A stretch of DNA of 64,000 nt. Source: Citreicella sp. C3M06. GTDB lineage: Bacteria > Pseudomonadota > Alphaproteobacteria > Rhodobacterales > Rhodobacteraceae. The notes under the pieces were generated by a model that was given only the letters and a program-made list of their open reading frames with translations, was not told the DNA's origin and searched no databases. The position numbers and the translations under genes were made by a program. Of the stretch, positions 1-64,000 are shown piece after piece. The stretch lies in the NCBI RefSeq assembly GCF_018860705.1, contig NZ_JAHKQA010000047.1:62001-126000 (forward strand). Direction: 5' to 3'. How positions within the stretch are numbered: the first letter of the stretch is position 1; the number at the start of each line of letters is the position of its first letter.

Positions 1-609
1 GGCCAGCGCCTCGGATTGATCATGGGTGATGTAGAACATGGTGGCGCGCGATTGCGCATGGAAGCGGGCGAATTCCTCTTCGAGCGCGGCGCGCAGATGC
101 ACGTCGAGATTGGCCAGCGGCTCGTCCAGCAGCACCACCCGGCTTTGCATCGCAAGGCAGCGCGCAAGGGCGACGCGCTGGCGCTGACCGCCCGACAGAT
201 CGGCGGGGCGGCGATCGGCCAGCGGGCCAAGCTCGACGGTGTCGAGCACCTTTGCGACCCGCGCCGCGCGCTCGGCCTTGGCCAGACCGGCGATCTTCAG
301 CCCGTAGGCGACGTTCTGCGCCACCGTCATATGCGGCCACAGCGCATAGTTCTGGAACACCACGCCGATGCCGCGATCTTCGGGGGGCGTATGGCGCCCC
401 GGGCTGGAAACGGTCCGCCCACCAACGGCGATGGTCCCGGCGGACAGGCGTTCGAACCCGGCGAGACAGCGCAGCAGTGTGGTCTTGCCGCAGCCAGACG
501 GCCCCAGCACGGCGACGAATTCGCCCTCGTTGATGGCCAGTGACACGTCGTGCAGCACCTGTGTGTTGCCGAAACGTTTGCCAAGAGTATCGATGCGAAT
601 GTCGCTCAT
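1..609 (-). CDS. ABC transporter ATP-binding protein, PotA/FbpC type (3' end outside window)
   Basis: This is the ATPase subunit of an ABC importer and acts on the inner face of the membrane. The frame opens with ATG at 609 and stays open to base 1, giving 203 residues. Visible motifs are a Walker A (GPSGCGKT, residues about 36-43), a Q-loop (VFQNY), an ABC signature (LSGGQRQRV, about 137-145), a Walker B (VVLLDEP) and an H-loop (ITHDQSEAL) just before the edge. Spacing and sequence match the CUT1/spermidine/iron(III) class, which normally carries a further 100-150 residues of TOBE domain that would lie beyond the window. The permease and binding-protein genes are not visible, so the substrate is unknown. 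The start is followed by a normal N-terminal beta strand and no nearby alternative fits. Confidence 0.93.
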   Translation of the reverse strand, partial: MSDIRIDTLGKRFGNTQVLHDVSLAINEGEFVAVLGPSGCGKTTLLRCLAGFERLSAGTIAVGGRTVSSPGRHTPPEDRGIGVVFQNYALWPHMTVAQNVAYGLKIAGLAKAERAARVAKVLDTVELGPLADRRPADLSGGQRQRVALARCLAMQSRVVLLDEPLANLDVHLRAALEEEFARFHAQSRATMFYITHDQSEALA

Positions 610-794
610 CTGCCGGTCCTGTCCAAGGCACTGCACAGCTGTGCAGTCGCGGCGACAGATGCCCCGCCGAGTTAAAACCGGCGCGACAGTTTGCTGAAGC
701 TTTCATGACAGTTGGCGGCTTTGCGGTGTCAGGTGGAACCTTGACGCCGCGCATCGGTTGTAGGGGCAGAGACATCCAGAAGAACGGAGATCAC

Positions 795-1118
795 ATGACC
801 CGCACTATCCTTCCCGCGCTCGCCCTTATCCTTGCCGGTGGCGCTGCCACAGCTCAGGGCCTGAACGTCGATCTGCTGCGCTCGGTGGATGATATCGACA
901 TCATCGGCCCTGATGGCAATCAGGTCGGCGAAGTCGAGGATATCCTGATCGATGCCGACGGCGCGCCGGTGGCTGCTGTTATCGAAGTTGGTGGCTGGCT
1001 CGACATCGGCGACGAGGACGTGGTCATTTCGCTGAGCGAGCTGACCTATCAGAACGGCGCCTACACCACCACCATGACCAGCGACATGCTCGAGACCCTG
1101 CCCAAGTGGGACGACTGA
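795..1118 (+). CDS. PRC-barrel domain protein with signal peptide
   Basis: A 107-residue protein with an N-terminal signal peptide (hydrophobic run ALALILAGG followed by a cleavable ATAQG at about residue 20). The rest matches a single PRC-barrel domain: D-I-I-G-P-D-G-N-Q-V-G-E-V-E-D-I-L-I-D, then V-A-A-V-I-E-V-G-G-W-L-D-I-G, then V-V-I-S-L-S-E-L. Small exported PRC-barrel proteins are common in alphaproteobacteria and mostly uncharacterised; a role in the periplasm is inferred from the signal only. A GAACGGAGA ribosome-binding site lies a few bases before the ATG at 795. It is divergent from the ABC ATPase gene, with about 185 bases between the two starts for promoters. It stands alone and converges with the TRAP operon. 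Confidence 0.85.
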   Translation: MTRTILPALALILAGGAATAQGLNVDLLRSVDDIDIIGPDGNQVGEVEDILIDADGAPVAAVIEVGGWLDIGDEDVVISLSELTYQNGAYTTTMTSDMLETLPKWDD

Positions 1119-1170
1119 GCCGGATGCCTACGGATTGCACTGGCCCGGCATGACCCGCTGACGATGCTTG

Positions 1171-1209
1171 CCAATAAAAACGCGCCCCCGGCCGGAACCG
1201 GGGGCGCGT
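1171..1209 (-). terminator. Rho-independent terminator of the TRAP operon
   Basis: A 12-bp GC-rich inverted repeat (1180-1191 and 1198-1209, 6-nt loop) is followed on the minus strand by TTTTTATTGG. It lies 17 bases past the dctM stop codon. It could also stop transcription arriving from the PRC-barrel gene, although the plus-strand side lacks a T run. Confidence 0.85.
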
Positions 1210-1225
1210 CTGGGCGTGGGGGAGG

Positions 1226-2533
1226 TTAAACCGCGCCCGGCATGAGCTTGCGTGGGAGCCACAGCGCAAGCTCGGGAAACAGGATCACCAGCAGCAGGAT
1301 GATCAGCATCGGGATCAGGATGATGATGACGTCGCGCATCACCTTCATCACGCTGATCTCTCCGATCGCCGCCGAGATCAGCAGGCACAGCCCGTAAGGC
1401 GGTGTCACAAGGCCAAAGGCCAGCGAGATGATGCCGATGATCGCGAAGGTCACCGGGTGGATGCCCGCGGTGGCCGCCACCGGCATCAGAACGGTGCCGA
1501 GGATGATGATCGTCGGGATGGCGTCGATGAACAGGCCGAACAGCAGGAACAGCAGCGCGATCAGCAGGCCGGTTTCGAACGGCCCGGCTTCGAACATGGT
1601 CAGCCAGCCGACGATGAGGCCCGGCACCTTGTAAAAGGCCAGCAGCCAGCCAAAGGCCGTCGCGGTGCCGATGGCGAACAGCGAGATCGAGGCAAAGCGC
1701 CCGGTGTCGTAGAAGATCTCGCCAAGCTGGCTGAAGCTCACGGTGCGATAGACGAACAGCCCGAGGATCATCGAATAGAACGCCGCGATGATGGCGCTTT
1801 CGGTCGGGGTCACGATGCCGCCTATGATGCCGCCAACCACAAAGATCGGGGTGAGCATCGCAAGGATCGCGCCTTTGAACGCGCTCCAGAAGCTCGACAG
1901 GGTGGGGCGGTCGCTGATCGGGTAGCCGTAAATCCGGGCGTAGACATAGACGGTGCCCAGCAGGGCAGCGCCGATCAGCAGCCCCGGAATGGCACCGGCA
2001 AGGAACAGCCCGCCGACCGAGATCTGCATGACCCCGCCCCAGACCACCATCAGGATGCTGGGCGGGATGATCACCCCCATCACCGACGAACAGGCGGTGA
2101 TGGCGACGGCAAAGCGCAGATCGAAGCCTTCGCGCTTCATCGCCGGAATCAGGATCTTGCCGCAGCCCGCCGCATCGGCGGTCGAAGAGCCGGAAATGCC
2201 CGCGAACAGCATCGAGACCATGACGTTCACATGGCCCAGACCGCCCGGCATCCAGCCGGTCAGCACCCTAGCGAGGTTGATCAGCTTGTCGGTGATCTGG
2301 CCTGAATTCATCAGGTTCGCCGCCAGCAGAAAGAACGGCACCGCCAGCAGGATGAAGGAATTGTAGGACTGGAACATGCGGTCCAGCAGGATGAACGGGG
2401 TCAGGCGCAAATCAAGCAGCACCACCGGCACCGTGGCCAGCCCGAGGGCAAAGGCAACGGGCACGCGCAGCATGACAAGCAAGAGGAAACCGCCCACGAG
2501 CAGGGCACAGGCCAGTGCGGTCGAGACGATCAT
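1226..2533 (-). CDS. dctM: TRAP transporter large permease DctM
   Basis: This 435-residue integral membrane protein is the large (12-TM class) subunit of a tripartite ATP-independent periplasmic transporter. It carries out ion-coupled uptake of the solute delivered by the binding protein. Family features visible are the N-terminal hydrophobic helices, the AGISGSSTADAAG segment, the FVVGGIIGGIVTPTESA repeat and the LVTPPYGLCLLISAAIG segment near the C-terminus. The ATG at 2533 overlaps the end of dctQ by four bases (ATGA), showing translational coupling. Its neighbours uxuA and uxuB indicate that the substrate is probably a hexuronate such as glucuronate, fructuronate or a related sugar acid; this is an inference from context. 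Confidence 0.96.
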   Translation of the reverse strand: MIVSTALACALLVGGFLLLVMLRVPVAFALGLATVPVVLLDLRLTPFILLDRMFQSYNSFILLAVPFFLLAANLMNSGQITDKLINLARVLTGWMPGGLGHVNVMVSMLFAGISGSSTADAAGCGKILIPAMKREGFDLRFAVAITACSSVMGVIIPPSILMVVWGGVMQISVGGLFLAGAIPGLLIGAALLGTVYVYARIYGYPISDRPTLSSFWSAFKGAILAMLTPIFVVGGIIGGIVTPTESAIIAAFYSMILGLFVYRTVSFSQLGEIFYDTGRFASISLFAIGTATAFGWLLAFYKVPGLIVGWLTMFEAGPFETGLLIALLFLLFGLFIDAIPTIIILGTVLMPVAATAGIHPVTFAIIGIISLAFGLVTPPYGLCLLISAAIGEISVMKVMRDVIIILIPMLIILLLVILFPELALWLPRKLMPGAV

Positions 2534-3024
2534 TGTGCGGCGCTCCTTGCATCGCGATAGGTGGCGACGGCTTGCGCCAGCCGGTAGGTTGCAAAGATCG
2601 CCCATGCGGCGCCAGCGATGGGCACGGACACATGGGTCAGCGCCATGTTGGCGTTCATCATCACCGAATGCTGGATCGCGCCGAATTTGGTGTATTCGAT
2701 GCCGTAGATTGCAAAGATCGCGCCGAAGATGATCAGCAGCACAAAGACAAAGCCGTTCTGGATCAGCGTGCCAAGCGGAGAGGTCGCGTCCGGGATCACC
2801 AGCACCGCGAAATGCGTCCCGTCCCAGACCGCGATCATCGAGCCGATCATCACGACCCAGACGAAGATGAAGGTCGCCAGCTCTTCGGTCCACAGGTAAA
2901 CGGGGATGATGCCGGTGTAGCGCGCCAGCACCTGCGCCGCGACGGGGATGGCCAGCGCCATGGTGAGGATGCCGATGATCACCCTCAGACCAAGGCAGAA
3001 CCGCTCGAGTATCTTGCCGATCAT
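2530..3024 (-). CDS. dctQ: TRAP transporter small permease DctQ
   Basis: A 164-residue, four-helix membrane protein with the DctQ pattern: a long first helix, WTEELATFIFVWVVMIGSMIAVWDGTHF in the middle (the conserved W-x-E-E and F-x-W residues are present) and a C-terminal helix before a charged tail. DctQ forms the permease complex with DctM. The gene follows dctP by 88 bases and overlaps dctM by four bases. The length is normal for the family. Confidence 0.94.
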   Translation of the reverse strand: MIGKILERFCLGLRVIIGILTMALAIPVAAQVLARYTGIIPVYLWTEELATFIFVWVVMIGSMIAVWDGTHFAVLVIPDATSPLGTLIQNGFVFVLLIIFGAIFAIYGIEYTKFGAIQHSVMMNANMALTHVSVPIAGAAWAIFATYRLAQAVATYRDARSAAQ

Positions 3025-3074
3025 GTCGTATTGCCTTTGTGTTCAGCGGCGAAGCTCGCCGGGGCAGGGGCAAT

Positions 3075-3098
3075 CGCGCCGGGGAAATGCCCGGCGCG
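3075..3098 (-). other. Intercistronic stem-loop between dctP and dctQ
   Basis: A perfect 9-bp GC-rich inverted repeat (3075-3083 with 3090-3098, 6-nt loop) sits in the 88-base gap after dctP. No T run follows it on the minus strand, so it is more likely an mRNA-stabilising or attenuating hairpin that keeps binding-protein mRNA in excess over permease mRNA than a full terminator. Confidence 0.6.
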
Positions 3099-3112
3099 AC
3101 CGGTCTTGCGCC

Positions 3113-4108
3113 TTACTTCGCGCGGATCGCGCTCAGCAGCTCGGTGGCGCCGAGCTCTTCGGCATAGGCGTCCTGCACCGGAACCACGAGATCAAGCATC
3201 GCATCGCGGCCCTCGAATTCGGTGACGGTGATCTGGCCCGCGTCGACCATCTGCTGCAGCTTCTCGCCGTCCTCGCGGCTTTCCAGCTCGCGGCCATAGG
3301 CACCGGCGGCGGCACCGGCATCAAGCACGGCCTGCTGCAGATCCTCGGGCAGCTTGCGGAAGGTCTTGCCGCTCATCACCACGGGGCGCACGGTGATCGT
3401 GTGCTTGGTCAGCGTGACGTTCGGCGCGACCTCGTAGAACTTGAGGTTCTGGATCGACGCGGCCTCGTTTTCGAAACCGCCGATCACGCCGGTCTGGATG
3501 GCGTTATAGACCTCGTTATAGGCGATGGCCGAAGGCGCCGCGCCAAGCGCCGAAAAGATCTTGGCCTGAATCGGCGCGCCCATCACCCGCATCTTGTGAC
3601 CGGCCAGCTCGTCCATGTTGGAAATCTCGCCGTCGGACACCAGATTGCGCGTGCCGCCCCCGGCATAGCCGATGACCTTGATGTCGGCCTTATCATAAAG
3701 CTCGTCTTCAAGCGGCTTGAGCACGTCCGAAGACAGCACGGCGTTCCAGTGATCGAGATCGCGGAACAGGAACGGCATGTCCATCAGCGGGATCGACGGT
3801 GCAAACACCGCCATGTTCGCCGGGGCCATCACCGCGTAATCAATCGCGACGCCCTGCTGCAGGAAGGTGACGAAATCGCTCTCGTCGCCCAGTTCACCGT
3901 TGAGGTGCATCTCGAATTCCAGCTCGCCGTCGTAGTTTTCGGACAGCTGCTTTTCGAATGCGCGCAGGGTCTTGGTGTAGGCGTGCTGTTCGTCGAACAT
4001 GCTGGCGCCGCGCAGCGTGATCTCTGCCGAGGCCGCGCCGGTCAGGCTCGCGGTTACGGTCGCGGCAAGCGCGATGGCCTTCGCAAGGCCCGTTGCTTTG
4101 ATGGTCAT
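3113..4108 (-). CDS. dctP: TRAP transporter solute-binding protein DctP
   Basis: The 331-residue periplasmic binding protein of the TRAP system. A Sec signal peptide covers about residues 1-28 (cleavage after SLTGAASA). The mature part shows the DctP-family core, including the substrate-carboxylate arginine in HKMRVMGAP and the N-E-V-Y-N-A-I-Q-T-G-V-I-G-G-F-E-N segment. The start at 4108 was chosen because GGGAGGAACTCC lies directly upstream as a strong ribosome-binding site and the signal peptide begins here; a longer in-frame extension to 4210 lacks both. It is the first gene of dctPQM. The sugar-acid substrate is inferred from uxuA and uxuB upstream. Confidence 0.95.
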   Translation of the reverse strand: MTIKATGLAKAIALAATVTASLTGAASAEITLRGASMFDEQHAYTKTLRAFEKQLSENYDGELEFEMHLNGELGDESDFVTFLQQGVAIDYAVMAPANMAVFAPSIPLMDMPFLFRDLDHWNAVLSSDVLKPLEDELYDKADIKVIGYAGGGTRNLVSDGEISNMDELAGHKMRVMGAPIQAKIFSALGAAPSAIAYNEVYNAIQTGVIGGFENEAASIQNLKFYEVAPNVTLTKHTITVRPVVMSGKTFRKLPEDLQQAVLDAGAAAGAYGRELESREDGEKLQQMVDAGQITVTEFEGRDAMLDLVVPVQDAYAEELGATELLSAIRAK

Positions 4109-4210
4109 GGAGTTCCTCCCTTTGGAAAAGTCTGGCAGTCCGTTGGCTGCCGGTTGTGCCCTGTCTGGCCTGTCCCTCCTCAGGATACAGCGCCGGGCGG
4201 TGGTGAGCAT

Positions 4211-4224
4211 TCTAGTATACCAGA
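4211..4224 (-). promoter_or_regulatory. Candidate GntR operator upstream of dctP
   Basis: A 14-bp near-perfect palindrome, TCTAGTATACCAGA, lies about 100 bases upstream of dctP. It resembles the symmetrical sites bound by FadR-subfamily GntR regulators. Related CTAGTAT sequences occur before the gntR gene at 7082 and before the oxidoreductase gene at 16174. Confidence 0.5.
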
Positions 4225-4264
4225 TCAGTCTTTGACGCGACGCACAATCGTTTTTGCCCCTGTT

Positions 4265-5755
4265 TCAGACGTGACTGTAAGTGTTTGCGCTCGCAGCTTC
4301 CTGTTCCACACAGGCAAGGCTACCCTGTTCAAGCGCAACCGTCAGTATCTCTTCGATGGCGGCGCGCCAGTCCGGGTTCTTGCCCAGGGTTTCGGGAATC
4401 AGTCCGGGCAGGCCATGCAGCGCGGCGGACAGGCTTGCGGCGTCGGGCTGCTCGGGCAGGGCCGCCTTGATCTGGGCCGCGCGCGGGTCGCGCAGCTCGT
4501 AAAGGGTGCCATCATCCTGCCGCCCGAGGCAAAAGCGCATCCACATCGCCGCCGCAAAGGCAAAGGGGCGCAGCGGGCGGCCTTGCGCAATGGCCAGCAG
4601 CGCCGGTTCAAAGATCCGCTGCGGCAGTTTCTGCGTGCCATCGGTGGCGATCTGAAAGGTCTGATGCGCGATCGACGGGTTGGCAAAACGCTGCGCCAGC
4701 GCCTCGGCATAGGCGTCGAAGGGGGCGCCGGGCAGCGGGTCGAGCAAGGCCGCCGCGGCCGCCATATGACGCCGGACCAGCGCCGCAAGCGCCGGGGTCT
4801 GCATGACATCGCGCACGTAGGTGCAGCCGGTCAGATGCCCGGCATAGGCCAGCATCGAATGGCTGCCGTTGAGCATGGTCAGCTTCATGCGCTCGTAGCC
4901 CGCCACATCCTTGACGAACAGCGCGCCGCCCGCGTCCCACTGCGGGCGACCGGTTGGAAAGCTGTCCTCGATCACCCATTGCACGAAAGGTTCGGTCTCG
5001 ATGGCGGCGCGATCCTCGCAGCCGGTCAGCCGCAGCGCCTCGCTTGCGGTCTCGGCAGAGGGGGCCGGGGTGATCCGGTCGACCATCGAGCAGGGAAAGG
5101 CGATGGTCTGTGCGATCCACTCGGCAAGGGCATCGCCGCGCGCCGCGCGGGCAAAGCCGATTACGCCGTCGCGCAACACCACGCCATTGGCCGGAAGATT
5201 GTCGCAGGACAGGATGGTCAGCGGCAGATGCCCGGCCTCGCGGCGCAGGCGGCTTGCCTCGACCAGCAGGCCAAGCACGCCGCGCGGCGCCTCCGGCGTT
5301 GCAAGATCGGCGGCCACCGCCGGGTCAGCGCGGTCGGGCGCATGGCTGGCCAGATCGATACCATAGCCTTTTTCGGTGACGGTGATCGTCACGATGCGGA
5401 TTTGCGGGGCGCAAAGCGCGGCGAGCGTGGCGGCGGGGTCGGCGGCGATCACCCGGCTTACGGCGCCGATGATCCGGGCGCGGCTGCCCGAGGCATCGCG
5501 TTCGATCACCGTGTAGCGCGCATCCTGCGCGTTGATCTCGCGCGCAATATCGGCAGAGCGCAGGCTGACGCCGACGATGCGCCAGTCTGCGGGGGCTGCG
5601 GCCAAGGCATCATCGGTGTACACCGCCTGATGCGCCCGGTGAAACGCCCCGAAGCCAAGATGCACGATGCCTTCGCCGCGCTGCTCGGGATCATAGGCCG
5701 GCGCCTGCACCAGCGGCCCAAGCGCGGCCTTGGTGCCAAGTCTTGCGGCGCTCAT
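4265..5755 (-). CDS. uxuB: Fructuronate reductase (mannitol dehydrogenase family), UxuB-type
   Basis: This 496-residue cytoplasmic NAD-dependent dehydrogenase of the long-chain mannitol dehydrogenase family interconverts D-fructuronate and D-mannonate. The N-terminal nucleotide-binding segment is HLGFGAFHRAHQ (about residues 32-43). The catalytic signature K-L-T-M-L-N-G-S-H-S lies at about 291-300, with Lys291, Asn296 and His299 in the expected K-x4-N-x2-H spacing. ATG at 5755 overlaps the uxuA stop by four bases, so the two are co-translated. The partner uxuA next door is the main reason to choose fructuronate reductase over mannitol, arabinitol or tagaturonate dehydrogenase. It is separated from dctP by about 156 bases that carry an operator-like palindrome. 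Confidence 0.9.
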   Translation of the reverse strand: MSAARLGTKAALGPLVQAPAYDPEQRGEGIVHLGFGAFHRAHQAVYTDDALAAAPADWRIVGVSLRSADIAREINAQDARYTVIERDASGSRARIIGAVSRVIAADPAATLAALCAPQIRIVTITVTEKGYGIDLASHAPDRADPAVAADLATPEAPRGVLGLLVEASRLRREAGHLPLTILSCDNLPANGVVLRDGVIGFARAARGDALAEWIAQTIAFPCSMVDRITPAPSAETASEALRLTGCEDRAAIETEPFVQWVIEDSFPTGRPQWDAGGALFVKDVAGYERMKLTMLNGSHSMLAYAGHLTGCTYVRDVMQTPALAALVRRHMAAAAALLDPLPGAPFDAYAEALAQRFANPSIAHQTFQIATDGTQKLPQRIFEPALLAIAQGRPLRPFAFAAAMWMRFCLGRQDDGTLYELRDPRAAQIKAALPEQPDAASLSAALHGLPGLIPETLGKNPDWRAAIEEILTVALEQGSLACVEQEAASANTYSHV

Positions 5756-6969
5756 TGGATGGTTCCTTCTTGCGGGTGGCTCAGCGCGGTCATGATGCCG
5801 CGCAGCTCTGCCAGCCCCTTGAGCCGCCCGATCGCCGGATAGCCCGGCTGGGTGCGCCGGGTGAGATCGTCGAGGATGTTCTGCCCGTGATCGGGGCGGA
5901 ACGGGATCGACCAATCGGCCCGGCCTGCTTCGCGGCGCTTGCGTTCCTGGCGCAGCACGGCGGCGACCAGCGCCACCATGTCGGTGCCGCCGCCCAGATG
6001 TTCGGCCTCGTGAAAGGAATTCACCGCGGCGTCGCCTTCGATGCGCACGTTGCGCAGGTGCAGGAAATGCACGTGATCGCCAAGCCGGTCCATCATGCCG
6101 GGCAGATCGTTGTCATGACGCGCGCCAAGCGAGCCAGAGCACAGCGTGATGCCGTTTGCGGGCAGATCCGCCATGTCGAGCAGGGCGCGATAATCCGCTT
6201 CGGTCGACATGATGCGCGGCAGCCCAAGCAGCGGGAAGGGCGGATCGTCGGGGTGGCAGCACAGCCGCAGGTTCAGATCCTGCGCAACGGGGGCGATTTC
6301 GGCAATGAAATCCGCCATATGGGCGCGCAGCCGCTCTGGCGCGATATTGGCATAGACCGCAAGCCGGGCGCGCAGATCGTCCAGTGTCAGGTGTTCGGCG
6401 GCGCCGGGCAGGCCGCTGACGATATTGCCGGTCAGCGCGACCTTGTCGGCATCGGTCATGCCCGCATGGCGGCGTTCGGCCTCGGCGACCACGTCTTCGG
6501 CAAAGCTCTCGGCGGCGCCGGGGCGCTGCAGAATGTGGATGTCGAAACAGGCGAAATCCACCAGATCAAAGCGCATGCAGGTCGCGCCGCCCGGTAGCCG
6601 ATGCGCAAGGTCGGTGCGGGTCCAGTCGATCAGCGGCATGAAATTGTAGCAGACCACCTCGATCCCGGCCTGTGCCAGATTGCGCAGGCTTTGCTTGTAG
6701 GTGTCCAGATGTTCGCGCCAGTCGCCGGTCTGGCGCTTGATGTCCTCGGAGACGGGCAGGCTTTCGACCACATCCCAGCGCAGGCCCGACGGGCTGCCGT
6801 CGTGCAACTGCGCCACGTCGGCCTGACGCTGCGCAATGTCCTCGGGCTGCCAGAGCGCGCCGGGCGCGATCTGATGCAATGCCGACACGATTCCCTCGAC
6901 CCCGGCCTGCCGGATGTCATCGATGGAAACCGGGTCATTTGGCCCGAACCAGCGCCATGTTTGTTGCAT
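5752..6969 (-). CDS. uxuA: Mannonate dehydratase UxuA
   Basis: This 405-residue enzyme dehydrates D-mannonate to 2-keto-3-deoxygluconate in the cytoplasm. The N-terminus M-Q-Q-T-W-R-W-F-G-P-N-D-P-V matches the family closely. Other family landmarks are VVCYNFMPLIDWTRTDL (about 110-126), the metal-ligand region C-C-H-P-D-D-P-P-F-P, and HFLHLRNVR toward the C-terminus. Length and order are normal. It is the first gene of uxuA-uxuB and is divergent from gntR at 7082, with about 110 bases between starts. Uronate isomerase (uxaC), KDG kinase and KDPG aldolase are not in the window. Confidence 0.96.
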   Translation of the reverse strand: MQQTWRWFGPNDPVSIDDIRQAGVEGIVSALHQIAPGALWQPEDIAQRQADVAQLHDGSPSGLRWDVVESLPVSEDIKRQTGDWREHLDTYKQSLRNLAQAGIEVVCYNFMPLIDWTRTDLAHRLPGGATCMRFDLVDFACFDIHILQRPGAAESFAEDVVAEAERRHAGMTDADKVALTGNIVSGLPGAAEHLTLDDLRARLAVYANIAPERLRAHMADFIAEIAPVAQDLNLRLCCHPDDPPFPLLGLPRIMSTEADYRALLDMADLPANGITLCSGSLGARHDNDLPGMMDRLGDHVHFLHLRNVRIEGDAAVNSFHEAEHLGGGTDMVALVAAVLRQERKRREAGRADWSIPFRPDHGQNILDDLTRRTQPGYPAIGRLKGLAELRGIMTALSHPQEGTIQ

Positions 6970-7030
6970 TGCGTCTTTCCTTCCCTCGTGCAGGCGGCGT
7001 CGAATTGTCGGTCAGCCTTGCACAAAGATT

Positions 7031-7050
7031 TCTAGTATGGAAGTATGCAA
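7031..7050 (+). promoter_or_regulatory. Candidate operator between uxuA and gntR
   Basis: The divergent promoter gap holds TCTAGTATGGAAGTATGCAA. It contains the CTAGTAT core seen before dctP and a tandem AGTATG repeat with a 2-bp gap. Its position 32 bases before the gntR start and about 60 bases before uxuA fits a site controlling both genes. Confidence 0.4.
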
Positions 7051-7081
7051 GCTGTCAAACCCGATCTTGAAAGGACGCGGC

Positions 7082-7789
7082 ATGATGCCCGGCATTCCGA
7101 TGATCCAAACCGCCGAAGGCGCCGTTTCCCCGCAGGTTTACGGGCGGCTGCGCGAGCGGATCGTGCGCGGGGCGCTGGCGCCGGGGCAGCGGCTGTCTGA
7201 AACCGAGGTCGCGGCAATCTACGACGTGTCGCGCCAACCCGTGCGCGAAGCCTTCATCCGTCTCGCCGCCGAGGGGTTGCTGGAGATTCGCCCCCAGCGC
7301 GGCACTTTCGTGCGCAAGATCTCGGTGGCGGCGGCGCTGACCTCGCGGCTGATCCGCGAGGCGGTCGAGGCAGACCTCGTGCGCGCCGTCGTGGCGCGCC
7401 GCACCCCCGAGATCGAGGCCGAGCTGCGCGATCACATCGCCCGCCAGCAAGACATTGCATCAACCGGCAGGCCGGCGGAATTCATGATGCTGGACGAGGC
7501 GTTTCACCGGGCGCTGGCGCAGGCCGCCGGGGCGCCGGATGTCTCGACCTATCTCGAGGCGCTGAACGTGCAGCTGAACCGGGTGCGCCACATGACCGCC
7601 CGCGAATTCGCGCCGGATATTCTGGTGGCGCAGCACAGCGCCATTGTCGATGCCATCGCGGCAGGCGACGCCGACGCCGCCGATGCGGCGATGCGGCGCC
7701 ATCTGCGCCAATTCAATCAGGATCTGCCGACCATCGTGCAGAGCTATCCCAACAGTTTCGACGATATCGAGGCATTGAAGACCGAATGA
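7082..7789 (+). CDS. GntR-family regulator (FadR/FCD subgroup), UxuR-like
   Basis: A 235-residue DNA-binding regulator. The N-terminal winged helix (about residues 15-80) includes L-S-E-T-E-V-A-A-I-Y-D-V-S-R-Q-P-V-R-E-A-F-I-R-L-A, the GntR signature, followed by the wing RPQRGTFV. The C-terminal half is an all-helical FCD domain with the metal/ligand histidines in D-E-A-F-H-R-A-L, AQHSAIVDAI and AMRRHL. ATG at 7082 follows GAAAGGA at a suitable distance; ATG at 7085 is an equally possible start. Its position between uxuA and an AGE-family isomerase suggests that it responds to a uronate or its lactone and controls the uxu and dct genes; this is an inference. Confidence 0.92.
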   Translation: MMPGIPMIQTAEGAVSPQVYGRLRERIVRGALAPGQRLSETEVAAIYDVSRQPVREAFIRLAAEGLLEIRPQRGTFVRKISVAAALTSRLIREAVEADLVRAVVARRTPEIEAELRDHIARQQDIASTGRPAEFMMLDEAFHRALAQAAGAPDVSTYLEALNVQLNRVRHMTAREFAPDILVAQHSAIVDAIAAGDADAADAAMRRHLRQFNQDLPTIVQSYPNSFDDIEALKTE

Positions 7790-9003
7790 CACATGATCTG
7801 ACGCTCGGGGCCGTTGCGCCCCAGACCCTGCCCGCCGATGCAGACCCGGCCGCATGGGTCGACTGGTACTGGTGCGAGGCGCTTCCGGCCTGGGTCGAAG
7901 CGGCCCGCGCGCCGGGGGCCATCGGCTTTCACGATGTGCTCGACGAGCGCGGCGCGCCGACCAACCCGCGGCGGCGCACCATTCTGGCGCAGGCCCGGCT
8001 GTTGTTCGCCTTTTCCCACATTGCCCTGCAAAGTGGGGCGCCGCGCTGGCACGGCGCGGCGCAGATCGCCCGCGACGCCGTGGCGGCCTTGCGCAAGGCG
8101 CCCGGTCTTTATTGCCTTGCCCGCAGCGAAACCGAGGCGCCCACCGGCGATCCCGCCGATGAGGTGATGCGCAGCTACGATCTGAGCTTCGTGATCCTTG
8201 GGCTGGCCACATGGGGGCGGCTGTCGAAAGAGGATGTGTCGGGCGAGCTCGAGGCCTGCTGGCGCGCGGTTGAAACCGTGCTCACCGATCCGGCCACGGG
8301 GCTGATGCTGGAACATGATGCGCTGAGCGATCCAGCGGCGCCGGATGCGCCGCCGCGCGCGCAAAACCCGCATATGCACCTGTTCGAGGCCTGCCTTCAG
8401 GCCTTCGAGATGACCGGCGCGCCGGACTGGCTGCGCCGCGCGGGGCGGATGCGCGCCAAGGGGCTGGAGTATTTCTTCGACGATGAGACCGGCACGATTG
8501 CCGAATTCATCGCGCCCGACCTGTCGCCGCTGCCCTCGCCCGAGGCAGAGCGGCGCGAGATCGGCCATCAATGCGAATGGGCGTGGCTGCTGCTGCGCGA
8601 GGCCGATCTTGGCGGCGATCCGGCCTCGCGGCAGATCGCGGCGCGGCTGCTGAGTTTTGCCGATCGTGTCGGATATGAAAGCAGCGGGCCGATGGCCGGT
8701 GCCGTCTTTGACGCGGTGTCGGCGGATGAGACGTGGCGCGAAGATCGTTTCCTGCTCTGGCCGCAGACCGAGGCGATCAAGTCCTGCGCCGTGCGGGCAC
8801 AGGACCCGGTGCAGGCGGATCGGGCGCGAGCGCTGGCGGGGCGGATGTTCCGCAGCTTCTTTGCCGGGCGCTGCCATTACGTGAACCAGCTCGACCAGCA
8901 GGGCGGGGTGATCTGGCCTGAGGCGCTGTCGCGGCTGCAATATCACACGGTGCTGGCGCTGACCGAAGGCGCGCGGGCGGGGCTGTGGCGCGGCCCGGCC
9001 TGA
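7786..9003 (+). CDS. AGE-family sugar epimerase/isomerase
   Basis: A 405-residue member of the N-acylglucosamine 2-epimerase / mannose isomerase fold (alpha6/alpha6 barrel, cytoplasmic). Catalytic-site landmarks of the YihS/ManI branch are present: N-P-H-M-H-L-F-E-A near residue 192 and IGHQCEWAWLLL near 258, each giving a conserved His and Glu. N-terminal W-x-D-W-Y-W and late RCHYVNQLD are also typical. It overlaps gntR by four bases (ATGA), so it belongs to the uronate regulon. Known enzymes of this branch interconvert aldoses and ketoses; a uronate or mannuronate substrate is possible here because no uronate isomerase gene accompanies uxuAB. N-acetylglucosamine epimerase is less likely, as no amino-sugar genes are present. 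Confidence 0.85.
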   Translation: MTHDLTLGAVAPQTLPADADPAAWVDWYWCEALPAWVEAARAPGAIGFHDVLDERGAPTNPRRRTILAQARLLFAFSHIALQSGAPRWHGAAQIARDAVAALRKAPGLYCLARSETEAPTGDPADEVMRSYDLSFVILGLATWGRLSKEDVSGELEACWRAVETVLTDPATGLMLEHDALSDPAAPDAPPRAQNPHMHLFEACLQAFEMTGAPDWLRRAGRMRAKGLEYFFDDETGTIAEFIAPDLSPLPSPEAERREIGHQCEWAWLLLREADLGGDPASRQIAARLLSFADRVGYESSGPMAGAVFDAVSADETWREDRFLLWPQTEAIKSCAVRAQDPVQADRARALAGRMFRSFFAGRCHYVNQLDQQGGVIWPEALSRLQYHTVLALTEGARAGLWRGPA

Positions 9004-9130
9004 GCATCGCTGCGCGCCGGGGCTAACCTGCATCCTGTCTTCACATTTCCTGCAAACCGGCTGCACCGGATGGTGCGACTGGCGGGCAGGGCACCGTCTG
9101 GTGCCGCATCATAACGTGGAGTCCCATCCG

Positions 9131-9454
9131 ATGAGTCAGAACCCTGTCCGCCCCGCGCGCCTCTTTGCAATCATTGCCCTTGCGGCGGCCAGCCTGACGG
9201 CGCTGCCGGTGAGCGAGGCCCGGGCCGATGCCTCTGACAGCTGGGTGCAGCTCGCCCAGTCGGGCGAAAAGCCAGCCCGCCCGCCCAAAGAGGCCATCGA
9301 TGCCTGTTCGGGCAAGAGCAACGGCGCATCCTGCAAGGTTTCCGGCAAGGATGGCAAATCCATGAGCGGCACCTGCAAGGCGCCGGATTCCAAGGCTCCG
9401 GCAGCCTGCGCCCCGGAAGGGGCCCCGGCGGGAGGCGCCCCCAGCAAAGGCTGA
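9131..9454 (+). CDS. Small exported four-cysteine protein of unknown function
   Basis: A 107-residue protein with a clear Sec signal peptide (RPARLFAIIALAAASLTALPVSEARA, cleavage near residue 31). The mature part contains D-A-C-S-G-K-S-N-G-A-S-C-K-V, then M-S-G-T-C-K-A, then A-A-C-A-P: four cysteines in a compact C-x7-C ... C-x9-C arrangement, presumably two disulfides. The C-terminus is rich in Gly, Pro and Ala. Small periplasmic proteins with the A-C-x-G-K-x2-G-x2-C motif occur in many proteobacteria without a known role. ATG at 9131 precedes the signal peptide directly. The gene stands alone between the isomerase and a convergent gntR gene. Confidence 0.75.
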   Translation: MSQNPVRPARLFAIIALAAASLTALPVSEARADASDSWVQLAQSGEKPARPPKEAIDACSGKSNGASCKVSGKDGKSMSGTCKAPDSKAPAACAPEGAPAGGAPSKG

Positions 9455-9478
9455 TCCGCCAACAACGAACGTCCTTGT

Positions 9479-9504
9479 GGCCCTCTTCGCCAGAGGAGAG
9501 GGCC
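9479..9504 (+). terminator. Hairpin after the small exported protein gene
   Basis: GGCCCTCT at 9479-9486 pairs with AGAGGGCC at 9497-9504 around a 10-nt loop, 25 bases past the stop codon. There is no T run after it, so termination is only suggested by position. Confidence 0.4.
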
Positions 9505-9651
9505 GCTTGACCGGCTGGTTTCGCGCGCCGCCATGATGCCGCTCCGCAGACCGGCGCGCCGGGATTCGCGGGCGCCGATTGCGATCAGAGCAAACCTGCA
9601 CAGGCAGGCCGCGATGCCCCCTCCGGAAGGGGGCTCAGCGCTCCGGCAATG

Positions 9652-10368
9652 TTACAGGGGCCGGGCCGGTGCCTGTGGCTCTTCATCCGGATCGAAATAG
9701 GCGCTGTTCTTCTCGCGGATCGCCGCGATGGTCGAATCGAGCCGCGACAGGTGCAGCTTGCCGGCCGCGACCGCCGCATCGGGGTCATGGGCGATGACGT
9801 GACGGGCGATCGCCGCGTGATCCTCGATCAGAAGCGGCATGCCGCGCTCTTTGGACAATGCCAGCATGCACAGCCGGTCGAGTTTCGATTTCTCGCTCCG
9901 GATCACGTCGAAGGCATATTCCGTGCCGGCAATTTCGCACAGCAGCCTGTGAAAGTCGTAATCCATCTGTCCGAATGCGTCGAAATCCGCGTTCTCCATC
10001 AGCGCTTTTTGCGCCGTGATCGCCGCGTCAAGCGCTGCGGCTCCGGCGCTGTCGCAATGGGTTGCGGCGCGGCGCAGCACCTCGGCCTCGATCGTGGCCC
10101 GCACGAAACGGGCTTTTTCGATGGTGCGGTTCGAAAAGCGTTTGACCTCGGTCGCCTTTTGCGGCCGGATCAGCAGAAGATCCATGTTGGCAAGGCGGGT
10201 GAAAGCGTCGCGCACCGGCTGGCGCGACACGCCGAAACGGGTCGCGATCTCGGCTTCGGAGATCTTGCTGCCGGGCAGCAACCGCAGGGAGACAATCTCT
10301 TCATATAGATGGCTGGTGACGATATCGACGCCGGTGCGCCGGTCCCAAGTCTTGGTCATATCTGCCAT
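9652..10368 (-). CDS. GntR-family transcriptional regulator (FCD subgroup)
   Basis: A 238-residue regulator. The winged helix (about residues 18-85) carries K-I-S-E-A-E-I-A-T-R-F-G-V-S-R-Q-P-V-R-D-A-F-T-R-L-A. The FCD domain follows with metal-binding residues in YDFHRLLCE, EDHAAIARHVI and KLHLSRL. A CAGGAGAG ribosome-binding site is well placed before ATG at 10368. It lies downstream of the aldehyde dehydrogenase gene on the same strand but behind a strong terminator, so it is probably its own transcription unit. It is the likeliest regulator of the TTT / RraA / dehydrogenase operon by position; the effector is unknown. Confidence 0.9.
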   Translation of the reverse strand: MADMTKTWDRRTGVDIVTSHLYEEIVSLRLLPGSKISEAEIATRFGVSRQPVRDAFTRLANMDLLLIRPQKATEVKRFSNRTIEKARFVRATIEAEVLRRAATHCDSAGAAALDAAITAQKALMENADFDAFGQMDYDFHRLLCEIAGTEYAFDVIRSEKSKLDRLCMLALSKERGMPLLIEDHAAIARHVIAHDPDAAVAAGKLHLSRLDSTIAAIREKNSAYFDPDEEPQAPARPL

Positions 10369-10476
10369 TTAGCTCTCCTGATAGCGTCTCATAGCCACAA
10401 GGTCTGATGAAATCCAGACGTCAGAAGGCTCGGTGTTGCGCCAGCGCCAGGGCGAAGGCGCTTTTGGCACAGGGCT

Positions 10477-10517
10477 TGCAAAAAGGCCCGGCGCCACCTT
10501 GGGGGGACGCCGGGCCT
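10477..10517 (-). terminator. Rho-independent terminator after the aldehyde dehydrogenase gene
   Basis: A 10-bp perfect stem (10484-10493 with 10508-10517, 14-nt loop) is followed on the minus strand by TTTTTGC. It lies 30 bases past the aldehyde dehydrogenase stop and closes the tctC-to-dehydrogenase operon. Confidence 0.85.
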
Positions 10518-10546
10518 GAGATCAGAGCGATGCCGGGGCGTCGCCT

Positions 10547-12061
10547 TTAGCGCAGATCCTCGGGCAGCAGCGCCGCAGGGATGTTCTGGTAGCACACCGG
10601 GCGCAGGAAGCGCCGGATCGACAGGGTGCCGACCGATGTGGCGCCAAAGTTGGTCGAGGCCGGGTAGGGGCCGCCATGCACCATGGTATCAGACACTTCG
10701 ACGCCGGTGGGGTAGCCATTGGCCAGCACCCGTCCCGCCATCTTTTCAAGCACCGGCAGCAGGGTGCGGCCAAGCTCGGTGTCGCCATCGTCCAGTTGCA
10801 GCGTCGCGGTCAGCTGGCCGACAAAGCTGCGGGCGATCTCGTCCATCTGCGCCGCATCCTTGACGCGCACGATCAGGCCAAGCGGGCCAAAGACCTCTTC
10901 GGCGAGCGCATGATCCGCCAGCCATGCCTCTGCCGAGACCTCGAACAGCTGCGGCAGCGCGGCCCGGCCTTCGCAGGGCTTGCTGAGCAGCGTGGTCACC
11001 CCGGCGCTGGCCGCAACGCGGGCGGCGCCATCGTCAAAGAACGACGCCATGTTGTCGGTGAGCATGGTCTGCGGCGCGGTGGCTTTGAGCGCGGCAACGG
11101 CCGCGTCGCGGAACGCATCGGCCTCGGGGCCGTCGATGATTACGGCAATGCCGGGGTTGGTGCAGAACTGCCCCGCGCCCATGGTCAGCGATCCGGCCCA
11201 TGCCTTGCCGATGTCGGCGCCGCGGGCGCTGGCCGCCTGCGGCAGCACGAACATCGGGTTGACGCTGCCAAGCTCGCCGTAGAATGGGATCGGCTCGGGG
11301 CGGGCGGCGCACAGATTGAAAAGCGCGCGACCCCCGCCGAGGCTGCCGGTGAAACCAACCGCCTTGATGCGCGGGTCTTGCACCAGCGCTTCGCCGACAG
11401 CGCGGTTGCCGCCCTGCACGAGGCTGAAGATGCCCGCATCCATGCCAAGCTCGGCAATGGCGGCGGTGACGGCATCGGCGACGATCTCGCCAGTGCCGGG
11501 ATGCGCGCCATGGCCCTTGACCACCACCGGGCAGCCTGCGGCCAGCGCGGCGGCGGTGTCGCCCCCGGCCACCGAGAAGGCCAGCGGGAAGTTCGACGCG
11601 CCAAACACCGCGACCGGGCCGATCGGGCGCTGCATCATGCGCAGGTCGGGGCGCGGCAGCGGTGCACGGTCGGGCAGCGCCGCATCGAAGCGACGATCCA
11701 GATAGGCGCCGTCGCGGATATGCGCCGCGAACAGGCGCAGCTGGCCGGTGGTGCGGCCACGCTCGCCCACAAGGCGGGCCTCGGGCAGGCCGGTTTCCGA
11801 ACTGCCGACGGCGGTGATGGCATCGCCGCGCGCATCGATCTGATCGGCGATGGTTTCAAGCAGCACGGCGCGCCGCTCGCGGCTGGTGGCGGCAAAGCCT
11901 TCAAAGGCGGCATGGGCAGCGGCGCAGGCGCGCGCGACCAGATCGGGGCTGCCAGAGGAGAAGGCCGCGCCCATGCCGGTGGCCGGCGACGAGGAGAAGG
12001 TCGTGTCCGAGGTCACGCGCTCGCCGGCAATCAGGTGGGATCCGTGGAAGTGATAGGTCAT
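10547..12061 (-). CDS. Aldehyde dehydrogenase, 2,5-dioxovalerate (alpha-ketoglutarate semialdehyde) type
   Basis: This 504-residue NAD(P)-dependent dehydrogenase acts in the cytoplasm. The segment P-I-G-P-V-A-V-F-G-A-S-N-F-P-L-A-F-S-V-A-G-G-D-T is characteristic of the 2,5-dioxovalerate dehydrogenase branch, which oxidises alpha-ketoglutarate semialdehyde to 2-oxoglutarate at the end of the oxidative arabinose/xylose and aldarate routes. The catalytic Glu lies in YGELGSVNP and the nucleophile Cys in GAGQFCTNPG. Two bases separate it from the RraA-like gene, so the two are co-transcribed with the TTT transporter. The exact substrate is inferred from the branch, not proven. Confidence 0.88.
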   Translation of the reverse strand: MTYHFHGSHLIAGERVTSDTTFSSSPATGMGAAFSSGSPDLVARACAAAHAAFEGFAATSRERRAVLLETIADQIDARGDAITAVGSSETGLPEARLVGERGRTTGQLRLFAAHIRDGAYLDRRFDAALPDRAPLPRPDLRMMQRPIGPVAVFGASNFPLAFSVAGGDTAAALAAGCPVVVKGHGAHPGTGEIVADAVTAAIAELGMDAGIFSLVQGGNRAVGEALVQDPRIKAVGFTGSLGGGRALFNLCAARPEPIPFYGELGSVNPMFVLPQAASARGADIGKAWAGSLTMGAGQFCTNPGIAVIIDGPEADAFRDAAVAALKATAPQTMLTDNMASFFDDGAARVAASAGVTTLLSKPCEGRAALPQLFEVSAEAWLADHALAEEVFGPLGLIVRVKDAAQMDEIARSFVGQLTATLQLDDGDTELGRTLLPVLEKMAGRVLANGYPTGVEVSDTMVHGGPYPASTNFGATSVGTLSIRRFLRPVCYQNIPAALLPEDLR

Positions 12062-12063
12062 GT

Positions 12064-12810
12064 TCAGCGTCCCGTTCGCTCACGCCATTCGGCGTATTTG
12101 GTCAGGTTTTCTTCGTCGGTCGCGGGGTAAAGGCCGATGATCCCGGCCCCGCCCTCGACTTGCTCGAGCACGAAATCCTCGAAGGATTCCATGCCGGTGC
12201 ATTCCTCGGCGATCTCGTCGGCAAGATCCGCCGGGATCACCATCACGCCGTCGCCATCGCCCAGCATCACATCGCCCGGAAACACCGGCGCATCGCCGCA
12301 GGAGATCGGCACGTTGATGTCGATCGCCTCGTGCAGCGTCAGGTTGGTGGGCGCAGACGGGCAGGCGAAATAGGCCGGCATGTCCAGCGCGCCGATGCCA
12401 GCGGCATCACGCACCCCGCCATCGGACACCACGCCAGCAGCGCCGCGCTTGGCAAGGCGGGTGATCAGGATCGACCCGGCAGTGGCGGCGCGGCTGTCCT
12501 TGCGCGCATCCATCACCAGCACATGCCCCGGCGGGCAGGTTTCGATGGCCACGCGCTGCTTGTGCTCGCGGCTGCGGAAGGCGGTGATCGGGTTGCGGTC
12601 TTCGCGCGCCGGGATGTAGCGCAGGGTGAAGGCCTGCCCCACCATGGTGACCGGCTTGCGCTCTACCGGCACCACGCCTTGCACGAACTGGTTGCGCAGG
12701 CCGCGCTTGTAAAGGGCGGTCGCAACCGAGGCGGTCGAGACCTTCATCAGCTTGTCCCGCGTTTCATCGGACAGGATGTAGTCTGCCTGGTCTTTCATTT
12801 TGGGGTCCAT
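12064..12810 (-). CDS. RraA-family protein (sugar-acid aldolase/dehydratase candidate)
   Basis: A 248-residue member of the RraA / HMG-CHA aldolase fold. The family motif V-V-S-D-G-G-V-R-D-A-A-G-I-G is intact, with the Arg and Asp used for substrate and divalent-metal binding in the aldolases. V-F-P-G-D-V-M-L-G-D-G-D-G-V-M-V-I-P is also characteristic. True RraA inhibitors of RNase E are about 160 residues; this longer form next to a transporter and a dioxovalerate-type dehydrogenase more likely works on a 2-keto acid. An ATG at 12798 has AAGGA 11 bases upstream, while the ATG at 12810 has GAAGG touching it, so translation may begin four codons later than given. Confidence 0.85.
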   Translation of the reverse strand: MDPKMKDQADYILSDETRDKLMKVSTASVATALYKRGLRNQFVQGVVPVERKPVTMVGQAFTLRYIPAREDRNPITAFRSREHKQRVAIETCPPGHVLVMDARKDSRAATAGSILITRLAKRGAAGVVSDGGVRDAAGIGALDMPAYFACPSAPTNLTLHEAIDINVPISCGDAPVFPGDVMLGDGDGVMVIPADLADEIAEECTGMESFEDFVLEQVEGGAGIIGLYPATDEENLTKYAEWRERTGR

Positions 12811-12839
12811 CCTTCGATAGGGGGGTAAGGGTTACGGGG

Positions 12840-14366
12840 TCAGTGCGTCTGATTGACGGGCGGCGTGGCGGGTTTGCGGCGCTGGCGCACCGCCTTGTAG
12901 ATCGAGACCGCCCAGAGCAGCAGCACGCAGACCCCGAGGGTGGCCGCGATGGGCCGCTCGAAGAAGGCGAGCAGATCGCCGTTGGACTTGATCATCGAGG
13001 TCATGAACATGCGCTCGAACATCGGCCCAAGCACCAGCCCGAGGATGATCGGCGCGACCGGCACGCCGTTTTCCTCAAGGATCCAGCCGGTGATGCCCAT
13101 GCCCAGCATGATGACGATGCCGAACACCGAGTTGGTCATTGCAAAGGCGCCGACGATGCACAGGCTCATGACGATGGGCAGCAGCACGCGCGAGGGCACG
13201 CGCAGGGTCTGCTTGGCCACTTTCACCGCGCCCCAGCCCAGCGGCACCATCATCAGCGTGGTCAGCACGAAGATCATGAACACCGCGTAGATCAGCTGCG
13301 GGTTCTGCAGGAACACCGTCGGGCCGGGGTTCATGCCCTTCATGTAGAGCACGCCGATGACGATGGCGGTGACGCTGTCGCCGGGGATGCCGAACACCAG
13401 CGCCGGGATCCACGAGCCACCGATGGCGGCATTGTTGCCGGCAGAGGCATCGACCAGCCCTTCGACATGGCCGGTGCCGTATTTCTCGGGGGTCTTGGAG
13501 AATTTCTTTGACACCGCATAGGACATCCATGCGGCGATATCGGCGCCAGCGCCCGGAAGCGCCCCGATCAGCACGCCCATCAGCGAGCCGCGCATGACGT
13601 TGGTGGGATGGCGGCGGATGATGCCGCCGACGCCCTTGAACAGCGGGCCGGGCGTGACGCGCATCTCGGTCGGTGCCGCGCGGCCATGCAGGCGGATGAC
13701 GCCGCGCATGACCTCGGCCAGCGCAAACAGCCCGATCATCGCGGGGATGAATTCGATCCCGGCCAGCAGGTCGGTCATCCCGAAGGTAAAGCGCGGCACG
13801 CCGGTGGTCGGGTCAAGCCCCACCGTCGCCAGCGTCAGCCCCAGCAGCAGCGCGACGGCCGCTTTCAGCGGATCGCTCGAGGCCACGAAGATGGCGCAGG
13901 ACAGGCCCAGCGTCGCCAGCCAGAAATATTCGTAAGAGGTGAAGCGCAGGGCGAATTCGGCCAGCATCGGTGCCGCGACCACCAGCACCGCGATGCCGAT
14001 CAGCCCGCCGATGCAGGACACTATGAGGTTGGTCCCAAGCGCCTCGTTCATCTTGCCGCGCATGGTCAGCCGGTAGCTGTCCTCGACATAGGCGGCAGAG
14101 GCCGGTGTGCCGGGAATGCGCAGCAGTGCGCCGGGGATGTCACCGGCAAAGATCGCCATGCTGCTGGCCGAGACGATGGCCGCCAGCGCCGGGATCGGAT
14201 CCATGAAGAAGGTCAGCGGCACCAGCAGCGCCGTGGCCATGGTGGCGGTCAGCCCGGGCATGGCGCCCACGAACATGCCGAAGGCTCCGGCCAGCAGCGC
14301 GGTCAGCAGAACTTCGGGTGACATCACCAGAAGGAAGGCTTGCGAAAGAATATCGAGTCCGGGCAT
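12840..14366 (-). CDS. tctA: Tripartite tricarboxylate transporter permease TctA
   Basis: A 508-residue large membrane subunit of a TTT-family transporter. It shows the TctA hallmarks: G-A-M-P-G-L-T-A-T-M-A-T-A-L-L-V-P-L in the first repeat and G-A-L-P-G-A-G-A-D-I-A-A-W-M-S-Y in the second, plus F-G-I-P-G-D-S-V-T-A-I-V-I-G. About eleven hydrophobic segments are visible. It abuts tctB without spacing and is followed by the RraA-like gene after 29 bases. Uptake of a carboxylate or sugar acid is expected. Confidence 0.95.
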   Translation of the reverse strand: MPGLDILSQAFLLVMSPEVLLTALLAGAFGMFVGAMPGLTATMATALLVPLTFFMDPIPALAAIVSASSMAIFAGDIPGALLRIPGTPASAAYVEDSYRLTMRGKMNEALGTNLIVSCIGGLIGIAVLVVAAPMLAEFALRFTSYEYFWLATLGLSCAIFVASSDPLKAAVALLLGLTLATVGLDPTTGVPRFTFGMTDLLAGIEFIPAMIGLFALAEVMRGVIRLHGRAAPTEMRVTPGPLFKGVGGIIRRHPTNVMRGSLMGVLIGALPGAGADIAAWMSYAVSKKFSKTPEKYGTGHVEGLVDASAGNNAAIGGSWIPALVFGIPGDSVTAIVIGVLYMKGMNPGPTVFLQNPQLIYAVFMIFVLTTLMMVPLGWGAVKVAKQTLRVPSRVLLPIVMSLCIVGAFAMTNSVFGIVIMLGMGITGWILEENGVPVAPIILGLVLGPMFERMFMTSMIKSNGDLLAFFERPIAATLGVCVLLLWAVSIYKAVRQRRKPATPPVNQTH

Positions 14367-14849
14367 TTACAGCACCCCGTCCAGAAAGCCGCGCGGCAAG
14401 GGCACGCGCAGAAGGTCGACAAACAGCCACCAGCAGACCACCGTTGTCGCCAGAGCGAGCAACAGCGCCTTGATGGCGGACAGGCGCAGCACCAGAAACA
14501 ACACGCTTAGCCCGATCACCGACACCGGCAGGAAGCCCAGCATCGGAGACAGCCAGATCTGTGCCAGAATGTTGCCGAGCACGGCAAACAGCGCCGGGGC
14601 ACCGCCCTCGCGCAGGTCGGGAACCAAGGCGAACGCCGGCCCCGCGCCGCCAGCCGCGCTGCGCCGCAACCGCAGCTCGCGCAGCATCATGATGGCGCCG
14701 CACAGGATGAAGCCCACCGCAAGGATCGACGGCAAAAGCGCCGCGCCGTAAGGCTGGCCCTGAAAGGACGGAAACTGCGACGCCAGCCACAGCACCGCGA
14801 TCCCGAGCAGGACGAAAAAGCCGCCCAGCAGAGCGTCGGAAAGTTTCAT
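14367..14849 (-). CDS. tctB: Tripartite tricarboxylate transporter TctB family protein
   Basis: A 160-residue, four-helix small membrane subunit of the TTT transporter. The N-terminal helix, the Q-P-Y-G-A-A-L-L-P-S-I-L-A segment and the last two hydrophobic stretches match TctB. Sequence conservation in this family is low, but length, topology and position directly before tctA are diagnostic. The stop codon is adjacent to the tctA start. Confidence 0.9.
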   Translation of the reverse strand: MKLSDALLGGFFVLLGIAVLWLASQFPSFQGQPYGAALLPSILAVGFILCGAIMMLRELRLRRSAAGGAGPAFALVPDLREGGAPALFAVLGNILAQIWLSPMLGFLPVSVIGLSVLFLVLRLSAIKALLLALATTVVCWWLFVDLLRVPLPRGFLDGVL

Positions 14850-14877
14850 GGAGTCCCCCCGGGGTCATTCAGAACGG

Positions 14878-14903
14878 GCGACCGGGCCGCGGGGCCCGAT
14901 CGC
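14878..14903 (-). other. Intercistronic stem-loop between tctC and tctB
   Basis: GCGACCGGGCC at 14878-14888 pairs with GGCCCGATCGC at 14893-14903 (one mismatch, 4-nt loop) just after the tctC stop. There is no T run. Like the hairpin after dctP, it probably sets binding-protein mRNA above permease mRNA. Confidence 0.6.
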
Positions 14904-14920
14904 GCTGCATTGGATGGCGA

Positions 14921-15925
14921 TCAGCCGGGCTGCTTGATCAGGCCGGCGGCGGCCATGGTCTCGCCCATCTGCGCGTCGGCGTCGGCCATCATCTGGGCGT
15001 GTGCCGCCGGGTCGAGATAAGAGATGTTGAAGCCGCGCCCGTTCATGAATTCGACGAATTCGGGGTCGACCACGATCTCGGCCAGCGCAGAGGATACCGC
15101 GTCGGCGGCCTCTTGCGGCATGTCCTTGGGGCCGCAGATGCCGCGCCATGTGGCAAGGGCGAAATCGGCGGCGCCGGTTTCGATCAGCGTCGGCACATCC
15201 GGGTGGCTCGAGGCGCGCTCGGAGCCCATCAGCGCGACGTTGACGGCGCGGCCAGCGTCGACCATCGCCTTGGTCTCGCCCAGAGACACGGTCACGATGT
15301 CGATGCCGCCCGCGATCAGATCCTGCATCGCCGGGGCCGAGCCTTCGGAGGGCACCCAGATCACGTGGTTGCCATCAAGCCCGAGCGATTGCAGCCAGCC
15401 CACCAGCGCAAGGTGCCAGATGCCGCCCTGCGAGGTGCCCGATGCCTTGAACGTGCCCGGCTCGGAATTCACCACGGCTTCGGTCAGGCTTTCGATGTCC
15501 TGATAGTCGCTGTTCGACGATACGGTGATCGCCGGGCTGTCGGCGTTCATCAGGCCAAGCGGCGTGTAATCTTCGTGGGTCAGCTGGGTCAGGCCGAGGT
15601 GATGCATCATCGCGATCTCGACCGTGACAACGCCAAGGTTGTAGCCATCCGCCGGAGCGGTGGCGATGGCCGAGTGACCGATGACGCCAGCGCCGCCAGT
15701 GCGGTTGACCACGGTGATCGGCTGGCCAAGGCGCCGCTCGAGCAGCGCCGAGATCATCCGTCCGGTGGCATCGGTGCCGCCGCCCGCACCCCAAGGCACG
15801 ATCATCGTGACCGGGCGCGTCGGGTAATCCGCGGCCAAGGCCGGACCGGCCATCAGGCCAAGCGCCGAAACCGATGCGGCACCAGCCAGAAAGCCCCGGC
15901 GCGAGGTATTATAAGAATCTGTCAT
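14921..15925 (-). CDS. tctC: TTT-family solute-binding protein TctC (Bug family)
   Basis: A 334-residue periplasmic binding protein. The N-terminus has a Tat-type signal (T-S-R-R-G-F-L-A-G-A followed by a hydrophobic run and A-L-A-A-D near residue 32). The mature part starts D-Y-P-T-R-P-V-T-M-I-V-P-W-G-A-G-G-G-T-D, the Bug-family signature of the carboxylate-binding loop. Other landmarks are V-V-N-R-T-G-G-A-G-V-I-G-H and a WRGICGPKDMP motif. It is the first gene of the tctCBA-rraA-dehydrogenase operon and is divergent from the Gfo/Idh oxidoreductase gene. Confidence 0.95.
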   Translation of the reverse strand: MTDSYNTSRRGFLAGAASVSALGLMAGPALAADYPTRPVTMIVPWGAGGGTDATGRMISALLERRLGQPITVVNRTGGAGVIGHSAIATAPADGYNLGVVTVEIAMMHHLGLTQLTHEDYTPLGLMNADSPAITVSSNSDYQDIESLTEAVVNSEPGTFKASGTSQGGIWHLALVGWLQSLGLDGNHVIWVPSEGSAPAMQDLIAGGIDIVTVSLGETKAMVDAGRAVNVALMGSERASSHPDVPTLIETGAADFALATWRGICGPKDMPQEAADAVSSALAEIVVDPEFVEFMNGRGFNISYLDPAAHAQMMADADAQMGETMAAAGLIKQPG

Positions 15926-16110
15926 GTCATCCTCCCATGGATCACGTGCCCGGCTTGGGCAAATTGGACGGCCCGCTCTGTGTCCTCGCGCGGTCCGGCC
16001 AGTTTCATACCGCCGCAGCCAAAGCTCCCCCTCGGCTGCGACAGGCGTCGCACACCGCCGGCTGGAGACTCTCCGTTCGGCGATATTTGTAAGGATGTGT
16101 CACATGTCGC

Positions 16111-16141
16111 CTTGATATGTCAAGACTAGTATTCTAGTACT
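16111..16141 (+). promoter_or_regulatory. Paired inverted repeats in the tctC / oxidoreductase divergent promoter
   Basis: CTTGATATGTCAAG at 16111-16124 is a 5-bp-arm inverted repeat. It is followed at once by ACTAGTATTCTAGTACT (16125-16141), which holds two CTAGTA copies and a CTAG-TATT-CTAG palindrome. The site lies 33 bases before the oxidoreductase gene in a 248-base divergent gap. Binding by one of the adjacent GntR proteins is likely but not shown. Confidence 0.5.
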
Positions 16142-16173
16142 CGCTGAAAGAACGGTTCAGGGGAGGTCCGGCA

Positions 16174-17175
16174 ATGGGCTACGACAGGCTCAAGGTTGCA
16201 ATCACGGGTGCGGGGGCGATCAGCCAGTTTCACCTCAAGGGGTGGCAGGCGCAGCAAGGCGTCGAGATCGTGGCGATCTGCGATCCCGACCAGAGCAAGG
16301 CAGAGCAGCAGGCGGAGGCCTTCGGCATCCCCGAGGTGTTCACCGACATGGTGCAGATGCTGGACGCCACCCGCCCCGATGCGGTCGACATCATCACCCC
16401 GGTCGGCAGTCACGCGCCGCTGGTGCGGCTGGCGGCGGATCGCGGCGTGCATGTGATGTGCCAGAAGCCGATGACCCCGACGGTGGCCGAGGCCGAGGCG
16501 CTGATTGGCGATGTCGGCGAGCGGGTGCGATTCATGATCCACGAGAATTACCGCTTTCGCCCGCATTACGCCGAACTGGCGCAGCGCATGGCTGCGGGGC
16601 AGGTGGGCCGGTTGCGCCACGCCCGCCTGACGGTGCGGGCCTCGGCGGTGCTGGACTATCCGGGCAAGCAGCCGTTCCTGCTGGGCCGTCAGCCCTATCT
16701 TGCCGATTTCCGCCGCCTGCTGGTGTTCGAGGTGCTGATCCACCATCTGGATGCGCTGCGCGCCATTCTCGGAGAGATGCGCGTCGAAAGCGCCACGCTC
16801 GACCGGATGAACCCCACGCTCAAGGGCGAGGACGTGGCGCTGATCCAGCTGCGCTCGGACGACGGGGCGCTGGTGGTCATCGATGCCGATATTGCCGCGC
16901 CCGGTCATCCGCCGCTGCCAGCGGACCGGCTGGAATTGCTGGGCGAAACCGATACGCTGATCTATGATCGCGACCGCATCACGCTGCTGTCGAGCCCCGA
17001 TGACGTGTCGCTGCATGACCTTGCCGCGAATTATCAGGCCTGTTTCACCGGCGCTGTGACGGATTTCACCGAAGGGCTGCGCAGCGGACGGGCGTTCCAG
17101 ACCGATCGGCTGGACAATCTGAAGACGTTGCGGCTTATGGAAGACATCTATCGCGCGGCGGGTGTCGCGATCTGA
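16174..17175 (+). CDS. Gfo/Idh/MocA-family NAD(P)-dependent oxidoreductase
   Basis: A 333-residue cytoplasmic dehydrogenase acting on sugars, polyols or sugar acids. The Rossmann motif is V-A-I-T-G-A-G-A-I-S-Q-F-H (about residues 8-20). The conserved catalytic lysine sits in V-M-C-Q-K-P-M (the E-K-P site, with Q replacing E). HENYRFRPHY and the catalytic-domain L-I-H-H-L-D-A-L-R follow. The substrate cannot be told from sequence. Twenty-two bases separate it from a downstream gntR gene, so the two form an operon divergent from the TTT operon. Confidence 0.9.
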   Translation: MGYDRLKVAITGAGAISQFHLKGWQAQQGVEIVAICDPDQSKAEQQAEAFGIPEVFTDMVQMLDATRPDAVDIITPVGSHAPLVRLAADRGVHVMCQKPMTPTVAEAEALIGDVGERVRFMIHENYRFRPHYAELAQRMAAGQVGRLRHARLTVRASAVLDYPGKQPFLLGRQPYLADFRRLLVFEVLIHHLDALRAILGEMRVESATLDRMNPTLKGEDVALIQLRSDDGALVVIDADIAAPGHPPLPADRLELLGETDTLIYDRDRITLLSSPDDVSLHDLAANYQACFTGAVTDFTEGLRSGRAFQTDRLDNLKTLRLMEDIYRAAGVAI

Positions 17176-17197
17176 CCCCGCCAAACAGGAGGAAACG

Positions 17198-17893
17198 GTG
17201 ACCGACGCCGGGAAACCATCGCTGGCCGACCAAGTCTACGATCAGCTCTTGGCGCGGATCACCGACGAAACCTACGAGCTGCACAGCCGCCTGCCCAACG
17301 AAGAGGCCCTGCGCCACGAATTCGGCGTCTCGCGCCCGGTGGTGCGGGCGGCGCTGGCAAGGCTGCGCAGCGATGGCATGATCCAGTCGCGGCGCGGCTC
17401 TGGCAGCTATGTCATCCGCCGCCCCGACAGCAAGGTGGTCAGCTTTGTGCCGCTTGGCTCGATCACCGACATCCAGCGCTGTTATGAATTTCGCATCGAC
17501 GTCGAGGGGGCGGCTGCCGGATGGGCGGCGCGGCGGCGCACCGACGACGACCTCGTTCAGATCGAGCAGGCGTTTCAGGCGCTGGAAACCACCTACAACG
17601 ACAAGCAGCCCGGCATCGACGCCGACCAGCGCTTTCACCTTGCGGTGGCGCGGGCGACGCACAACCTGTTCTTTGTCTCGACGCTGGAATCGCTGCGCCA
17701 GCAGATCGCCTTCGGGGTGGAGCTGTCGCGCTCGCTGACCATGCTCGATGCGCCGCAGCGGCAGGAACGGGTTCTGGCCGAGCATCGCGCGGTGATCGAG
17801 GCGATCCGGGCAGAGCAGCCAGTGCAGGCCGAGGCGGCAATGCGCGCCCATATCACCGCAGCCAAGAATCGCATGTTCATCGGGCAGGAATAG
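17198..17893 (+). CDS. GntR-family transcriptional regulator (FCD subgroup)
   Basis: A 231-residue regulator with a GTG start at 17198. An AGGAGG ribosome-binding site five bases upstream decides this start over an in-frame GTG at 17162 that would overlap the preceding gene. The winged helix (about residues 8-75) has LPNEEALRHEFGVSRPVVRAALARLR and the wing RRGSGSYVI. The FCD part shows D-Q-R-F-H-L-A-V-A-R-A-T, EHRAVIEAI and AMRAHITAAK, the usual metal-site histidines. It probably governs the oxidoreductase gene and perhaps the divergent TTT operon. Confidence 0.92.
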   Translation: MTDAGKPSLADQVYDQLLARITDETYELHSRLPNEEALRHEFGVSRPVVRAALARLRSDGMIQSRRGSGSYVIRRPDSKVVSFVPLGSITDIQRCYEFRIDVEGAAAGWAARRRTDDDLVQIEQAFQALETTYNDKQPGIDADQRFHLAVARATHNLFFVSTLESLRQQIAFGVELSRSLTMLDAPQRQERVLAEHRAVIEAIRAEQPVQAEAAMRAHITAAKNRMFIGQE

Positions 17894-17903
17894 GCGCAAG
17901 CCA

Positions 17904-17925
17904 GCGGCCCCCCGAAAGGGGCCGC
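17904..17925. terminator. Hairpin between convergent genes
   Basis: An 8-bp stem (17904-17911 with 17918-17925, 6-nt CCGAAA loop) lies in the 40-base gap between convergent stop codons. No T run is present on either strand, so termination in both directions is inferred from position. Confidence 0.5.
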
Positions 17926-17933
17926 CGCGAAGC

Positions 17934-18659
17934 TCAGGTCAGCGCTGGCAGCTTGCTGCGCAGATAGGCGAAATGCTTTGCCGCCATGCCCCGGTAGGGG
18001 CGCCAGCCATCGGCGGTGTTCTGCGCCACCGCATCGGACAGCACCGCCAGCGGCGCCCCGGTGGAGCGGGCAAGGATCAGCGTCTGCGCCGCCTTTTCGA
18101 AGAAATACAGATCCTCGAACGCATCGGCGACGGTCTCACCCACGATGGTGACGCCGTGGTTGCCCATCACCAGCACGGATTTGTCGCCGATGGCATCGGC
18201 AATCCGCTCGCCCTCTTCGGTGGCATCGGCAATGCCGCCGAAGGACAGGTCATAGGCGGTGCGCCCGTAAAAGCGCGCGGTGTTGTTGTCGATCGGCACG
18301 ATGGTGGGATCGGCAAGGCAGGCCAGCGCCGTGGCATAGGGCGAATGGGCGTGCAGCGCCACGCGCGCCTCGGGCAGGCGGCGGTGCAAGGTGCCATGCA
18401 CGCACCAAGCCGAGGCATCGACGCCCTCGGGGGTGGCTTCGTTGCGGCTGTCGAGCAGCAGCAGATCCGCGGGCGCGATGGTGTCGAAATGCTGCCATTT
18501 CGCGTTCAGCAGGAATTGCTGCCCATCCGCCGACACAGCAGCGCTGAAATGGTTGCCGACGCTCTCGGACCAGCCGAGCATGTGGCAGATGCGAAACGCA
18601 TCTGCCAGCTCGGCGCGCAGCTGCGCCTCGGTGTTGGTGGGGGTTACCGGGGCGTTCAT
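17934..18659 (-). CDS. Class II aldolase/adducin family protein
   Basis: A 241-residue cytoplasmic protein of the fuculose-phosphate aldolase / adducin-head fold. Zinc ligands are visible in V-A-L-H-A-H-S-P-Y-A-T-A-L (His-x-His, about residues 101-103) and in M-G-N-H-G (near 167). S-E-S-V-G-N-H-F-S is the substrate-phosphate loop region, and the acidic residue of V-H-G-T-L-H is in place. It overlaps the upstream dioxygenase gene by four bases (ATGA), so both act in one pathway. Members may be aldolases, epimerases, decarboxylases or dehydratases; a retro-aldol step on the hydroxylated dioxygenase product is an attractive but unproven idea. Confidence 0.88.
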   Translation of the reverse strand: MNAPVTPTNTEAQLRAELADAFRICHMLGWSESVGNHFSAAVSADGQQFLLNAKWQHFDTIAPADLLLLDSRNEATPEGVDASAWCVHGTLHRRLPEARVALHAHSPYATALACLADPTIVPIDNNTARFYGRTAYDLSFGGIADATEEGERIADAIGDKSVLVMGNHGVTIVGETVADAFEDLYFFEKAAQTLILARSTGAPLAVLSDAVAQNTADGWRPYRGMAAKHFAYLRSKLPALT

Positions 18660-19804
18660 GCCTTGAACCGCCCTTCGCTGACCAGCGCGCGATAGGTCGA
18701 GCGCATTTCCGAACGGTCGACATAGCAGCCGCGCAGGTAGCGATCACCGCTGGTCGCGGTATAGGCGGCGCGGCCATGCACGATGCGGTGGTTGTCGAAC
18801 ACCATGCATTCGCCGCCCTTCATCAGGAAGCGCATCATGTACTTGTCTTCCTGCAGCATCCGGCCAAAGCGGCAGAAGGCCGGGTAGTAATCATCCAGCA
18901 GCTTCTGGTCGAGGTCGAAGATATCCGCCATGTGCTGGCTGATGGTCAGGCCGGACACTTCGCCATACTGGTCAAGCTCGATCACGTATTGCCGCGAGCG
19001 CGCGTCATAGGTGTCATGCTCGCAAAAGAAGGGGATGGCGATCTCGGACAGCAGCTTGAAGCCTTCGGGGTCGCGCTTGCGGAAATCATTGGCCACGGCG
19101 ACGCCATCGGCATAGAGGCTCTCGCCGCCCTGCACGGTGTTGGCGCGGCAATGCAGGAACTGGATGCCCGGCGCGAATTCCTCGGCGGGGGTGTCGGTGT
19201 GCAGCTCCAGCGCGCCAGCGGTATAGGCGGTGTTGGTCGGGTTGATGTGGGTTTTCACATCGAAATAGGTGCCAAAGAAGGTCGGGCGCACAAAGCCCAT
19301 CAGCTCGGCGGTCTGGGTTAGGCCTTCGTCGCTGTCGGGCATGTCGGTGACGATGGTGAACCCGTGCACCAGCATCGCCTCGATCCACTTGGCGCGGGTC
19401 TCGTTGCTGGCGACCAGCTCGGGCTGCGAGAAGCGCGGCACCGACGGGTAATGATCGCCGAACCACGGGGTGCGCGACAGGTCGGCCGGGTCCTTGCGGG
19501 TGCCGCCATTGGCATAGGTTTCAAGCCAGGAGAGCGGCATCCGGGTGACGTGGTCTTCGCCGTCCCATGCGATGACCAGCGCCTCGCCCTCGACCACGGC
19601 GGAGGCAGCGCGCGGTGCCGTCTCGAGGTGGAAGATGTCGAAGCTGCGCTCGCGCGTCACCGGGCTGAACGAGCTGGGGCAGTTGTCGCGCAGCCAGTAG
19701 TAGTTGAAGTAATGCGCCTTGCCGTCGGGCAGGGTGATGTCGAGCCCCTTTTCGCCAAGCGTGATGGCATGGGAAGCGGTGATCGGAGAGCTGAGGTCGT
19801 TCAT
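18656..19804 (-). CDS. TauD/TfdA-family dioxygenase, gamma-butyrobetaine hydroxylase-like
   Basis: A 382-residue 2-oxoglutarate- and Fe(II)-dependent oxygenase. Residues about 15-95 form the GBBH-like N-terminal domain (I-T-L-P-D-G-K-A-H-Y-F-N-Y-Y-W-L-R-D-N-C-P). The catalytic domain supplies the iron ligands His202 and Asp204 in L-E-L-H-T-D-T-P and His343 in D-N-H-R-I-V-H-G-R; Arg358 in R-Y-L-R-G-C-Y fits the 2-oxoglutarate arginine. The start at 19804 gives the family N-terminus; an in-frame ATG at 19864 would add 20 unrelated residues. Characterised relatives hydroxylate gamma-butyrobetaine or trimethyllysine, but the substrate here is unknown. It is divergent from a LysR gene. Confidence 0.9.
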   Translation of the reverse strand: MNDLSSPITASHAITLGEKGLDITLPDGKAHYFNYYWLRDNCPSSFSPVTRERSFDIFHLETAPRAASAVVEGEALVIAWDGEDHVTRMPLSWLETYANGGTRKDPADLSRTPWFGDHYPSVPRFSQPELVASNETRAKWIEAMLVHGFTIVTDMPDSDEGLTQTAELMGFVRPTFFGTYFDVKTHINPTNTAYTAGALELHTDTPAEEFAPGIQFLHCRANTVQGGESLYADGVAVANDFRKRDPEGFKLLSEIAIPFFCEHDTYDARSRQYVIELDQYGEVSGLTISQHMADIFDLDQKLLDDYYPAFCRFGRMLQEDKYMMRFLMKGGECMVFDNHRIVHGRAAYTATSGDRYLRGCYVDRSEMRSTYRALVSEGRFKA

Positions 19805-19911
19805 CTGCGGATCTCTCTGCGTTTCATGAGGGAGGAGGGAGGCGGTTTTGACAGGGTGGAGCATTCCATCAATTCCCGTTCGCCAACAGATCGGTTAGTC
19901 TGAAGATAATA

Positions 19912-19925
19912 TAAGCCACAGCTTA
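19912..19925 (+). promoter_or_regulatory. Candidate LysR-type binding site in divergent promoter
   Basis: TAAGC-CACA-GCTTA is a perfect 5-bp-arm inverted repeat, 11 bases before the LysR start and about 110 bases from the dioxygenase start. It sits inside an AT-rich patch in otherwise GC-rich DNA, as expected for an autoregulatory LysR site. Confidence 0.45.
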
Positions 19926-19936
19926 AACTGGACCGC

Positions 19937-20827
19937 ATGGAACGCCTGCCCCCCCTTCGTCTTCTGGTGACTTTCGAGGCGCTGTCGCGCCATGGCTCGA
20001 TGCGCGATGCCGCGGCCCGTCTGAACGTGACGCAACCGGCTGTCAGTCAGGCGTTGCGGGCACTTGAGGATCATGTGGGGGTGGGGCTGATCGATCGCTC
20101 GGTGCGACCCGCGCGGCTGACCGAAGCTGGCGAGATGCTGGCGCGGGGGGTGCGCGAGGGGCTGGCGCGGATCTCGTCGACGCTGGAAGACATCCGGGCG
20201 CTCAACACATCGGTCGATCGTCAGGTCACCGTATCCTGCACCTTCGGCATGGCAACCTATTGGCTGATGCCGCGTCTGCCGTCTTTTTACGCAGCGCATC
20301 CGGAGATCACCGTGAACGTGCAGGCCCCCGCGACGGATCTGCCGGTGCTGACACCGGGGATCGACGTCGCCCTGCGCTACGGCACCGGCGGGTGGCGCGA
20401 AGGGAAGACGCGCAAGCTGTTCGACGAGCTGGTCTGCCCGGTCGGGGCGCCCGCATTGGTAGAGCGCCTGCTGGCCGAGGGGGTCGGGCTTTCGACGGCA
20501 CCCTTGATTCATGTGCGCAGTCCGTATAATCAGCATTGGGCCGGTTGGGAGGATTACTTTCAAGCAACTGGCACCTCGCGCCCTCGTGGTGGCGGGCAGA
20601 GTTTCAACAACTACGTTCAGGCCGCACAGGCGGTCTATGATGGGCGTGGGCTGATGCTGGGCTGGCGCTCGATCACCGGGCGGGCCGTACAAGAAGGCGC
20701 GCTAAGGCACTGGCCGGGGGGAACGGTCGATCTTGGCACTGCCTATTATGTCTCGACCGCGGCCGTGCCATCGCAAGATACGCGCGTCTTCGTCGACTGG
20801 GTCTGTGAGGAAACGGATACGCAATGA
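19937..20827 (+). CDS. LysR-family transcriptional regulator (GcvA-like)
   Basis: A 296-residue regulator. The N-terminal helix-turn-helix (about residues 6-65) reads P-L-R-L-L-V-T-F-E-A-L-S-R-H-G-S-M-R-D-A-A-A-R-L-N-V-T-Q-P-A-V-S-Q. The effector domain follows, with GIDVALRYGTGGW and Y-D-G-R-G-L-M-L-G-W-R, typical of the GcvA branch. Its divergent placement suggests that it controls the dioxygenase/aldolase pair. No ribosome-binding site is obvious before ATG at 19937. Confidence 0.92.
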   Translation: MERLPPLRLLVTFEALSRHGSMRDAAARLNVTQPAVSQALRALEDHVGVGLIDRSVRPARLTEAGEMLARGVREGLARISSTLEDIRALNTSVDRQVTVSCTFGMATYWLMPRLPSFYAAHPEITVNVQAPATDLPVLTPGIDVALRYGTGGWREGKTRKLFDELVCPVGAPALVERLLAEGVGLSTAPLIHVRSPYNQHWAGWEDYFQATGTSRPRGGGQSFNNYVQAAQAVYDGRGLMLGWRSITGRAVQEGALRHWPGGTVDLGTAYYVSTAAVPSQDTRVFVDWVCEETDTQ

Positions 20828-21556
20828 TCCCGACGCAGACCGCCGCCGGGCTGCGTGGTCTGCGCATGGCACGGGCTGCGACAAGGGGGCTGGCCCAACC
20901 AGAGCGACCCCATTGGGTCAAATGACATTGCTTTACTGGGTTTTGGATCTGTCTCAGGTTCATCGCCAACCCGACAACAAAGAGAACGAAAGCCCGTGCG
21001 CCTGACGAAATTCAAATACTTCGCCATTGGCGCCTTGCGGCACGATCTTTGGAAAAGCACGGTTCTGCCCCGCCTGATACGGCTGGCCGGAACGGGCAAC
21101 GGGTCCATCACACGGTGCCAGCTTTGATCGCCTGCGGTGTCCTTTTTGGCGGCGCTGCGCCATGCCCGGCTGCCACGTCTTGCGCGCAGGGGGGCACCCG
21201 GTGAGCGCAACGGCAGATCCTCCTCTGGCTTATATTGAAACACCCTTTCTGCGCGGTGCCCTGCCAACCGCAAGCGCGAGCGCCCCGGGGCGAGGCCTGT
21301 GCGGCCCGCGCCAAACCGCCCAAAGACTGCGCATCGGCCAGACGCCGCAGCGGATCAGGGCACAGTTGCAGCCCCTCGGCGATACCCTCGCCTTGAAAGC
21401 CCGGCTGCGCGGCTTTGAAAATGACCATGACATCCCCCCGCGTCTTTATGATGACGCCATTCCACGTCTTTATGGACAGGTCCACATGCCCCCGGAACAC
21501 CGCGACAGGGCGACGCGCAAACAGATCAACAATCCAACAAAAACAGGGAAAAAACC
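20828..21556. other. 729-base stretch without a confident gene
   Basis: This gap between the LysR gene and the peptide-type binding protein contains the 53-nt conserved element (20906-20958) about 600 bases before the next gene. It also has a 10-bp direct repeat CGTCTTTATG at 21441-21450 and 21465-21474. Short open frames exist on both strands, for example a GTG-started 43-codon frame ending at 21127, but none has a good ribosome-binding site or recognisable product. The AT-rich 30 bases just before 21557 provide the translation start region. The long leader is unusual and may hide a decayed gene or an sRNA. Confidence 0.5.
20906..20958 (+). promoter_or_regulatory. Conserved 53-nt upstream element, copy 1
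   Basis: It matches copy 2 (26671-26723) without gaps at 42 of 53 positions. It opens with GACCC-CATT-GGGTC, an inverted repeat whose second base pair changes to G-C in copy 2 (GGCCC-CATT-GGGCC), so symmetry is kept. The block AAATG-N-C-N-TTGCTTTAC follows and it ends in CTCAGG. It is probably a dimeric-regulator operator plus promoter. Confidence 0.6.
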
Positions 21557-23146
21557 ATGACTGACAAACTGAAAAACCTTCGGGACACAACTGCGCTGCC
21601 CGGCATCAGCCGCCGTGGATTTCTTGGAACCGCGTCTGCCGCCGCCATGACAGTGGCCGGTGCCAACCTGATGTTCGCCGGCAAGGCCAACGCGCAGGAA
21701 CCGGTCAAGGGCGGCACGCTCAAGATGGGCCTTGGCGGCGGGCAGAGCAGCGACAGCCTTGATCCGGCGCTGGCGGCCAACTCGGTTACCTTCCACGTGC
21801 TGCGCACCTTCGGGGAAACCCTTGTCGACGTAAGCCCCGACGGTTCGCTCGACATGCGCATTGCCGAAGAGATCGAAAGCTCGCCCGACGCCAAGACATG
21901 GCGCTTCAAGATCCGTCAGGGCGTCGAATTCCACAATGGCGAGATGGTGACCCCCGAAGACGTGCTGGCCACGCTCGAGCGCCATTCCGACGAAGAGTCG
22001 CAATCGGGTGCGCTTGGCGTGATGCAGGGCATCGAGTCGATGAGCATCGATGGCGACTGGCTGGTGGTGAACCTTGACACCGCCAACGCCGACCTGCCCT
22101 ACCTGTTCTCGGATTACCACCTGCAGATCCAGCCCGGCGGCGGACGTGACAATCCGGCGGACGGCATCGGCGCTGGCGCCTACAAGCTGGTCAGCCACGA
22201 AGCCGGCGTGCGCTATACCTTCGAGAAGCACGAAAACTACTGGGATGACACGCGGGGCCATTACGATGGCGTTGAATTCCTGATCATCAACGATTCCACC
22301 GCCCGGATGGCGGCGCTGCAATCGGGTCAGGTGCATATCGCCAACCTCGTCGAGCCCAAGGTCGCCAGCCTGCTGTCGCGCGCGCCCAACATCAATGTCA
22401 CCAATGTCGCGAGCCGCGGACATTACGTGTTCATCATGCATTGCGACACCGCGCCCTTCGACAACAAGGACCTGCGGCTGGCGCTGAAATACGCCATCAA
22501 CCGTCAGGAAATGGTCGACAAGATCCTTCAGGGATATGGCACGATCGGCAACGATACCCCGATCAACGCCGCCTATCCGCTGTTCTCGGGCAAGCTCGCG
22601 CAGCGCAACTACGACATCGAAAAGGCCGCAGAGCATTACAAGGCGTCCGGCCATGATGGCAGCCCGATCGTGCTCAAGGTCGCCGATGGCGCCTTCCCGG
22701 GGGCCGTCGATGCCGCCGCGCTGTTCCAGCAATCTGCCGCCGCCGCGGGCATTCCGCTGGAAATCCAGCGCGTGCCCAATGATGGCTACTGGTCGGAAGT
22801 CTGGAACAAAGAGCCGTTCTGCGCCTCGTACTGGGGGGGCCGCCCGGTTCAGGACCAGATGTATTCGACCGCCTATCTGTCGACCGCCGACTGGAACGAT
22901 ACCCGCTTTTCCAACGAGGCGTTCGACGCGCTGCTGCTCGAGGCACGGGCCGAGCTGGACGAGGAAAAGCGCATCGGGCTTTACGATCAGATGGCGGAAA
23001 TCCTGCATGACGAAGGCGGCGTGATCTGCCCGATGTTCAACGATTTCGTCGAAGGCATGAGCACCAAGGTTCAGGGCTGGGTCGCCGACGGCGGCCAGGA
23101 CACCATGAACGGCCTCGCTCCGCACAAGACCTGGCTGGTCGGCTGA
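21557..23146 (+). CDS. ABC transporter substrate-binding protein, family 5 (peptide/opine type)
   Basis: A 529-residue periplasmic protein of the DppA/OppA class. The N-terminus has a Tat-type signal (I-S-R-R-G-F-L-G-T-A-S-A-A-A, cleavage near residue 47 after KANA). The mature start P-V-K-G-G-T-L-K-M-G-L-G-G and D-S-L-D-P-A-L are family standard, as is TWRFKIRQGVEFHNGEMVTPEDVLATLER. Ligands of this family include peptides, opines, nickel chelates, glycosides and sugars, so the substrate is open. An AGGGAAAAAACC ribosome-binding region precedes ATG at 21557. It heads a four-gene ABC operon. Confidence 0.93.
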   Translation: MTDKLKNLRDTTALPGISRRGFLGTASAAAMTVAGANLMFAGKANAQEPVKGGTLKMGLGGGQSSDSLDPALAANSVTFHVLRTFGETLVDVSPDGSLDMRIAEEIESSPDAKTWRFKIRQGVEFHNGEMVTPEDVLATLERHSDEESQSGALGVMQGIESMSIDGDWLVVNLDTANADLPYLFSDYHLQIQPGGGRDNPADGIGAGAYKLVSHEAGVRYTFEKHENYWDDTRGHYDGVEFLIINDSTARMAALQSGQVHIANLVEPKVASLLSRAPNINVTNVASRGHYVFIMHCDTAPFDNKDLRLALKYAINRQEMVDKILQGYGTIGNDTPINAAYPLFSGKLAQRNYDIEKAAEHYKASGHDGSPIVLKVADGAFPGAVDAAALFQQSAAAAGIPLEIQRVPNDGYWSEVWNKEPFCASYWGGRPVQDQMYSTAYLSTADWNDTRFSNEAFDALLLEARAELDEEKRIGLYDQMAEILHDEGGVICPMFNDFVEGMSTKVQGWVADGGQDTMNGLAPHKTWLVG

Positions 23147-23147
23147 C

Positions 23148-24110
23148 GTGTTGCGACATCCTATCGTGAAACTTCTGGCCCAGCGTCTTACGCTGGGCCT
23201 GCTGCTGCTGCTTGCCGCCTCGGTGCTCATTTTCATGGGCACCGAGATCCTGCCGGGCGATGTGGCGCAATCGATCCTAGGGCAAAGCGCCACTCCTCAG
23301 GCGCTGGCCAATCTTCGTGAACAGCTGGGCGTGAACGAACCGGCGATGACGCGCTATTTCGACTGGCTGTTCGGGGTTTTGCGCGGAGACCTTGGAACCG
23401 CGCTGACCAATGGTCAGGATATCGCCACCGCCATGGCTGGCCGCCTGTCCAACACGCTGTTCCTTGCCTGTTCCGCCGCGGTGATCGCCGTGCCTCTGGC
23501 CATCATCCTTGGGGTGATCGCGGTGCGCTATCGCGGGCAATGGCCCGACAAGCTGATCTCTGGCGTCACGCTGACCTCGGTGTCGATCCCGGAATTCATG
23601 CTCGGTTACATCGCCATGTATTTCCTGACGGTGAAATTTCAGATCTTCCCCTCGGTCTCGACGATCCACGAGGGCATGAGCTTGCTCGACAAGTTTCAGG
23701 CCATCGCCATTCCGGTGCTGGTGCTGGTGCTGGTGGTGCTGGGCCACATGATGCGGATGACGCGCGCCGCCATCCTGAATGTCATGCAATCGGCCTATAT
23801 CGAAACCGCCGAGCTCAAGGGCCTGCGCCCGATCACGGTGATCGCCCGCCACGCCTTTCCCAATGCTATCGCGCCGGTGGTCAACGTGGTGATGATCAAC
23901 CTTGCCTATCTTGTGGTCGGGGTTGTCGTGGTCGAGGTCGTCTTCGTGTTTCCCGGCATGGGGCAATATCTGGTCGACCATGTCACCAAACGCGATGTGC
24001 CGGTGGTTCAGGCCTGCGGTCTAGTGTTTGCCGCCGTCTATATCGGCCTGAACATGCTGGCCGACATTGTATCCATCCTTTCCAACCCACGTTTGAGGCA
24101 TCGAAAATGA
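23148..24110 (+). CDS. ABC transporter permease, DppB type
   Basis: A 320-residue inner-membrane permease. The binding-protein-dependent transport signature is visible in the cytoplasmic EAA loop (Y-I-E-T-A-E-L-K-G-L-R-P-I-T-V-I-A-R-H-A-F-P-N-A-I-A-P). About six hydrophobic segments are present, and V-E-V-V-F-V-F-P-G-M-G-Q-Y-L-V is the family C-terminal motif. Translation starts at GTG 23148, one base after the preceding stop; an internal GTG at 23166 is a possible alternative. It overlaps the next permease gene by four bases. Confidence 0.92.
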   Translation: MLRHPIVKLLAQRLTLGLLLLLAASVLIFMGTEILPGDVAQSILGQSATPQALANLREQLGVNEPAMTRYFDWLFGVLRGDLGTALTNGQDIATAMAGRLSNTLFLACSAAVIAVPLAIILGVIAVRYRGQWPDKLISGVTLTSVSIPEFMLGYIAMYFLTVKFQIFPSVSTIHEGMSLLDKFQAIAIPVLVLVLVVLGHMMRMTRAAILNVMQSAYIETAELKGLRPITVIARHAFPNAIAPVVNVVMINLAYLVVGVVVVEVVFVFPGMGQYLVDHVTKRDVPVVQACGLVFAAVYIGLNMLADIVSILSNPRLRHRK

Positions 24111-24925
24111 GGAGCATCCCCTTATCCGCTCTGGTCGGGCTGCTGTTCGTGGCCCTGTATTTCATCGGGGCGATCTTTGCTGATCTCATCGCCCCTTATG
24201 GCATGGCCGAAGTCGTCGGCGATGTGTGGGAGCCGTCCTCGGCAGAGCATTGGCTCGGCACTGACAGCATCGGGCGCGACCTGCTCAGCCGGCTGATCTA
24301 TGGCGGGCAGACCACGATTCTGGTCGCCACCGCCGCGACCCTGCTCAGCTTTGCCGTCGGGGCCACGCTTGGCCTGACGGCTGCGGTGATGGGCGGCTGG
24401 GCCGATCAGGTGCTGTCGCGCTTCATCGACCTGATGATGTCGATCCCGACGCTAATCTTTGCGCTGGTGGTGCTGTCGGTGATGCCGGTGACACTCCTCG
24501 TGCTGATCCTCGTCATGGGCCTGCTGGATTCCACCCGGGTGTTTCGCCTCAGCCGCGCCGTGGCGGTCGATATCAACGTGATGGATTACGTCGAGGCGGC
24601 CAAGCTGCGCGGCGAAGGCCGCCGCTGGGTGATCTTCCACGAGATCCTGCCCAATGCCCTGTCGCCGCTGGTGGCCGAAATGGGCCTGCGCTTCATCTTT
24701 ATGGTGTTGTTCATCTCGACCCTGTCGTTCCTTGGCCTTGGCGTGCAACCGCCGCTGGCCGACTGGGGCGGCATCGTGAAGGAAAACAAGGATGGCATCA
24801 TCTACGGTATTCCCGCCGCGCTGATCCCCGCCTTTGCCATCGCGACGCTGGCCATTTCGGTCAACCTCGTGGCCGACTGGATCCTGAACAAGACGACCAG
24901 CCTGAAAGGAGGCCGCGATGGGTGA
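24107..24925 (+). CDS. ABC transporter permease, DppC type
   Basis: A 272-residue permease partner. The N-terminal helix is followed by E-H-W-L-G-T-D-S-I-G-R-D-L-L-S-R-L-I-Y-G, the DppC signature. The EAA loop is Y-V-E-A-A-K-L-R-G-E-G-R-R-W-V-I-F-H-E-I-L-P-N, and TLSFLGLGVQPPLADWG follows. ATG at 24107 lies in an ATGA overlap with the first permease; a much longer open frame upstream is only the shadow of that gene. It overlaps the ATPase gene by eight bases. Confidence 0.93.
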   Translation: MRSIPLSALVGLLFVALYFIGAIFADLIAPYGMAEVVGDVWEPSSAEHWLGTDSIGRDLLSRLIYGGQTTILVATAATLLSFAVGATLGLTAAVMGGWADQVLSRFIDLMMSIPTLIFALVVLSVMPVTLLVLILVMGLLDSTRVFRLSRAVAVDINVMDYVEAAKLRGEGRRWVIFHEILPNALSPLVAEMGLRFIFMVLFISTLSFLGLGVQPPLADWGGIVKENKDGIIYGIPAALIPAFAIATLAISVNLVADWILNKTTSLKGGRDG

Positions 24926-26549
24926 GATCCTGCTTGATGCCCGAGACCTGAAAATCGGCGCAACGGTCTATCCGGCTGGCGAGCCGCCAAAGGACATCAC
25001 CATCGTGCATGGCGTGTCCTTCACCCTCGAAAAGGGCAAGGTGCTGGGGCTGATCGGTGAATCCGGCGCTGGCAAATCCACCATCGGCCTGTCGGCCATG
25101 GCCTACGGGCGCGGCGGCGTGCGGATCACCGGGGGGCAGATGTTCCTCAATGGCCGCGACATCCTGAGCGAGGGGCCGAGCGGCCTGCGCGAGCTGCGCG
25201 GCGGCGAGGTGACCTATGTGGCGCAATCCGCCGCTGCGGCCTTCAACCCGGCGATGCGGCTGATCGATCAGGTCATCGAAACCACCCTGCGCCGTGGCCT
25301 TGCCAACCGGGAAGAGGCGGAAAACCGGGCGATCGACCTGTTCCGTCAGCTCGGCCTGCCGAGCCCCGAAACCATCGGCAAGCGCTATCCGCATCAGGTC
25401 TCTGGCGGCCAGTTGCAGCGGGTGATGACGGCGATGGCCCTGTGCCCGCGCCCGTCGCTGGTGATCTTTGACGAGCCGACGACGGCGCTGGATGTGACCA
25501 CCCAGATCGACGTGCTTGCCGCGATCAAGAAGGCGATCCACGACACCGGGGTGGCGGCGCTGTACATCACCCATGACCTTGCGGTGGTGGCCCAGGTCGC
25601 TGACGAGATCATGGTTCTCAAGAGCGGGCGGACGGTTGAGCACGGCGATGTGCAGCAGATCATCGAGGCCCCGCGCGAGGATTATACCCGCGCGCTGGTT
25701 TCGGTAAGATCCATCGACCACGAGGCCAAGCCGCCTGCGGCCGAGCCGCTGTTGCAGATCAAGAACCTGACGGCGCGCTATCCCGGCCTGTCTCAGGATG
25801 TGCTCAAGAACGTGTCGGTCGAAATCGCGCAGGGGCAGACGCTGGCCATCGTCGGGGAAAGCGGATCGGGGAAATCGACCCTCGCCCGCGCCATCACCGG
25901 GCTGCTGCCCCCTAGCAAGGGGGCGATCACCTTTGCGGGCCGCAGGCTTTCGGACAAGCTGGAAACCCGCACGCGGGATGATCTGCGCGAATTGCAGATG
26001 ATCTACCAGATGGCCGATGTCGCGATGAACCCGCGCCATACCGTCGGCACCATCATCGGCCGGCCGCTGGAATTCTACTTTGGTCTGCGCGGGGCGCAAA
26101 AACGCAAGCGCGTGCAGGAGCTTCTCGACCAGATCGAGATGGGCAAGAATTTCATCGACCGCTACCCCGCCGAACTGTCGGGCGGGCAGAAACAGCGCGT
26201 GTGCATCGCCCGCGCGCTGGCCGCCAAGCCCAAGCTGATCATCTGCGACGAGGTCACCTCGGCGCTTGATCCGCTGGTGGCCGACGGCATTCTGAAGCTG
26301 TTGCTGGATCTGCAGGCGCAGGAAGACGTGGCCTACATGTTCATCACCCACGATCTGGCCACGGTGCGGGCAATTGCCGATGGCATTGCGGTGATGCATC
26401 GCGGCAAGGTGGTGCGCTACGGGCCCAAGGCGCAGGTGCTGAGCCCGCCCTTCGACGATTACACCGACCTGCTGCTTGCCTCGGTCCCCGAGATGAAGCT
26501 GGGCTGGCTGGAATCGGTCATCGAGCATCGCGCCGGCGCGCAGGACTAG
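24918..26549 (+). CDS. Dual-domain ABC ATP-binding protein (DppD-DppF fusion)
   Basis: A 543-residue protein holding two complete nucleotide-binding domains, so one chain replaces DppD and DppF. Domain 1 has Walker A GESGAGKST, signature VSGGQLQRV and Walker [13 protein letters not shown]. Domain 2 starts near residue 275 with Walker A GESGSGKST, signature LSGGQKQRV and Walker B LIICDEVTSALD. In domain 2 the Walker B D-E pair is followed by Val instead of Pro, a common variant. It is the last gene of the operon, and no dppD or dppF copies are nearby on this strand. Confidence 0.94.
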   Translation: MGEILLDARDLKIGATVYPAGEPPKDITIVHGVSFTLEKGKVLGLIGESGAGKSTIGLSAMAYGRGGVRITGGQMFLNGRDILSEGPSGLRELRGGEVTYVAQSAAAAFNPAMRLIDQVIETTLRRGLANREEAENRAIDLFRQLGLPSPETIGKRYPHQVSGGQLQRVMTAMALCPRPSLVIFDEPTTALDVTTQIDVLAAIKKAIHDTGVAALYITHDLAVVAQVADEIMVLKSGRTVEHGDVQQIIEAPREDYTRALVSVRSIDHEAKPPAAEPLLQIKNLTARYPGLSQDVLKNVSVEIAQGQTLAIVGESGSGKSTLARAITGLLPPSKGAITFAGRRLSDKLETRTRDDLRELQMIYQMADVAMNPRHTVGTIIGRPLEFYFGLRGAQKRKRVQELLDQIEMGKNFIDRYPAELSGGQKQRVCIARALAAKPKLIICDEVTSALDPLVADGILKLLLDLQAQEDVAYMFITHDLATVRAIADGIAVMHRGKVVRYGPKAQVLSPPFDDYTDLLLASVPEMKLGWLESVIEHRAGAQD

Positions 26550-26670
26550 GCCCGCCGCCAAGATCAAGCCAGCGCCCGCCCCGGAACCCGGTGGCGGGCG
26601 TTGGTGTTTTCAGGGCCGCCCTAGCAGGGGCGGGCCGTTTCCGGCCAGCGCCCCTGCCCGCAACAGAACT

Positions 26671-26723
26671 GGCCCCATTGGGCCAAATGCCGTTGCTTTA
26701 CGGATGTTTCGAACTGCCTCAGG
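26671..26723 (+). promoter_or_regulatory. Conserved 53-nt upstream element, copy 2
   Basis: Second copy of the element at 20906-20958, 42 of 53 positions identical with no gaps. GGCCC-CATT-GGGCC forms the inverted repeat and TTGCTTTAC follows 9 bases later. It ends 47 bases before the start codon at 26771, a normal promoter distance. Confidence 0.6.
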
Positions 26724-26770
26724 CTGCGGGGCGAAGAACATACCAAACCTTACAAAAGGACTCTCCACAG

Positions 26771-27763
26771 ATGAAAATCGGCTTCGTCGGTCTTGGCAAT
26801 GTTGGCGGCAAACTTGCAGGCAGTTTGCTGAGAAACGGTTTCGACCTTACCGTGCATGATCTTGACGAGACGCTGGTGGCGAAATTCGTCGCGCGTGGCG
26901 CAAAACCCGGCACCACGCCGCTGGCGCTGATGCAGGATTGCGACGCGGTGATCACCTGCCTGCCCTCGCCCGCGGCCTCTGCGGCGGTGGTCGAGGCGAT
27001 GCTGCCGGCGGTGACGGCGGACAAGATCTGGATGGAAATGTCGACCACCGATGCTGGTGAGGTCAAGCGCCTGTCGGATCTGGTCAAGGCGCAGGGCGGA
27101 TCGGCGATGGAATGCCCGGTTTCGGGCGGCTGCCACCGGGCCGACACTGGCAATATCTCGATCTTCGCGGGCTGCGATCGCGCCACGTTCGAGCGTATGC
27201 TGCCGACGCTGACCACGCTTGGCCGCCGGGTGCTGCACACTGGCGATATCGGCACCGCGTCGATCCTCAAGGTGATGACCAACTACCTTGCCACCGCCAA
27301 TCTGCTGACCTGCTGCGAAGCGCTGGTGACGATGAAGGCGGCGGGCATGGATCTCAACACCACCTACGAGGCGATGAAGATCTCGTCGGGCACCTCTTTC
27401 GTGCATGAAACCGAAAGCCAGGTCATCCTGAACGGCTCGCGCGACATCTCCTTCACCATGGATCTGGTGAAGAAGGACATCGGCCTGTTCCAGAAGATCG
27501 CCGATCAGGCCGGTGTGCCGCTGGAAATCAGCCCGCTGATGGTTGAAATCTTCAACGACGGAATCGCCCGTTTTGGCGAGCGCGAACTGTCGCCCAACAT
27601 CATCCGCCGCCTCGAAGAGGCCACCGGCCTGTCGATCACCGCGCCGGGCTTCCCCGCCGAAATGACCGATGACGAACCCGAAGAGCAGGGCTACGAGGTG
27701 ATCCCGACCGGCCTGTCAGCGCCGCTGGCCACGCTGATCGGCGCGAAAACCGCCGCGGAATGA
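26771..27763 (+). CDS. NAD(P)-dependent beta-hydroxyacid dehydrogenase (3-hydroxyisobutyrate dehydrogenase family)
   Basis: A 330-residue cytoplasmic dehydrogenase. The N-terminal Rossmann motif is I-G-F-V-G-L-G-N-V-G-G-K-L-A. The substrate-binding signature D/E-x-P-V-S-G-G appears as E-C-P-V-S-G-G-C, and the catalytic lysine lies in S-I-L-K-V-M-T-N-Y-L-A-T-A-N (near residue 168-178). The substrate may be a 3-hydroxyacid, tartronate semialdehyde or a sugar-acid derivative. The gene stands alone behind copy 2 of the conserved element shared with the peptide-type ABC operon, implying that the transported compound and this enzyme belong together. The C-terminal 30 residues extend beyond the usual family end. 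Confidence 0.9.
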   Translation: MKIGFVGLGNVGGKLAGSLLRNGFDLTVHDLDETLVAKFVARGAKPGTTPLALMQDCDAVITCLPSPAASAAVVEAMLPAVTADKIWMEMSTTDAGEVKRLSDLVKAQGGSAMECPVSGGCHRADTGNISIFAGCDRATFERMLPTLTTLGRRVLHTGDIGTASILKVMTNYLATANLLTCCEALVTMKAAGMDLNTTYEAMKISSGTSFVHETESQVILNGSRDISFTMDLVKKDIGLFQKIADQAGVPLEISPLMVEIFNDGIARFGERELSPNIIRRLEEATGLSITAPGFPAEMTDDEPEEQGYEVIPTGLSAPLATLIGAKTAAE

Positions 27764-27807
27764 TCCCATGCCCCCCGGCTGCGATGCCGGGGGCGCGCAA
27801 CAGGAAA

Positions 27808-27841
27808 CGGGCGCAAGATCACTCTTGCGCCCGTTTTTGTT
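27808..27841 (+). terminator. Rho-independent terminator
   Basis: A 10-bp perfect stem (27808-27817 with 27824-27833, 6-nt loop) is followed by TTTTTGTTT. A second GC hairpin lies just upstream (27772-27793). It ends the dehydrogenase transcript and separates it from the convergent aldehyde dehydrogenase gene. Confidence 0.9.
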
Positions 27842-27853
27842 TCTGGGCGGGGG

Positions 27854-29296
27854 TTACACCGCGAAGGGTGGGCGCACCTTGACTTCAAGGTAGTCTTCGA
27901 GCCCGAAGCGGCCGCCTTCGCGCCCGTTGCCCGATTGCTTGAAGCCGCCGAAGGGCGAGCCGTAATCCGATCCGCGCCCGTTGATATGGATGCCCCCGGC
28001 CCGCAGGCGGCGCGCCACGCGCAGGGCGCGGGCCTCGTCGCCGGTCGACAGATAGGCATCAAGGCCGTAATCGGTGTCATTGGCCAGCGCGATGGCCTCT
28101 TCCTCGGTGTCGAACGGCGCCATCACCAGTACCGGGCCGAACACCTCTTCGCGCCAGAGCGTCATCTCGGGGGTGACATCGGCAAAGATGGTCGGGCGCA
28201 CGAACCAGCCGGTTTCAAGCCCCTGCGCCAGCCCGTCGGGCCGCCCGAGACCGCCCGCGAGCAGCCGCGTGCCCTCGTCGATGCCGGTCTGGATCATCGC
28301 CTGCACCCGGTCATACTGGATCTGATCGAACAGCGGGCCGATGTGATCGCCCTCAAGCGCCGGATCGTCCACCGCCTGATGTTCTGCCGCGCTGCGGGCG
28401 ACCTCTAGCGCGCGGGCATAGGCGCTGCGTTCCACCAGCATCCGGGTGGGGGCGTTGCAGGACTGGCCAGTGTTGTCGAAACATTCCGCCACGCCTTGGG
28501 CCACCATGGCATCCACATCGGCATCAGCAAAGATGATATTGGGGGATTTTCCGCCCAGCTCCAGCGTCACGCGCTTGATGGTGGCGGCGGCGTCGCGCGA
28601 CACCGCGCTGCCAGCGCGGGTCGATCCGGTGAAGGACATCATCGCCACGTCGGGATGCTGCGACAGGGCGGCGCCGACGGTGGGGCCTTCGCCAAAGACC
28701 AGATTGAACACGCCCGCCGGGTAGCCCGCCTCGTGGATGATCTCGGCATAGATCTGCGCCGACAGCGGCGTGTGCTCGGACGGTTTAAGCACGCAGGTCG
28801 CCCCGGTGGCCAGCGCCGGAATGACCTTGAGCGCGATCTGGTTGATCGGCCAGTTCCACGGCGTGATCAACCCGCAGACACCGATCGGCTCGTAGCTGAC
28901 GATATCGCCATTGGGCAGGGTTTCTTCCTCGTCATGCGCTTCGAGCGCGGCGATGAACGCCTCAAGATGGCCCAGCCCGGATTCCGCCTGCACCGCGCGG
29001 GCCATGGTGGCGGGCGCGCCCATCTCCATCGAGATCGCCCGGCCCAGATCATCAAGCCGCGCCCGCGTGACGTCGGCCAGACGGCGCAGCAGCGTCAGGC
29101 GATCGTCCTTGCTGGTCAGGGAAAACGTCTCAAAGGCGGCCTTGGCGGCGGCGACGGCGCGGTCGACATCGAGCGCATTGCCAAGCGACACCACCCCGAC
29201 CTGCGCATTGGTCGATGGCGTCAGGATCGGCATGTCCTGCGGCGCGTGCGGGCTGACCCATTCGCCGTTGATGTAGAATTTATCGAGGGTAATCAT
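27854..29296 (-). CDS. Aldehyde dehydrogenase family protein
   Basis: A 480-residue NAD(P)-dependent aldehyde dehydrogenase. P-I-G-V-C-G-L-I-T-P-W-N-W-P-I-N-Q is the cofactor-binding segment, L-E-L-G-G-K-S-P carries the catalytic Glu and N-T-G-Q-S-C-N-A-P the nucleophilic Cys. F-G-P-V-L-V is the C-terminal landmark. The substrate is not identifiable. Twelve bases separate it from the enolase-superfamily gene, so both are likely co-transcribed with the GMC oxidoreductase gene. Confidence 0.92.
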   Translation of the reverse strand: MITLDKFYINGEWVSPHAPQDMPILTPSTNAQVGVVSLGNALDVDRAVAAAKAAFETFSLTSKDDRLTLLRRLADVTRARLDDLGRAISMEMGAPATMARAVQAESGLGHLEAFIAALEAHDEEETLPNGDIVSYEPIGVCGLITPWNWPINQIALKVIPALATGATCVLKPSEHTPLSAQIYAEIIHEAGYPAGVFNLVFGEGPTVGAALSQHPDVAMMSFTGSTRAGSAVSRDAAATIKRVTLELGGKSPNIIFADADVDAMVAQGVAECFDNTGQSCNAPTRMLVERSAYARALEVARSAAEHQAVDDPALEGDHIGPLFDQIQYDRVQAMIQTGIDEGTRLLAGGLGRPDGLAQGLETGWFVRPTIFADVTPEMTLWREEVFGPVLVMAPFDTEEEAIALANDTDYGLDAYLSTGDEARALRVARRLRAGGIHINGRGSDYGSPFGGFKQSGNGREGGRFGLEDYLEVKVRPPFAV

Positions 29297-29308
29297 ATTC
29301 TTCCTCCG

Positions 29309-30517
29309 TCAGGGGGTGACGTGCGATTGGTCCATGTTCAGATGGAGATCGGTTTCGGTGTAGGGCATGCGTGCGATGGCCTCGTCATCGAGTTCCAGCC
29401 CGAGGCCCGGCTTGCGCGACGGGATGACATAGCCGTCTTCCCAGTCGATCCCGCCCTTGACCGCCTGCATGTAAGGGCCATCAAAGGTGCCGATGCTTTC
29501 AAGGATCAGGAAATTCGGCGAACAGGTGGCGATCTGGATATTGGCGGCGGCAACGATCGGCCCGCAGTACAGATGCGGCGCGATCTGCGCCTGCCGGGTT
29601 TCCGCCATGCCAGCGATCTTCTTGGCCTCAAGCAGGCCCCCGACGCGGCCAAGGTTCATCTGCAGGATCGACGCGGCGCCGGCTTCCAGCAGGCGGGCAA
29701 ATTCATATTTGGTGCACAGCCGCTCGCCCGCCGCCACCGGGATCGAGGTAAAGGCGGCGACCTGCGCCATGTCGGCAGGGCTTTCGGGGGGCAGGGGTTC
29801 TTCGAACCACAGCGGATCGAACGGTTCGAGCGCCCGCGCCATACGCTTGGCCCCCGACACGGTGAACTGGCCATGGGTGCCGAACAGCAGATCGGCCCGC
29901 TCGCCCACGGCGGCGCGGATTTCGCGGCAGAAGGCAACGCTGAGGCTGATGTCTTCCAGCCGCGGCTGGTGGCCATCGAAGATGGTATAGGGGCCGGCGG
30001 GGTCGAATTTCAGCGCGGTGAAGCCCTGATCGCACATATCCGATGCGATCTGCGCCGCAATCGACGCATCATTGTAGCTGTTGGGGGTGTTGGGGTCGGG
30101 ATAGACGTCGCCGCTTTGCGGATAGATGTAGGAATAGCTGCGCAGCCGGTCGTGCACCCGCCCGCCCAGCAGATCGTAAACCGGCTTGTCGGCGGCCTTG
30201 CCCAGAATGTCCCAGCAGGCCATTTCCAGCCCGCTGAACGTGCCCATCACGCTGACATCCGGGCGATGGGTGAATCCCGCGCCATAGGCCTTGCGGAACA
30301 GCAGTTCGATCTGCTGCGGATCGGCGCCTTCGAAATGGCGCGTGAACATGTCGCGGGCCATGGCGCAGCAGACATCCGGGCCAAAGGTGGCGTTGTAGAT
30401 CTCGCCCACGCCGGTGATGCCGCAGGCCGTGGTCAGACGCACGAAGATGAAATAGCGCCCGCCATGGCGGGGCGGCGCGTTGCCGACCACGAAGGTTTCA
30501 AGTTTGTCGAGGCGCAT
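29309..30517 (-). CDS. Mandelate racemase/muconate lactonizing enzyme family protein (sugar-acid dehydratase candidate)
   Basis: A 402-residue enolase-superfamily enzyme. The N-terminal capping domain runs to about residue 125, followed by the barrel. Visible active-site parts are the lysine strand A-L-K-F-D, the metal ligands in W-F-E-E-P-L and V-A-A-G-E-R-L, and the general-base histidine in I-A-P-H-L. The loop F-G-T-H-G-Q-F replaces the usual first metal-ligand strand pattern. Sugar-acid dehydration to a 2-keto-3-deoxy acid is the commonest role in this neighbourhood type, but the subgroup cannot be fixed. It lies between an aldehyde dehydrogenase and a GMC oxidoreductase gene. Confidence 0.88.
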   Translation of the reverse strand: MRLDKLETFVVGNAPPRHGGRYFIFVRLTTACGITGVGEIYNATFGPDVCCAMARDMFTRHFEGADPQQIELLFRKAYGAGFTHRPDVSVMGTFSGLEMACWDILGKAADKPVYDLLGGRVHDRLRSYSYIYPQSGDVYPDPNTPNSYNDASIAAQIASDMCDQGFTALKFDPAGPYTIFDGHQPRLEDISLSVAFCREIRAAVGERADLLFGTHGQFTVSGAKRMARALEPFDPLWFEEPLPPESPADMAQVAAFTSIPVAAGERLCTKYEFARLLEAGAASILQMNLGRVGGLLEAKKIAGMAETRQAQIAPHLYCGPIVAAANIQIATCSPNFLILESIGTFDGPYMQAVKGGIDWEDGYVIPSRKPGLGLELDDEAIARMPYTETDLHLNMDQSHVTP

Positions 30518-30541
30518 GTGCCCTCCTGTCTTTGGCGCGGC

Positions 30542-32140
30542 TCAGCCCGCGTCCTGTAGAATTATGTCCGCCGCCCGCAGCGCAAGCATCATCGTTGGGG
30601 CGTTGGTATTGCCCGAGGTGATGTTGGGAAACGCCGAGGCGTCGGCGATGCGCAGGCCGGGCACGCCATGCACCCGGAGCCGCGCGTCGATCACCGAGTC
30701 CTGCGCATCCCGCCCCATCCGGCAGGTGCAGCTGGGGTGAAAGACCGTCGAGGCCCGGTTGCGGAATTCGTCCAGCATGGCGGCATCATCCATGGTCTCA
30801 AGCGATGGCAGCTTGGCCGCAGATGTCACCGAGCGCAGCGCATCGGTTTGCGACAGCGCATGAAGCACCCGGCTGGCGCGCACCGCCGCGTCGCGATCCG
30901 CCTGTGTGGCCAGCGAATTGGGGCGGATCGCCGGGGCCTCGCGGGGATCGGCCGAGCGGATCCGCACCGAGCCGCGGCTGGTCGGGCGGCAGGGCTGCGC
31001 CGACAGCAGGTAGCCCGGATCGCGGTCCAGAACCACCTTGCCGTCGGGGGTGACCTCGTAAGAGGCCGGGTTGCAAAACAATTGCACATCCGGGGCCTCC
31101 GCCCCAGCCGAGCGCACAAAGCCCCCGACCTGATTGACCGGCACCGCCAGCGGGCCGCGCCGCGTCAGGACATAGCGCATGCCCGCCAGCAGGCGCCCGC
31201 TGCGCCGCCCGAGGATGGCGTTGAGCGTGTCTTGCGCGGCGCGGAACTGGTATGACACCGCCAGATGATCCTGCAAGCCTTCGCCGACCTGTGGCAGATC
31301 GCGGTGTACCTTGATGCCATGTGCCTTCAGCAAAGCCGCCGGGCCAAGCCCCGACAGCTGCATGAGCTGCGGCGAATTGATCGCACCGGCGCTCAGGATC
31401 ACCTCTTTATGGGCCGTGACGCGATGGATCTTGCCGCCTTGCTCGTAGCTCAAGCCGTTGACGCGCGCGCCGTCGAATTCCAGCCGCAGCACATGGGCGC
31501 GCTGTTCCAGCGTCAGGTTCGCCCGTTTCAACGCCGGGCGCAGGAAGGCATCCGCCGCCGACCAGCGCATGCCGTTGCGCACATTGCTGCGGTAAAACCC
31601 CAGCCCTTCGGAATTGTCCTGATTGAGATCATCGAGCGTGCGGTAACCGGCCTCGCGCGCGGCGGCGAGGAAATGATGCGAAAACGGGTTCATCTGGTCC
31701 GTCAGGTTCTGCACCCAGACCGGGCCACCGGTGTTGGGGCGATCCGACTGTGTCTCGATCCGGGCATAGGCGGCGCGCACCGCTGCCCAATCCCAGCCCG
31801 AGGCCCCGGCGGCGGCCCAGTCATCGAAATCCCGCGCCTGACCGCGCATATAGGCCATGGCGTTGATCGAGCTTGACCCGCCAATGACCCGTCCGCGCGG
31901 CCAATAGCTGGCGCGCCCGTTCAGCGCGTCTTCGGCATCGCTGTGATAGCCCCAGTTCAGCGCCGGGTTGGCGTAGTTGATGGCGTAGCCGACCGGCACC
32001 TTGACCCAGAAACGCCGGTCGCTGCCGCCCGCTTCCAGCACCAGCACCCGCAGCGCCGGGTTTTCCGAAAGCCGGTTGGCCAGCACGCAGCCAGCCGATC
32101 CCGCCCCGACGATCACATAGTCATAGTCACTGGTCTTCAT
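30542..32140 (-). CDS. GMC-family FAD-dependent oxidoreductase (choline/alcohol dehydrogenase type)
   Basis: A 532-residue flavoenzyme. The FAD motif Y-V-I-V-G-A-G-S-A-G-C-V-L-A-N-R-L lies at the N-terminus, with W-P-R-G-R-V-I-G-G-S-S-S-I-N-A as the GMC signature 1. The C-terminus has F-H-P-S-C-T-C-R-M-G (variant of H-P-x-G-T-C-R-M-G) with the catalytic His, and the S-G-N-T-N-A-P-T segment with the second catalytic residue. Start at 32140 was chosen because GGAAGG precedes it and the FAD motif begins seven residues in; the frame stays open far upstream but only as a shadow of the divergent LysR gene. It probably oxidises an alcohol or polyol to the aldehyde used by the dehydrogenase at 27854. 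Confidence 0.93.
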   Translation of the reverse strand: MKTSDYDYVIVGAGSAGCVLANRLSENPALRVLVLEAGGSDRRFWVKVPVGYAINYANPALNWGYHSDAEDALNGRASYWPRGRVIGGSSSINAMAYMRGQARDFDDWAAAGASGWDWAAVRAAYARIETQSDRPNTGGPVWVQNLTDQMNPFSHHFLAAAREAGYRTLDDLNQDNSEGLGFYRSNVRNGMRWSAADAFLRPALKRANLTLEQRAHVLRLEFDGARVNGLSYEQGGKIHRVTAHKEVILSAGAINSPQLMQLSGLGPAALLKAHGIKVHRDLPQVGEGLQDHLAVSYQFRAAQDTLNAILGRRSGRLLAGMRYVLTRRGPLAVPVNQVGGFVRSAGAEAPDVQLFCNPASYEVTPDGKVVLDRDPGYLLSAQPCRPTSRGSVRIRSADPREAPAIRPNSLATQADRDAAVRASRVLHALSQTDALRSVTSAAKLPSLETMDDAAMLDEFRNRASTVFHPSCTCRMGRDAQDSVIDARLRVHGVPGLRIADASAFPNITSGNTNAPTMMLALRAADIILQDAG

Positions 32141-32308
32141 CGCATCGCCTTCCGCATGGCGCATTCGCCGCCTCTGCAACAAGACAGCTGCCCGGAATAA
32201 GTACAAACAACGGCTTTGACCGCTGAGGCCCCATAGGTTTTTGAGCAGATCGCGTTGCCAATCCGGGGCGCACGCCCCATGATCGCGCCGAATTACAGCG
32301 GATCCTTC

Positions 32309-33190
32309 ATGCGCAGGTTGCCCCACGTCACTTGGCTTCGCTCCTTCGAGGCGGCGGCCCGTCACAGCTCGTTCAGCTCGGCCGCGGATGAGCTTAGCCT
32401 GACCCCCGCGGCGGTCAGCCAGCAGATCCGGCTGCTGGAACAGCATCTGGGGATTCAGCTGTTCAAACGGCTCGCCAAGGGGGTGCAGCTGACCGATGTC
32501 GGGCTGGCCTATGCGATTCCGATCCGCAAATCCTTTGTGGAAATGCAATCGGCGACGGATGGGCTGTTTCGCATTCAAAGCAAATCGGTGGTGCGGGTGC
32601 GCTGTTCGATTTCCTTTGCCGCGCTGATCCTTGCGCCGCGCCTGCACGAGTTCTCGCGCCTGCATCCGGAGATCGACGTCGAACTGTCGACCGCCGTCTG
32701 GTCCGACCGGATCACCGGCGCGGGGGTCGATCTTGATATCCGCTTCGGAGAAGACGGCTGGAGCGAGCAGAACGTGCATCCGATCCCGGTGCGCGATGCC
32801 ACCATCGTCTGCCACCCCGATTACGCAGGCAGCCTTGGCACGACGCTGAGCCATGAGGCGCTGCAGGATGCGGCCATCGTCACCATCGTTGGGTCCGAAA
32901 CGGACTGGGACCGGTTGTTCCTGAAATATGGCCTCGACGGGCCGCGCCATGATCATTGGATCAAGGCGGATTCCTCGCTGATCGCCTTGCAGATTCTTTC
33001 GGCCGGGCGCGGCTGCGCCATCATCAGCCGCAGCTTTGCCCAGAGCGATCTTGACGCGGGCCGCCTTGTGGCGCCGTTCGACCTTGATCTGTCGATGTCG
33101 TCGAACTTTACGCTGGTGGAACGCGATGACATCCGGGGCCGCAAGGATATTACCGCCTTTGTCGACTGGATGCTGGCGCAATCGCTGTAG
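32309..33190 (+). CDS. LysR-family transcriptional regulator (GcvA-like)
   Basis: A 293-residue regulator. The helix-turn-helix (about residues 5-65) reads W-L-R-S-F-E-A-A-A-R-H-S-S-F-S-S-A-A-D-E-L-S-L-T-P-A-A-V-S-Q-Q. The effector domain includes V-D-L-D-I-R-F-G-E-D-G-W and L-S-A-G-R-G-C-A-I-I-S-R, typical of the GcvA branch. ATG at 32309 has GCGGA upstream; in-frame ATGs at 32279 and 32255 lack a ribosome-binding site. It is divergent from the GMC oxidoreductase gene, which it probably controls together with the two genes behind it. Confidence 0.9.
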   Translation: MRRLPHVTWLRSFEAAARHSSFSSAADELSLTPAAVSQQIRLLEQHLGIQLFKRLAKGVQLTDVGLAYAIPIRKSFVEMQSATDGLFRIQSKSVVRVRCSISFAALILAPRLHEFSRLHPEIDVELSTAVWSDRITGAGVDLDIRFGEDGWSEQNVHPIPVRDATIVCHPDYAGSLGTTLSHEALQDAAIVTIVGSETDWDRLFLKYGLDGPRHDHWIKADSSLIALQILSAGRGCAIISRSFAQSDLDAGRLVAPFDLDLSMSSNFTLVERDDIRGRKDITAFVDWMLAQSL

Positions 33191-33221
33191 CGGGCGCAAC
33201 TCACGCCCGCCCCGTTGAGGA

Positions 33222-34034
33222 TCAGATGATCGCCTTGCGCAGCTTGGCCGACAGCGCTTCGCTCAGCACGACGGTGCCAAGGATCAGCAGCAGGATCACG
33301 GTGATCTGATCCCATGCCAGAACCGCCAGTGAGGCATTCATCTTGAGCCCCAGCCCCCCGGCGCCCACCAGCCCGAGGATGGTGCTTTCGCGGATGTTGA
33401 TATCCCAGCGAAACACCGAGATGCCCCAGAACGACGGCATGATCTGCGGCACGATGCCATAGGTCAGCACCTGCGCCGGGCCAGCGCCGGTGGCGGTGAT
33501 CGCCTCGATCTGGCGGGCGTCGGTTTCCTCGATCGCCTCGTAAAGCAGCTTGCCCACAAAGCCGATAGAGCGCAGCGCGATGGCGATGATCCCGGCCAGC
33601 AGGCCGGGGCCGATGATCGCCACCAGCAACAGCGCCCAGATCAGCGAGTTGATCGAGCGCGACGCCACGATGATGAACAGCGCGACAGGGCGCAGGAAAG
33701 TGGCCGATGGCGTGGTGTTGCGCGCCGCCAGAAACGCCACCGGCACCGCCATGATGACGCCGCCCACCGTGCCCAGCGTGGCGATGTTCAGCGTGTCCCA
33801 CAGCGGCAGCATCAGCTCGGGCAGGTAGCCCCATTCGGGCGGCAGCATCCGCGATCCGATGTCCGCCGCCTGATCGGGGGCATCCAGCACAAAGGCCCAG
33901 ATGGTGCTTTGTGTCATCACCTGCCAGCACCAGACGAACAGCGCCACCAGCGCCAGCCAGCCGAGCCAGAGCAGCAGGGACTGGCGCGATGTGCGGCGCA
34001 TCCAGACGGGGGGAATATGCGCAGGCGTGCTCAT
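33222..34034 (-). CDS. phnE: Phosphonate-type ABC transporter permease PhnE (second copy)
   Basis: A 270-residue inner-membrane permease with six predicted helices. The EAA loop is Y-E-A-I-E-E-T-D-A-R-Q-I-E-A-I-T-A-T-G-A-G-P, characteristic of PhnE rather than other permeases. It overlaps the preceding phnE copy by four bases, a normal PhnE1-PhnE2 pairing. No phosphonate-degradation gene follows. Confidence 0.9.
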   Translation of the reverse strand: MSTPAHIPPVWMRRTSRQSLLLWLGWLALVALFVWCWQVMTQSTIWAFVLDAPDQAADIGSRMLPPEWGYLPELMLPLWDTLNIATLGTVGGVIMAVPVAFLAARNTTPSATFLRPVALFIIVASRSINSLIWALLLVAIIGPGLLAGIIAIALRSIGFVGKLLYEAIEETDARQIEAITATGAGPAQVLTYGIVPQIMPSFWGISVFRWDINIRESTILGLVGAGGLGLKMNASLAVLAWDQITVILLLILGTVVLSEALSAKLRKAII

Positions 34035-34837
34035 TGCAGGAACTTTCGCAGATAGCTGGAGCTGTATTCCGCCACCATGACGATGGCGATGATGATCAGC
34101 AGGATCGCGCCCGCACTGTCGTATTCATAACGGTCGATGGCGGTGTTCAGCGTGGCGCCAATGCCGCCCGCGCCGACGATGCCGATCACCGCGCTTTCGC
34201 GGAAATTGATGTCGAGCCGATAGAGCGACAGGCCGATGATCCGGGGCATCACCTGCGGTTGCACCGCATAGACCAGCAGTTGCGGCCATGTGGCGCCGGT
34301 GGCGCGGATCGCCTCGACCTGAGAGGCGTCGATTTCCTCGATCTCATCCGCAAGCAGCTTGCCGATAAAGCCGATGGTGGCAAAGGTCAGGGTCAGGAAC
34401 CCGGCAAACGGGCCAAAGCCGAACATCGCCACCAGAAAGATCGCCACGATGATTTCCTGCAACGCGCGGCTGACCGCGATGATCGAGCGGCAGACCAGAT
34501 AGACCGGGCGCGGCACCATGTTGCGCGCCCCGCCGATGCCGATGGGGATCGACAGCGCCACCCCGATCACCGTCGAGGTCAGCGTCATGGTCAGGCTTTC
34601 CACCAGACCTTGCTGGATGTCGCGCCAGCGGCTGGTGAAATCCGGCGACAGGAAGCCCATGACGAAGCGCTGGCCGCGCTCTAGGCCCTCGAAGACCCGC
34701 AGCCAGTTGACCTCGATCGACCCGACCGCCAGCACGAGATAGATCAGCACGCCGATCTGGATGGCGATGCGGATGCGCCGGTTCGCAAGGATCTGCGGCG
34801 GGCGGCGCCAGGTCTTGGGGTAGGCGGGGGCCGTCAT
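34031..34837 (-). CDS. phnE: Phosphonate-type ABC transporter permease PhnE (first copy)
   Basis: A 268-residue permease paralogous to the following gene. The EAA loop [23 protein letters not shown] and the downstream [18 protein letters not shown] repeat that gene's layout. It overlaps phnC by four bases. The two permeases together would form the transmembrane channel. Confidence 0.9.
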
Positions 34838-35637
34838 GCGGGAACCTCGACCGGCGCTCGGGCGGGTTCGGCGGGGGTTTCGGGGCGCAGGGCGTTCCAG
34901 TCCTCGGCGCCGTAGATCTCGGTCAGCACGGTTTCATCCAGCGCCTCGGCGACGCCGTCAAACACCACCGTCCCGGCGCGCAGCCCGATGATGCGCTGCA
35001 TGAAGTGCTGCGCCAGCGGCACGTCATGGATGTTGACGATGGCCGGCAGCCCGCGTTCAGAGCAGATTTCCGTCAGCAGCCGCATGATCTGGCGGCTGGT
35101 CTTGGGATCGAGGCTGGCGGTGGGTTCATCGACCAGCAGCAGGTCGGGGTCCTGCATCAGGGCGCGCGCGATGCCGACCCGCTGGCGCTGACCGCCCGAC
35201 AACGCATCGGCGCGCTTGTCGGCATGTTGCAGCAGCCCGACCCGGTCGAGCAATTCATAAGCGCGCTGGATGTCGTGGCCTTCGAAACGGCGCAGCCAGC
35301 TGCGCCAGAACGGCACATAGCCAAGGCGACCGGACAGCACGTTTTCCATCACCGACAGCCGCTCGACCAGCGCATATTCCTGAAAGATCATGCCGATGCG
35401 CCGCCGCTGCCGACGCAGATCGGATTTGCCAAGCGTCACGAGGTTGACCTCGCCCAGCCGCACCTCGCCGCCCGTGGGTTCGACCAGACGGTTGATGCAG
35501 CGGATCAGGGTGGATTTCCCGGCGCCGGAGGGGCCGATCAGACCGATGATCTGGCCCTTGTGGACCTCGAAACTGACATCGTTCAGCGCCTTGTCCCCTG
35601 TCCGATAGGTTTTCGACAGGTTGGTCAATCGAAGCAT
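34834..35637 (-). CDS. phnC: Phosphonate-type ABC transporter ATP-binding protein PhnC
   Basis: A 267-residue ATPase. Walker A is GPSGAGKST, the signature LSGGQRQRV, Walker [13 protein letters not shown] and the switch NIHDVPLAQ. The segment [18 protein letters not shown] is PhnC-like. Start at 35637 gives the usual [10 protein letters not shown]-terminus; an upstream in-frame ATG at 35670 would add eleven residues across the intercistronic hairpin. Phosphate, phosphite or phosphonate is the normal substrate class, but an unrelated ligand is possible because no C-P lyase or phosphonatase gene is nearby. Confidence 0.92.
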
Positions 35638-35660
35638 GGCGGTTTTCCCGAATTGAAAAC

Positions 35661-35681
35661 AGGCGGGCATGGGGCCCGCCT
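35661..35681 (-). other. Attenuator-like stem-loop between phnD and phnC
   Basis: AGGCGGGC (35661-35668) pairs with GCCCGCCT (35674-35681) around a 5-nt loop. On the minus strand it is followed by GTTTTC, a short T run, so it may terminate part of the transcripts after phnD. Confidence 0.6.
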
Positions 35682-35702
35682 GCCGGTGTGTTGTGAACGC
35701 GC

Positions 35703-36659
35703 TTATTGGCAGTCGTAGGCGACGCCATTGGCATCGTCGATCTTGCGGATCACATCCCAGTCTTTCTGGAACGAGATCTCGATGAACTGCGCTTCGCCGC
35801 TTTTGCCGAATTCCTCGGCCAGCGCGGAACCTTCCCAGTCGAAGCTAAAGAAGGCGTCCTTGATCTTGTCCTGAAGCTCGGGCGTAAGGTTATGCGCCAC
35901 GCCGTAGCCGGTCGTCGGGAAGGTCTGCGAGGTGTAGATGACGTTGAACTGATCTTCGCTGACCACATCGCGTTCGATCATCCGGCCCTTGACCGAATTG
36001 GCGACGGCGGCGGCGGGGTAATCCTTGTTGGCAACGCCGAGGATCGAATTGTCGTGCTTGCCGGAAAAGACCGGTGTGAAATCGCGGCCCGCTTCCATGC
36101 CGAAATCGGCCTTGAGGATCGCGGAGGGGGCCTTGAACCCGGAATTGGAGGTTTCGGTGGTAAAGGCCAGATCGCCGCCGGCGATATCCTTGACCTCTTC
36201 GATGCCCGAGCCGGGGTAGGTGATGATTTCCATCTCATACCCGAAAGAGCCATCTTCGGCGGCCATCATCGCAAACGGGCGCAGACCGGCGCAGGCCACG
36301 GCCAGCGGGTTCGATCCGGTGTTGAACCCGGCGACATGCAGGCGACCGGCGCGCATGGCTTCGATCTGGGCGGCGTTCGACTGAACCGGGAAGAACTGGA
36401 CTTTCTTGCCGGTCACCTCGCTCATGTGATCAAGGAACCCCTGCCAGACCTCGGCGTAAACAGCGGGGTCTTCGACCGGGGTATAGGCAAAGATCAGCGT
36501 CGAGGGATCGAGCAGATCGGCGGCATCGGTGGGGATATCGGCGATCAGGTCGCCATCGGCATCGCTGTAGCGATCGCTGAGCTGGAAATCCGCAAAGGCA
36601 GGCGCGGCCATGGCCGCAAGAATGGCGGCCGCCGAAGCAGCATTGGTCAGGTAAGTCAT
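35703..36659 (-). CDS. phnD: Phosphonate-type ABC transporter substrate-binding protein PhnD
   Basis: A 318-residue periplasmic binding protein. A signal peptide covers about residues 1-23 (cleavage after A-P-A-F-A). The PhnD landmarks are [40 protein letters not shown], and [12 protein letters not shown], where the S-x-S-G-F/Y segment contacts the ligand in characterised proteins. It heads phnDCEE. The upstream gap of about 500 bases contains its promoter. Confidence 0.92.
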
Positions 36660-36980
36660 GGTGTCTCCGAGAAAATCAGAAAATTTGCGAAGCGGTGACG
36701 CGCGGGGTTCTGGGGGATTGCACCGGGTGTCTGCAGGTGTCCGGCGCGATTTCTAGTTAATTCAATAATTCATAAAATATTGATACGTCAATCGGGCAGG
36801 GGCCGCAAAACCCGTGGAAATCCCTATTTTACAAAAACTTCACAGAGCCGCCTTGGTGCGGGCAGCGTCGTCGAAACGCGCTTTGGGTGCTGCGCTTGAT
36901 CTCGGCTTGGCCGAGGCCGTTGACGCGGGTCATGAGGGCGATGCGGGGGATTGCGGCGGTTTGGCCCTTGCCGGGCAGTG

Positions 36981-36995
36981 CATCACGACGTGATG
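36981..36995. promoter_or_regulatory. 15-bp palindrome CATCACG-A-CGTGATG
   Basis: Perfect inverted repeat with 7-bp arms and a 1-bp centre, about 320 bases upstream of phnD. The form fits a dimeric-regulator operator. No neighbouring gene start lies at normal operator distance, so its target is unclear. Confidence 0.35.
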
Positions 36996-37086
36996 TCACG
37001 AGAGGGGATCAACAGGTTCAGATTCCGGCGCTGATGGTCTTTTGCCCAGCCTCGCTGACAGCGCCGCGCCAGTATCCGCCGCGTTC

Positions 37087-37120
37087 GCATCGGCGGGCGC
37101 AGATATCCGCCCGCCGATGC
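37087..37120 (-). terminator. Strong hairpin after the LysR gene
   Basis: A 13-bp perfect GC-rich stem (37087-37099 with 37108-37120, 8-nt loop) lies 38 bases beyond the LysR stop codon. No T run follows on the minus strand, so it may act as an mRNA 3'-end stabiliser rather than an intrinsic terminator. Confidence 0.5.
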
Positions 37121-37158
37121 CCAGCCCAGCCCAGCCCGGAGCGCTTGGTCAGGGCCGC

Positions 37159-38112
37159 TCAGCTTTCCGAGCGCGGCACCGGTCTTGCCGCCAGCCCGGC
37201 GGCCTTGAGGTGGTCGAGCAGCGCGGCTTCCACCGGGATCATGTGGCGTTCGACATCGACCAGCGAGAAAACGTCGATCAGCGGCGCCTGCGCTGGCACG
37301 GGAATCTGCCACAACCGCGCGCCGTAGCGCAGCGCGTGGCCCCGCGCCATGCAGCCGATGGCGGTGCCGCTTTCCACCAGCTCTGACAGATCGTCGATCC
37401 CGGTTGCCGCAGCGATGACCCGCTCGCCGACCCCGTGACGCACCCGCCACAGCGCCAGCGCCGAGAGGGCGCCTGCCATGCGGTCTTCTTCGTAGCCGAC
37501 CACATCAGAGGCGGCGAGGATTTCGGGGTCGACCGGCGATCGCCGGTACAAGGGGTGGCGCGGCCCGCAATAGACGCCGAATTCCTGCGCCTGCAAGGCT
37601 TGTGCCCGCAACCTCAGGATGGTCGGGTCGATCTGCGTGCAAAAACCGACCGAGGCCACCCGCTGTTGCAGCGCCTGCGACACCTCGCGGCAAGAGGCGG
37701 AGCGGATCGACAGGGTGACCCTTGGGTGCTGCTGGCGAAACTCCTCGAGGGCGGGGGTGATGGCATCCATCTCGAGATGCGAGGAGCGATAGATCACCAC
37801 GTTGCCCGACAGCGACTGGCCCTCGTTGGCGGTCAGATCGTTCAGCCGCACGACGCCGCCGTAGATTTCCAGCGCCTCGCGGTAGACGAATTCGCCCGAG
37901 CGGGTGATCACGAAGTTCTGCCCGCTGCCCCGTTCGACCAGCCGCAGATCCAGCCGCTCTTCGAGGCGGCGCAGGGCGGCAGAGACCGATGGCTGCGACA
38001 GGTTCAGCCGCAGGGCTGCCGCGGTGATCGAGCGTTCCTGAACGATGACCATATACGTCCGCAGCAGGTTCCAATCGAGTTGGAGCGCCAATCGGTCGAG
38101 CGGGAAGCTCAT
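37159..38112 (-). CDS. LysR-family transcriptional regulator, last gene of the Dpp-type operon
   Basis: A 317-residue regulator. The helix-turn-helix (about residues 12-72) reads W-N-L-L-R-T-Y-M-V-I-V-Q-E-R-S-I-T-A-A-A-L-R-L-N-L-S-Q-P-S-V-S-A-A-L. The effector domain follows with E-E-F-R-Q-Q-H-P-R-V-T-L-S-I-R. ATG at 38112 is preceded by AGGACAGGA and overlaps the ATPase stop by four bases; an in-frame ATG at 38151 would overlap that gene more deeply. It is thus translated with the transporter and probably controls it and the divergent DUF917 operon. Confidence 0.92.
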   Translation of the reverse strand: MSFPLDRLALQLDWNLLRTYMVIVQERSITAAALRLNLSQPSVSAALRRLEERLDLRLVERGSGQNFVITRSGEFVYREALEIYGGVVRLNDLTANEGQSLSGNVVIYRSSHLEMDAITPALEEFRQQHPRVTLSIRSASCREVSQALQQRVASVGFCTQIDPTILRLRAQALQAQEFGVYCGPRHPLYRRSPVDPEILAASDVVGYEEDRMAGALSALALWRVRHGVGERVIAAATGIDDLSELVESGTAIGCMARGHALRYGARLWQIPVPAQAPLIDVFSLVDVERHMIPVEAALLDHLKAAGLAARPVPRSES

Positions 38113-39089
38113 TCCTGTCCTACACCTTTCGTGTGATCCGCAAAGTGACACCGTGCCTGCCGATCCGGGCCAAGGGCGACCGGAACCGGGGCGATGGTAT
38201 CGCAGGTTCCCTTCTTAGCGATCGGGCAGCGGGTGTGAAAGGCGCAACCTTTCGGGATGTCGGTGGGGCTGGGAATGTCGCCGGTCAGGCGAATGCGGTC
38301 GGGGCGTTTCACCGCCGAGGGCACCGGCACCGCCGACAGCAGGGCGCGGGTGTAGGGGTGGCGCGGGTCTTCGAACACCTGCTCGACCGGGCCTTCCTCG
38401 ACGATCTTGCCAAGGTACATCACCGCGACGCGGTCGCACAGAAAGCGGATGACCGCCAGATTGTGCGAAATGAACAGCTGGGTCAGCGCCGGGCGGGTGA
38501 TCCGCAGATCCTTCAGCACCCCGAGGATCTGCGCCTGCACCGACACGTCCAGCGCCGATGTCGGCTCGTCCAGCACCAGCAGATCGGGGTCAAGGACCAG
38601 CGCCCGCGCGATGCAGACCCGTTGTTTCTGCCCACCCGACAGCTCGTGCGGATAGCGGTGATGGAACTGCGCCGGAAGGCCCATGGATTCCAGAATGGTC
38701 GACACCTTGTCGTGCAGCGCCGCGCCGCGCAGGCTGGTGTTCAGGATCAGCCCCTCGGCCACGGCCCGGTGGATCGTCATCCTTGGATTGAGCGAGGAAT
38801 GCGGATCCTGAAAGATGATCTGGGCCTTGCGCCGCAGGGTCTTCAGCCCTTTGAGGCTGGCCTTGCGCACATCGACATCGCCGATGCGGATCTCGCCCGA
38901 GGTCGCTTCGACCAGCCGCAGCACGGTCTTGCCCACGGTGGTCTTGCCCGACCCGCTTTCCCCAACCAGCCCGACGGTTTCACCCGGTTTCAGCGATAGC
39001 GAGACGCCATCGACCGCGCGCACCACCTGCCCGTTGGGCATCGGGAAATGCACGTCGAGGCCGCGGATGCTCAGCATGTCAGTGCTCAT
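38109..39089 (-). CDS. Peptide-type ABC transporter ATP-binding protein, DppF type
   Basis: A 326-residue ATPase. Walker A is GESGSGKTT, the signature LSGGQKQRV and Walker B LLVLDEPTSALDVSVQ. The C-terminal oligopeptide/dipeptide extension (R-H-P-Y-T-R-A-L-L-S-A-V-P and C-A-F-H-T-R-C-P) has the cysteines that bind an iron-sulfur cluster in DppD-type proteins. It overlaps the preceding dppD-type gene by eleven bases. Confidence 0.93.
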   Translation of the reverse strand: MSTDMLSIRGLDVHFPMPNGQVVRAVDGVSLSLKPGETVGLVGESGSGKTTVGKTVLRLVEATSGEIRIGDVDVRKASLKGLKTLRRKAQIIFQDPHSSLNPRMTIHRAVAEGLILNTSLRGAALHDKVSTILESMGLPAQFHHRYPHELSGGQKQRVCIARALVLDPDLLVLDEPTSALDVSVQAQILGVLKDLRITRPALTQLFISHNLAVIRFLCDRVAVMYLGKIVEEGPVEQVFEDPRHPYTRALLSAVPVPSAVKRPDRIRLTGDIPSPTDIPKGCAFHTRCPIAKKGTCDTIAPVPVALGPDRQARCHFADHTKGVGQE

Positions 39090-40089
39090 GAACGGGGTCT
39101 TTCATCGGGGTGTCTTCGAACAGGGTGCAGGCCACCGTGTGCTGCGGTGCCACGCGGCGCAACCCGACCGGGGCATCGCAGGCGGCGTGGGCGCTGGCGC
39201 AGCGTTGGGCGAAGCGGCACCCCTTGGGCGGGTTCAGCAGGTCCGGCAGGGTGCCGGGGATCGATGCCAGCCGCTCGACCCGCTTGAACGGGTGGGGCAG
39301 GGCGTCGAGCAGGCCCTTGGTATAGGGATGGGCGGGGGCGTCAAAGATCTGGCCGATGGGCGCGTCCTCGACGATCTTGCCCGCATACATCACCGCCACC
39401 CGCGAGCAGACCTGCGCCACCACGCCCAGATCGTGCGAGATCATGATCATCGTCAGGCCCATGTCCTCGACCAGCTCGGCCATCAGGTCGAGGATCTGCG
39501 CCTGAATGGTGACATCCAGCGCCGTGGTCGGCTCATCCGCGATCAGCAGCTTGGGCTTGGCGGCCAGCGCCATGGCGATCAGGATGCGCTGGCGCATGCC
39601 GCCCGACAGCTCGTGCGGATAGGCTTTGAACTGGCGTTCGGGGTTGGGCAGATGCACCTTTTCCAGCATGCCAAGCGCGATGTCGCGGGCTTCGGCGCGT
39701 TTCACCTTGCCGCCCGATTGCGCCCGGATCGCATCGGTCAGCTGGGTGCCGATGCGGAACACCGGGTTGAGATAGGTCATCGGGTCTTGAAAGATCATCG
39801 CGACATCCTTGCCGCGCACGCCCCGCAATTCGCGATCCGACAGGCCCAGAAGCTCGCGCCCATCGAGCCGCACCGAGCCCGAGGTGATCCGGGCGGGCGG
39901 GCTTGGCACCAGCCCGAAGGCGGCGCGGGTCAGCACCGATTTGCCGCAGCCGGTCTCGCCGACAAGGGCCACCGCCTCGCCTGCGGCCAGCGAAAGATCG
40001 ACCTTGTCGATGGCGTGATAGGCGCCGTCGAACGTGTCGAAGACAAGCGAGAAATCCCGGATGTCGAGGATCGGTGTGCTGTCCATCAT
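39079..40089 (-). CDS. Peptide-type ABC transporter ATP-binding protein, DppD type
   Basis: A 336-residue ATPase. Walker A is GETGCGKSV, with Cys and Val at variable positions, the signature LSGGMRQRI and Walker [17 protein letters not shown]. The C-terminal extension ([20 protein letters not shown]) is that of the oligopeptide class. It overlaps dppC by four bases at its start. Together with the next gene it forms the ATPase heterodimer. Confidence 0.93.
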
Positions 40090-40985
40090 CGTTGCCTCGG
40101 GTCCAGAACGTCACGCAGCCCGTCGCCCATCAGGTTGAAGCCAAGGACGGTGAAATAGATCGCCAGACCGGGGAACAGCGTGCACCACCACCAGTCCGGC
40201 AGGTAGGAGCGCCCGGTCGAGACCATCGCGCCCCATTCGGGATAGGGCGGCTGCGCGCCCAGCCCGAGAAAGCCCAGCGAGGCCGCCGCAAGGATCGCCA
40301 GCCCCATGTCCATCGACGCCTTGACGATGATCGGCGACAGGCAGTTGGGCAGCACATGCACAAACACCACCCGCAGCGGCCCGGCGCCAAGCGCGCGGGC
40401 GGCATCGACATAGGTTTCGTTGCGCTGGCTCAGGGTCTTGGCCTGCACCAGCCGGACGTAGCCGGGCCACCACACCAGCGCGAGGGCAACCATGGCATTG
40501 CCGATGCCCGGCCCCAGCGCGCCGACAATGGCAATCGCGAGGATCAGCCCGGGGATGGACAGGAAGATATCGGTCACGCGCATGATCGCTTCGGGAAGCC
40601 AGCCGCTGGTCATGCCGGCGATCATCCCCAGCGGCACGCCGATCAGGATGGCGATGCCGGTCACGGTCAGGCCGATCTGCAACGTGGTGCGGGCGCCAAT
40701 CAGAACCCGCGACAGGATGTCCGAGCCAACCTGATCGGTGCCGAACCAGTGCTCGGGCGAGGGCGGCAACAGCTTGGCCGAGAAATCCACCGCGCCGTAA
40801 GCATCCTCTGGATAGGGCGCAAGCAGCGGGCCAAAGGCGGCGATCAGCAGGAACAGCGCCACGATCACCAGCCCGACCATCGACGAGAAGCTGCGCGAAT
40901 AGGTGCGGATCAGCCGGCGGGTCTCGCGGTATTTCATCGGTCGGCGGGCGGTCGGCGTGGCCGAAGCGGAACTGGCGGATGTCAT
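40086..40985 (-). CDS. Peptide-type ABC transporter permease, DppC type
   Basis: A 299-residue permease. P-E-H-W-F-G-T-D-Q-V-G-S-D-I-L-S-R-V is the DppC signature and Y-V-D-A-A-R-A-L-G-A-G-P-L-R-V-V-F-V-H-V-L-P-N the EAA loop. L-G-F-L-G-L-G-A-Q-P-P-Y-P-E-W-G follows. Start at 40985 is supported by GAGG upstream and a normal-length N-terminal tail. It follows dppB by ten bases. Confidence 0.92.
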   Translation of the reverse strand: MTSASSASATPTARRPMKYRETRRLIRTYSRSFSSMVGLVIVALFLLIAAFGPLLAPYPEDAYGAVDFSAKLLPPSPEHWFGTDQVGSDILSRVLIGARTTLQIGLTVTGIAILIGVPLGMIAGMTSGWLPEAIMRVTDIFLSIPGLILAIAIVGALGPGIGNAMVALALVWWPGYVRLVQAKTLSQRNETYVDAARALGAGPLRVVFVHVLPNCLSPIIVKASMDMGLAILAAASLGFLGLGAQPPYPEWGAMVSTGRSYLPDWWWCTLFPGLAIYFTVLGFNLMGDGLRDVLDPRQR

Positions 40986-40995
40986 CTGTTCTACC

Positions 40996-42006
40996 TCAGA
41001 CTTGGTTGCGCACGCGCGGATCAAGCACTGCATAGGCAAGGTCGATCAGCAGGTTGGTGAACATGAAGGCGGCGCCAAGGATCAGCGTCACCGCCATGAT
41101 CGGCTCGAAGTCCGACGAAACAGCGGCCTTGGCGGCATAAAGCCCGATGCCGGGAAAATCGAAGACCCCCTCGACCAGCACGGTGCCGCCCAGCATCCAG
41201 CCAAAGCGCAGACCGATCATCGCCAGCGACGGCAGGATGGCGTTTTTCTGGGCATAGATCGCGGTGATGCGCAGCGGGCCTATGCCCTGCGCCTTGGCGT
41301 TGATGACATAGTCGCGGCCCAGCACCTCGAGCATCTCGGCGCGGTTGACGCGGATGATCGCCGCCAGCGCCGGCAGGCTGAGCGCGGCGGCAGGCAGAAC
41401 CATGTACCAAAGCGCGGTAAGCGCGGTGCGCGGATCGCCGTTCAGCAGCGCATCGATGGTGATCATGCCGGTGATCTGCGGGGGCACGTCGTCGAACACC
41501 CCCAGCCGCCCGCCAAGCGGGAACCAGCCAAGTTCCAGCGCAAGGTACCATTGCAGCATCAGGCCCAGCCAGAACATCGGCAGCGCCGCGCCGGACACCG
41601 CGATCAGCCGGATGCCGTGATCGGGAAAGCGGTTCTGCCAGAGCGCGGCCAGCGTGCCCAGCGGGATGCCAAAGACGATGGCGATGGTGATCGCGAAAAA
41701 GACCAGCTCCATCGTTGCCGGCAGGAACTGGGCAATGTCATCGGAGACCGAGCGCCCGGTATAGACCGAGGTGCCCAGATCGCCGCGCACCAGCTGCCCG
41801 ACATATAGGGCAAATCGCACCGGAAGCGGTTTGTCAAAGCCGCGGGTTTCGCGGATCTGTTCGACCATTTCCGGGGTGGCATCAGGACCGGCGGCAAGAC
41901 GCGCCGGGTCTCCGGGCGCGATGTTGGCGATAGAGAAGGTGATGATGGCGAGGCCCAGCAGCATCACCACCATCATTCCCAGGCGCTTGAGGATCAGTCT
42001 TGTCAT
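40996..42006 (-). CDS. Peptide-type ABC transporter permease, DppB type
   Basis: A 336-residue permease. The N-terminus (I-L-K-R-L-G-M-M-V-V-M-L-L-G-L-A-I-I-T-F) is the family first helix, followed by I-A-P-G-D-P-A-R. The EAA loop is Y-V-I-N-A-K-A-Q-G-I-G-P and G-V-F-D-F-P-G-I-G-L-Y the C-terminal motif. ATG at 42006 starts exactly at this conserved N-terminus. A 64-base gap separates it from the binding-protein gene. Confidence 0.92.
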   Translation of the reverse strand: MTRLILKRLGMMVVMLLGLAIITFSIANIAPGDPARLAAGPDATPEMVEQIRETRGFDKPLPVRFALYVGQLVRGDLGTSVYTGRSVSDDIAQFLPATMELVFFAITIAIVFGIPLGTLAALWQNRFPDHGIRLIAVSGAALPMFWLGLMLQWYLALELGWFPLGGRLGVFDDVPPQITGMITIDALLNGDPRTALTALWYMVLPAAALSLPALAAIIRVNRAEMLEVLGRDYVINAKAQGIGPLRITAIYAQKNAILPSLAMIGLRFGWMLGGTVLVEGVFDFPGIGLYAAKAAVSSDFEPIMAVTLILGAAFMFTNLLIDLAYAVLDPRVRNQV

Positions 42007-42070
42007 CGCGGTCTCGATTCTGAGGGGTCCGGGCAGCCCGCCAAGGCCGCCCGAAGCGGTGTTTGTGGGA

Positions 42071-43642
42071 TCAGGGCTGGATGTAGATCGGGTAGAGGTC
42101 GATCTCCGAGGACATGCGGATCGGGGTATCGACAAAGCCTTTCACATAGTCGCGGTGGGCGAACTGGCGCATCCGCAACATGCCGAAGATCTCGGGCTGG
42201 ATGTCGACGATCTTTTGCTGGATCTCGGCATAGATCGGCGCGCGCTCTTCCCAGTCGGACAGCTTGCGGCCTTGATCGATCAGCGCGGTCAGCTCGTCAT
42301 CCTGAATGAAATGCGAGCCATAGTATTTGCCGTTCGAGATCGGGTGATACTGGATCGCCACCGCGTCGGGGTCGGTCGACACCGGCGTGGCAAAAACCGC
42401 CATCAGGTCGGGGCTGGTTTCGGCGCTCGAGGCGCGGGCCACCATGTTGGACCATGTCAGCGGCACCATCTCCAGCTCGATGTTCAGCTCTTTCAGGCTG
42501 TTGAGCAGCGACAGGCCCATCTGGCGCTGTTCTTCGAGCCCCTGCACATAGACATATTCCAGCGTGATGCCACCTTCGGGCCAAGGCGTCTTGGACAGGT
42601 AGTCCTTGGCCTTTGCCATATCCTGACGCGGCATGTCGATATCGACCTTGCCCTTGATCGCATCCGCGAAAGGCGAGGTCTGAAGCGTTGCCTTGCCGTT
42701 GTAGATCTGCAGCAGCGTCTCGTAGTCAAAAGCGTAGGCGACAGCCTTGCGCAGGTTGATGTCAGACATCAACTTGCCCTGCGTGTTGATCTTGAGACCA
42801 AAGGTCGCCAGCATCGGCGAGGCGGTGACCTCGATGTCCGGGCGCCCGGCCACGACGTCGAATTCCTCGGGGGTCAGATCGCTGACCAGATCGGCCTCGC
42901 CCGACATCAGCGCGGCGCGCTGCGACGAGCTTTCCTGAATCATGCGATAGATGACGCCGCCCATCTCGTCGGACTCATAGGGAAAGCCCTTCCAGTAATC
43001 CGCATCGCGCGCCAGCCAGTACGCGGTGCCCTGATCGAAGCGCTCCATCTCGTAGGGGCCGGAGCCGGCGTCGTTTTCCGCCAGCCACGCCTTGCCGTAA
43101 TCGCCATCGACGACATTGGCTTCGACCTGCGCGGGGTTGACGATGAACCACCACGGCAGGAACGACAGGAACGGCGCATAGGCGCGGTCCAGCGTGAATT
43201 CGACGGTATGCGCATCAAGCGCCTTGATGTTCTCGGGCTGAAGAATGTCCGAAAGCATCCAGGATGCGCCCTCGTTCAGCTCCAGAACGCGCTTGTAGGA
43301 ATAGACCACGGCCTCGGCCGTCACCGGATCGCCGTTGTGGAACGTCGCCTCGGGGGCGAGGTTGAAGGTCCAGACAAGGCCATCCTCCGAGGTGGTCCAG
43401 TCGGTGGCCAGCCACGGTTCGACCTCGGGCGGGTTGCCGGTGTATTTCACCAGCCCGTCATACAGGGCGAGGGTCATCATGCGGATGGAATAATCATAGG
43501 ACTGGCCGGGATCGATATGCGACACCGCCTGCCGGCTTCCGATTACCATCCAGTATTTGCCGTCGCGTTTCTCTGCCGCCGATGCTGGGGATACCAGCAT
43601 GGCGAAAAGGGCAGCGGCCGAGGTCAACAGTTTGAGTTTCAT
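42071..43642 (-). CDS. Peptide-type ABC transporter substrate-binding protein, DppA type
   Basis: A 523-residue family 5 binding protein. The Sec signal peptide covers about residues 1-23 (M-K-L-K-L-L-T-S-A-A-A-L-F-A-M-L-V-S-P-A-S-A). The mature part shows the S-H-I-D-P-G-Q-S-Y and W-T-F-N-L-A-P-E-A-T-F-H-N-G-D-P-V-T-A-E landmarks. A GGAGA ribosome-binding site precedes ATG at 43642. It heads dppABCDF-lysR and is divergent from the DUF917 / hydantoinase-like operon, which suggests that the ligand is a cyclic amide, hydantoin or related compound; this is an inference. Confidence 0.93.
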   Translation of the reverse strand: MKLKLLTSAAALFAMLVSPASAAEKRDGKYWMVIGSRQAVSHIDPGQSYDYSIRMMTLALYDGLVKYTGNPPEVEPWLATDWTTSEDGLVWTFNLAPEATFHNGDPVTAEAVVYSYKRVLELNEGASWMLSDILQPENIKALDAHTVEFTLDRAYAPFLSFLPWWFIVNPAQVEANVVDGDYGKAWLAENDAGSGPYEMERFDQGTAYWLARDADYWKGFPYESDEMGGVIYRMIQESSSQRAALMSGEADLVSDLTPEEFDVVAGRPDIEVTASPMLATFGLKINTQGKLMSDINLRKAVAYAFDYETLLQIYNGKATLQTSPFADAIKGKVDIDMPRQDMAKAKDYLSKTPWPEGGITLEYVYVQGLEEQRQMGLSLLNSLKELNIELEMVPLTWSNMVARASSAETSPDLMAVFATPVSTDPDAVAIQYHPISNGKYYGSHFIQDDELTALIDQGRKLSDWEERAPIYAEIQQKIVDIQPEIFGMLRMRQFAHRDYVKGFVDTPIRMSSEIDLYPIYIQP

Positions 43643-44039
43643 GTCTGCTCTCCGTCTTCGGGGCCCATCGGTGGGCCGGTCTCGTCGAGGGAAGCTCACC
43701 TTGCCGAGCCCGCCTGCAGGGCCCATCAATTCAGAACAGACCCTTCAGGAAAAAGAGCAATCCCCAATGCCTATCATCAGCCTGAGCTATGATTGGATTT
43801 TTGGGTGCCTGAAAAACAGGCGAGCACAGGGCGTTTGATCGCATTGCAGGCATCGTTCGCCTTATGTTCTGTTTCGAATGGCCGCATCATAAGCCCGGGG
43901 GATCGTCTTCATAGTCAAACGCTATTTGCGAAGAGGGGGTATGGAAGCGGAAGTTTCGAGCAACGATGGCCCGAATTGCGAGCCGACATGAGCTGGGGCC
44001 ACGGCACTGACGGCCGTCGCCCCTACGAGAGGATGACAC
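43643..44039. other. 397-base divergent promoter region
   Basis: It separates the dppA-type gene (minus) from the DUF917 gene (plus) and must hold promoters for both. It contains an AT-rich patch around 43790-43806 and a small hairpin GCCTG-AAAAA-CAGGC at 43809-43823. A LysR-type site is expected here because of the linked LysR gene, but no single clear T-N11-A palindrome stands out. Confidence 0.5.
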
Positions 44040-45161
44040 ATGAACACCCTTGTCCAGAGGTCTCCCAGCCAGACCCACAGAACCCTGACGGCAGATGACA
44101 TCGAAGCGCTGGCCGTCGGCGCGTGGATCCTGGGCACTGGCGGCGGCGGCGACCCCTATCAGAAGCTGCTCAACATGCGGCTGCTTTACGACGCTGGCCG
44201 TCAGGTCACGCTGATGGACCCGCTTGCGCTGGATGACGATGCGCTGGTCGCGGTGCTGTCCAACATGGGGGCGCCGCTGGTCGGGCAGGAACGGCTGTCG
44301 GACCCGGAATTCGCGCTGAAGCCGCTGCGGATGATGGAAGAATACCTTGGCCGCAAGTTCGACGCGGTGATGTCGCTGGAAATCGGCGGCGGCAATGGCG
44401 TGCACCCGATGATGGTCGCCGCGCTGACCGGATACCCGGTGGTGGATGCCGATACCATGGGCCGGGCCTATCCCGAGGCGCAGATGACCTCGGTCGCGGT
44501 GGCCGGGCTGCGCTGCTACCCGCTGACCATGGCCGATATCCGCGACAACGAGGTGATCATTCCCCGCGCCGCCTCTTGGCGCTGGATGGAGCGGATCTCG
44601 CGCAAGGCCTGCACCGAGATCGGATCGATCGCCGCCACCTGCAAGGCGCCGCGCTCGGGCGCCGAGGTCAAGCAGCATGGCGTGCTCTATTCGGTGTCCA
44701 AGGCGATCAACCTTGGTGTCAACGTGCTGAAGGCCCGCGCCGAACATTCCGACCCGATCGAGGCGGTGCTGTCGGCGGCCAACGGCCTGCGCCTGTTCAC
44801 CGGCAAGGTCGTGGATATCGAACGGCGCACCACCGAAGGCTTCCTGCGCGGTCAGGCCCGGATCGAGGGGCTGAATGATTTCGCCGGACAGGAAATGGTG
44901 GTGCATTTCCAGAACGAATTCTCGGTGGCCTATCTTGATGGCGAACCGATCGTGATGACGCCGGATCTGATCTGCCTGCTCGACACGGTGTCGGGCGATG
45001 GCATCGGCACGGATTCACTGCGCTTTGGTCAGCGGGTCAGCGTGCTGGCGCTGCCGGCCCCGGCGGTTTTCCTCAGCGAGAAGGGCATCGCCGCCGTCGG
45101 GCCGCGCGCCTTCGGCTTCGATCTGGAATTCAAATCGGTCTTCGAGGAGTCCAACACATGA
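44040..45161 (+). CDS. DUF917 family protein
   Basis: A 373-residue protein of the DUF917 / S-methyl-thiohydantoin desulfurase-domain family. Landmarks are W-I-L-G-T-G-G-G-G-D-P-Y (about 30-41), S-L-E-I-G-G-G-N-G-V-H-P-M, Y-P-V-V-D-A-D-T-M-G-R-A-Y-P-E, which are highly conserved in the family, and a C-terminal D-L-I-C-L-L-D region. Members are found beside hydantoinase A-like proteins and peptide-type transporters, and the biochemical role is poorly known. It overlaps the next gene by four bases, so the two products probably work together. It is the first gene of an operon divergent from the dppA-type gene. Confidence 0.9.
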   Translation: MNTLVQRSPSQTHRTLTADDIEALAVGAWILGTGGGGDPYQKLLNMRLLYDAGRQVTLMDPLALDDDALVAVLSNMGAPLVGQERLSDPEFALKPLRMMEEYLGRKFDAVMSLEIGGGNGVHPMMVAALTGYPVVDADTMGRAYPEAQMTSVAVAGLRCYPLTMADIRDNEVIIPRAASWRWMERISRKACTEIGSIAATCKAPRSGAEVKQHGVLYSVSKAINLGVNVLKARAEHSDPIEAVLSAANGLRLFTGKVVDIERRTTEGFLRGQARIEGLNDFAGQEMVVHFQNEFSVAYLDGEPIVMTPDLICLLDTVSGDGIGTDSLRFGQRVSVLALPAPAVFLSEKGIAAVGPRAFGFDLEFKSVFEESNT

Positions 45162-46714
45162 AACGCATCGGGATCGATGTCGGCGGCACCAACACGGATG
45201 CGGCGCTGCTGGATGGCGACAAGGTGATCGCGGCGGTCAAGACCTTCACCACGTCGGATGTGACCAGCGGTGTGCGCACCGCGCTCAAAGAGGTGGTCGC
45301 CAAGGCCGGCGACGCCGCGCAGGATATCGTTGCGGTGATGATCGGCACCACGCATTTCACCAATGCCGTGGTGCAGCGCCGCGATCTTGGCCGCGCTGCG
45401 GCGATCCGCGTGTCGCTGCCGGCCTCGGCCAGCCTCGTGCCGTTCTGCGACTGGCCCAAAGACCTCGCGTCGAAGGTGAACGGTGGCGTCTATCTTGTTG
45501 AAGGCGGTCACGAATACGACGGTCGCCCATTGTACCCGATGGACGAGCAGGCGATCGCCCGCGCCGCACGCCAGATCGCGCAGGACGGTGTCAAAGCCGT
45601 GGCGATTTCGGCCACCTTCTCGCCGCTGACCGCAACCTGCGAAGAGCGCGCGGCCGAGATCGTGCGCAACGAAGCCCCGGATGTGCATGTCACCATGTCC
45701 TCGACGCTGGGCCGCATCGGTCTGCTGGAACGCGAGAACGTCGCGCTGATGAATGCCTCGCTGATCGGGCTGGCGCGCGAGACGACGCAGGCTTTTGTCG
45801 ATGCCGTGGCCGACAGCGGTCTGGGCGCGCAGCTCTATATCACCCAGAACGACGGCACCGTGGTGCGCGCCGATGCGGCGCGGGAATACCCGGTGTTCTC
45901 GTTTGCGTCGGGGCCGACCAATTCGATGCGGGGTGCGGCGCTTTTGGCCGGGGTCGAGAACGCCATGGTCTGTGACGTTGGCGGCACCACTGCCGATATT
46001 GGATGTCTGATCAATGGCTTCCCGCGCGAAGCTAACAATGTGGTCGAAGTTGGCGGCGTGCGCACCCTGTTCCGTATGCCCGACCTGCTGTCCATCGCCG
46101 TGGGCGGTGGCACCAAGATTGGCCGCGACCCGCTGACCGTCGGGCCGGAATCGGTTGGCTACCGGCTGGCGCAAGAGGCGCGGGTGTTTGGCGGCGCGCA
46201 GATCACGGCGACGGATATCGCGGTGGCGGCGGGGCTGATCTCGCTTGGCGATGCGTCGAAGGTGGCGGATCTGCCGGCCGATTTCGTCGCGGCGGCGCTG
46301 GCGCGCATCCATGCCGATATCGCCGAGGCGGTGGATCGCATGAAGACCGACGCGACCGAGGTGCCGCTGCTGGCAGTGGGCGGTGGCGCGCGGCTGATCC
46401 CGCAGGAGATGCCCGGCATTTCCGAGGTGATTCAGGTCGAACACAGCGGCGTTGCCAATGCCGTCGGCGCGGCCATGGCGCAGATCTCGGGCGAGACCGA
46501 CCGGATCTACCGCGACATGGATCGCGACGATGCCATCGCGGAGGCACGCAGCGCGGCGATTGCTGCGGCCATCGCGGCTGGGGCAGATGAAAAGACCATC
46601 AAGGTGATCGACGTCGAGGATCTGCCGCTGTCCTACCTGCCGGGCCGGGCGATCCGCGCCCGGGTGCGTGTTGTCGGCGAAGCCGCCGCGCTGACCGAGG
46701 CGGTGCCAGCGTGA
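45158..46714 (+). CDS. Hydantoinase/oxoprolinase family protein (HyuA-like)
   Basis: A 518-residue protein of the hydantoinase A / 5-oxoprolinase class, built on the actin-like ATPase fold. The phosphate-1 motif is I-D-V-G-G-T-N-T-D-A-A-L-L at the N-terminus, and the second phosphate motif is V-C-D-V-G-G-T-T-A-D-I-G (about residues 272-283). G-T-T-H-F-T-N-A-V and H-S-G-V-A-N-A-V-G-A-A are also typical. The length is that of a short HyuA without the long C-terminal part. Such enzymes usually pair with HyuB for ATP-dependent ring opening; no HyuB is present, and DUF917 occupies the partner position. It overlaps both neighbours. Confidence 0.9.
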   Translation: MKRIGIDVGGTNTDAALLDGDKVIAAVKTFTTSDVTSGVRTALKEVVAKAGDAAQDIVAVMIGTTHFTNAVVQRRDLGRAAAIRVSLPASASLVPFCDWPKDLASKVNGGVYLVEGGHEYDGRPLYPMDEQAIARAARQIAQDGVKAVAISATFSPLTATCEERAAEIVRNEAPDVHVTMSSTLGRIGLLERENVALMNASLIGLARETTQAFVDAVADSGLGAQLYITQNDGTVVRADAAREYPVFSFASGPTNSMRGAALLAGVENAMVCDVGGTTADIGCLINGFPREANNVVEVGGVRTLFRMPDLLSIAVGGGTKIGRDPLTVGPESVGYRLAQEARVFGGAQITATDIAVAAGLISLGDASKVADLPADFVAAALARIHADIAEAVDRMKTDATEVPLLAVGGGARLIPQEMPGISEVIQVEHSGVANAVGAAMAQISGETDRIYRDMDRDDAIAEARSAAIAAAIAAGADEKTIKVIDVEDLPLSYLPGRAIRARVRVVGEAAALTEAVPA

Positions 46715-47391
46715 GCCGCCCCGTCGTTGGGCTGCTGGTTATCGGGCAATCGCCCCGCCCGGCCTTGCAGGAAGAGTTTCGCCACGTGTTGCCTGCGGGC
46801 GCGGCCGAGCTGAAGCTGCTTGGCGCGCTCGACCATCTTGACGAGGCGGGCCTTGCCGCCGCCGCCCCGACAAGCGACGCCGACACGCTGTATACCACGC
46901 TGCCCGACGGGCGCTCGGTGTTTGTCAGCAAGGCCGCCGTCACCGAAGGGATGCGCGCCCGGCTGGACGATCTGGCGCGCGAGACCGTCGATGTGGCGCT
47001 TATCGCCTGCACCGGCAAATTCCCCGGCCTTGAGGCCCCCGGCGTGCATTTTGCCTCGGACCTGATCACCGGGGCGGTGGATGGTTGCCTGCCCGGCGCT
47101 GGCCGGCTTGGCGTCTTCATCCCCTCGCCAGCGCAGGCCGCCGCTTGCCTGAAGCGCTGGGAGCGGCCGGGGCGGACCTGTTTCGCCGTGCCGCTGCAAC
47201 CCGACGCCGATGAGGCGAGTGTGCGCGCGGCGGCGCAAGAGATGGCCGCGCAGGCCCCCGACCTCGTGGTGCATGACTGCATCAGCTACACCCGTGCCAG
47301 CCGCCAGCTTGCGGCCAGCATCCACGGCAAGCAGGCGATCCTTGCGGCAGCGATCTGCGCCCGCTTTGCCGCCGAGCTGAGCGGGGCCTGA
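46711..47391 (+). CDS. AroM-family protein
   Basis: A 226-residue cytoplasmic protein of the AroM family. The N-terminal V-G-L-L-V-I-G-Q-S-P-R-P is the family hallmark. Mid-region V-A-L-I-A-C-T-G-K-F-P-G-L and D-C-I-S-Y-T resemble the two-cysteine active site of the aspartate/glutamate racemase superfamily, with Cys near residues 90 and 190. Function is unknown. It starts with GTG overlapping the preceding stop (GTGA), which ties it to the HyuA-like enzyme. Confidence 0.85.
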   Translation: MSRPVVGLLVIGQSPRPALQEEFRHVLPAGAAELKLLGALDHLDEAGLAAAAPTSDADTLYTTLPDGRSVFVSKAAVTEGMRARLDDLARETVDVALIACTGKFPGLEAPGVHFASDLITGAVDGCLPGAGRLGVFIPSPAQAAACLKRWERPGRTCFAVPLQPDADEASVRAAAQEMAAQAPDLVVHDCISYTRASRQLAASIHGKQAILAAAICARFAAELSGA

Positions 47392-47438
47392 ACCGCCCTG
47401 CAAGACCTTCCTTCACTCATCTGAAAGCGACGACGCCC

Positions 47439-48089
47439 ATGGAACTTGACCTCGCCCGGCTGAACCCGAAAGACCGCTACAAGCTGCTGAGCGCCACGGT
47501 CACGCCGCGCCCGATCGCGCTGATCTCGACCGTCGATGCCAATGGCGTGCTGAACGCCGCGCCGTTCAGCTTCTTCAACGTCTTCGGCGAAGATCCCGCC
47601 ACCTGCGTGATCGGCTTCGCGCGGCGCGACGACGGCACCAAGCGCGACACCGCCCGCATCATCGAGGAAAGCGGCGAATTCGTGGTGAACATGGTCGATA
47701 TGGACATCGTCAACGGCATGAACATCTGTGCCATTGATTTTGCACCGGAGGTGGACGAGTTCGAACGCGCCGGTTTTACCCCCGTCGAAAGCCGCTTCGT
47801 GGCGCCGCCGCGGATCAAGGAATCGCCGGTATCCTTTGAATGCCGCCGCACCGTGACGCTGCAACTGAGCAAGGGGCGCGACCTTGTGGTGGCAGAGATC
47901 CTGACCATGCATGTGCGCGACGGGCTGATCGACCCCGAAAAGCTGTATCTCGACCAAGAGCAATACAACGCCGTTGGCCGCCTTTATGCCGACCTCTATA
48001 CCCCGGCGAACGAGGTGTTCTCGAAGCGCCGCTGGCAGCCCGAAGACTGGGAGGCCGGTCTGGTGCAAGAGGTCGAAAAGGCCGGGTGA
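47439..48089 (+). CDS. Flavin reductase-like FMN-binding protein
   Basis: A 216-residue member of the flavin reductase-like split-barrel family. V-T-P-R-P-I-A-L-I-S-T-V-D-A-N-G-V-L-N-A-A-P-F-S-F-F-N is the FMN-binding signature, followed by R-D-T-A-R-I-I-E-E-S-G-E-F-V-V-N. These proteins either supply reduced flavin to a monooxygenase or act alone as FMN-binding oxidoreductases. No monooxygenase gene lies nearby. It follows aroM by 47 bases and ends the operon. Confidence 0.9.
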   Translation: MELDLARLNPKDRYKLLSATVTPRPIALISTVDANGVLNAAPFSFFNVFGEDPATCVIGFARRDDGTKRDTARIIEESGEFVVNMVDMDIVNGMNICAIDFAPEVDEFERAGFTPVESRFVAPPRIKESPVSFECRRTVTLQLSKGRDLVVAEILTMHVRDGLIDPEKLYLDQEQYNAVGRLYADLYTPANEVFSKRRWQPEDWEAGLVQEVEKAG

Positions 48090-48202
48090 CCCTTAGCGGG
48101 CATCGCGCGCAGGCGAACCCATATCGCCACCTTTGCCCGGCAGAGGTAGGGCAGGGGTTTGCCGCCCTTTCATGGCGCGGTCCCTTGGGTCTGTGTGCCG
48201 GG

Positions 48203-48227
48203 GCCTGCCAAGGCAGGCGATGTTTTC
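48203..48227 (+). terminator. Possible terminator after the flavin reductase gene
   Basis: GCCTGC (48203-48208) pairs with GCAGGC (48213-48218) around CAAG and is followed by GATGTTTTC. The stem is only six pairs and the T run is imperfect. It lies 113 bases past the stop. Confidence 0.4.
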
Positions 48228-48305
48228 AGCGCTCGTAACATCGCCGCGTGATGCGATACCGGGCATGGTTCGAAAAACTTTCAGCCCGCCGCCGTATTTC
48301 TTGGA

Positions 48306-48337
48306 CAGACCTGTCTGCACCTGTTTAGCATACAGGT
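48306..48337 (+). promoter_or_regulatory. Two adjacent inverted repeats before the HutC-type regulator
   Basis: CAGAC-CT-GTCTG (48306-48317) is followed by ACCTGT-N7-ACAGGT (48319-48337). Both lie within 51 bases of the regulator start, overlapping the expected promoter. They fit an autoregulatory GntR/HutC operator. Confidence 0.5.
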
Positions 48338-48356
48338 ATAGACAGGAGTGTTCGAG

Positions 48357-49064
48357 ATGCACGGGATCGGACCAGAGAGCAAACCGCAGAAGATCGCGCG
48401 TCTTCTCGAAGAGGAAATCCGCTCTGGCGCGTTGCATGACGGCGCGGCTCTCTCCAGCGAAAACGCCCTTGTCGAACGCTTTGCCGTGTCCCGCGCGACG
48501 GTGCGCAAGGGCCTTGGCATCCTGTCGGCCAAGGGGCTGATCCAGACAAGGGTGGGCATCGGGTCTTTTGTGACCTACGGCGGCGCGGTGCTGGACAACA
48601 GCGCTGGCTGGAGCATCTCGCTGTCCGACAGCGGGGCGCGGCTTGGCGCGCGGATCATCAATATCGCCCGCATTCCGATGGATCTCAGCGCGCCGGGCTT
48701 TGATGCGCCCGAGGTGCTGGCGTTGGACCGCATCCGCTTTCGCGAGGAAACCGGCGTCGCGCTGACGCTGGAACGCTCGCGGGTGCCGTGGCGGGACGGG
48801 TTTGCCAGCATCCTGACCGAGGGTCTGGAAGAGGGCTCGCTCAGCCGCACGCTGGAAAATCGCAACATCGTCGCGGCCTCGGGCGAGGAATGGGCCAATG
48901 TGCTGCCCGCCCTGTCTCACGAAGATGCGCTGTTGCTCAAGCGCCCTGCGGGCTCGGCGATGCTGCGCCTGCGCCGCCTGACCCGCACCGCGTCGGGCGA
49001 GGTGATGGAATATGTCGAAAGCCTTCTGGATCCAGAGCTTTTCGGCCTGCACATGGAGTTCTGA
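48357..49064 (+). CDS. GntR-family transcriptional regulator (HutC/UTRA subgroup)
   Basis: A 235-residue regulator. The winged helix (about residues 10-75) reads L-S-S-E-N-A-L-V-E-R-F-A-V-S-R-A-T-V-R-K-G-L-G-I-L and the wing R-V-G-I-G-S-F-V. The C-terminal UTRA domain spans about 90-235 (I-P-M-D-L-S-A-P-G-F ... A-L-D-R-I-R-F, ending E-Y-V-E-S-L-L-D-P-E-L-F). AGGAG eight bases before ATG at 48357 decides the start over a GTG at 48348. It heads the seven-gene operon behind it, with only two bases to the next gene, and its effector is probably a metabolite of that pathway. Confidence 0.92.
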   Translation: MHGIGPESKPQKIARLLEEEIRSGALHDGAALSSENALVERFAVSRATVRKGLGILSAKGLIQTRVGIGSFVTYGGAVLDNSAGWSISLSDSGARLGARIINIARIPMDLSAPGFDAPEVLALDRIRFREETGVALTLERSRVPWRDGFASILTEGLEEGSLSRTLENRNIVAASGEEWANVLPALSHEDALLLKRPAGSAMLRLRRLTRTASGEVMEYVESLLDPELFGLHMEF

Positions 49065-49066
49065 AG

Positions 49067-50071
49067 ATGACCACGACCGCCGCCGCGCGCGCCCGTGCGA
49101 TATCTACCCTGCTGGGCCTTGCGGCGGGCGATGCGCTTGGCATGCCCGCCCAGACCTTGCCGCGCGCCGAGGCCCGCGCCAGATATGGCCGCATCGAGCG
49201 CTTCCTTGCGCCTTTCGAGGGGCATCCGGTGTCGCACGGGCTGAAGGCCGCGCAGGTCACCGACGATACCGAACAGACGCTGCTGCTGGCCAAGCGGCTG
49301 ATCGCGCAGCCCGATACCTTTGACGATGCCGGCTGGGCACGCGATCTGCTGGAATGGGAGGCCGAGATCCGCGCCAAGGGGTTGGCCGACCTGTTGGGCC
49401 CGTCTTCGCGGCGTGCCATCGACGCGCTGCTGGCCGGAGCATCGCCAGAGGAAACCGGCAAGGCGGGCACCACCAACGGCGCCGCCATGCGGATTTCCCC
49501 CATCGGGCTGATGATGCCGCCAAGCCGGCCCGCGCTGGTGGCGCGGGTCGCCCGCACCTGCCGGGTTACCCACAACACCGGAGAGGCCATCGCCGCCGCC
49601 GCCGCCGTTGCCATGCTGATCAGCTGCGGCATCGCCGGGCAATCGCTGGAGCAGGCGCTGAGCGCCGCGCTGCTGGCCTGCCGCGACGGGCAGGCCCTTG
49701 GCTTTGCCGTGGGCGAGCCGGACATGGCGGCGCGGATCGAGCTGGCGCTGACGCTGGCGGAACAGGGCGAAGAGGCGCTGATTGCGGGCATCGGGACCTC
49801 TGTTGCCAGCCGGGAAAGCGTGCCGGTGGCCTTTGGCATCCTGAAACTGGCAAGGGGCGATCTGTGGACCGCGCTGGTGATCGCCGCCAACGCGGGCGAT
49901 GACACCGACACCATTGGCGCCATCGTCGGTTCGATGTGCGGCGCGCTTGGCGGAACCGTCCCGGCGCAGGCTGCGGCGCAGGTGATGGCCGCCAATGATC
50001 TGGACATCGAGCGCATCGCCGACGGCCTGCTGGCCTTGCGCGCGCACGCCGTGCAGGGCGCCGTGGCATGA
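49067..50071 (+). CDS. ADP-ribosylglycohydrolase family protein
   Basis: A 334-residue cytoplasmic hydrolase of the DraG/ARH fold, which cleaves N- or O-glycosidic bonds to ribose using two metal ions. Metal-site motifs are intact: G-D-A-L-G-M-P (about 21-27), T-D-D-T-E (65-69), and G-D-D-T-D-T-I-G-A-I-V-G near the C-terminus. N-G-A-A-M-R-I-S-P-I-G and C-R-V-T-H-N-T are typical. Nothing for nitrogenase regulation (draT, nif) is nearby, so a metabolic substrate is more likely than a modified protein. It starts two bases after the regulator and overlaps the kinase gene by four bases. Confidence 0.92.
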   Translation: MTTTAAARARAISTLLGLAAGDALGMPAQTLPRAEARARYGRIERFLAPFEGHPVSHGLKAAQVTDDTEQTLLLAKRLIAQPDTFDDAGWARDLLEWEAEIRAKGLADLLGPSSRRAIDALLAGASPEETGKAGTTNGAAMRISPIGLMMPPSRPALVARVARTCRVTHNTGEAIAAAAAVAMLISCGIAGQSLEQALSAALLACRDGQALGFAVGEPDMAARIELALTLAEQGEEALIAGIGTSVASRESVPVAFGILKLARGDLWTALVIAANAGDDTDTIGAIVGSMCGALGGTVPAQAAAQVMAANDLDIERIADGLLALRAHAVQGAVA

Positions 50072-50970
50072 GCCTGCTGTTGCAGCTGACCGGGCCGGTG
50101 GTCGACATGATCTACAACGTCCGGGCGCTGCCCCCGTCGGGGGGCGAGGCCGAGGTCAGCGGGTTCTCCATGGCGCCGGGCGGCGGGTTCAACGCCATGG
50201 TTGCGGCCCGCGCCGCTGGCATGGCGGTGCGGCTTGGCGGATCGCTGGGCAGCGGGCCGATGGCGGCGATGGTCGCGGCAGAGTTGCAGGCGCGGGGGAT
50301 CTCGCTGGCCCGCCCAGCCCTGAAGGATCGTGATCAGGGCTGCTGCACCGTGCTGCTCGAACCCGATGGCGAACGCAGTTTCATCAGCTTTCCGGGCGCT
50401 GAAGGCGACATCAGCCGCGCGGCGCTGGATCAGATCGACCTGTCCGCGGTCAGCCATGTGATGCTGTCGGGATATTCGCTGCACTACCCGCAGGCGCGCC
50501 GCGATCTGGCGGGATGGATCGCCCAGCTGCCGCGCGCAATCACGGTGGTCTTTGATCCCTCGCCGGTGGCGGGGCTGCTCGACCCGGCCTATCTGCAACC
50601 GGTTCTGGCGCGCGCCGACTGGATCAGCGCCAATGCCGATGAGGCCGCCGTGCTGAGTGGCGAGAGCGAGGCTCTGCCCGCCCTGCGCGCGCTGGCCGCG
50701 AACCGCCCGGGCGCGGTGCTGCGGCAAGGCGCAAACGGCTGCCTGCTGTGCACCGGGGATCAGGTCAACCAGCTGCCCGCCCACCGCGTTGCCGCCATTG
50801 ATACCAACGGCGCTGGCGATTGCCATATCGGCAGCTTCATCGCCGAGCTTGCCGCCAGCGGCGATGCCCTGCGCGCCGCCCGCTACGCCAATATCGCTGC
50901 CGCCCTGTCCACGACCCGGCCCGGCCCGGCAACCGCCCCCGCACGCGCAGAGGTCGAGCCCCTGCTGTGA
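50068..50970 (+). CDS. PfkB-family carbohydrate/nucleoside kinase
   Basis: A 300-residue ribokinase-fold kinase. The N-terminal G-G-E-A-E-V region and A-P-G-G-G-F-N-A-M-V-A-A (about 37-47) bind the sugar. The anion-hole signature D-T-N-G-A-G-D-C-H lies at 245-253, with catalytic Asp251. Its partner, an ADP-ribosylglycohydrolase translated by overlap, suggests that the substrate is the pentose or nucleoside released by that enzyme. Ribose, another pentose or a nucleoside are candidates; sequence alone does not decide. Confidence 0.9.
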   Translation: MSLLLQLTGPVVDMIYNVRALPPSGGEAEVSGFSMAPGGGFNAMVAARAAGMAVRLGGSLGSGPMAAMVAAELQARGISLARPALKDRDQGCCTVLLEPDGERSFISFPGAEGDISRAALDQIDLSAVSHVMLSGYSLHYPQARRDLAGWIAQLPRAITVVFDPSPVAGLLDPAYLQPVLARADWISANADEAAVLSGESEALPALRALAANRPGAVLRQGANGCLLCTGDQVNQLPAHRVAAIDTNGAGDCHIGSFIAELAASGDALRAARYANIAAALSTTRPGPATAPARAEVEPLL

Positions 50971-51022
50971 GACCAAGAGAGGGGCGCCAAGCCCCCGCAA
51001 CCCCCAATCTGGAGACCCAAAG

Positions 51023-52057
51023 ATGAAGACCTTCCTGCTTTCCCTGTCCGTTGCCGCGCTAAGCGCGACCGGCGCCTTGGCGGATGAGATCCGCGTGCTG
51101 AACTGGCAGGGCTACGGCACCGATCAGGACTTTGCCACCAAGCCCTTCGAAGAGGCCACCGGCCACACCGTCGTTCATGAATATTTCAACTCTGAACAGG
51201 AGATGCTGACCAAGCTGCGCACCAATCCCGGCGCCTATGACGTGGTGATGATCAACGCGACCTTCACCGAGCAGGCCGCCGCCGAGGGGCTGATTGCCCC
51301 CATCGACACCGCCGCCCTGCCGAACTTCGATGGCATCCCCGCCAAATTTGCCGATGACCCGATGCAGAAGATCGACGGCGCGCAATATGGCGTGCCCTGG
51401 ACATGGGGGCTGACCTCTTTTGCGATCAACGCCCAATCGGTCGACGAGGCCCCGAGCAGCATCGAGGCGCTGTGGGATCCCAAATACGAAGGCCATGTCT
51501 CGATCCGCGATGACGCCATCGAGGCGATGCAGATCGGGGCGCTGGCCACCGGTCAGGACATCAACGACATCAAGGATATCGAGGCGGTCAAGGACAAGCT
51601 GGCGGCGCTGTTGCCCAACCTGCTGACCTTTTGGGGCAGCGAGAACGACTGGAACCAGTCCATGGCCTCGGGGCAGCTTGATATTGCGACCTACTGGTCC
51701 GGCTCGGCAGTGCGCTCGATCGCGCAGGGGCTGGAGATCGAATTCGTCATCCCCGAGGAAGGCGCCATCGGCTGGCTGGATGCCCTGTCCATTCCCGCCA
51801 CTTCCGAGCACAAGGCGGCGGGCGAAGCCTTCATCAACTGGATGATCGACCCGGAATTCTACGTCGCGTGGGACAAGGCAGGTTCGCCGGCCCCCGCCAA
51901 TGCCAAGGCCGCCGCAGCGCTGCCCGAAGAGGCGTTCAACCGCCGTGTGCTGGGCGATCCCGAGGTGCTGGCCCGCGTCCAGTTTCAGGTTCCTGTCGAG
52001 GATGCCACCAAGGAGCAGTATCTGGAAATCTGGCAGACGCTGAAGGCGCGCCAGTAA
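51023..52057 (+). CDS. Spermidine/putrescine-type ABC substrate-binding protein (PotD-like)
   Basis: A 344-residue periplasmic binding protein. The signal peptide covers about 1-20 (cleavage after T-G-A-L-A). The mature start is I-R-V-L-N-W-Q-G-Y-G, as in PotD. Y-D-V-V-M-I-N-A-T-F, I-D-G-A-Q-Y-G-V-P-W-T-W-G and S-G-S-A-V-R-S-I-A-Q-G are family landmarks. The canonical polyamine-binding acidic residues could not be confirmed, and the neighbouring kinase and glycohydrolase point to a nucleoside or N-glycoside rather than a polyamine. A GGAGA ribosome-binding site precedes ATG at 51023. Confidence 0.9.
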   Translation: MKTFLLSLSVAALSATGALADEIRVLNWQGYGTDQDFATKPFEEATGHTVVHEYFNSEQEMLTKLRTNPGAYDVVMINATFTEQAAAEGLIAPIDTAALPNFDGIPAKFADDPMQKIDGAQYGVPWTWGLTSFAINAQSVDEAPSSIEALWDPKYEGHVSIRDDAIEAMQIGALATGQDINDIKDIEAVKDKLAALLPNLLTFWGSENDWNQSMASGQLDIATYWSGSAVRSIAQGLEIEFVIPEEGAIGWLDALSIPATSEHKAAGEAFINWMIDPEFYVAWDKAGSPAPANAKAAAALPEEAFNRRVLGDPEVLARVQFQVPVEDATKEQYLEIWQTLKARQ

Positions 52058-52080
52058 CGCAGGCGCCTGCCAAAGCGCTG

Positions 52081-52103
52081 GGTCCGGGCGTTCAGCCCGG
52101 GCC
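52081..52103 (+). other. Intercistronic stem-loop after the PotD-like gene
   Basis: A stem of nine pairs including one G-T (52081-52089 with 52095-52103, loop GTTCA) lies in the 84-base gap before the permease gene. There is no T run. It is the same arrangement as after dctP, tctC and phnD. Confidence 0.6.
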
Positions 52104-52141
52104 CGCCCCACTAGACCGCCCCGCAATGCAAGGAGATCGGC

Positions 52142-53005
52142 ATGACCGAACTCACCGCTTCGGCGGACCGCAGACGCCTGTTCGCGCTTTTGTCGCCGGC
52201 CTATCTCTGGCTGACGCTGGCGGTGTTCCTGCCGCTGTCCGCCATGCTGTTCTTCAGCTTCCTGACGGATCTGCCGCAGGACAACCCGGACTGGAGCGCC
52301 ACGTTCGACAATTATGCGCGCTTTCTGACCAATCCGACCTATGCCATCCTGATGTGGAAATCGGTGAAGCTGGGGCTGATGGTCACGCTTGGCTGTGTGC
52401 TGATCGGCTATCCCTGCGCGCTGGTGCTGGCGCGCACCATCAAGGGCCGGGCGCGCGAGACGCTGTTCCTGCTGGTGATCCTGCCGTTCTGGTCCAACTC
52501 GCTGGTGCGGATCTTTTCTTGGGCCATCGTGCTGCGGGGCAACGGCATGCTGGAACACGCGCTGAACTGGCTGCTGCCCTTCGAGCTGCGGCTCGAGCTG
52601 ATGTTCACCACCCATGCCGTGGTGATCGGGCTGATTCACAGCTACCTGCCCTATGTCATCCTGACCTCGTATCTGGCGCTTCAGGCCATCGACGACGATC
52701 TGGTGGATGCCGCCCGGTCCATGGGGGCGTCGAAGCTGACGATCCTGCGGCGCATCCTGCTGCCGCTGTCGCTGCCGGGGCTGCTGGCGGGCGCCGTTCT
52801 GGTGTTTGTGCCGGTGGTTGGCTCTTTCATGGAGCCGCGCATCCTTGGCGGGCGCATGGGCACCTATTACGGCACGCTGATCGAGGATCAGTTCGTTTCG
52901 GTCTACAACTGGCCGCTTGGCGCGGCGCTGTCCTTTACCCTGCTGGCGGTGGTTCTGCTGATCCTTGCCTGTGCCAGCCCCATCCTTGGAAAGGCCCGGA
53001 CATGA
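52142..53005 (+). CDS. ABC transporter permease, PotB type
   Basis: A 287-residue permease with six hydrophobic segments. The EAA loop is L-V-D-A-A-R-S-M-G-A-S-K-L-T-I-L-R-R-I-L-L-P-L-S-L-P-G. S-F-M-E-P-R-I-L-G-G-R-M-G and I-E-D-Q-F are the PotB landmarks. It overlaps the next permease by four bases. Confidence 0.92.
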   Translation: MTELTASADRRRLFALLSPAYLWLTLAVFLPLSAMLFFSFLTDLPQDNPDWSATFDNYARFLTNPTYAILMWKSVKLGLMVTLGCVLIGYPCALVLARTIKGRARETLFLLVILPFWSNSLVRIFSWAIVLRGNGMLEHALNWLLPFELRLELMFTTHAVVIGLIHSYLPYVILTSYLALQAIDDDLVDAARSMGASKLTILRRILLPLSLPGLLAGAVLVFVPVVGSFMEPRILGGRMGTYYGTLIEDQFVSVYNWPLGAALSFTLLAVVLLILACASPILGKART

Positions 53006-53787
53006 GCCGCTCTCTGCTGCCGCTGATCGGGAAACTCTGGCTTTTCGCGATCCTGTTCTTTCTCTACGCGCCGATCCTTGTGATGGCGGCGATGTCGTTC
53101 AACGCCTCGCCGTTCTACCAGCTGCCCTTTGAACTCTCGACCCGCTGGTATCAGCAGATGGCGGGCAATGGGCAGATCCTCAGCGCGGCGCTGCGTTCTG
53201 TCGGTATTGCCATGGTCACGACGCTGGTGGCGACCGCCCTTGGCACGGCGGCGTCGATTGGCCTGTTCCGCTATGATTTTGCCGGCAAGAAGGTGCTGAT
53301 GGTGCTGCTGTTCCCGCCGATCGCCATTCCGTGGCTGATCACCGGCACCGCCATGCTGATCTTTTTCTTTGCCATCGGCATCGGGCGCGGCACGCCTGCG
53401 GTGATCATCGGCCATGTCGCGCTAGCGCTGCCCTATGTCATCGTCACCGTCACCGCCCGGCTGTCGAGCTTTGACATCACGCTGGAAGAGGCGGCGCGCT
53501 CGATGGGCGCAAACAGCTGGACGGTGCTGCGCCGGGTGACGCTGCCGTGGATCGCGCCGGGCGTGGTGGCGGGGGGGCTGTTTGCCTTTGCCGTCAGTTT
53601 CGATCAGTTCGTGGTCAGCTACTTTCTGTCGGAACCGGGCGACAGCACGCTGCCGGTGCTGATCTACACCGCCATCCGCAAGGGGTTCACCCCCGAGATC
53701 AACGCGATCTCGACCATCATCATCGCCGTCTCGATGCTGATCATGTTCCTTGCCACCCGCTATTCCAGATTCGCAGGAGACCGCTGA
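53002..53787 (+). CDS. ABC transporter permease, PotC type
   Basis: A 261-residue permease. The EAA loop is L-E-E-A-A-R-S-M-G-A-N-S-W-T-V-L-R-R-V-T-L-P-W-I-A-P-G, and F-A-V-S-F-D-Q-F-V-V-S-Y-F-L-S is the PotC hallmark. ATG at 53002 lies in an ATGA overlap; the frame is open far upstream but only as a shadow of earlier genes. The stop shares one base with the ATPase start. Confidence 0.92.
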   Translation: MSRSLLPLIGKLWLFAILFFLYAPILVMAAMSFNASPFYQLPFELSTRWYQQMAGNGQILSAALRSVGIAMVTTLVATALGTAASIGLFRYDFAGKKVLMVLLFPPIAIPWLITGTAMLIFFFAIGIGRGTPAVIIGHVALALPYVIVTVTARLSSFDITLEEAARSMGANSWTVLRRVTLPWIAPGVVAGGLFAFAVSFDQFVVSYFLSEPGDSTLPVLIYTAIRKGFTPEINAISTIIIAVSMLIMFLATRYSRFAGDR

Positions 53788-54797
53788 TGTCCGCCGTCGA
53801 CGTACAGAATGTGACCAAGAGGTTTGGCCAGACCGTGGCGCTGGACGATGTGTCCATCAGCTTTGAGGATGGCGGGTTCTTTGCCCTTCTGGGCCCCTCG
53901 GGGTCGGGCAAGACCACGCTGCTGCGCACCATCGCGGGGTTTCACTTTGCCGAAACGGGGGCGATCCGCATCGGTGATCGCAACGTCGAAAACGTGCCGG
54001 TGGAAAAGCGCGACATCGGCATGATGTTCCAGAACTACGCCCTGTTTCCCAACATGAGCGTGGCCGACAACGTCGGTTTTGGCCTGCGGGTGCGCAAGGT
54101 TGCCGCCGCCGAGGAAAGACGCCGCATCGCCGAGGCGCTGGAGCTGGTGCAGCTGGGCGCCATGGCCGAGCGCCGCCCAAGCCAGCTTTCGGGCGGGCAG
54201 CGGCAGCGGGTGGCGCTGGCGCGGGCCATCGTGACCAACCCCAAGGTGCTGCTGCTGGACGAGCCGCTTTCGGCGCTCGACAAGACCCTGCGCGTGGATA
54301 TGCAGATCGAACTGAAACGCATCCAGCGCGAGATCGGCATCACCACGATCTTTGTGACCCATGATCAGGAAGAGGCGCTGACCCTGTCGGACCGCATCGG
54401 CATCCTGAAGGACGGGCGCATCGTTCAGGTCGGCCCGCCGCGAGAGGTCTATGACAAACCGGTCGACGCTTTCACCGCCGGTTTTCTGGGCGATGCCAAC
54501 TGGGTTCCCGAAAGCTGGCTTTCGGCGCTGAGGCTGCCGCAGCCTGCCAACGGCCACAGCTTTGCGGTGCGGCCAGAAGCGCTGTCGATGGCTCAGGCGC
54601 GGCTTGATGGCATGAACGCCGTGGCGGGGCGGCTGACGCAGCGGGTCTTTGCCGGGGCCATGGCCACCTGCCTGATCGAGGTCGAGGGCCAGAAGTGGAA
54701 GCTGATCGCCCGCGATCGCGACATCCCCGAAATCACCGGCGATGGCGCGGTCTGGCTGAACTGGCGCCCCGAAGACACGATGGCGGTGCGGGCATGA
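53787..54797 (+). CDS. ABC transporter ATP-binding protein, PotA type
   Basis: A 336-residue ATPase. Walker A is GPSGSGKTT, the signature LSGGQRQRV, Walker B LLLDEPLSALD and the switch VTHDQEEAL. The C-terminal TOBE-like part (about 240-336) is a little shorter than in polyamine PotA. GCAGGAGA lies just before ATG at 53787. It completes the importer encoded by the three preceding genes. Confidence 0.93.
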   Translation: MSAVDVQNVTKRFGQTVALDDVSISFEDGGFFALLGPSGSGKTTLLRTIAGFHFAETGAIRIGDRNVENVPVEKRDIGMMFQNYALFPNMSVADNVGFGLRVRKVAAAEERRRIAEALELVQLGAMAERRPSQLSGGQRQRVALARAIVTNPKVLLLDEPLSALDKTLRVDMQIELKRIQREIGITTIFVTHDQEEALTLSDRIGILKDGRIVQVGPPREVYDKPVDAFTAGFLGDANWVPESWLSALRLPQPANGHSFAVRPEALSMAQARLDGMNAVAGRLTQRVFAGAMATCLIEVEGQKWKLIARDRDIPEITGDGAVWLNWRPEDTMAVRA

Positions 54798-55327
54798 ACG
54801 ACTGGCTGCTGGTGATCGACATGCAGCCGGGCTTTGGCGCGGCTGAAAGCCCGTGGTGCACGCCGGGCTATGAGCGCTGCGCCGAGCGCATCGGGCAGAT
54901 GCTGCCACTGTTCGAAGACCGGGTGCTGTTCACCCGCTTCGTGCCGCCAGAGTCCCCCACCGGCGCATGGCGCGCTTATTACGCGCAATGGGAGTTTGCG
55001 GTTGCGCCCGGATCGGACTGGCTGTGGCAGGTCGATGGGCGCTGGCAGGGCTATCGCTCGATCGCCAGCCATCGTTTCGCCAAGTGGCGCGAGGCGGAAC
55101 AGGTTCTGCCCGCCGATGCCAGCCTGACCCTGTGCGGCGTCGCCACCGATTGCTGCGTGCTGGGCACCGCTGTCGAGGCGGTGGACGCCGGGCGCAACCT
55201 GCGGCTGGTCGAGGATGCCTGCGCCGCCGGGACCGAGGCCTTGCACCGCGCGGCAGTGGCGGTGATGGCGGATCGCGCCCCGATGTGCCGTGTGGTGTCG
55301 ACCGCGCAAGTTCTGGCGGGCGCTTAG
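54794..55327 (+). CDS. Isochorismatase-family cysteine hydrolase
   Basis: A 177-residue hydrolase of the nicotinamidase / isochorismatase fold. The catalytic triad is visible as Asp9 in V-I-D-M-Q, Lys97 in F-A-K-W and the nucleophile Cys121 in A-T-D-C-C-V. This fold hydrolyses amides or related bonds such as nicotinamide, ureidoacrylate or N-carbamoyl compounds. It overlaps the ATPase gene by four bases and is the last gene of the operon, so it should act on the imported compound or a fragment of it. Nicotinamide is one attractive candidate, given the ribose-cleaving enzyme upstream. Confidence 0.9.
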   Translation: MNDWLLVIDMQPGFGAAESPWCTPGYERCAERIGQMLPLFEDRVLFTRFVPPESPTGAWRAYYAQWEFAVAPGSDWLWQVDGRWQGYRSIASHRFAKWREAEQVLPADASLTLCGVATDCCVLGTAVEAVDAGRNLRLVEDACAAGTEALHRAAVAVMADRAPMCRVVSTAQVLAGA

Positions 55328-55422
55328 GCGCGCGCGCGACACCAGATCTTACGACGCGAACGGCCCTGCCGCGCCTTTGCCGCCGCGCATTTTGGGGCAA
55401 TGGCGCTGCGGCGTACAACGCA

Positions 55423-57810
55423 TCAACTGGCGCCGTCGCGGATCAGCAGCGGAGGCTGCGTCAGGCCGCTGACATCCGGCCAGCCCGGGCCTGCAAATGG
55501 GGTATCGGCGTAAAACGCGTTGGCCATGGTGTTGAACACCGCGATCCGCAGCAGGTGCGGGCCGGGGGCAAGCAGCCCGAGGCGGACGCGGAACGGCGCG
55601 TGGTAACATAGCCCCATGTCGCGCCCGTCGAGCGTGACGCGCGCCGCGCAGGCAAGCCCCGGCAGCAGTAGCGCCAGATGCTCCGCCGCCTTAATGACAA
55701 AGTGGCATTGGTAATGGCCGGTGCCAGAATAGGCCGGATAGCCCTGCGCCTGCCATCCCGATGTCACCCTGACGGGCTGGGTCCGCCCGCCGATCTTTAG
55801 CGTCCAGCCGTCGTCGAGCACCTGCGCCACGGATGACGCAGCAGAGGGCGCCGGGATCCGGGCGCCGCCATCGGCGGGCAGCGTCAGGCAGCGCAATTCC
55901 TGCGCTTCCAGCGCCAGCTCGCGCGCTGCACCGGCGAAGGCGATCTGCGCGGTCAGCGGGGCCGTGCCTTCGTTGAACAGCACGATGCGCCACTGGCCCG
56001 CCGCATCAACACCCGCCACCAGCGCGCGCAGGCCGGGCTGCGCGGCGACGAGGGGCGAGGCGCTCAACAGCGGCTCCTCTGGCGGGGAAGTATAGGTCGC
56101 AAGGCCATGCCGGACCGGATCGCGCAGGGTGACCGGCCCGGGCAGGGCAAGGGCGGCAAGGCGCGTGCCGTAAAGCCTGCCGCCCTGCACTTGCGCCAGC
56201 CCGTGCTCATCCACGATCAGCGGGCGATGGCCCTGCGCCAGAAGCCAGTCACACCAGCCCCCGAAACGGCGCGCATGGTCATGGCGCGGCCCTTTGCGCA
56301 GCGCCGTCTCATAGGGGTAGAGCAGCGCCACCTGTTCCGGCGGGCTGGCACCTTCGATGAAATCCGCCAGCCTTGCGGCCTCGGCGCCGATCGCGCCCAT
56401 CACCGGCCACCAGGGTTGCAGGTTGTAGCCCGGCGCGAAATCAAAGCGCATATTGGCCAGCGGCTCTGGCCGCGCATCGCCCGCCTCGGCGAACAGCGCA
56501 TGCAGGATCACCCGGCTGGCCCCCAGCATGTGCAGCCGGATCAGCTGCGCGCGCAGCGCCTGCGGGGTGATTTCCCACTGGCCGATGGCGCGGTGCTCGC
56601 TGCGCTGCGAGGTCAGGTAGAGCTCTGTCCACGCGCCGCGCCGCCCAGAGGCCCGCGCGATGCTGTCGCCAAGCAGCGGGGCCAGCTGCGCCCCGAGATT
56701 GTTGGCATCGACCGAGGTCTGGTCCCGCCACAGATCGGTGCCGAAGAAATCCGCCGCCATCGCCACCCGCGGGTCGATCGCCGAAAACCCGCCGTTCAGC
56801 GCCATACTGGCGACATGGGGCAGGATTTCATGGCCGGTCAGGGTCAGGCCATGGGCCTCGCAGAACGCCCGCAGCGGAGCAAAGAACGCCTGCTGCATCA
56901 TGCTGGTCACGGTCCGATAGACACGTGCCCGGATGAGGCCTTTGCCCGGCGCGCCATCATCGAGCAGCGCCCAGAGCTGCGGCGCGAGCGGGCCGTGCAT
57001 TGCCAGCTTTTCGGCCAGCGCGTCGCTCCACGGCAGGGAGTTGCGCAGATTGCCAAACCGCCCCTGCCAGTCAAGCAGGCTCGGGGCGGGCTGGTCGTAG
57101 AACAGGCAATCGACGGTGCGGCCCAGATGATCGCCCAAGGCCTCGGCATAGGGGCGCAGGCCGGTTTCGACAAAGCGCGCGCCAGCCTCTGGCATCAAGT
57201 AGTTGATGATCCGCGAATTGCGCAGCCGCGCCGCGGCAAAGACCGTCCAGCGCGCGCCTTCGGGCAGCGGACGCGACAGGCGGAACCGGCCAGTGTCGCC
57301 CTGCGCGGTGACATGGGCGCTCACGTCCTCGGTTCTGCCATCGGCATGTTCCAGCACGGCGCCCACGGGCTGCCACGCGTCGCAATCCACCGTGCCGCCC
57401 TCATGCGTCCAGTCGCGCACCGCCGGGCCAAGCGCGGCCCCAAGCGTGGCGCGGATCTGGTGGATCGTTAGCTCTGGCACAGCGCCGCGGGTCCAGAAGA
57501 CATGGCGTTCGCGCAGGTGATCGCCGCCCTCGACGGTGCGCCCTCCGGCCTGTCCGCTGGTCCATGCGTAATCATCGTAAAGCCCGGCCTTCAAGCCGAG
57601 ATCTGCCATGATCTCAACCGCCTGTGCGTAGGTCTTAAGGTAGGCCGGCGACAGGTAGACGGCTCTGGGCATGGACAGCCGGGCCTGAATGTAGATCCGG
57701 GCAAAGCCCTGATCGCGGAACGCCGTCAGTTGGCGGCGCAGCCTGTCCGGCGAGGGCAGCGCCCCCCAGAAATAATAGGCATCAAGGCGGGACGCAGCAT
57801 GGGCGGGCAC
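55423..57810 (-). CDS. Large glycoside-hydrolase-like protein (GH106-like TIM barrel plus beta-sandwich)
   Basis: A 795-residue protein without a signal peptide, so probably cytoplasmic. Residues about 10-90 (F-W-G-A-L-P-S-P-D-R-L-R-R-Q-L, I-Y-I-Q-A-R-L, L-K-A-G-L-Y-D-D-Y-A-W-T-S-G) match the barrel start of GH106-like and related uncharacterised hydrolases. G-H-E-I-L and T-E-L-Y are possible acid-residue strands in the middle. The last 130 residues look like a galactose-binding beta-sandwich (Y-Q-C-H-F-V-I ... R-V-T-L-D-G-R-D-M-G). Specificity is unknown; rhamnosides or uronate-containing oligosaccharides are guesses. It stands alone. Confidence 0.75.
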   Translation of the reverse strand: MPAHAASRLDAYYFWGALPSPDRLRRQLTAFRDQGFARIYIQARLSMPRAVYLSPAYLKTYAQAVEIMADLGLKAGLYDDYAWTSGQAGGRTVEGGDHLRERHVFWTRGAVPELTIHQIRATLGAALGPAVRDWTHEGGTVDCDAWQPVGAVLEHADGRTEDVSAHVTAQGDTGRFRLSRPLPEGARWTVFAAARLRNSRIINYLMPEAGARFVETGLRPYAEALGDHLGRTVDCLFYDQPAPSLLDWQGRFGNLRNSLPWSDALAEKLAMHGPLAPQLWALLDDGAPGKGLIRARVYRTVTSMMQQAFFAPLRAFCEAHGLTLTGHEILPHVASMALNGGFSAIDPRVAMAADFFGTDLWRDQTSVDANNLGAQLAPLLGDSIARASGRRGAWTELYLTSQRSEHRAIGQWEITPQALRAQLIRLHMLGASRVILHALFAEAGDARPEPLANMRFDFAPGYNLQPWWPVMGAIGAEAARLADFIEGASPPEQVALLYPYETALRKGPRHDHARRFGGWCDWLLAQGHRPLIVDEHGLAQVQGGRLYGTRLAALALPGPVTLRDPVRHGLATYTSPPEEPLLSASPLVAAQPGLRALVAGVDAAGQWRIVLFNEGTAPLTAQIAFAGAARELALEAQELRCLTLPADGGARIPAPSAASSVAQVLDDGWTLKIGGRTQPVRVTSGWQAQGYPAYSGTGHYQCHFVIKAAEHLALLLPGLACAARVTLDGRDMGLCYHAPFRVRLGLLAPGPHLLRIAVFNTMANAFYADTPFAGPGWPDVSGLTQPPLLIRDGAS

Positions 57811-58190
57811 GGGCTAAGACCTTTTTCTGGCATCCGGTTGGGTGGGTCCGGCGGGGGTGCGATTGTTGTCTGTCAGGTTGACGGACGGCAGGGCCGGTTT
57901 GATGCAAGTGGGTTTCATCACCCGGACCTTTGACGAGGCGTCAGGCAATCTCTCCAGTGAAGAATACTCAAAGATATTCGTATGCAAATGGATTTTCGCA
58001 GGATTTCAAGCGCGGTGACGCCGGGCAGCAGTTTGTGAAACCGGAAGACAAAGCCGATGGCGCGGTTGCGGGGTTGGTGACCATAGCTTGTTAATCCATC
58101 GGATTAAATACGCCCCGCAAAGTATTGCGGAGCGGTATGAAATGAGATTCCGACGGTGCAGCTTGCGCCGATCCTTGAGACAGGCGCTGG
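57811..58190. other. 380-base intergenic stretch
   Basis: It lies upstream of the hydrolase gene and downstream of ohr, both on the minus strand. It holds the IR at 57962-57979, a perfect hairpin TTAATCC-ATC-GGATTAA at 58091-58107 and another, CCGCAA-AGTA-TTGCGG, at 58115-58130; the last two probably end the ohr transcript. No open frame looks coding. Confidence 0.5.
57962..57979 (-). promoter_or_regulatory. Inverted repeat upstream of the hydrolase gene
   Basis: GAATA-N8-TATTC lies about 150 bases before the hydrolase start in an AT-rich patch. It may be an operator or part of the promoter. Confidence 0.35.
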
Positions 58191-58619
58191 TCACAGCAAC
58201 GAGGTTGTGACCTCGATATTGCCGCTGACAGCGTTGGAATAGGGGCAGATGGCATGTCCGCGCTCGACGATCTTTTCGCCGGTGGCGCGCTCGACACCGG
58301 GCAGGGTGACCGACAGCGCGACCGTCAGCCCAAAGCCGCCGTCGCTGCGCGGCCCGATGCCGACTTTCGCCTCGACCCGGGCGTCCTGCGGGACGGTCCC
58401 GAGCTTTTCGCTGCGCGCCGCGAAATGCATCGCGCTGAGGAAGCAGGCCGCGTAGCCGGTTGCGAACAATTGCTCCGGATTGTGGCCTGCGCCCGATCCG
58501 CCGAGCTCCTTGGGGCTGGTCATCGTTACGGTCAGGGTTCCCGACGTCAGCCCGGCGAGACCATTGCGTCCGCCGCCCGTTGCATAGGCTTCTGTCCAGT
58601 ATTTCACATCGGTGGTCAT
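58191..58619 (-). CDS. ohr: Organic hydroperoxide resistance protein Ohr
   Basis: A 142-residue OsmC/Ohr-family thiol peroxidase that reduces organic hydroperoxides in the cytoplasm. The peroxidatic Cys59 lies in G-Y-A-A-C-F-L-S-A-M, and the resolving Cys125 in H-A-I-C-P-Y-S-N-A-V-S-G-N, the Ohr rather than OsmC pattern. ATG at 58619 gives the normal N-terminus. It is divergent from an ohrR-type gene, the classical arrangement. Confidence 0.95.
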   Translation of the reverse strand: MTTDVKYWTEAYATGGGRNGLAGLTSGTLTVTMTSPKELGGSGAGHNPEQLFATGYAACFLSAMHFAARSEKLGTVPQDARVEAKVGIGPRSDGGFGLTVALSVTLPGVERATGEKIVERGHAICPYSNAVSGNIEVTTSLL

Positions 58620-58678
58620 GGGGTATCCTTCGTGGTCGATTAGATTGTGTGCGATACATATGGCGCGCCCTTGAGAGC

Positions 58679-58700
58679 ATTCAATAGCTTGCAAATGAAT
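58679..58700 (+). promoter_or_regulatory. Candidate OhrR operator
   Basis: ATTCA-N12-TGAAT with TTGCAA inside lies in the 105-base gap between ohr and ohrR. The AT-rich symmetric sequence fits a MarR-family site controlling both genes. Confidence 0.45.
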
Positions 58701-58724
58701 AGCGCGCGATATAAATTGCCCACC

Positions 58725-59159
58725 ATGACCAGACCCATTGATGACATGCTCTGCCACGCGCTTTATTCGGCCAGCCTTGCCATGCAGCACGCCTATCGCG
58801 ATATGCTGGCGCCGCTGGGTCTGACCTATCCTCAGTTTCTGGTCATGACAGTGCTCTGGACCGGCCCGGAATCTCCGACGGTCAAAGAGATCGGCGCGCA
58901 GGTTCATCTTGAATCCAGCACGCTGACCCCGCTTCTCAAGCGGCTGGAGAAAGCCGGACTGCTCAGCCGCCAGCGCGATACGGTGGATGAACGGCAGGTG
59001 CGCATCGCCCTGACCCCCGCCGGACGCGCGCTAGAGGCCCGTGCCGAAGGGGTGACCCGCTGCCTTGAGGATCGGTTGAGCGGGCAGTCTGACGATTTGC
59101 GCCAGACACGGGATGTGCTGCTGCGACTGGCCGGGCATCTGCGCGCCCTGGACAGCTGA
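58725..59159 (+). CDS. ohrR: MarR-family peroxide-sensing regulator OhrR
   Basis: A 144-residue MarR-family repressor. [15 protein letters not shown] places the redox-sensing Cys10 in the conserved N-terminal helix. The winged helix reads [25 protein letters not shown] with the wing [10 protein letters not shown]. Oxidation of Cys10 by organic peroxide should release DNA and raise ohr expression. ATG at 58725 was chosen over ATGs at 58647 and 58695, since those overlap the operator. Confidence 0.93.
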
Positions 59160-59303
59160 GCGCGCGGAGGCAGACATCCCGCTGGCCTCTGGGGTCGGGC
59201 GGATCAGGTCTGCCGGCGCAAAATCGGCCCCGGATTTGCAAGACCGTCTTGCGGGTCTGGCCCCTGCGCGTCATCGCGCCGTGATGAGCGACGAGGCTGG
59301 GCG

Positions 59304-59699
59304 CTACCACTGTTCCAGCAACGCACGCAGAAGATCGCCGCGGCTGACCTGCCCGACAAGCTTGCCGTCGCGCAGCACCGGAAACCGGCGGAACTCGCTG
59401 GCGAGGAACCGCTCGGCGGCGGCCACCAGATCGAGATCGGCGTCGAGCGTCACGGGATCCTTCGTCATGTAACGCGCGACCCGCCCGCCCCATTCCTGAT
59501 GATAGGCGCCATGCAAGGCGGCGCGCAGGCAATCCTTCGTGGACAGCACCCCGATGAGGCGTTCCTTGGCGTCCACCACGGGCGCGCCAGAAATTCGGTG
59601 TTCCAGCAGGGTCTTCATCGCATGCAGGATTTCCAGATCCGGCCCGAGCAGGATGAGATCGCGCGTCATGTAATCTGCAATGCGTGGCCGCTTGGTCAT
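59304..59699 (-). CDS. Small protein with paired CBS domains
   Basis: A 131-residue protein made of two CBS domains (about 10-65 and 73-130). Each has the D-Y-M-T-R-D / R-Y-M-T-K-D start and the G-V-L-S-T-K-D and G-Q-V-S-R-G-D-L ends. Such pairs bind adenine nucleotides such as AMP, ATP or NAD and report energy status. Its ATG overlaps the nqrM stop by four bases (ATGA), so it is translationally linked to the Nqr operon, a good reason to think that it senses or tunes respiration. The N-terminus of a longer open frame is a shadow of nqrM. Confidence 0.9.
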   Translation of the reverse strand: MTKRPRIADYMTRDLILLGPDLEILHAMKTLLEHRISGAPVVDAKERLIGVLSTKDCLRAALHGAYHQEWGGRVARYMTKDPVTLDADLDLVAAAERFLASEFRRFPVLRDGKLVGQVSRGDLLRALLEQW

Positions 59700-59869
59700 G
59701 GCTGATCGCCCCTTTTGGTGCGGTTCGGGCAGGCCGCGCAATCCGCGCCCGCAATGCAGGACAGCCCGCCGCAAGACCCTTTGATCGGCGCGCGGCCAAA
59801 GATCGCTCCGATGCCAAGCCCGGCGAGGGCGCAGAGCAGCACGCCAAGGGTGATCAGGAACTCTGCCAT
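59696..59869 (-). CDS. nqrM: NqrM, maturation factor for the Na+-NQR complex
   Basis: A 57-residue protein missed by length filters. It has one N-terminal membrane segment (F-L-I-T-L-G-V-L-L-C-A-L-A-G-L-G-I-G) then Cys33, Cys38, Cys44 and Cys47 in C-x4-C-x5-C-x2-C. NqrM is required to insert the iron centre held by NqrD and NqrE in Na+-NQR. The gene follows nqrF by 74 bases and precedes the CBS gene with an overlap. Presence of nqrM argues that this is an NQR-type rather than an Rnf-type complex. Confidence 0.93.
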   Translation of the reverse strand: MAEFLITLGVLLCALAGLGIGAIFGRAPIKGSCGGLSCIAGADCAACPNRTKRGDQP

Positions 59870-59943
59870 TGCCGCCCCAACCCCAGATGATCCGGCCCGT
59901 GAACCGGTATGTCACAAACCCAAGCTTGGCACAGCGGCATGGG

Positions 59944-61167
59944 TCAGGCTCCGAAATCGTCGTTGAAGATCCGCTCGCGATCAACGCCCAGCTCGTCGAG
60001 CATCGACAGCACCGCCTTGATCATCATCGGCGGGCCGCACAGGTAGTAGTCGCAGTCATGCGGGGCGGGATGCGCGGCCAGCCCACCGCGCAGCGCCACC
60101 TCGTGGATAAAGCCGGTTTCGCCGTGCCAGTCGTCATCCGGCGCCGGATCGGACAGCGCCACGGTCCAGCGGAAATTGGGGAATTCTGCCTGCAACCGCG
60201 AGAATTCCTCGTCATAGAACAGGTCCACGCGGCTGCGCGCGCCGTACCAGAAGCTGATCTTGCGGGTGCTGCGTTGGCGTTCGAGCTGGTCCGAGATGAT
60301 CGCGCGCAGCGGTGCCATGCCGACGCCGCCGCCGATCAGGACCATCTCGCGCGTGCTGTCCTGCGCCGCGAAACTGCCGAACGGGCCGGTCACGCTGACA
60401 GGATCGCCGGGACGACGCCCGAACAGCCATGACGACACGACGCCCGGCAAGGCGTCCGGCGCCCCCGGCGGTGGCAGGGCCAGCCGGATCAGCAGCACGA
60501 TGTGACCGGCATCCGCTGCGGCGTGGTTCGCGATGGAATAGGCGCGTGACACACCGCCCGGGCCTTGCGCGCGCAGCGCATCAAGGCCCTGCTGATCCCA
60601 CGCGGCGCGATGCTCGGGCGCGATGTCATAGTCGCTGAAGGCCAGATCATAGGCCGGGGCCTCGACCTGCACAAAGGCACCGGGGGTGAAGGTGAATGGC
60701 GCATCGCCCATCGGCGCCAGCACGATCTCGCGGATGATCGGGGCCACCGTGCGGCTGGAAACGACCCTGCACGCCCAGCTGCGGGCGCTCAGCATGGTTT
60801 CGGGCAGGGTCACGGCCAGATCGGCGCGAAGCGTTGTCTGGCAGGCCAGCCGCAGTCCGGAGGCAAGATCGGCGCGCGACAGCAGGGCGGCCTCGGTCGG
60901 CAGGGCAGGGCGGCGGCCTTCGTCGATCCGCACCCGGCACTGCCCGCAGGTTCCGCCCCCGCCACAGGCCGCAGGCACGGCGATGCCGCCGTCGGCCAGA
61001 GCCGTCAGAAGCCGCTCGCCGCTGCGCGCGCCAATGTCCATGCGATCATTGATCCGAATGGTAACCGGGGCCGAGGGCAACAGAAACGCCCGTGCCAGCA
61101 AGATGACGCAGGCCACGATCAGCACGATGGCGACAAAGACCGCGCTGCCAAGAGCCACTTCGCTCAT
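59944..61167 (-). CDS. nqrF: Na+-translocating NADH:quinone reductase subunit F
   Basis: A 407-residue NADH-oxidising subunit. An N-terminal helix is followed by a [2Fe-2S] domain with Cys68, Cys74, Cys77 and Cys109 ([11 protein letters not shown] and A-C-Q-T-T). The FAD motif is R-A-Y-S-I-A-N, the NADH motif [10 protein letters not shown] and the C-terminal Y-Y-L-C-G-P-P-M-M. All electron-carrier sites expected of NqrF are present. It overlaps nqrE by four bases. Confidence 0.97.
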
Positions 61168-61766
61168 GGCTGGCCCAGCCCGGCAAAGGCCGAGAACCCC
61201 ATCGACATCAGGCCGGTGACGATGAAGGCGATGCCCAATCCGCGCAGACCTTCGGGAATATCGGCATAGCGCAGCCGTTCCCGGATCGCGGCAAAGGCGA
61301 TGATGGCCAGCGCCCAGCCGATGCCGCTGCCCAGACCATAGATCACGCTTTGCGGCAGATCGTAGCGCCGGTCGACCATGAACAGGCTGCCCCCGAGGAT
61401 GGCGCAGTTCACCGTGATCAGCAGCAGGAAGATCCCGAGGCTGCGGTGCAACCCCGGTGCGAACCGATCCAGCGTCATTTCAAGGATCTGCACGATGGCG
61501 GCGATGACGCTGATGAAACAGATCAGTTTGAGATAGCTCAGATCGACCTCTGGCAATCCCGCCCAGGCCCAGGCGCCCTCGATCAGCAGGCCGCGAAAGA
61601 TCAGGTGGTTCACCGGAACCGTGACCCCCTGCACCACGATCATCGCCAGCCCGAGCCCCAACGCGGTATCAACCCGCTTGGACACCGCCAGAAAGGTGCA
61701 GATGCCCAGAAAGAACGACAGTGCAAGGTTCTCCTGAAAGACGGATCGCAGGAACAGCTCGCTCAT
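61164..61766 (-). CDS. nqrE: Na+-NQR subunit E
   Basis: A 200-residue, six-helix membrane subunit. Cys23 ([10 protein letters not shown]) and Cys121 (T-V-N-C-A-I-L-G-G) are the conserved ligands of the iron centre shared with NqrD. Length is normal. It overlaps its neighbours by four bases on both sides. Confidence 0.97.
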
Positions 61767-62425
61767 GGCCGATCCCCGCCCGACCGCTCGCGAAGCGGAA
61801 ATTCATCGGGTTCGACCTGCTCGGGGCGGCGGGTCCGGATCGCCCAGATCAGCAGGCCGATGATGAAAAACGCGCTGGGGGCAAGCAGCATGAACCCAAG
61901 CGGCTGAAACCAGCCACCGCTTGAGGCCAGTGGCAGCAGCTGCACCCCAAACAGCGCGCCCGCGCCAAGCCCCTCGCGGATCGCGGCAACAAGCATCAGC
62001 ACAAGGCTGTAGCCAAGCCCGTTGCCAAGCCCGTCCAGAACGCTGGGCCAGACCGGGTTGCGCATGGCAAAGGTTTCGGCCCGGCCCAGAACGATGCAAT
62101 TGGTCACGATCAGCCCGACAAAGACCGACAGTCTTTGGCTCATCTCGAAGGCATAGGCGCGCAGGATCTGGTCGGCGACGATGACCAGAGAGGCAATGAT
62201 GGTGATCTGCACCACCAGCCGGATCGCATTGGGCAGATGATGGCGCACAAGGCTGATGAGCGCGCTGGCGGTAGTCAGCACAACGGTCAGCGCAAGGCTC
62301 ATGGTCAGGGCGGTGGCCATCGAGGTGGTCACGGCGAGCGCCGAGCAGATCCCGAGGATCTGCAACGTGATCGGGTTGCCGTCGATCAGCGGCGCGGTGA
62401 GGTGATGCAGGGCGCGCTTGCTCAT
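61763..62425 (-). CDS. nqrD: Na+-NQR subunit D
   Basis: A 220-residue, six-helix membrane subunit homologous to NqrE in inverted topology. Iron-centre ligands Cys27 ([10 protein letters not shown]) and Cys110 ([10 protein letters not shown]) are in place. It overlaps nqrC and nqrE by four bases each. Confidence 0.97.
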
Positions 62426-63231
62426 CTTTCTTCTCCCGAACGCAGGGCGGCAAGGAACGGGCCAAAGCCATCGGGGCCGAGCCAGAACTGCACAAGCCGC
62501 GCCACGCCCATGCTCGAGCGCGTGGCGCCGGAAATACCGTCGATCTCGCGCAGGCCCGTGGCCCCGCCGCGCACCACGGCGATGACGATCTCTCCCGAGG
62601 CGTCCACGGCCTGTTTGCCTGACCAGAGCGCCTGCCAGCCCGGATCGGTGATCCGCGCGCCCAGCCCCGGCGTTTCGCCCTGTTCATAGATGCTGAGGCC
62701 CGCGATGGTGGTCAGATCGGCCGCTAGGGCAAGATAGGCGCGGATCGTCGATTGATAGCCGGCCCCGTAGACCGGCAGCACCACCAGCGCCAGACCATCC
62801 CGCCCGCGCAGCAGATAGGCCGGGGCAAGGTCCGGGCGGCGTGCGATCCCGGCGATGTCCTGTTCGGGGCTCAGCGCCGTTATCCGGGCGGCATCGCTCT
62901 GCGCGGCGAGGAAATCGTAGCTGTGCGGATCGGCGTCTTGGCGGATCGTGCCGCTTGCCAGATCGACCAGAACGGCCTCCAGCGTTTCGGCCCCGGTCTC
63001 GCGCAGCAGATCGCCCAAGCCCGGCAGCGCAGCGATCATTCCCGCCAGCTTTGCCTCGCGCGCCGCGTCAAGATGGGCCTGCTGGCGTGGTTCGAGCAGC
63101 ACCGAGGTCACCGAGACGCCAAGCGCCGAGATCAGCGCCACGAGGAACGCAACGCCCAGCGTCTTGCCCCGGCTGTCATTGGGCAGCGCCAGAAACCGGC
63201 GCCACAGGGAGAGAGGGGACCGCTCAGCCAT
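62422..63231 (-). CDS. nqrC: Na+-NQR subunit C
   Basis: A 269-residue FMN-carrying subunit. An N-terminal helix anchors the periplasmic domain. [14 protein letters not shown] and I-S-G-A-T-R-S-S are the family motifs; Thr237 of S-G-A-T is the FMN-phosphothreonine site, encoded at 62521-62532. Residues N-terminal to it match NqrC in order and length. It overlaps nqrB by eight bases. Confidence 0.97.
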
Positions 63232-64000
63232 GTCGCTGCCTGCGCGCGCGTCGCCGCACGTTGTCCCAGATCACCCCCTGATCGATCAGCGACGCAAAAA
63301 TCCCCGCCAGCAGCGCGGCAAAGACCACCGAGGACAGCGCGCCGCCGCCAGCCGTTTCCAGCAGCGCGACCAAGGCCCCCGCCAGCGCTCCATAGACCCA
63401 GCGCCCAGCATTCGTGCAGGCAGCCGCCACCGGATCGCCGATCAGAAACACCAGCCCAAGGATCAGCGTCGCCCCCGGCAGGGCGGGCCAGCCCGGCTGC
63501 AGCAGCTGCAACGCGGCCATGGCCAGCGCAAACCCGGCAACCACCCGCCACGACAGGACCCGCGCGAGCAGCAGCGCCGCGCCGCCTGCCAGCGCGGCAA
63601 TGGCGCTCGCGGGGCCGGGGGCGGCGCCTGCGCTCACCGGGAAAGAGAACAACGCAAAGGCCAGAGCAACCGCCGCCGGGCTGAGAAAGCCGCGCCCGCG
63701 CCCGCCAAAGACCAGATCGCCCATCACCAGCCCGAAGGACAGCGCCAGCCCCTGTTGCCAGAGCGGCAGCGCCTCTGGAACCAGAACCGCAAAGATCGCG
63801 GCCGTCACGAGGCCATCCCAGCCCGTCCAGCGCCGCCTGATCCGGGCAAAGACCAGATGCCAGAACGTTGCCAGCCCCAGCCCGAGCGCCAGAAAAACCA
63901 GCCGCGCCGGCCCCTGCTGCAGGATCGTCGCGACGAGCGGGGCGGAGACGGCCACAAGGGTGACAAGCGCCTCGCTGCCGCTCCAGAGGCGGGGGGCATC
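63224..64000 (-). CDS. nqrB: NqrB-like subunit, compact variant without the FMN-threonine segment (5' end outside window)
   Basis: The frame is open to the right edge and shows 258 residues. It aligns with NqrB along L-V-P-E-A-L-P-L-W-Q-Q-G, F-G-G-R-G-R-G-F-L-S-P-A, the I-G-D-P-V-A-A-A-C-T-N-A-G-R-W-V-Y-G-A-L-A-G segment and the C-terminal A-G-I-F-A-S-L-I-D. Between F-S-F-P-V and A-A-L-A-G-G, where typical NqrB carries roughly 60 residues including G-F-S-G-A-T (covalent FMN on Thr), only about a dozen remain and no S-G-A-T occurs. Other loops are shortened too. All membrane helices seem present. It may be a bona fide compact NqrB or a RnfD-like replacement. Confidence 0.88.
   Translation of the reverse strand, partial: DAPRLWSGSEALVTLVAVSAPLVATILQQGPARLVFLALGLGLATFWHLVFARIRRRWTGWDGLVTAAIFAVLVPEALPLWQQGLALSFGLVMGDLVFGGRGRGFLSPAAVALAFALFSFPVSAGAAPGPASAIAALAGGAALLLARVLSWRVVAGFALAMAALQLLQPGWPALPGATLILGLVFLIGDPVAAACTNAGRWVYGALAGALVALLETAGGGALSSVVFAALLAGIFASLIDQGVIWDNVRRRARRQRHG

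Follow-up and report, generated by a model that had tools for sequence, protein, structure and literature searches.

In the Na+-NQR of Vibrio cholerae, built of NqrABCDEF, the FMN of NqrB is the next carrier after the FMN of NqrC, at a distance of 5.7 A, and the quinone contacts of NqrB include Phe159, Gly141 and Leu138 (PMC10643135, in excerpt). The N-terminal stretch of this NqrB forms an inhibitor cavity that binds korormicin and aurachin (PMC9325719, in excerpt) and helps to hold the quinone (PMC9325719 and PMC10643135, both in excerpt). Two-subunit Nqr/Rnf-like complexes, in which an NqrB/RnfD-like subunit without the flavinylated threonine is combined with an NqrC-like FMN protein, have been proposed to export electrons (PMC8238504 and PMC11334425, in excerpt), and Rnf with a multihaem c-type cytochrome in the operon or complex has been described in Methanosarcina (MmcA) and Desulfovibrio (PMC12174285 and PMC4287179, in excerpt).

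The locus described here resembles the V. cholerae enzyme in the fold of its NqrB and differs from it in that this NqrB has neither FMN loop nor N-terminal stretch; a pentahaem cytochrome gene, a gene for a CBS protein and apbE also join the short-nqr clusters, an apbE match being found in the stretch around 37 of the 38 clusters examined first, though not at that of the window. The two-subunit complexes, reportedly the work of Meheust (2021) and Huang (2024), have an NqrB fused to a NAD-binding domain and apparently two subunits only, whereas here a full Nqr set with NqrD and NqrE is encoded and the 260-aa NqrB holds PF03116 alone, with no fused NAD-binding domain. The cytochrome-bearing Rnf complexes are ferredoxin-linked; Rnf was excluded for the operon itself, since the NqrF and NqrA models fit where Rnf would have the RnfB and RnfC iron-sulphur subunits. 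No description of a complete Nqr with an FMN-less short NqrB and this pentahaem cytochrome was found in the open papers searched.

The window, that is, the whole stretch of 64,000 nucleotides that was analysed (C79:62001-126000 of a 5.01 Mb genome), has its end inside a minus-strand nqr operon. Read past base 64000, the operon has the order pentahaem cytochrome c, nqrA, short nqrB, nqrC, nqrD, nqrE, nqrF, nqrM and CBS protein, the gene names being backed by Pfam and NCBIfam matches, and the six subunits NqrA to NqrF that define a Na+-NQR are all encoded in it. The cytochrome gene and the lost N-terminal stretch of NqrB, which falls partly outside the window, were beyond the view of the earlier note on this DNA. 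The features are as follows.

L002:9273-10436, same strand as the operon, upstream of nqrA: pentahaem cytochrome gene (Pfam), 1.3 kb beyond the window.
L002:8003-9259, same strand, upstream and just outside the window: nqrA, 418 aa, with an ATGA overlap (Pfam).
63224 to 6 bases past 64000, minus strand: short nqrB, 260 aa; full gene read, aligned with V. cholerae NqrB and modelled with AlphaFold.
63614..63643, minus strand: turn between TM5 and TM6 (residues 122-131 of the short NqrB), where the canonical FMN-threonine loop is absent.
62422..63231, minus strand: nqrC, 269 aa, DGISGAT retained with Thr237.
61763..62425, minus strand: nqrD, 220 aa, two cluster cysteines and the Asp133 counterpart retained.
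61164..61766, minus strand: nqrE, 200 aa, two cluster cysteines and the Glu95 counterpart retained.
59944..61167, minus strand: nqrF, 407 aa, with Fer2, FAD- and NAD-binding domains.
59696..59869, minus strand: nqrM, maturation factor, 57 aa (PF04400, 26.3 bits, cut-off 22).
59304..59699, minus strand: CBS-domain protein, 131 aa; the clusters of relatives likewise carry it downstream of nqrF.

The protein at the end of the cluster, in relatives as in the window, has two CBS domains, and nucleotide sensing is perhaps its role. Elsewhere in the window, 58191-59159 holds two divergent frames, one OsmC-like and one resembling a MarR regulator, which look like an Ohr/OhrR pair, and a run of plus-strand frames (51000-54800) is what we take, by its look, to be a polyamine-type ABC transporter.

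An NqrB-like protein with several shortened loops and a deletion at the FMN-threonine motif had been reported in the earlier note, and the complete gene bore this out. Residues 45-127 of the short NqrB aligned without gaps to residues 139-221 of V. cholerae NqrB, and residues 124-256 to 266-411; V. cholerae residues 222-265, which contain DGYSGAT, have no counterpart. Nor was an SGAT motif found in the part of the gene beyond the window, which encodes Met-Ser alone. Across 65 short NqrBs the loop between TM5 and TM6, the site of the FMN-threonine, measured 9-17 residues (median 10) versus 52-60 (median 54) in 22 canonical proteins; the stretch before TM1 measured 0-14 (median 6) versus 45-51 (median 50), and the loop between TM7 and TM8 7-21 (median 11) versus 22-23 (median 22). 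The FMN loop was missing in all 65. The canonical set of 22 omits L156, from which a wrong piece of 29 residues was extracted although its frame shows DGFSGAT, and the decayed locus L037 was excluded from all alignments and motif counts. A [ST]G[AS]T string occurred in one of 78 short NqrBs (74 distinct; the NqrBs of L052 and L119 are absent from this set), namely at residue 222 of L081, away from the FMN place; five loci are identical records from two collections. The motif varies among canonical NqrBs as well, L158 and L162 reading DGYAGAT, so SGAT is not universal there.

The AlphaFold model of the short NqrB, built from the 65 short sequences, had a mean pLDDT of 93 and ten helices, and the solved structures closest to it (Foldseek, TM on query) were V. 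cholerae NqrB (0.74-0.76) and RnfD (0.69-0.80). Against the NCBIfam NqrB model TIGR01937, the part of the protein inside the window, two residues short of the whole, scored 113.1 bits versus the 349.9 needed. The place of Phe159 is taken by Gly in 44 of the 65 short NqrBs, and from its sequence the short protein appears to have lost part of the likely quinone site.

The cofactor residues of the other subunits were retained, as the earlier note had read them. Thr237 of the S-G-A-T in NqrC aligned to V. cholerae Thr225, and the FMN motif [DE]..[ST]GAT was present in 77 of 80 NqrC loci (72 of 75 distinct), the other three reading DGISGAS. The 2Fe-2S cysteines of NqrD and NqrE were kept in the window's proteins and in those of relatives, with 17 variant rows at the second NqrE cysteine (VQC in the four inspected) and SNC at the cluster cysteine of NqrD in L142. 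From NADH through NqrF and the NqrD/E cluster to FMN-NqrC the sites show no change, and NqrM matches its Pfam model. B-Asp397, D-Asp133 and E-Glu95, the carboxylates implicated in Na+ uptake, were all present in the window's proteins, Asp397 in 65 of 65 short NqrBs. The riboflavin ligands were kept unevenly: Asp346 in 62, Thr162 in 46, Asn203 in 24 and Asn200 in 19 of the 65, the window's own NqrB having the Thr and the Asp, with Gly and Ser in place of the two Asn.

When the short protein was searched against 390 genomes of the order, 127 gave a match. Among the matches listed, 49 genomes carry a short NqrB, by our reading of the match list, with an unbroken match along the short form; the other listed matches were split in two, within frames some 400 residues long, and a phylum-wide search likewise returned mostly canonical NqrBs matched in two pieces. 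Architecture, open frames and conserved residues of the short type are common to many genera. Marine isolates such as Yoonia maricola (L098) and Limimaricola soesokkakensis (L094) are among the carriers. In a tree of NqrD, NqrE and NqrF (FastTree, midpoint rooting, no outgroup), the short type (42 rows, 41 distinct) and the canonical type (23 rows) split with a support of 1.0. A sequencing or assembly deletion was ruled out by the presence of the short form in many genomes, the deletion being common to relatives contrary to what might have refuted the earlier note, and a recent loss within a canonical operon was ruled out by the clean split of the tree. These genome comparisons present the short NqrB as neither error nor decay, and the short Nqr as a branch apart from the canonical one.

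A second nqrB acting with this operon was another objection that the earlier note had foreseen. Such a gene does exist in the host genome, on another contig (L036) and inside a complete canonical nqrABCDEF operon of its own; its product is 399 aa long with the motif present as TGAT, and of the two apbE genes elsewhere in the genome one shares its contig. Full-length canonical NqrB was found by PF03116 in three of the 49 listed genomes (G000, G341 and G343), and neither it nor full-length RnfD was found in the other 46, G023 giving one extra weak match. Help from the second NqrB is thus unlikely, given its own operon and the 46 listed genomes without a full-length one.

The cytochrome encoded in the window's operon has five CxxCH motifs and a Cytochrome_C7 match, and its c-type motifs suggest a periplasmic location. 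In 48 aligned cytochromes, rows picked for having five motifs, the five CxxCH were invariant, CxxCK did not occur, and six further histidines were conserved in at least 46 rows. An intact five-motif gene lay near nqrA in 34 of the 38 first-examined short-nqr clusters, the four exceptions being a decayed copy (L037), a fragment (L041) and two loci with none in the stretch around them (L047 and L048); no member of the family was found within the 14-18 kb around any of 23 canonical nqr loci. A profile made from the 48 sequences matched 48 of the 49 listed short-NqrB genomes, incompletely in two of them (a piece of 64 positions in G289 and two pieces in G023). G251 has the short Nqr and gave no cytochrome match in this search, and in G352 the cytochrome lies on a different contig from the short nqr. 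At E 1e-20 the cytochrome was present in 64 of 390 genomes, that is, in 47 of the 49 listed short-NqrB genomes and 17 of the other 341 (Fisher's exact test for co-occurrence based on the 49 listed genomes, 1e-43, a guide only since related genomes are not independent). In a class-wide search of 385 genomes it turned up in three, once as a weak match.

A profile comparison gave a weak match between the cytochrome and Shewanella NrfA (5.9e-6 over the whole sequence, with no single stretch better than 0.06), and nine-haem cytochromes scored almost as well; fold matches were weak (OcwA 9.5e-3, NrfA 0.39). With NrfA and OcwA the protein shares five haems and this weak likeness, and it differs by its five CxxCH and lack of CxxCK. 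Its identification as NrfA was rejected, CxxCK being absent and the window's protein having no NrfA model match. As judged from the genomes, the pentahaem cytochrome is an uncharacterised, specific and conserved gene partner of the short Nqr.

A scan of named genomes returned at least 438 relatives of the cytochrome, of which the best 80 by likeness to the window's protein were considered, shares among them therefore leaning to its context. These 80 came mostly from Rhodobacteraceae, and also from Hoeflea, Devosia, Nitratireductor, Thalassospiraceae, Granulosicoccus and Billgrantia. Of these best 80 of at least 438 loci, 43 had nqr, 22 had a ferric-reductase type and 15 had neither by the rule used, while nqr and the ferric-reductase type stood together in none. 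Representatives of the reductase showed Ferric_reduct, FAD- and NAD-binding domains. Among the 15, L082 and L110 are nqr-type and L149 is reductase-type, all three cut by contig ends; L113 is the record of G352, with its short nqr on another contig; L133 has a NapC/NirT protein; and L103 and L105 have ApbE and a PepSY-type protein, PepSY-flavodoxin-reductase domains being shown for L103, where a ferric-reductase-type protein lies 5 kb further. Among the 17 order genomes that have the cytochrome and, among the matches listed, lack the short Nqr, 14 had a ferric-reductase-type NAD(P)H transmembrane reductase nearby, one had ApbE and a PepSY-type protein, and two had a large multihaem protein with Cytochrome_cB. 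For these types the domains were examined in representatives taken from other loci, and six of the 14 records also figure among the 22. At L188 and L190 the cytochrome adjoins such a Cytochrome_cB protein, which at L188 passes the NCBIfam score of the octahaem tetrathionate-reductase family and is followed by a cytochrome b561. In the cytochrome tree, from which rows without five motifs were omitted, nqr-type and reductase-type contexts differ by at least two changes.

NqrA was present in 41 of the 43 nqr-type loci (best 80 of at least 438). At L142 and L148, from Thalassospiraceae MAGs, the cytochrome and nqrBCDEF are present but the stretch around the locus shows no nqrA, which suggests that these two can do without NqrA. 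Upstream in L148 lies a small multihaem frame, NapC/NirT-like by its look, and L142 has a sodium/hydrogen exchanger (PF00999). A frame of the sodium/hydrogen-exchanger family was found nearby in 13 of the 43 nqr-type loci, 1 of the 22 ferric-reductase-type loci and 1 of the 15 others (best 80 of at least 438). Such a frame stands directly behind the cytochrome gene in L081, L083, L090, L091, L108 and L115 (PF00999 shown for L081).

The earlier note had proposed one flavin fewer or a different electron route, in what could be an unrecognised Nqr subtype. The absent covalent-FMN site stood, as a lineage-wide trait of a separate NqrD/E/F branch; for the electron route, its direction and its acceptor, we infer the following from sequence. 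The reading that we favour, with a probability of about 0.6, is a variant Na+-NQR that would move electrons from NADH to the periplasmic pentahaem cytochrome rather than to ubiquinone. NADH would reduce the FAD and 2Fe-2S of NqrF, from which electrons would pass to the 2Fe-2S between NqrD and NqrE, to the FMN on NqrC at the periplasmic side, and then to the pentahaem c-type cytochrome, with no return through FMN-NqrB and riboflavin to ubiquinone. NqrB would be left as a ten-helix scaffold, possibly still riboflavin-binding; outward transport of Na+ may persist at the NqrD/E step, and Na+ coupling is probably kept. Electrons could reach the periplasm because the sites from NADH to FMN-NqrC are unchanged, and the best candidate for the place of the absent FMN-NqrB as next carrier is the cytochrome, whether it acts as a relay or as a terminal reductase. 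Also in favour are the loss of the FMN loop and of the N-terminal stretch with FMN-NqrC kept, the co-occurrence of cytochrome and short Nqr, the lack of the cytochrome at canonical loci, the two MAG loci without nqrA, the exchanger frames near nqr-type loci, and the 46 listed genomes in which no full-length canonical NqrB or RnfD was found. The main argument for export lies in the other partners of the cytochrome. Ferric-reductase and PepSY-flavodoxin reductases normally export electrons to the periplasm, and the representatives at these loci combine an NAD(P)H-binding domain with a transmembrane part; because the cytochrome elsewhere pairs with such reductases, the short Nqr may well export electrons likewise. 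We give even odds to the wider proposal of a quinone-independent pump, in which a complete Nqr would work as an NADH:pentahaem cytochrome oxidoreductase and at least three interchangeable exporters (short Nqr, ferric-reductase and PepSY-flavodoxin) would feed one new cytochrome family.

The main doubt comes from a riboflavin site that is partly conserved and from NqrA, which other loci keep. Because the riboflavin ligands are partly retained, electrons may still pass through the NqrB branch, and to find NqrA kept is odd if quinone no longer matters, though this subunit carries no cofactor. The missing cytochrome match of G251, the mere piece in G289, the separate contig in G352 and the decay in G023 also speak against the favoured reading. 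The complex might still be an NADH:quinone reductase with one flavin fewer, in which electrons would pass from FMN-NqrC to riboflavin in the trimmed NqrB and on to a remodelled quinone site, the cytochrome being otherwise used in the same pathway. The largely retained Asp346 and Thr162 and the near-constant NqrA agree with this, as does the direct contact between an NqrC-type FMN and a non-covalent flavin proposed for a two-subunit complex on the basis of an AlphaFold model (PMC11334425, in excerpt). The loss of the N-terminal quinone and inhibitor stretch and the frequent replacement of Phe159 by Gly tell against it, together with the near-constant cytochrome partner that elsewhere is paired with NAD(P)H-binding transmembrane reductases, and we consider it unlikely.

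Electrons might instead run in reverse, from the periplasm through the cytochrome and NqrC to NAD+, driven by the Na+ gradient. The exchanger frames near nqr-type loci fit such a scheme, and the octahaem or NapC-type cytochromes that adjoin family members in a few other genomes link the family to periplasmic redox chemistry; the alternative partners, however, are reductases that normally work outwards, and the reverse direction seems to us a long shot. A degenerate or mis-assembled nqr operon with no function would find its precedent in G023, the closest relative of the window's locus in the order sample among the matches listed, whose locus (L037, G023:C37) is broken, with nqrB running into nqrC, the cytochrome in pieces, and nqrF shortened and interrupted. 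Architecture, open frames and residues shared by many genera on a separate branch leave this explanation next to no probability.

The locus bears on a dispute over whether Na+ is moved by NqrB/RnfD or by NqrDE/RnfAE: the Na+ path of Nqr has been placed in NqrB, coupled to reduction of the NqrB FMN (PMC10643135, in excerpt), whereas work on Rnf reports no evidence for a Na+ path in RnfD and places it in RnfA/E (PMC11889175, in excerpt). Because a natural Nqr has here lost FMN-NqrB and kept NqrD/E with the carboxylates, the question becomes directly testable, and the short Nqr would let nature itself show whether NqrD/E suffice for Na+ pumping by Nqr. On the favoured reading, marine Alphaproteobacteria would also have a new path by which electrons of NADH reach the periplasm, and the pentahaem cytochrome would offer a handle for finding their acceptor.
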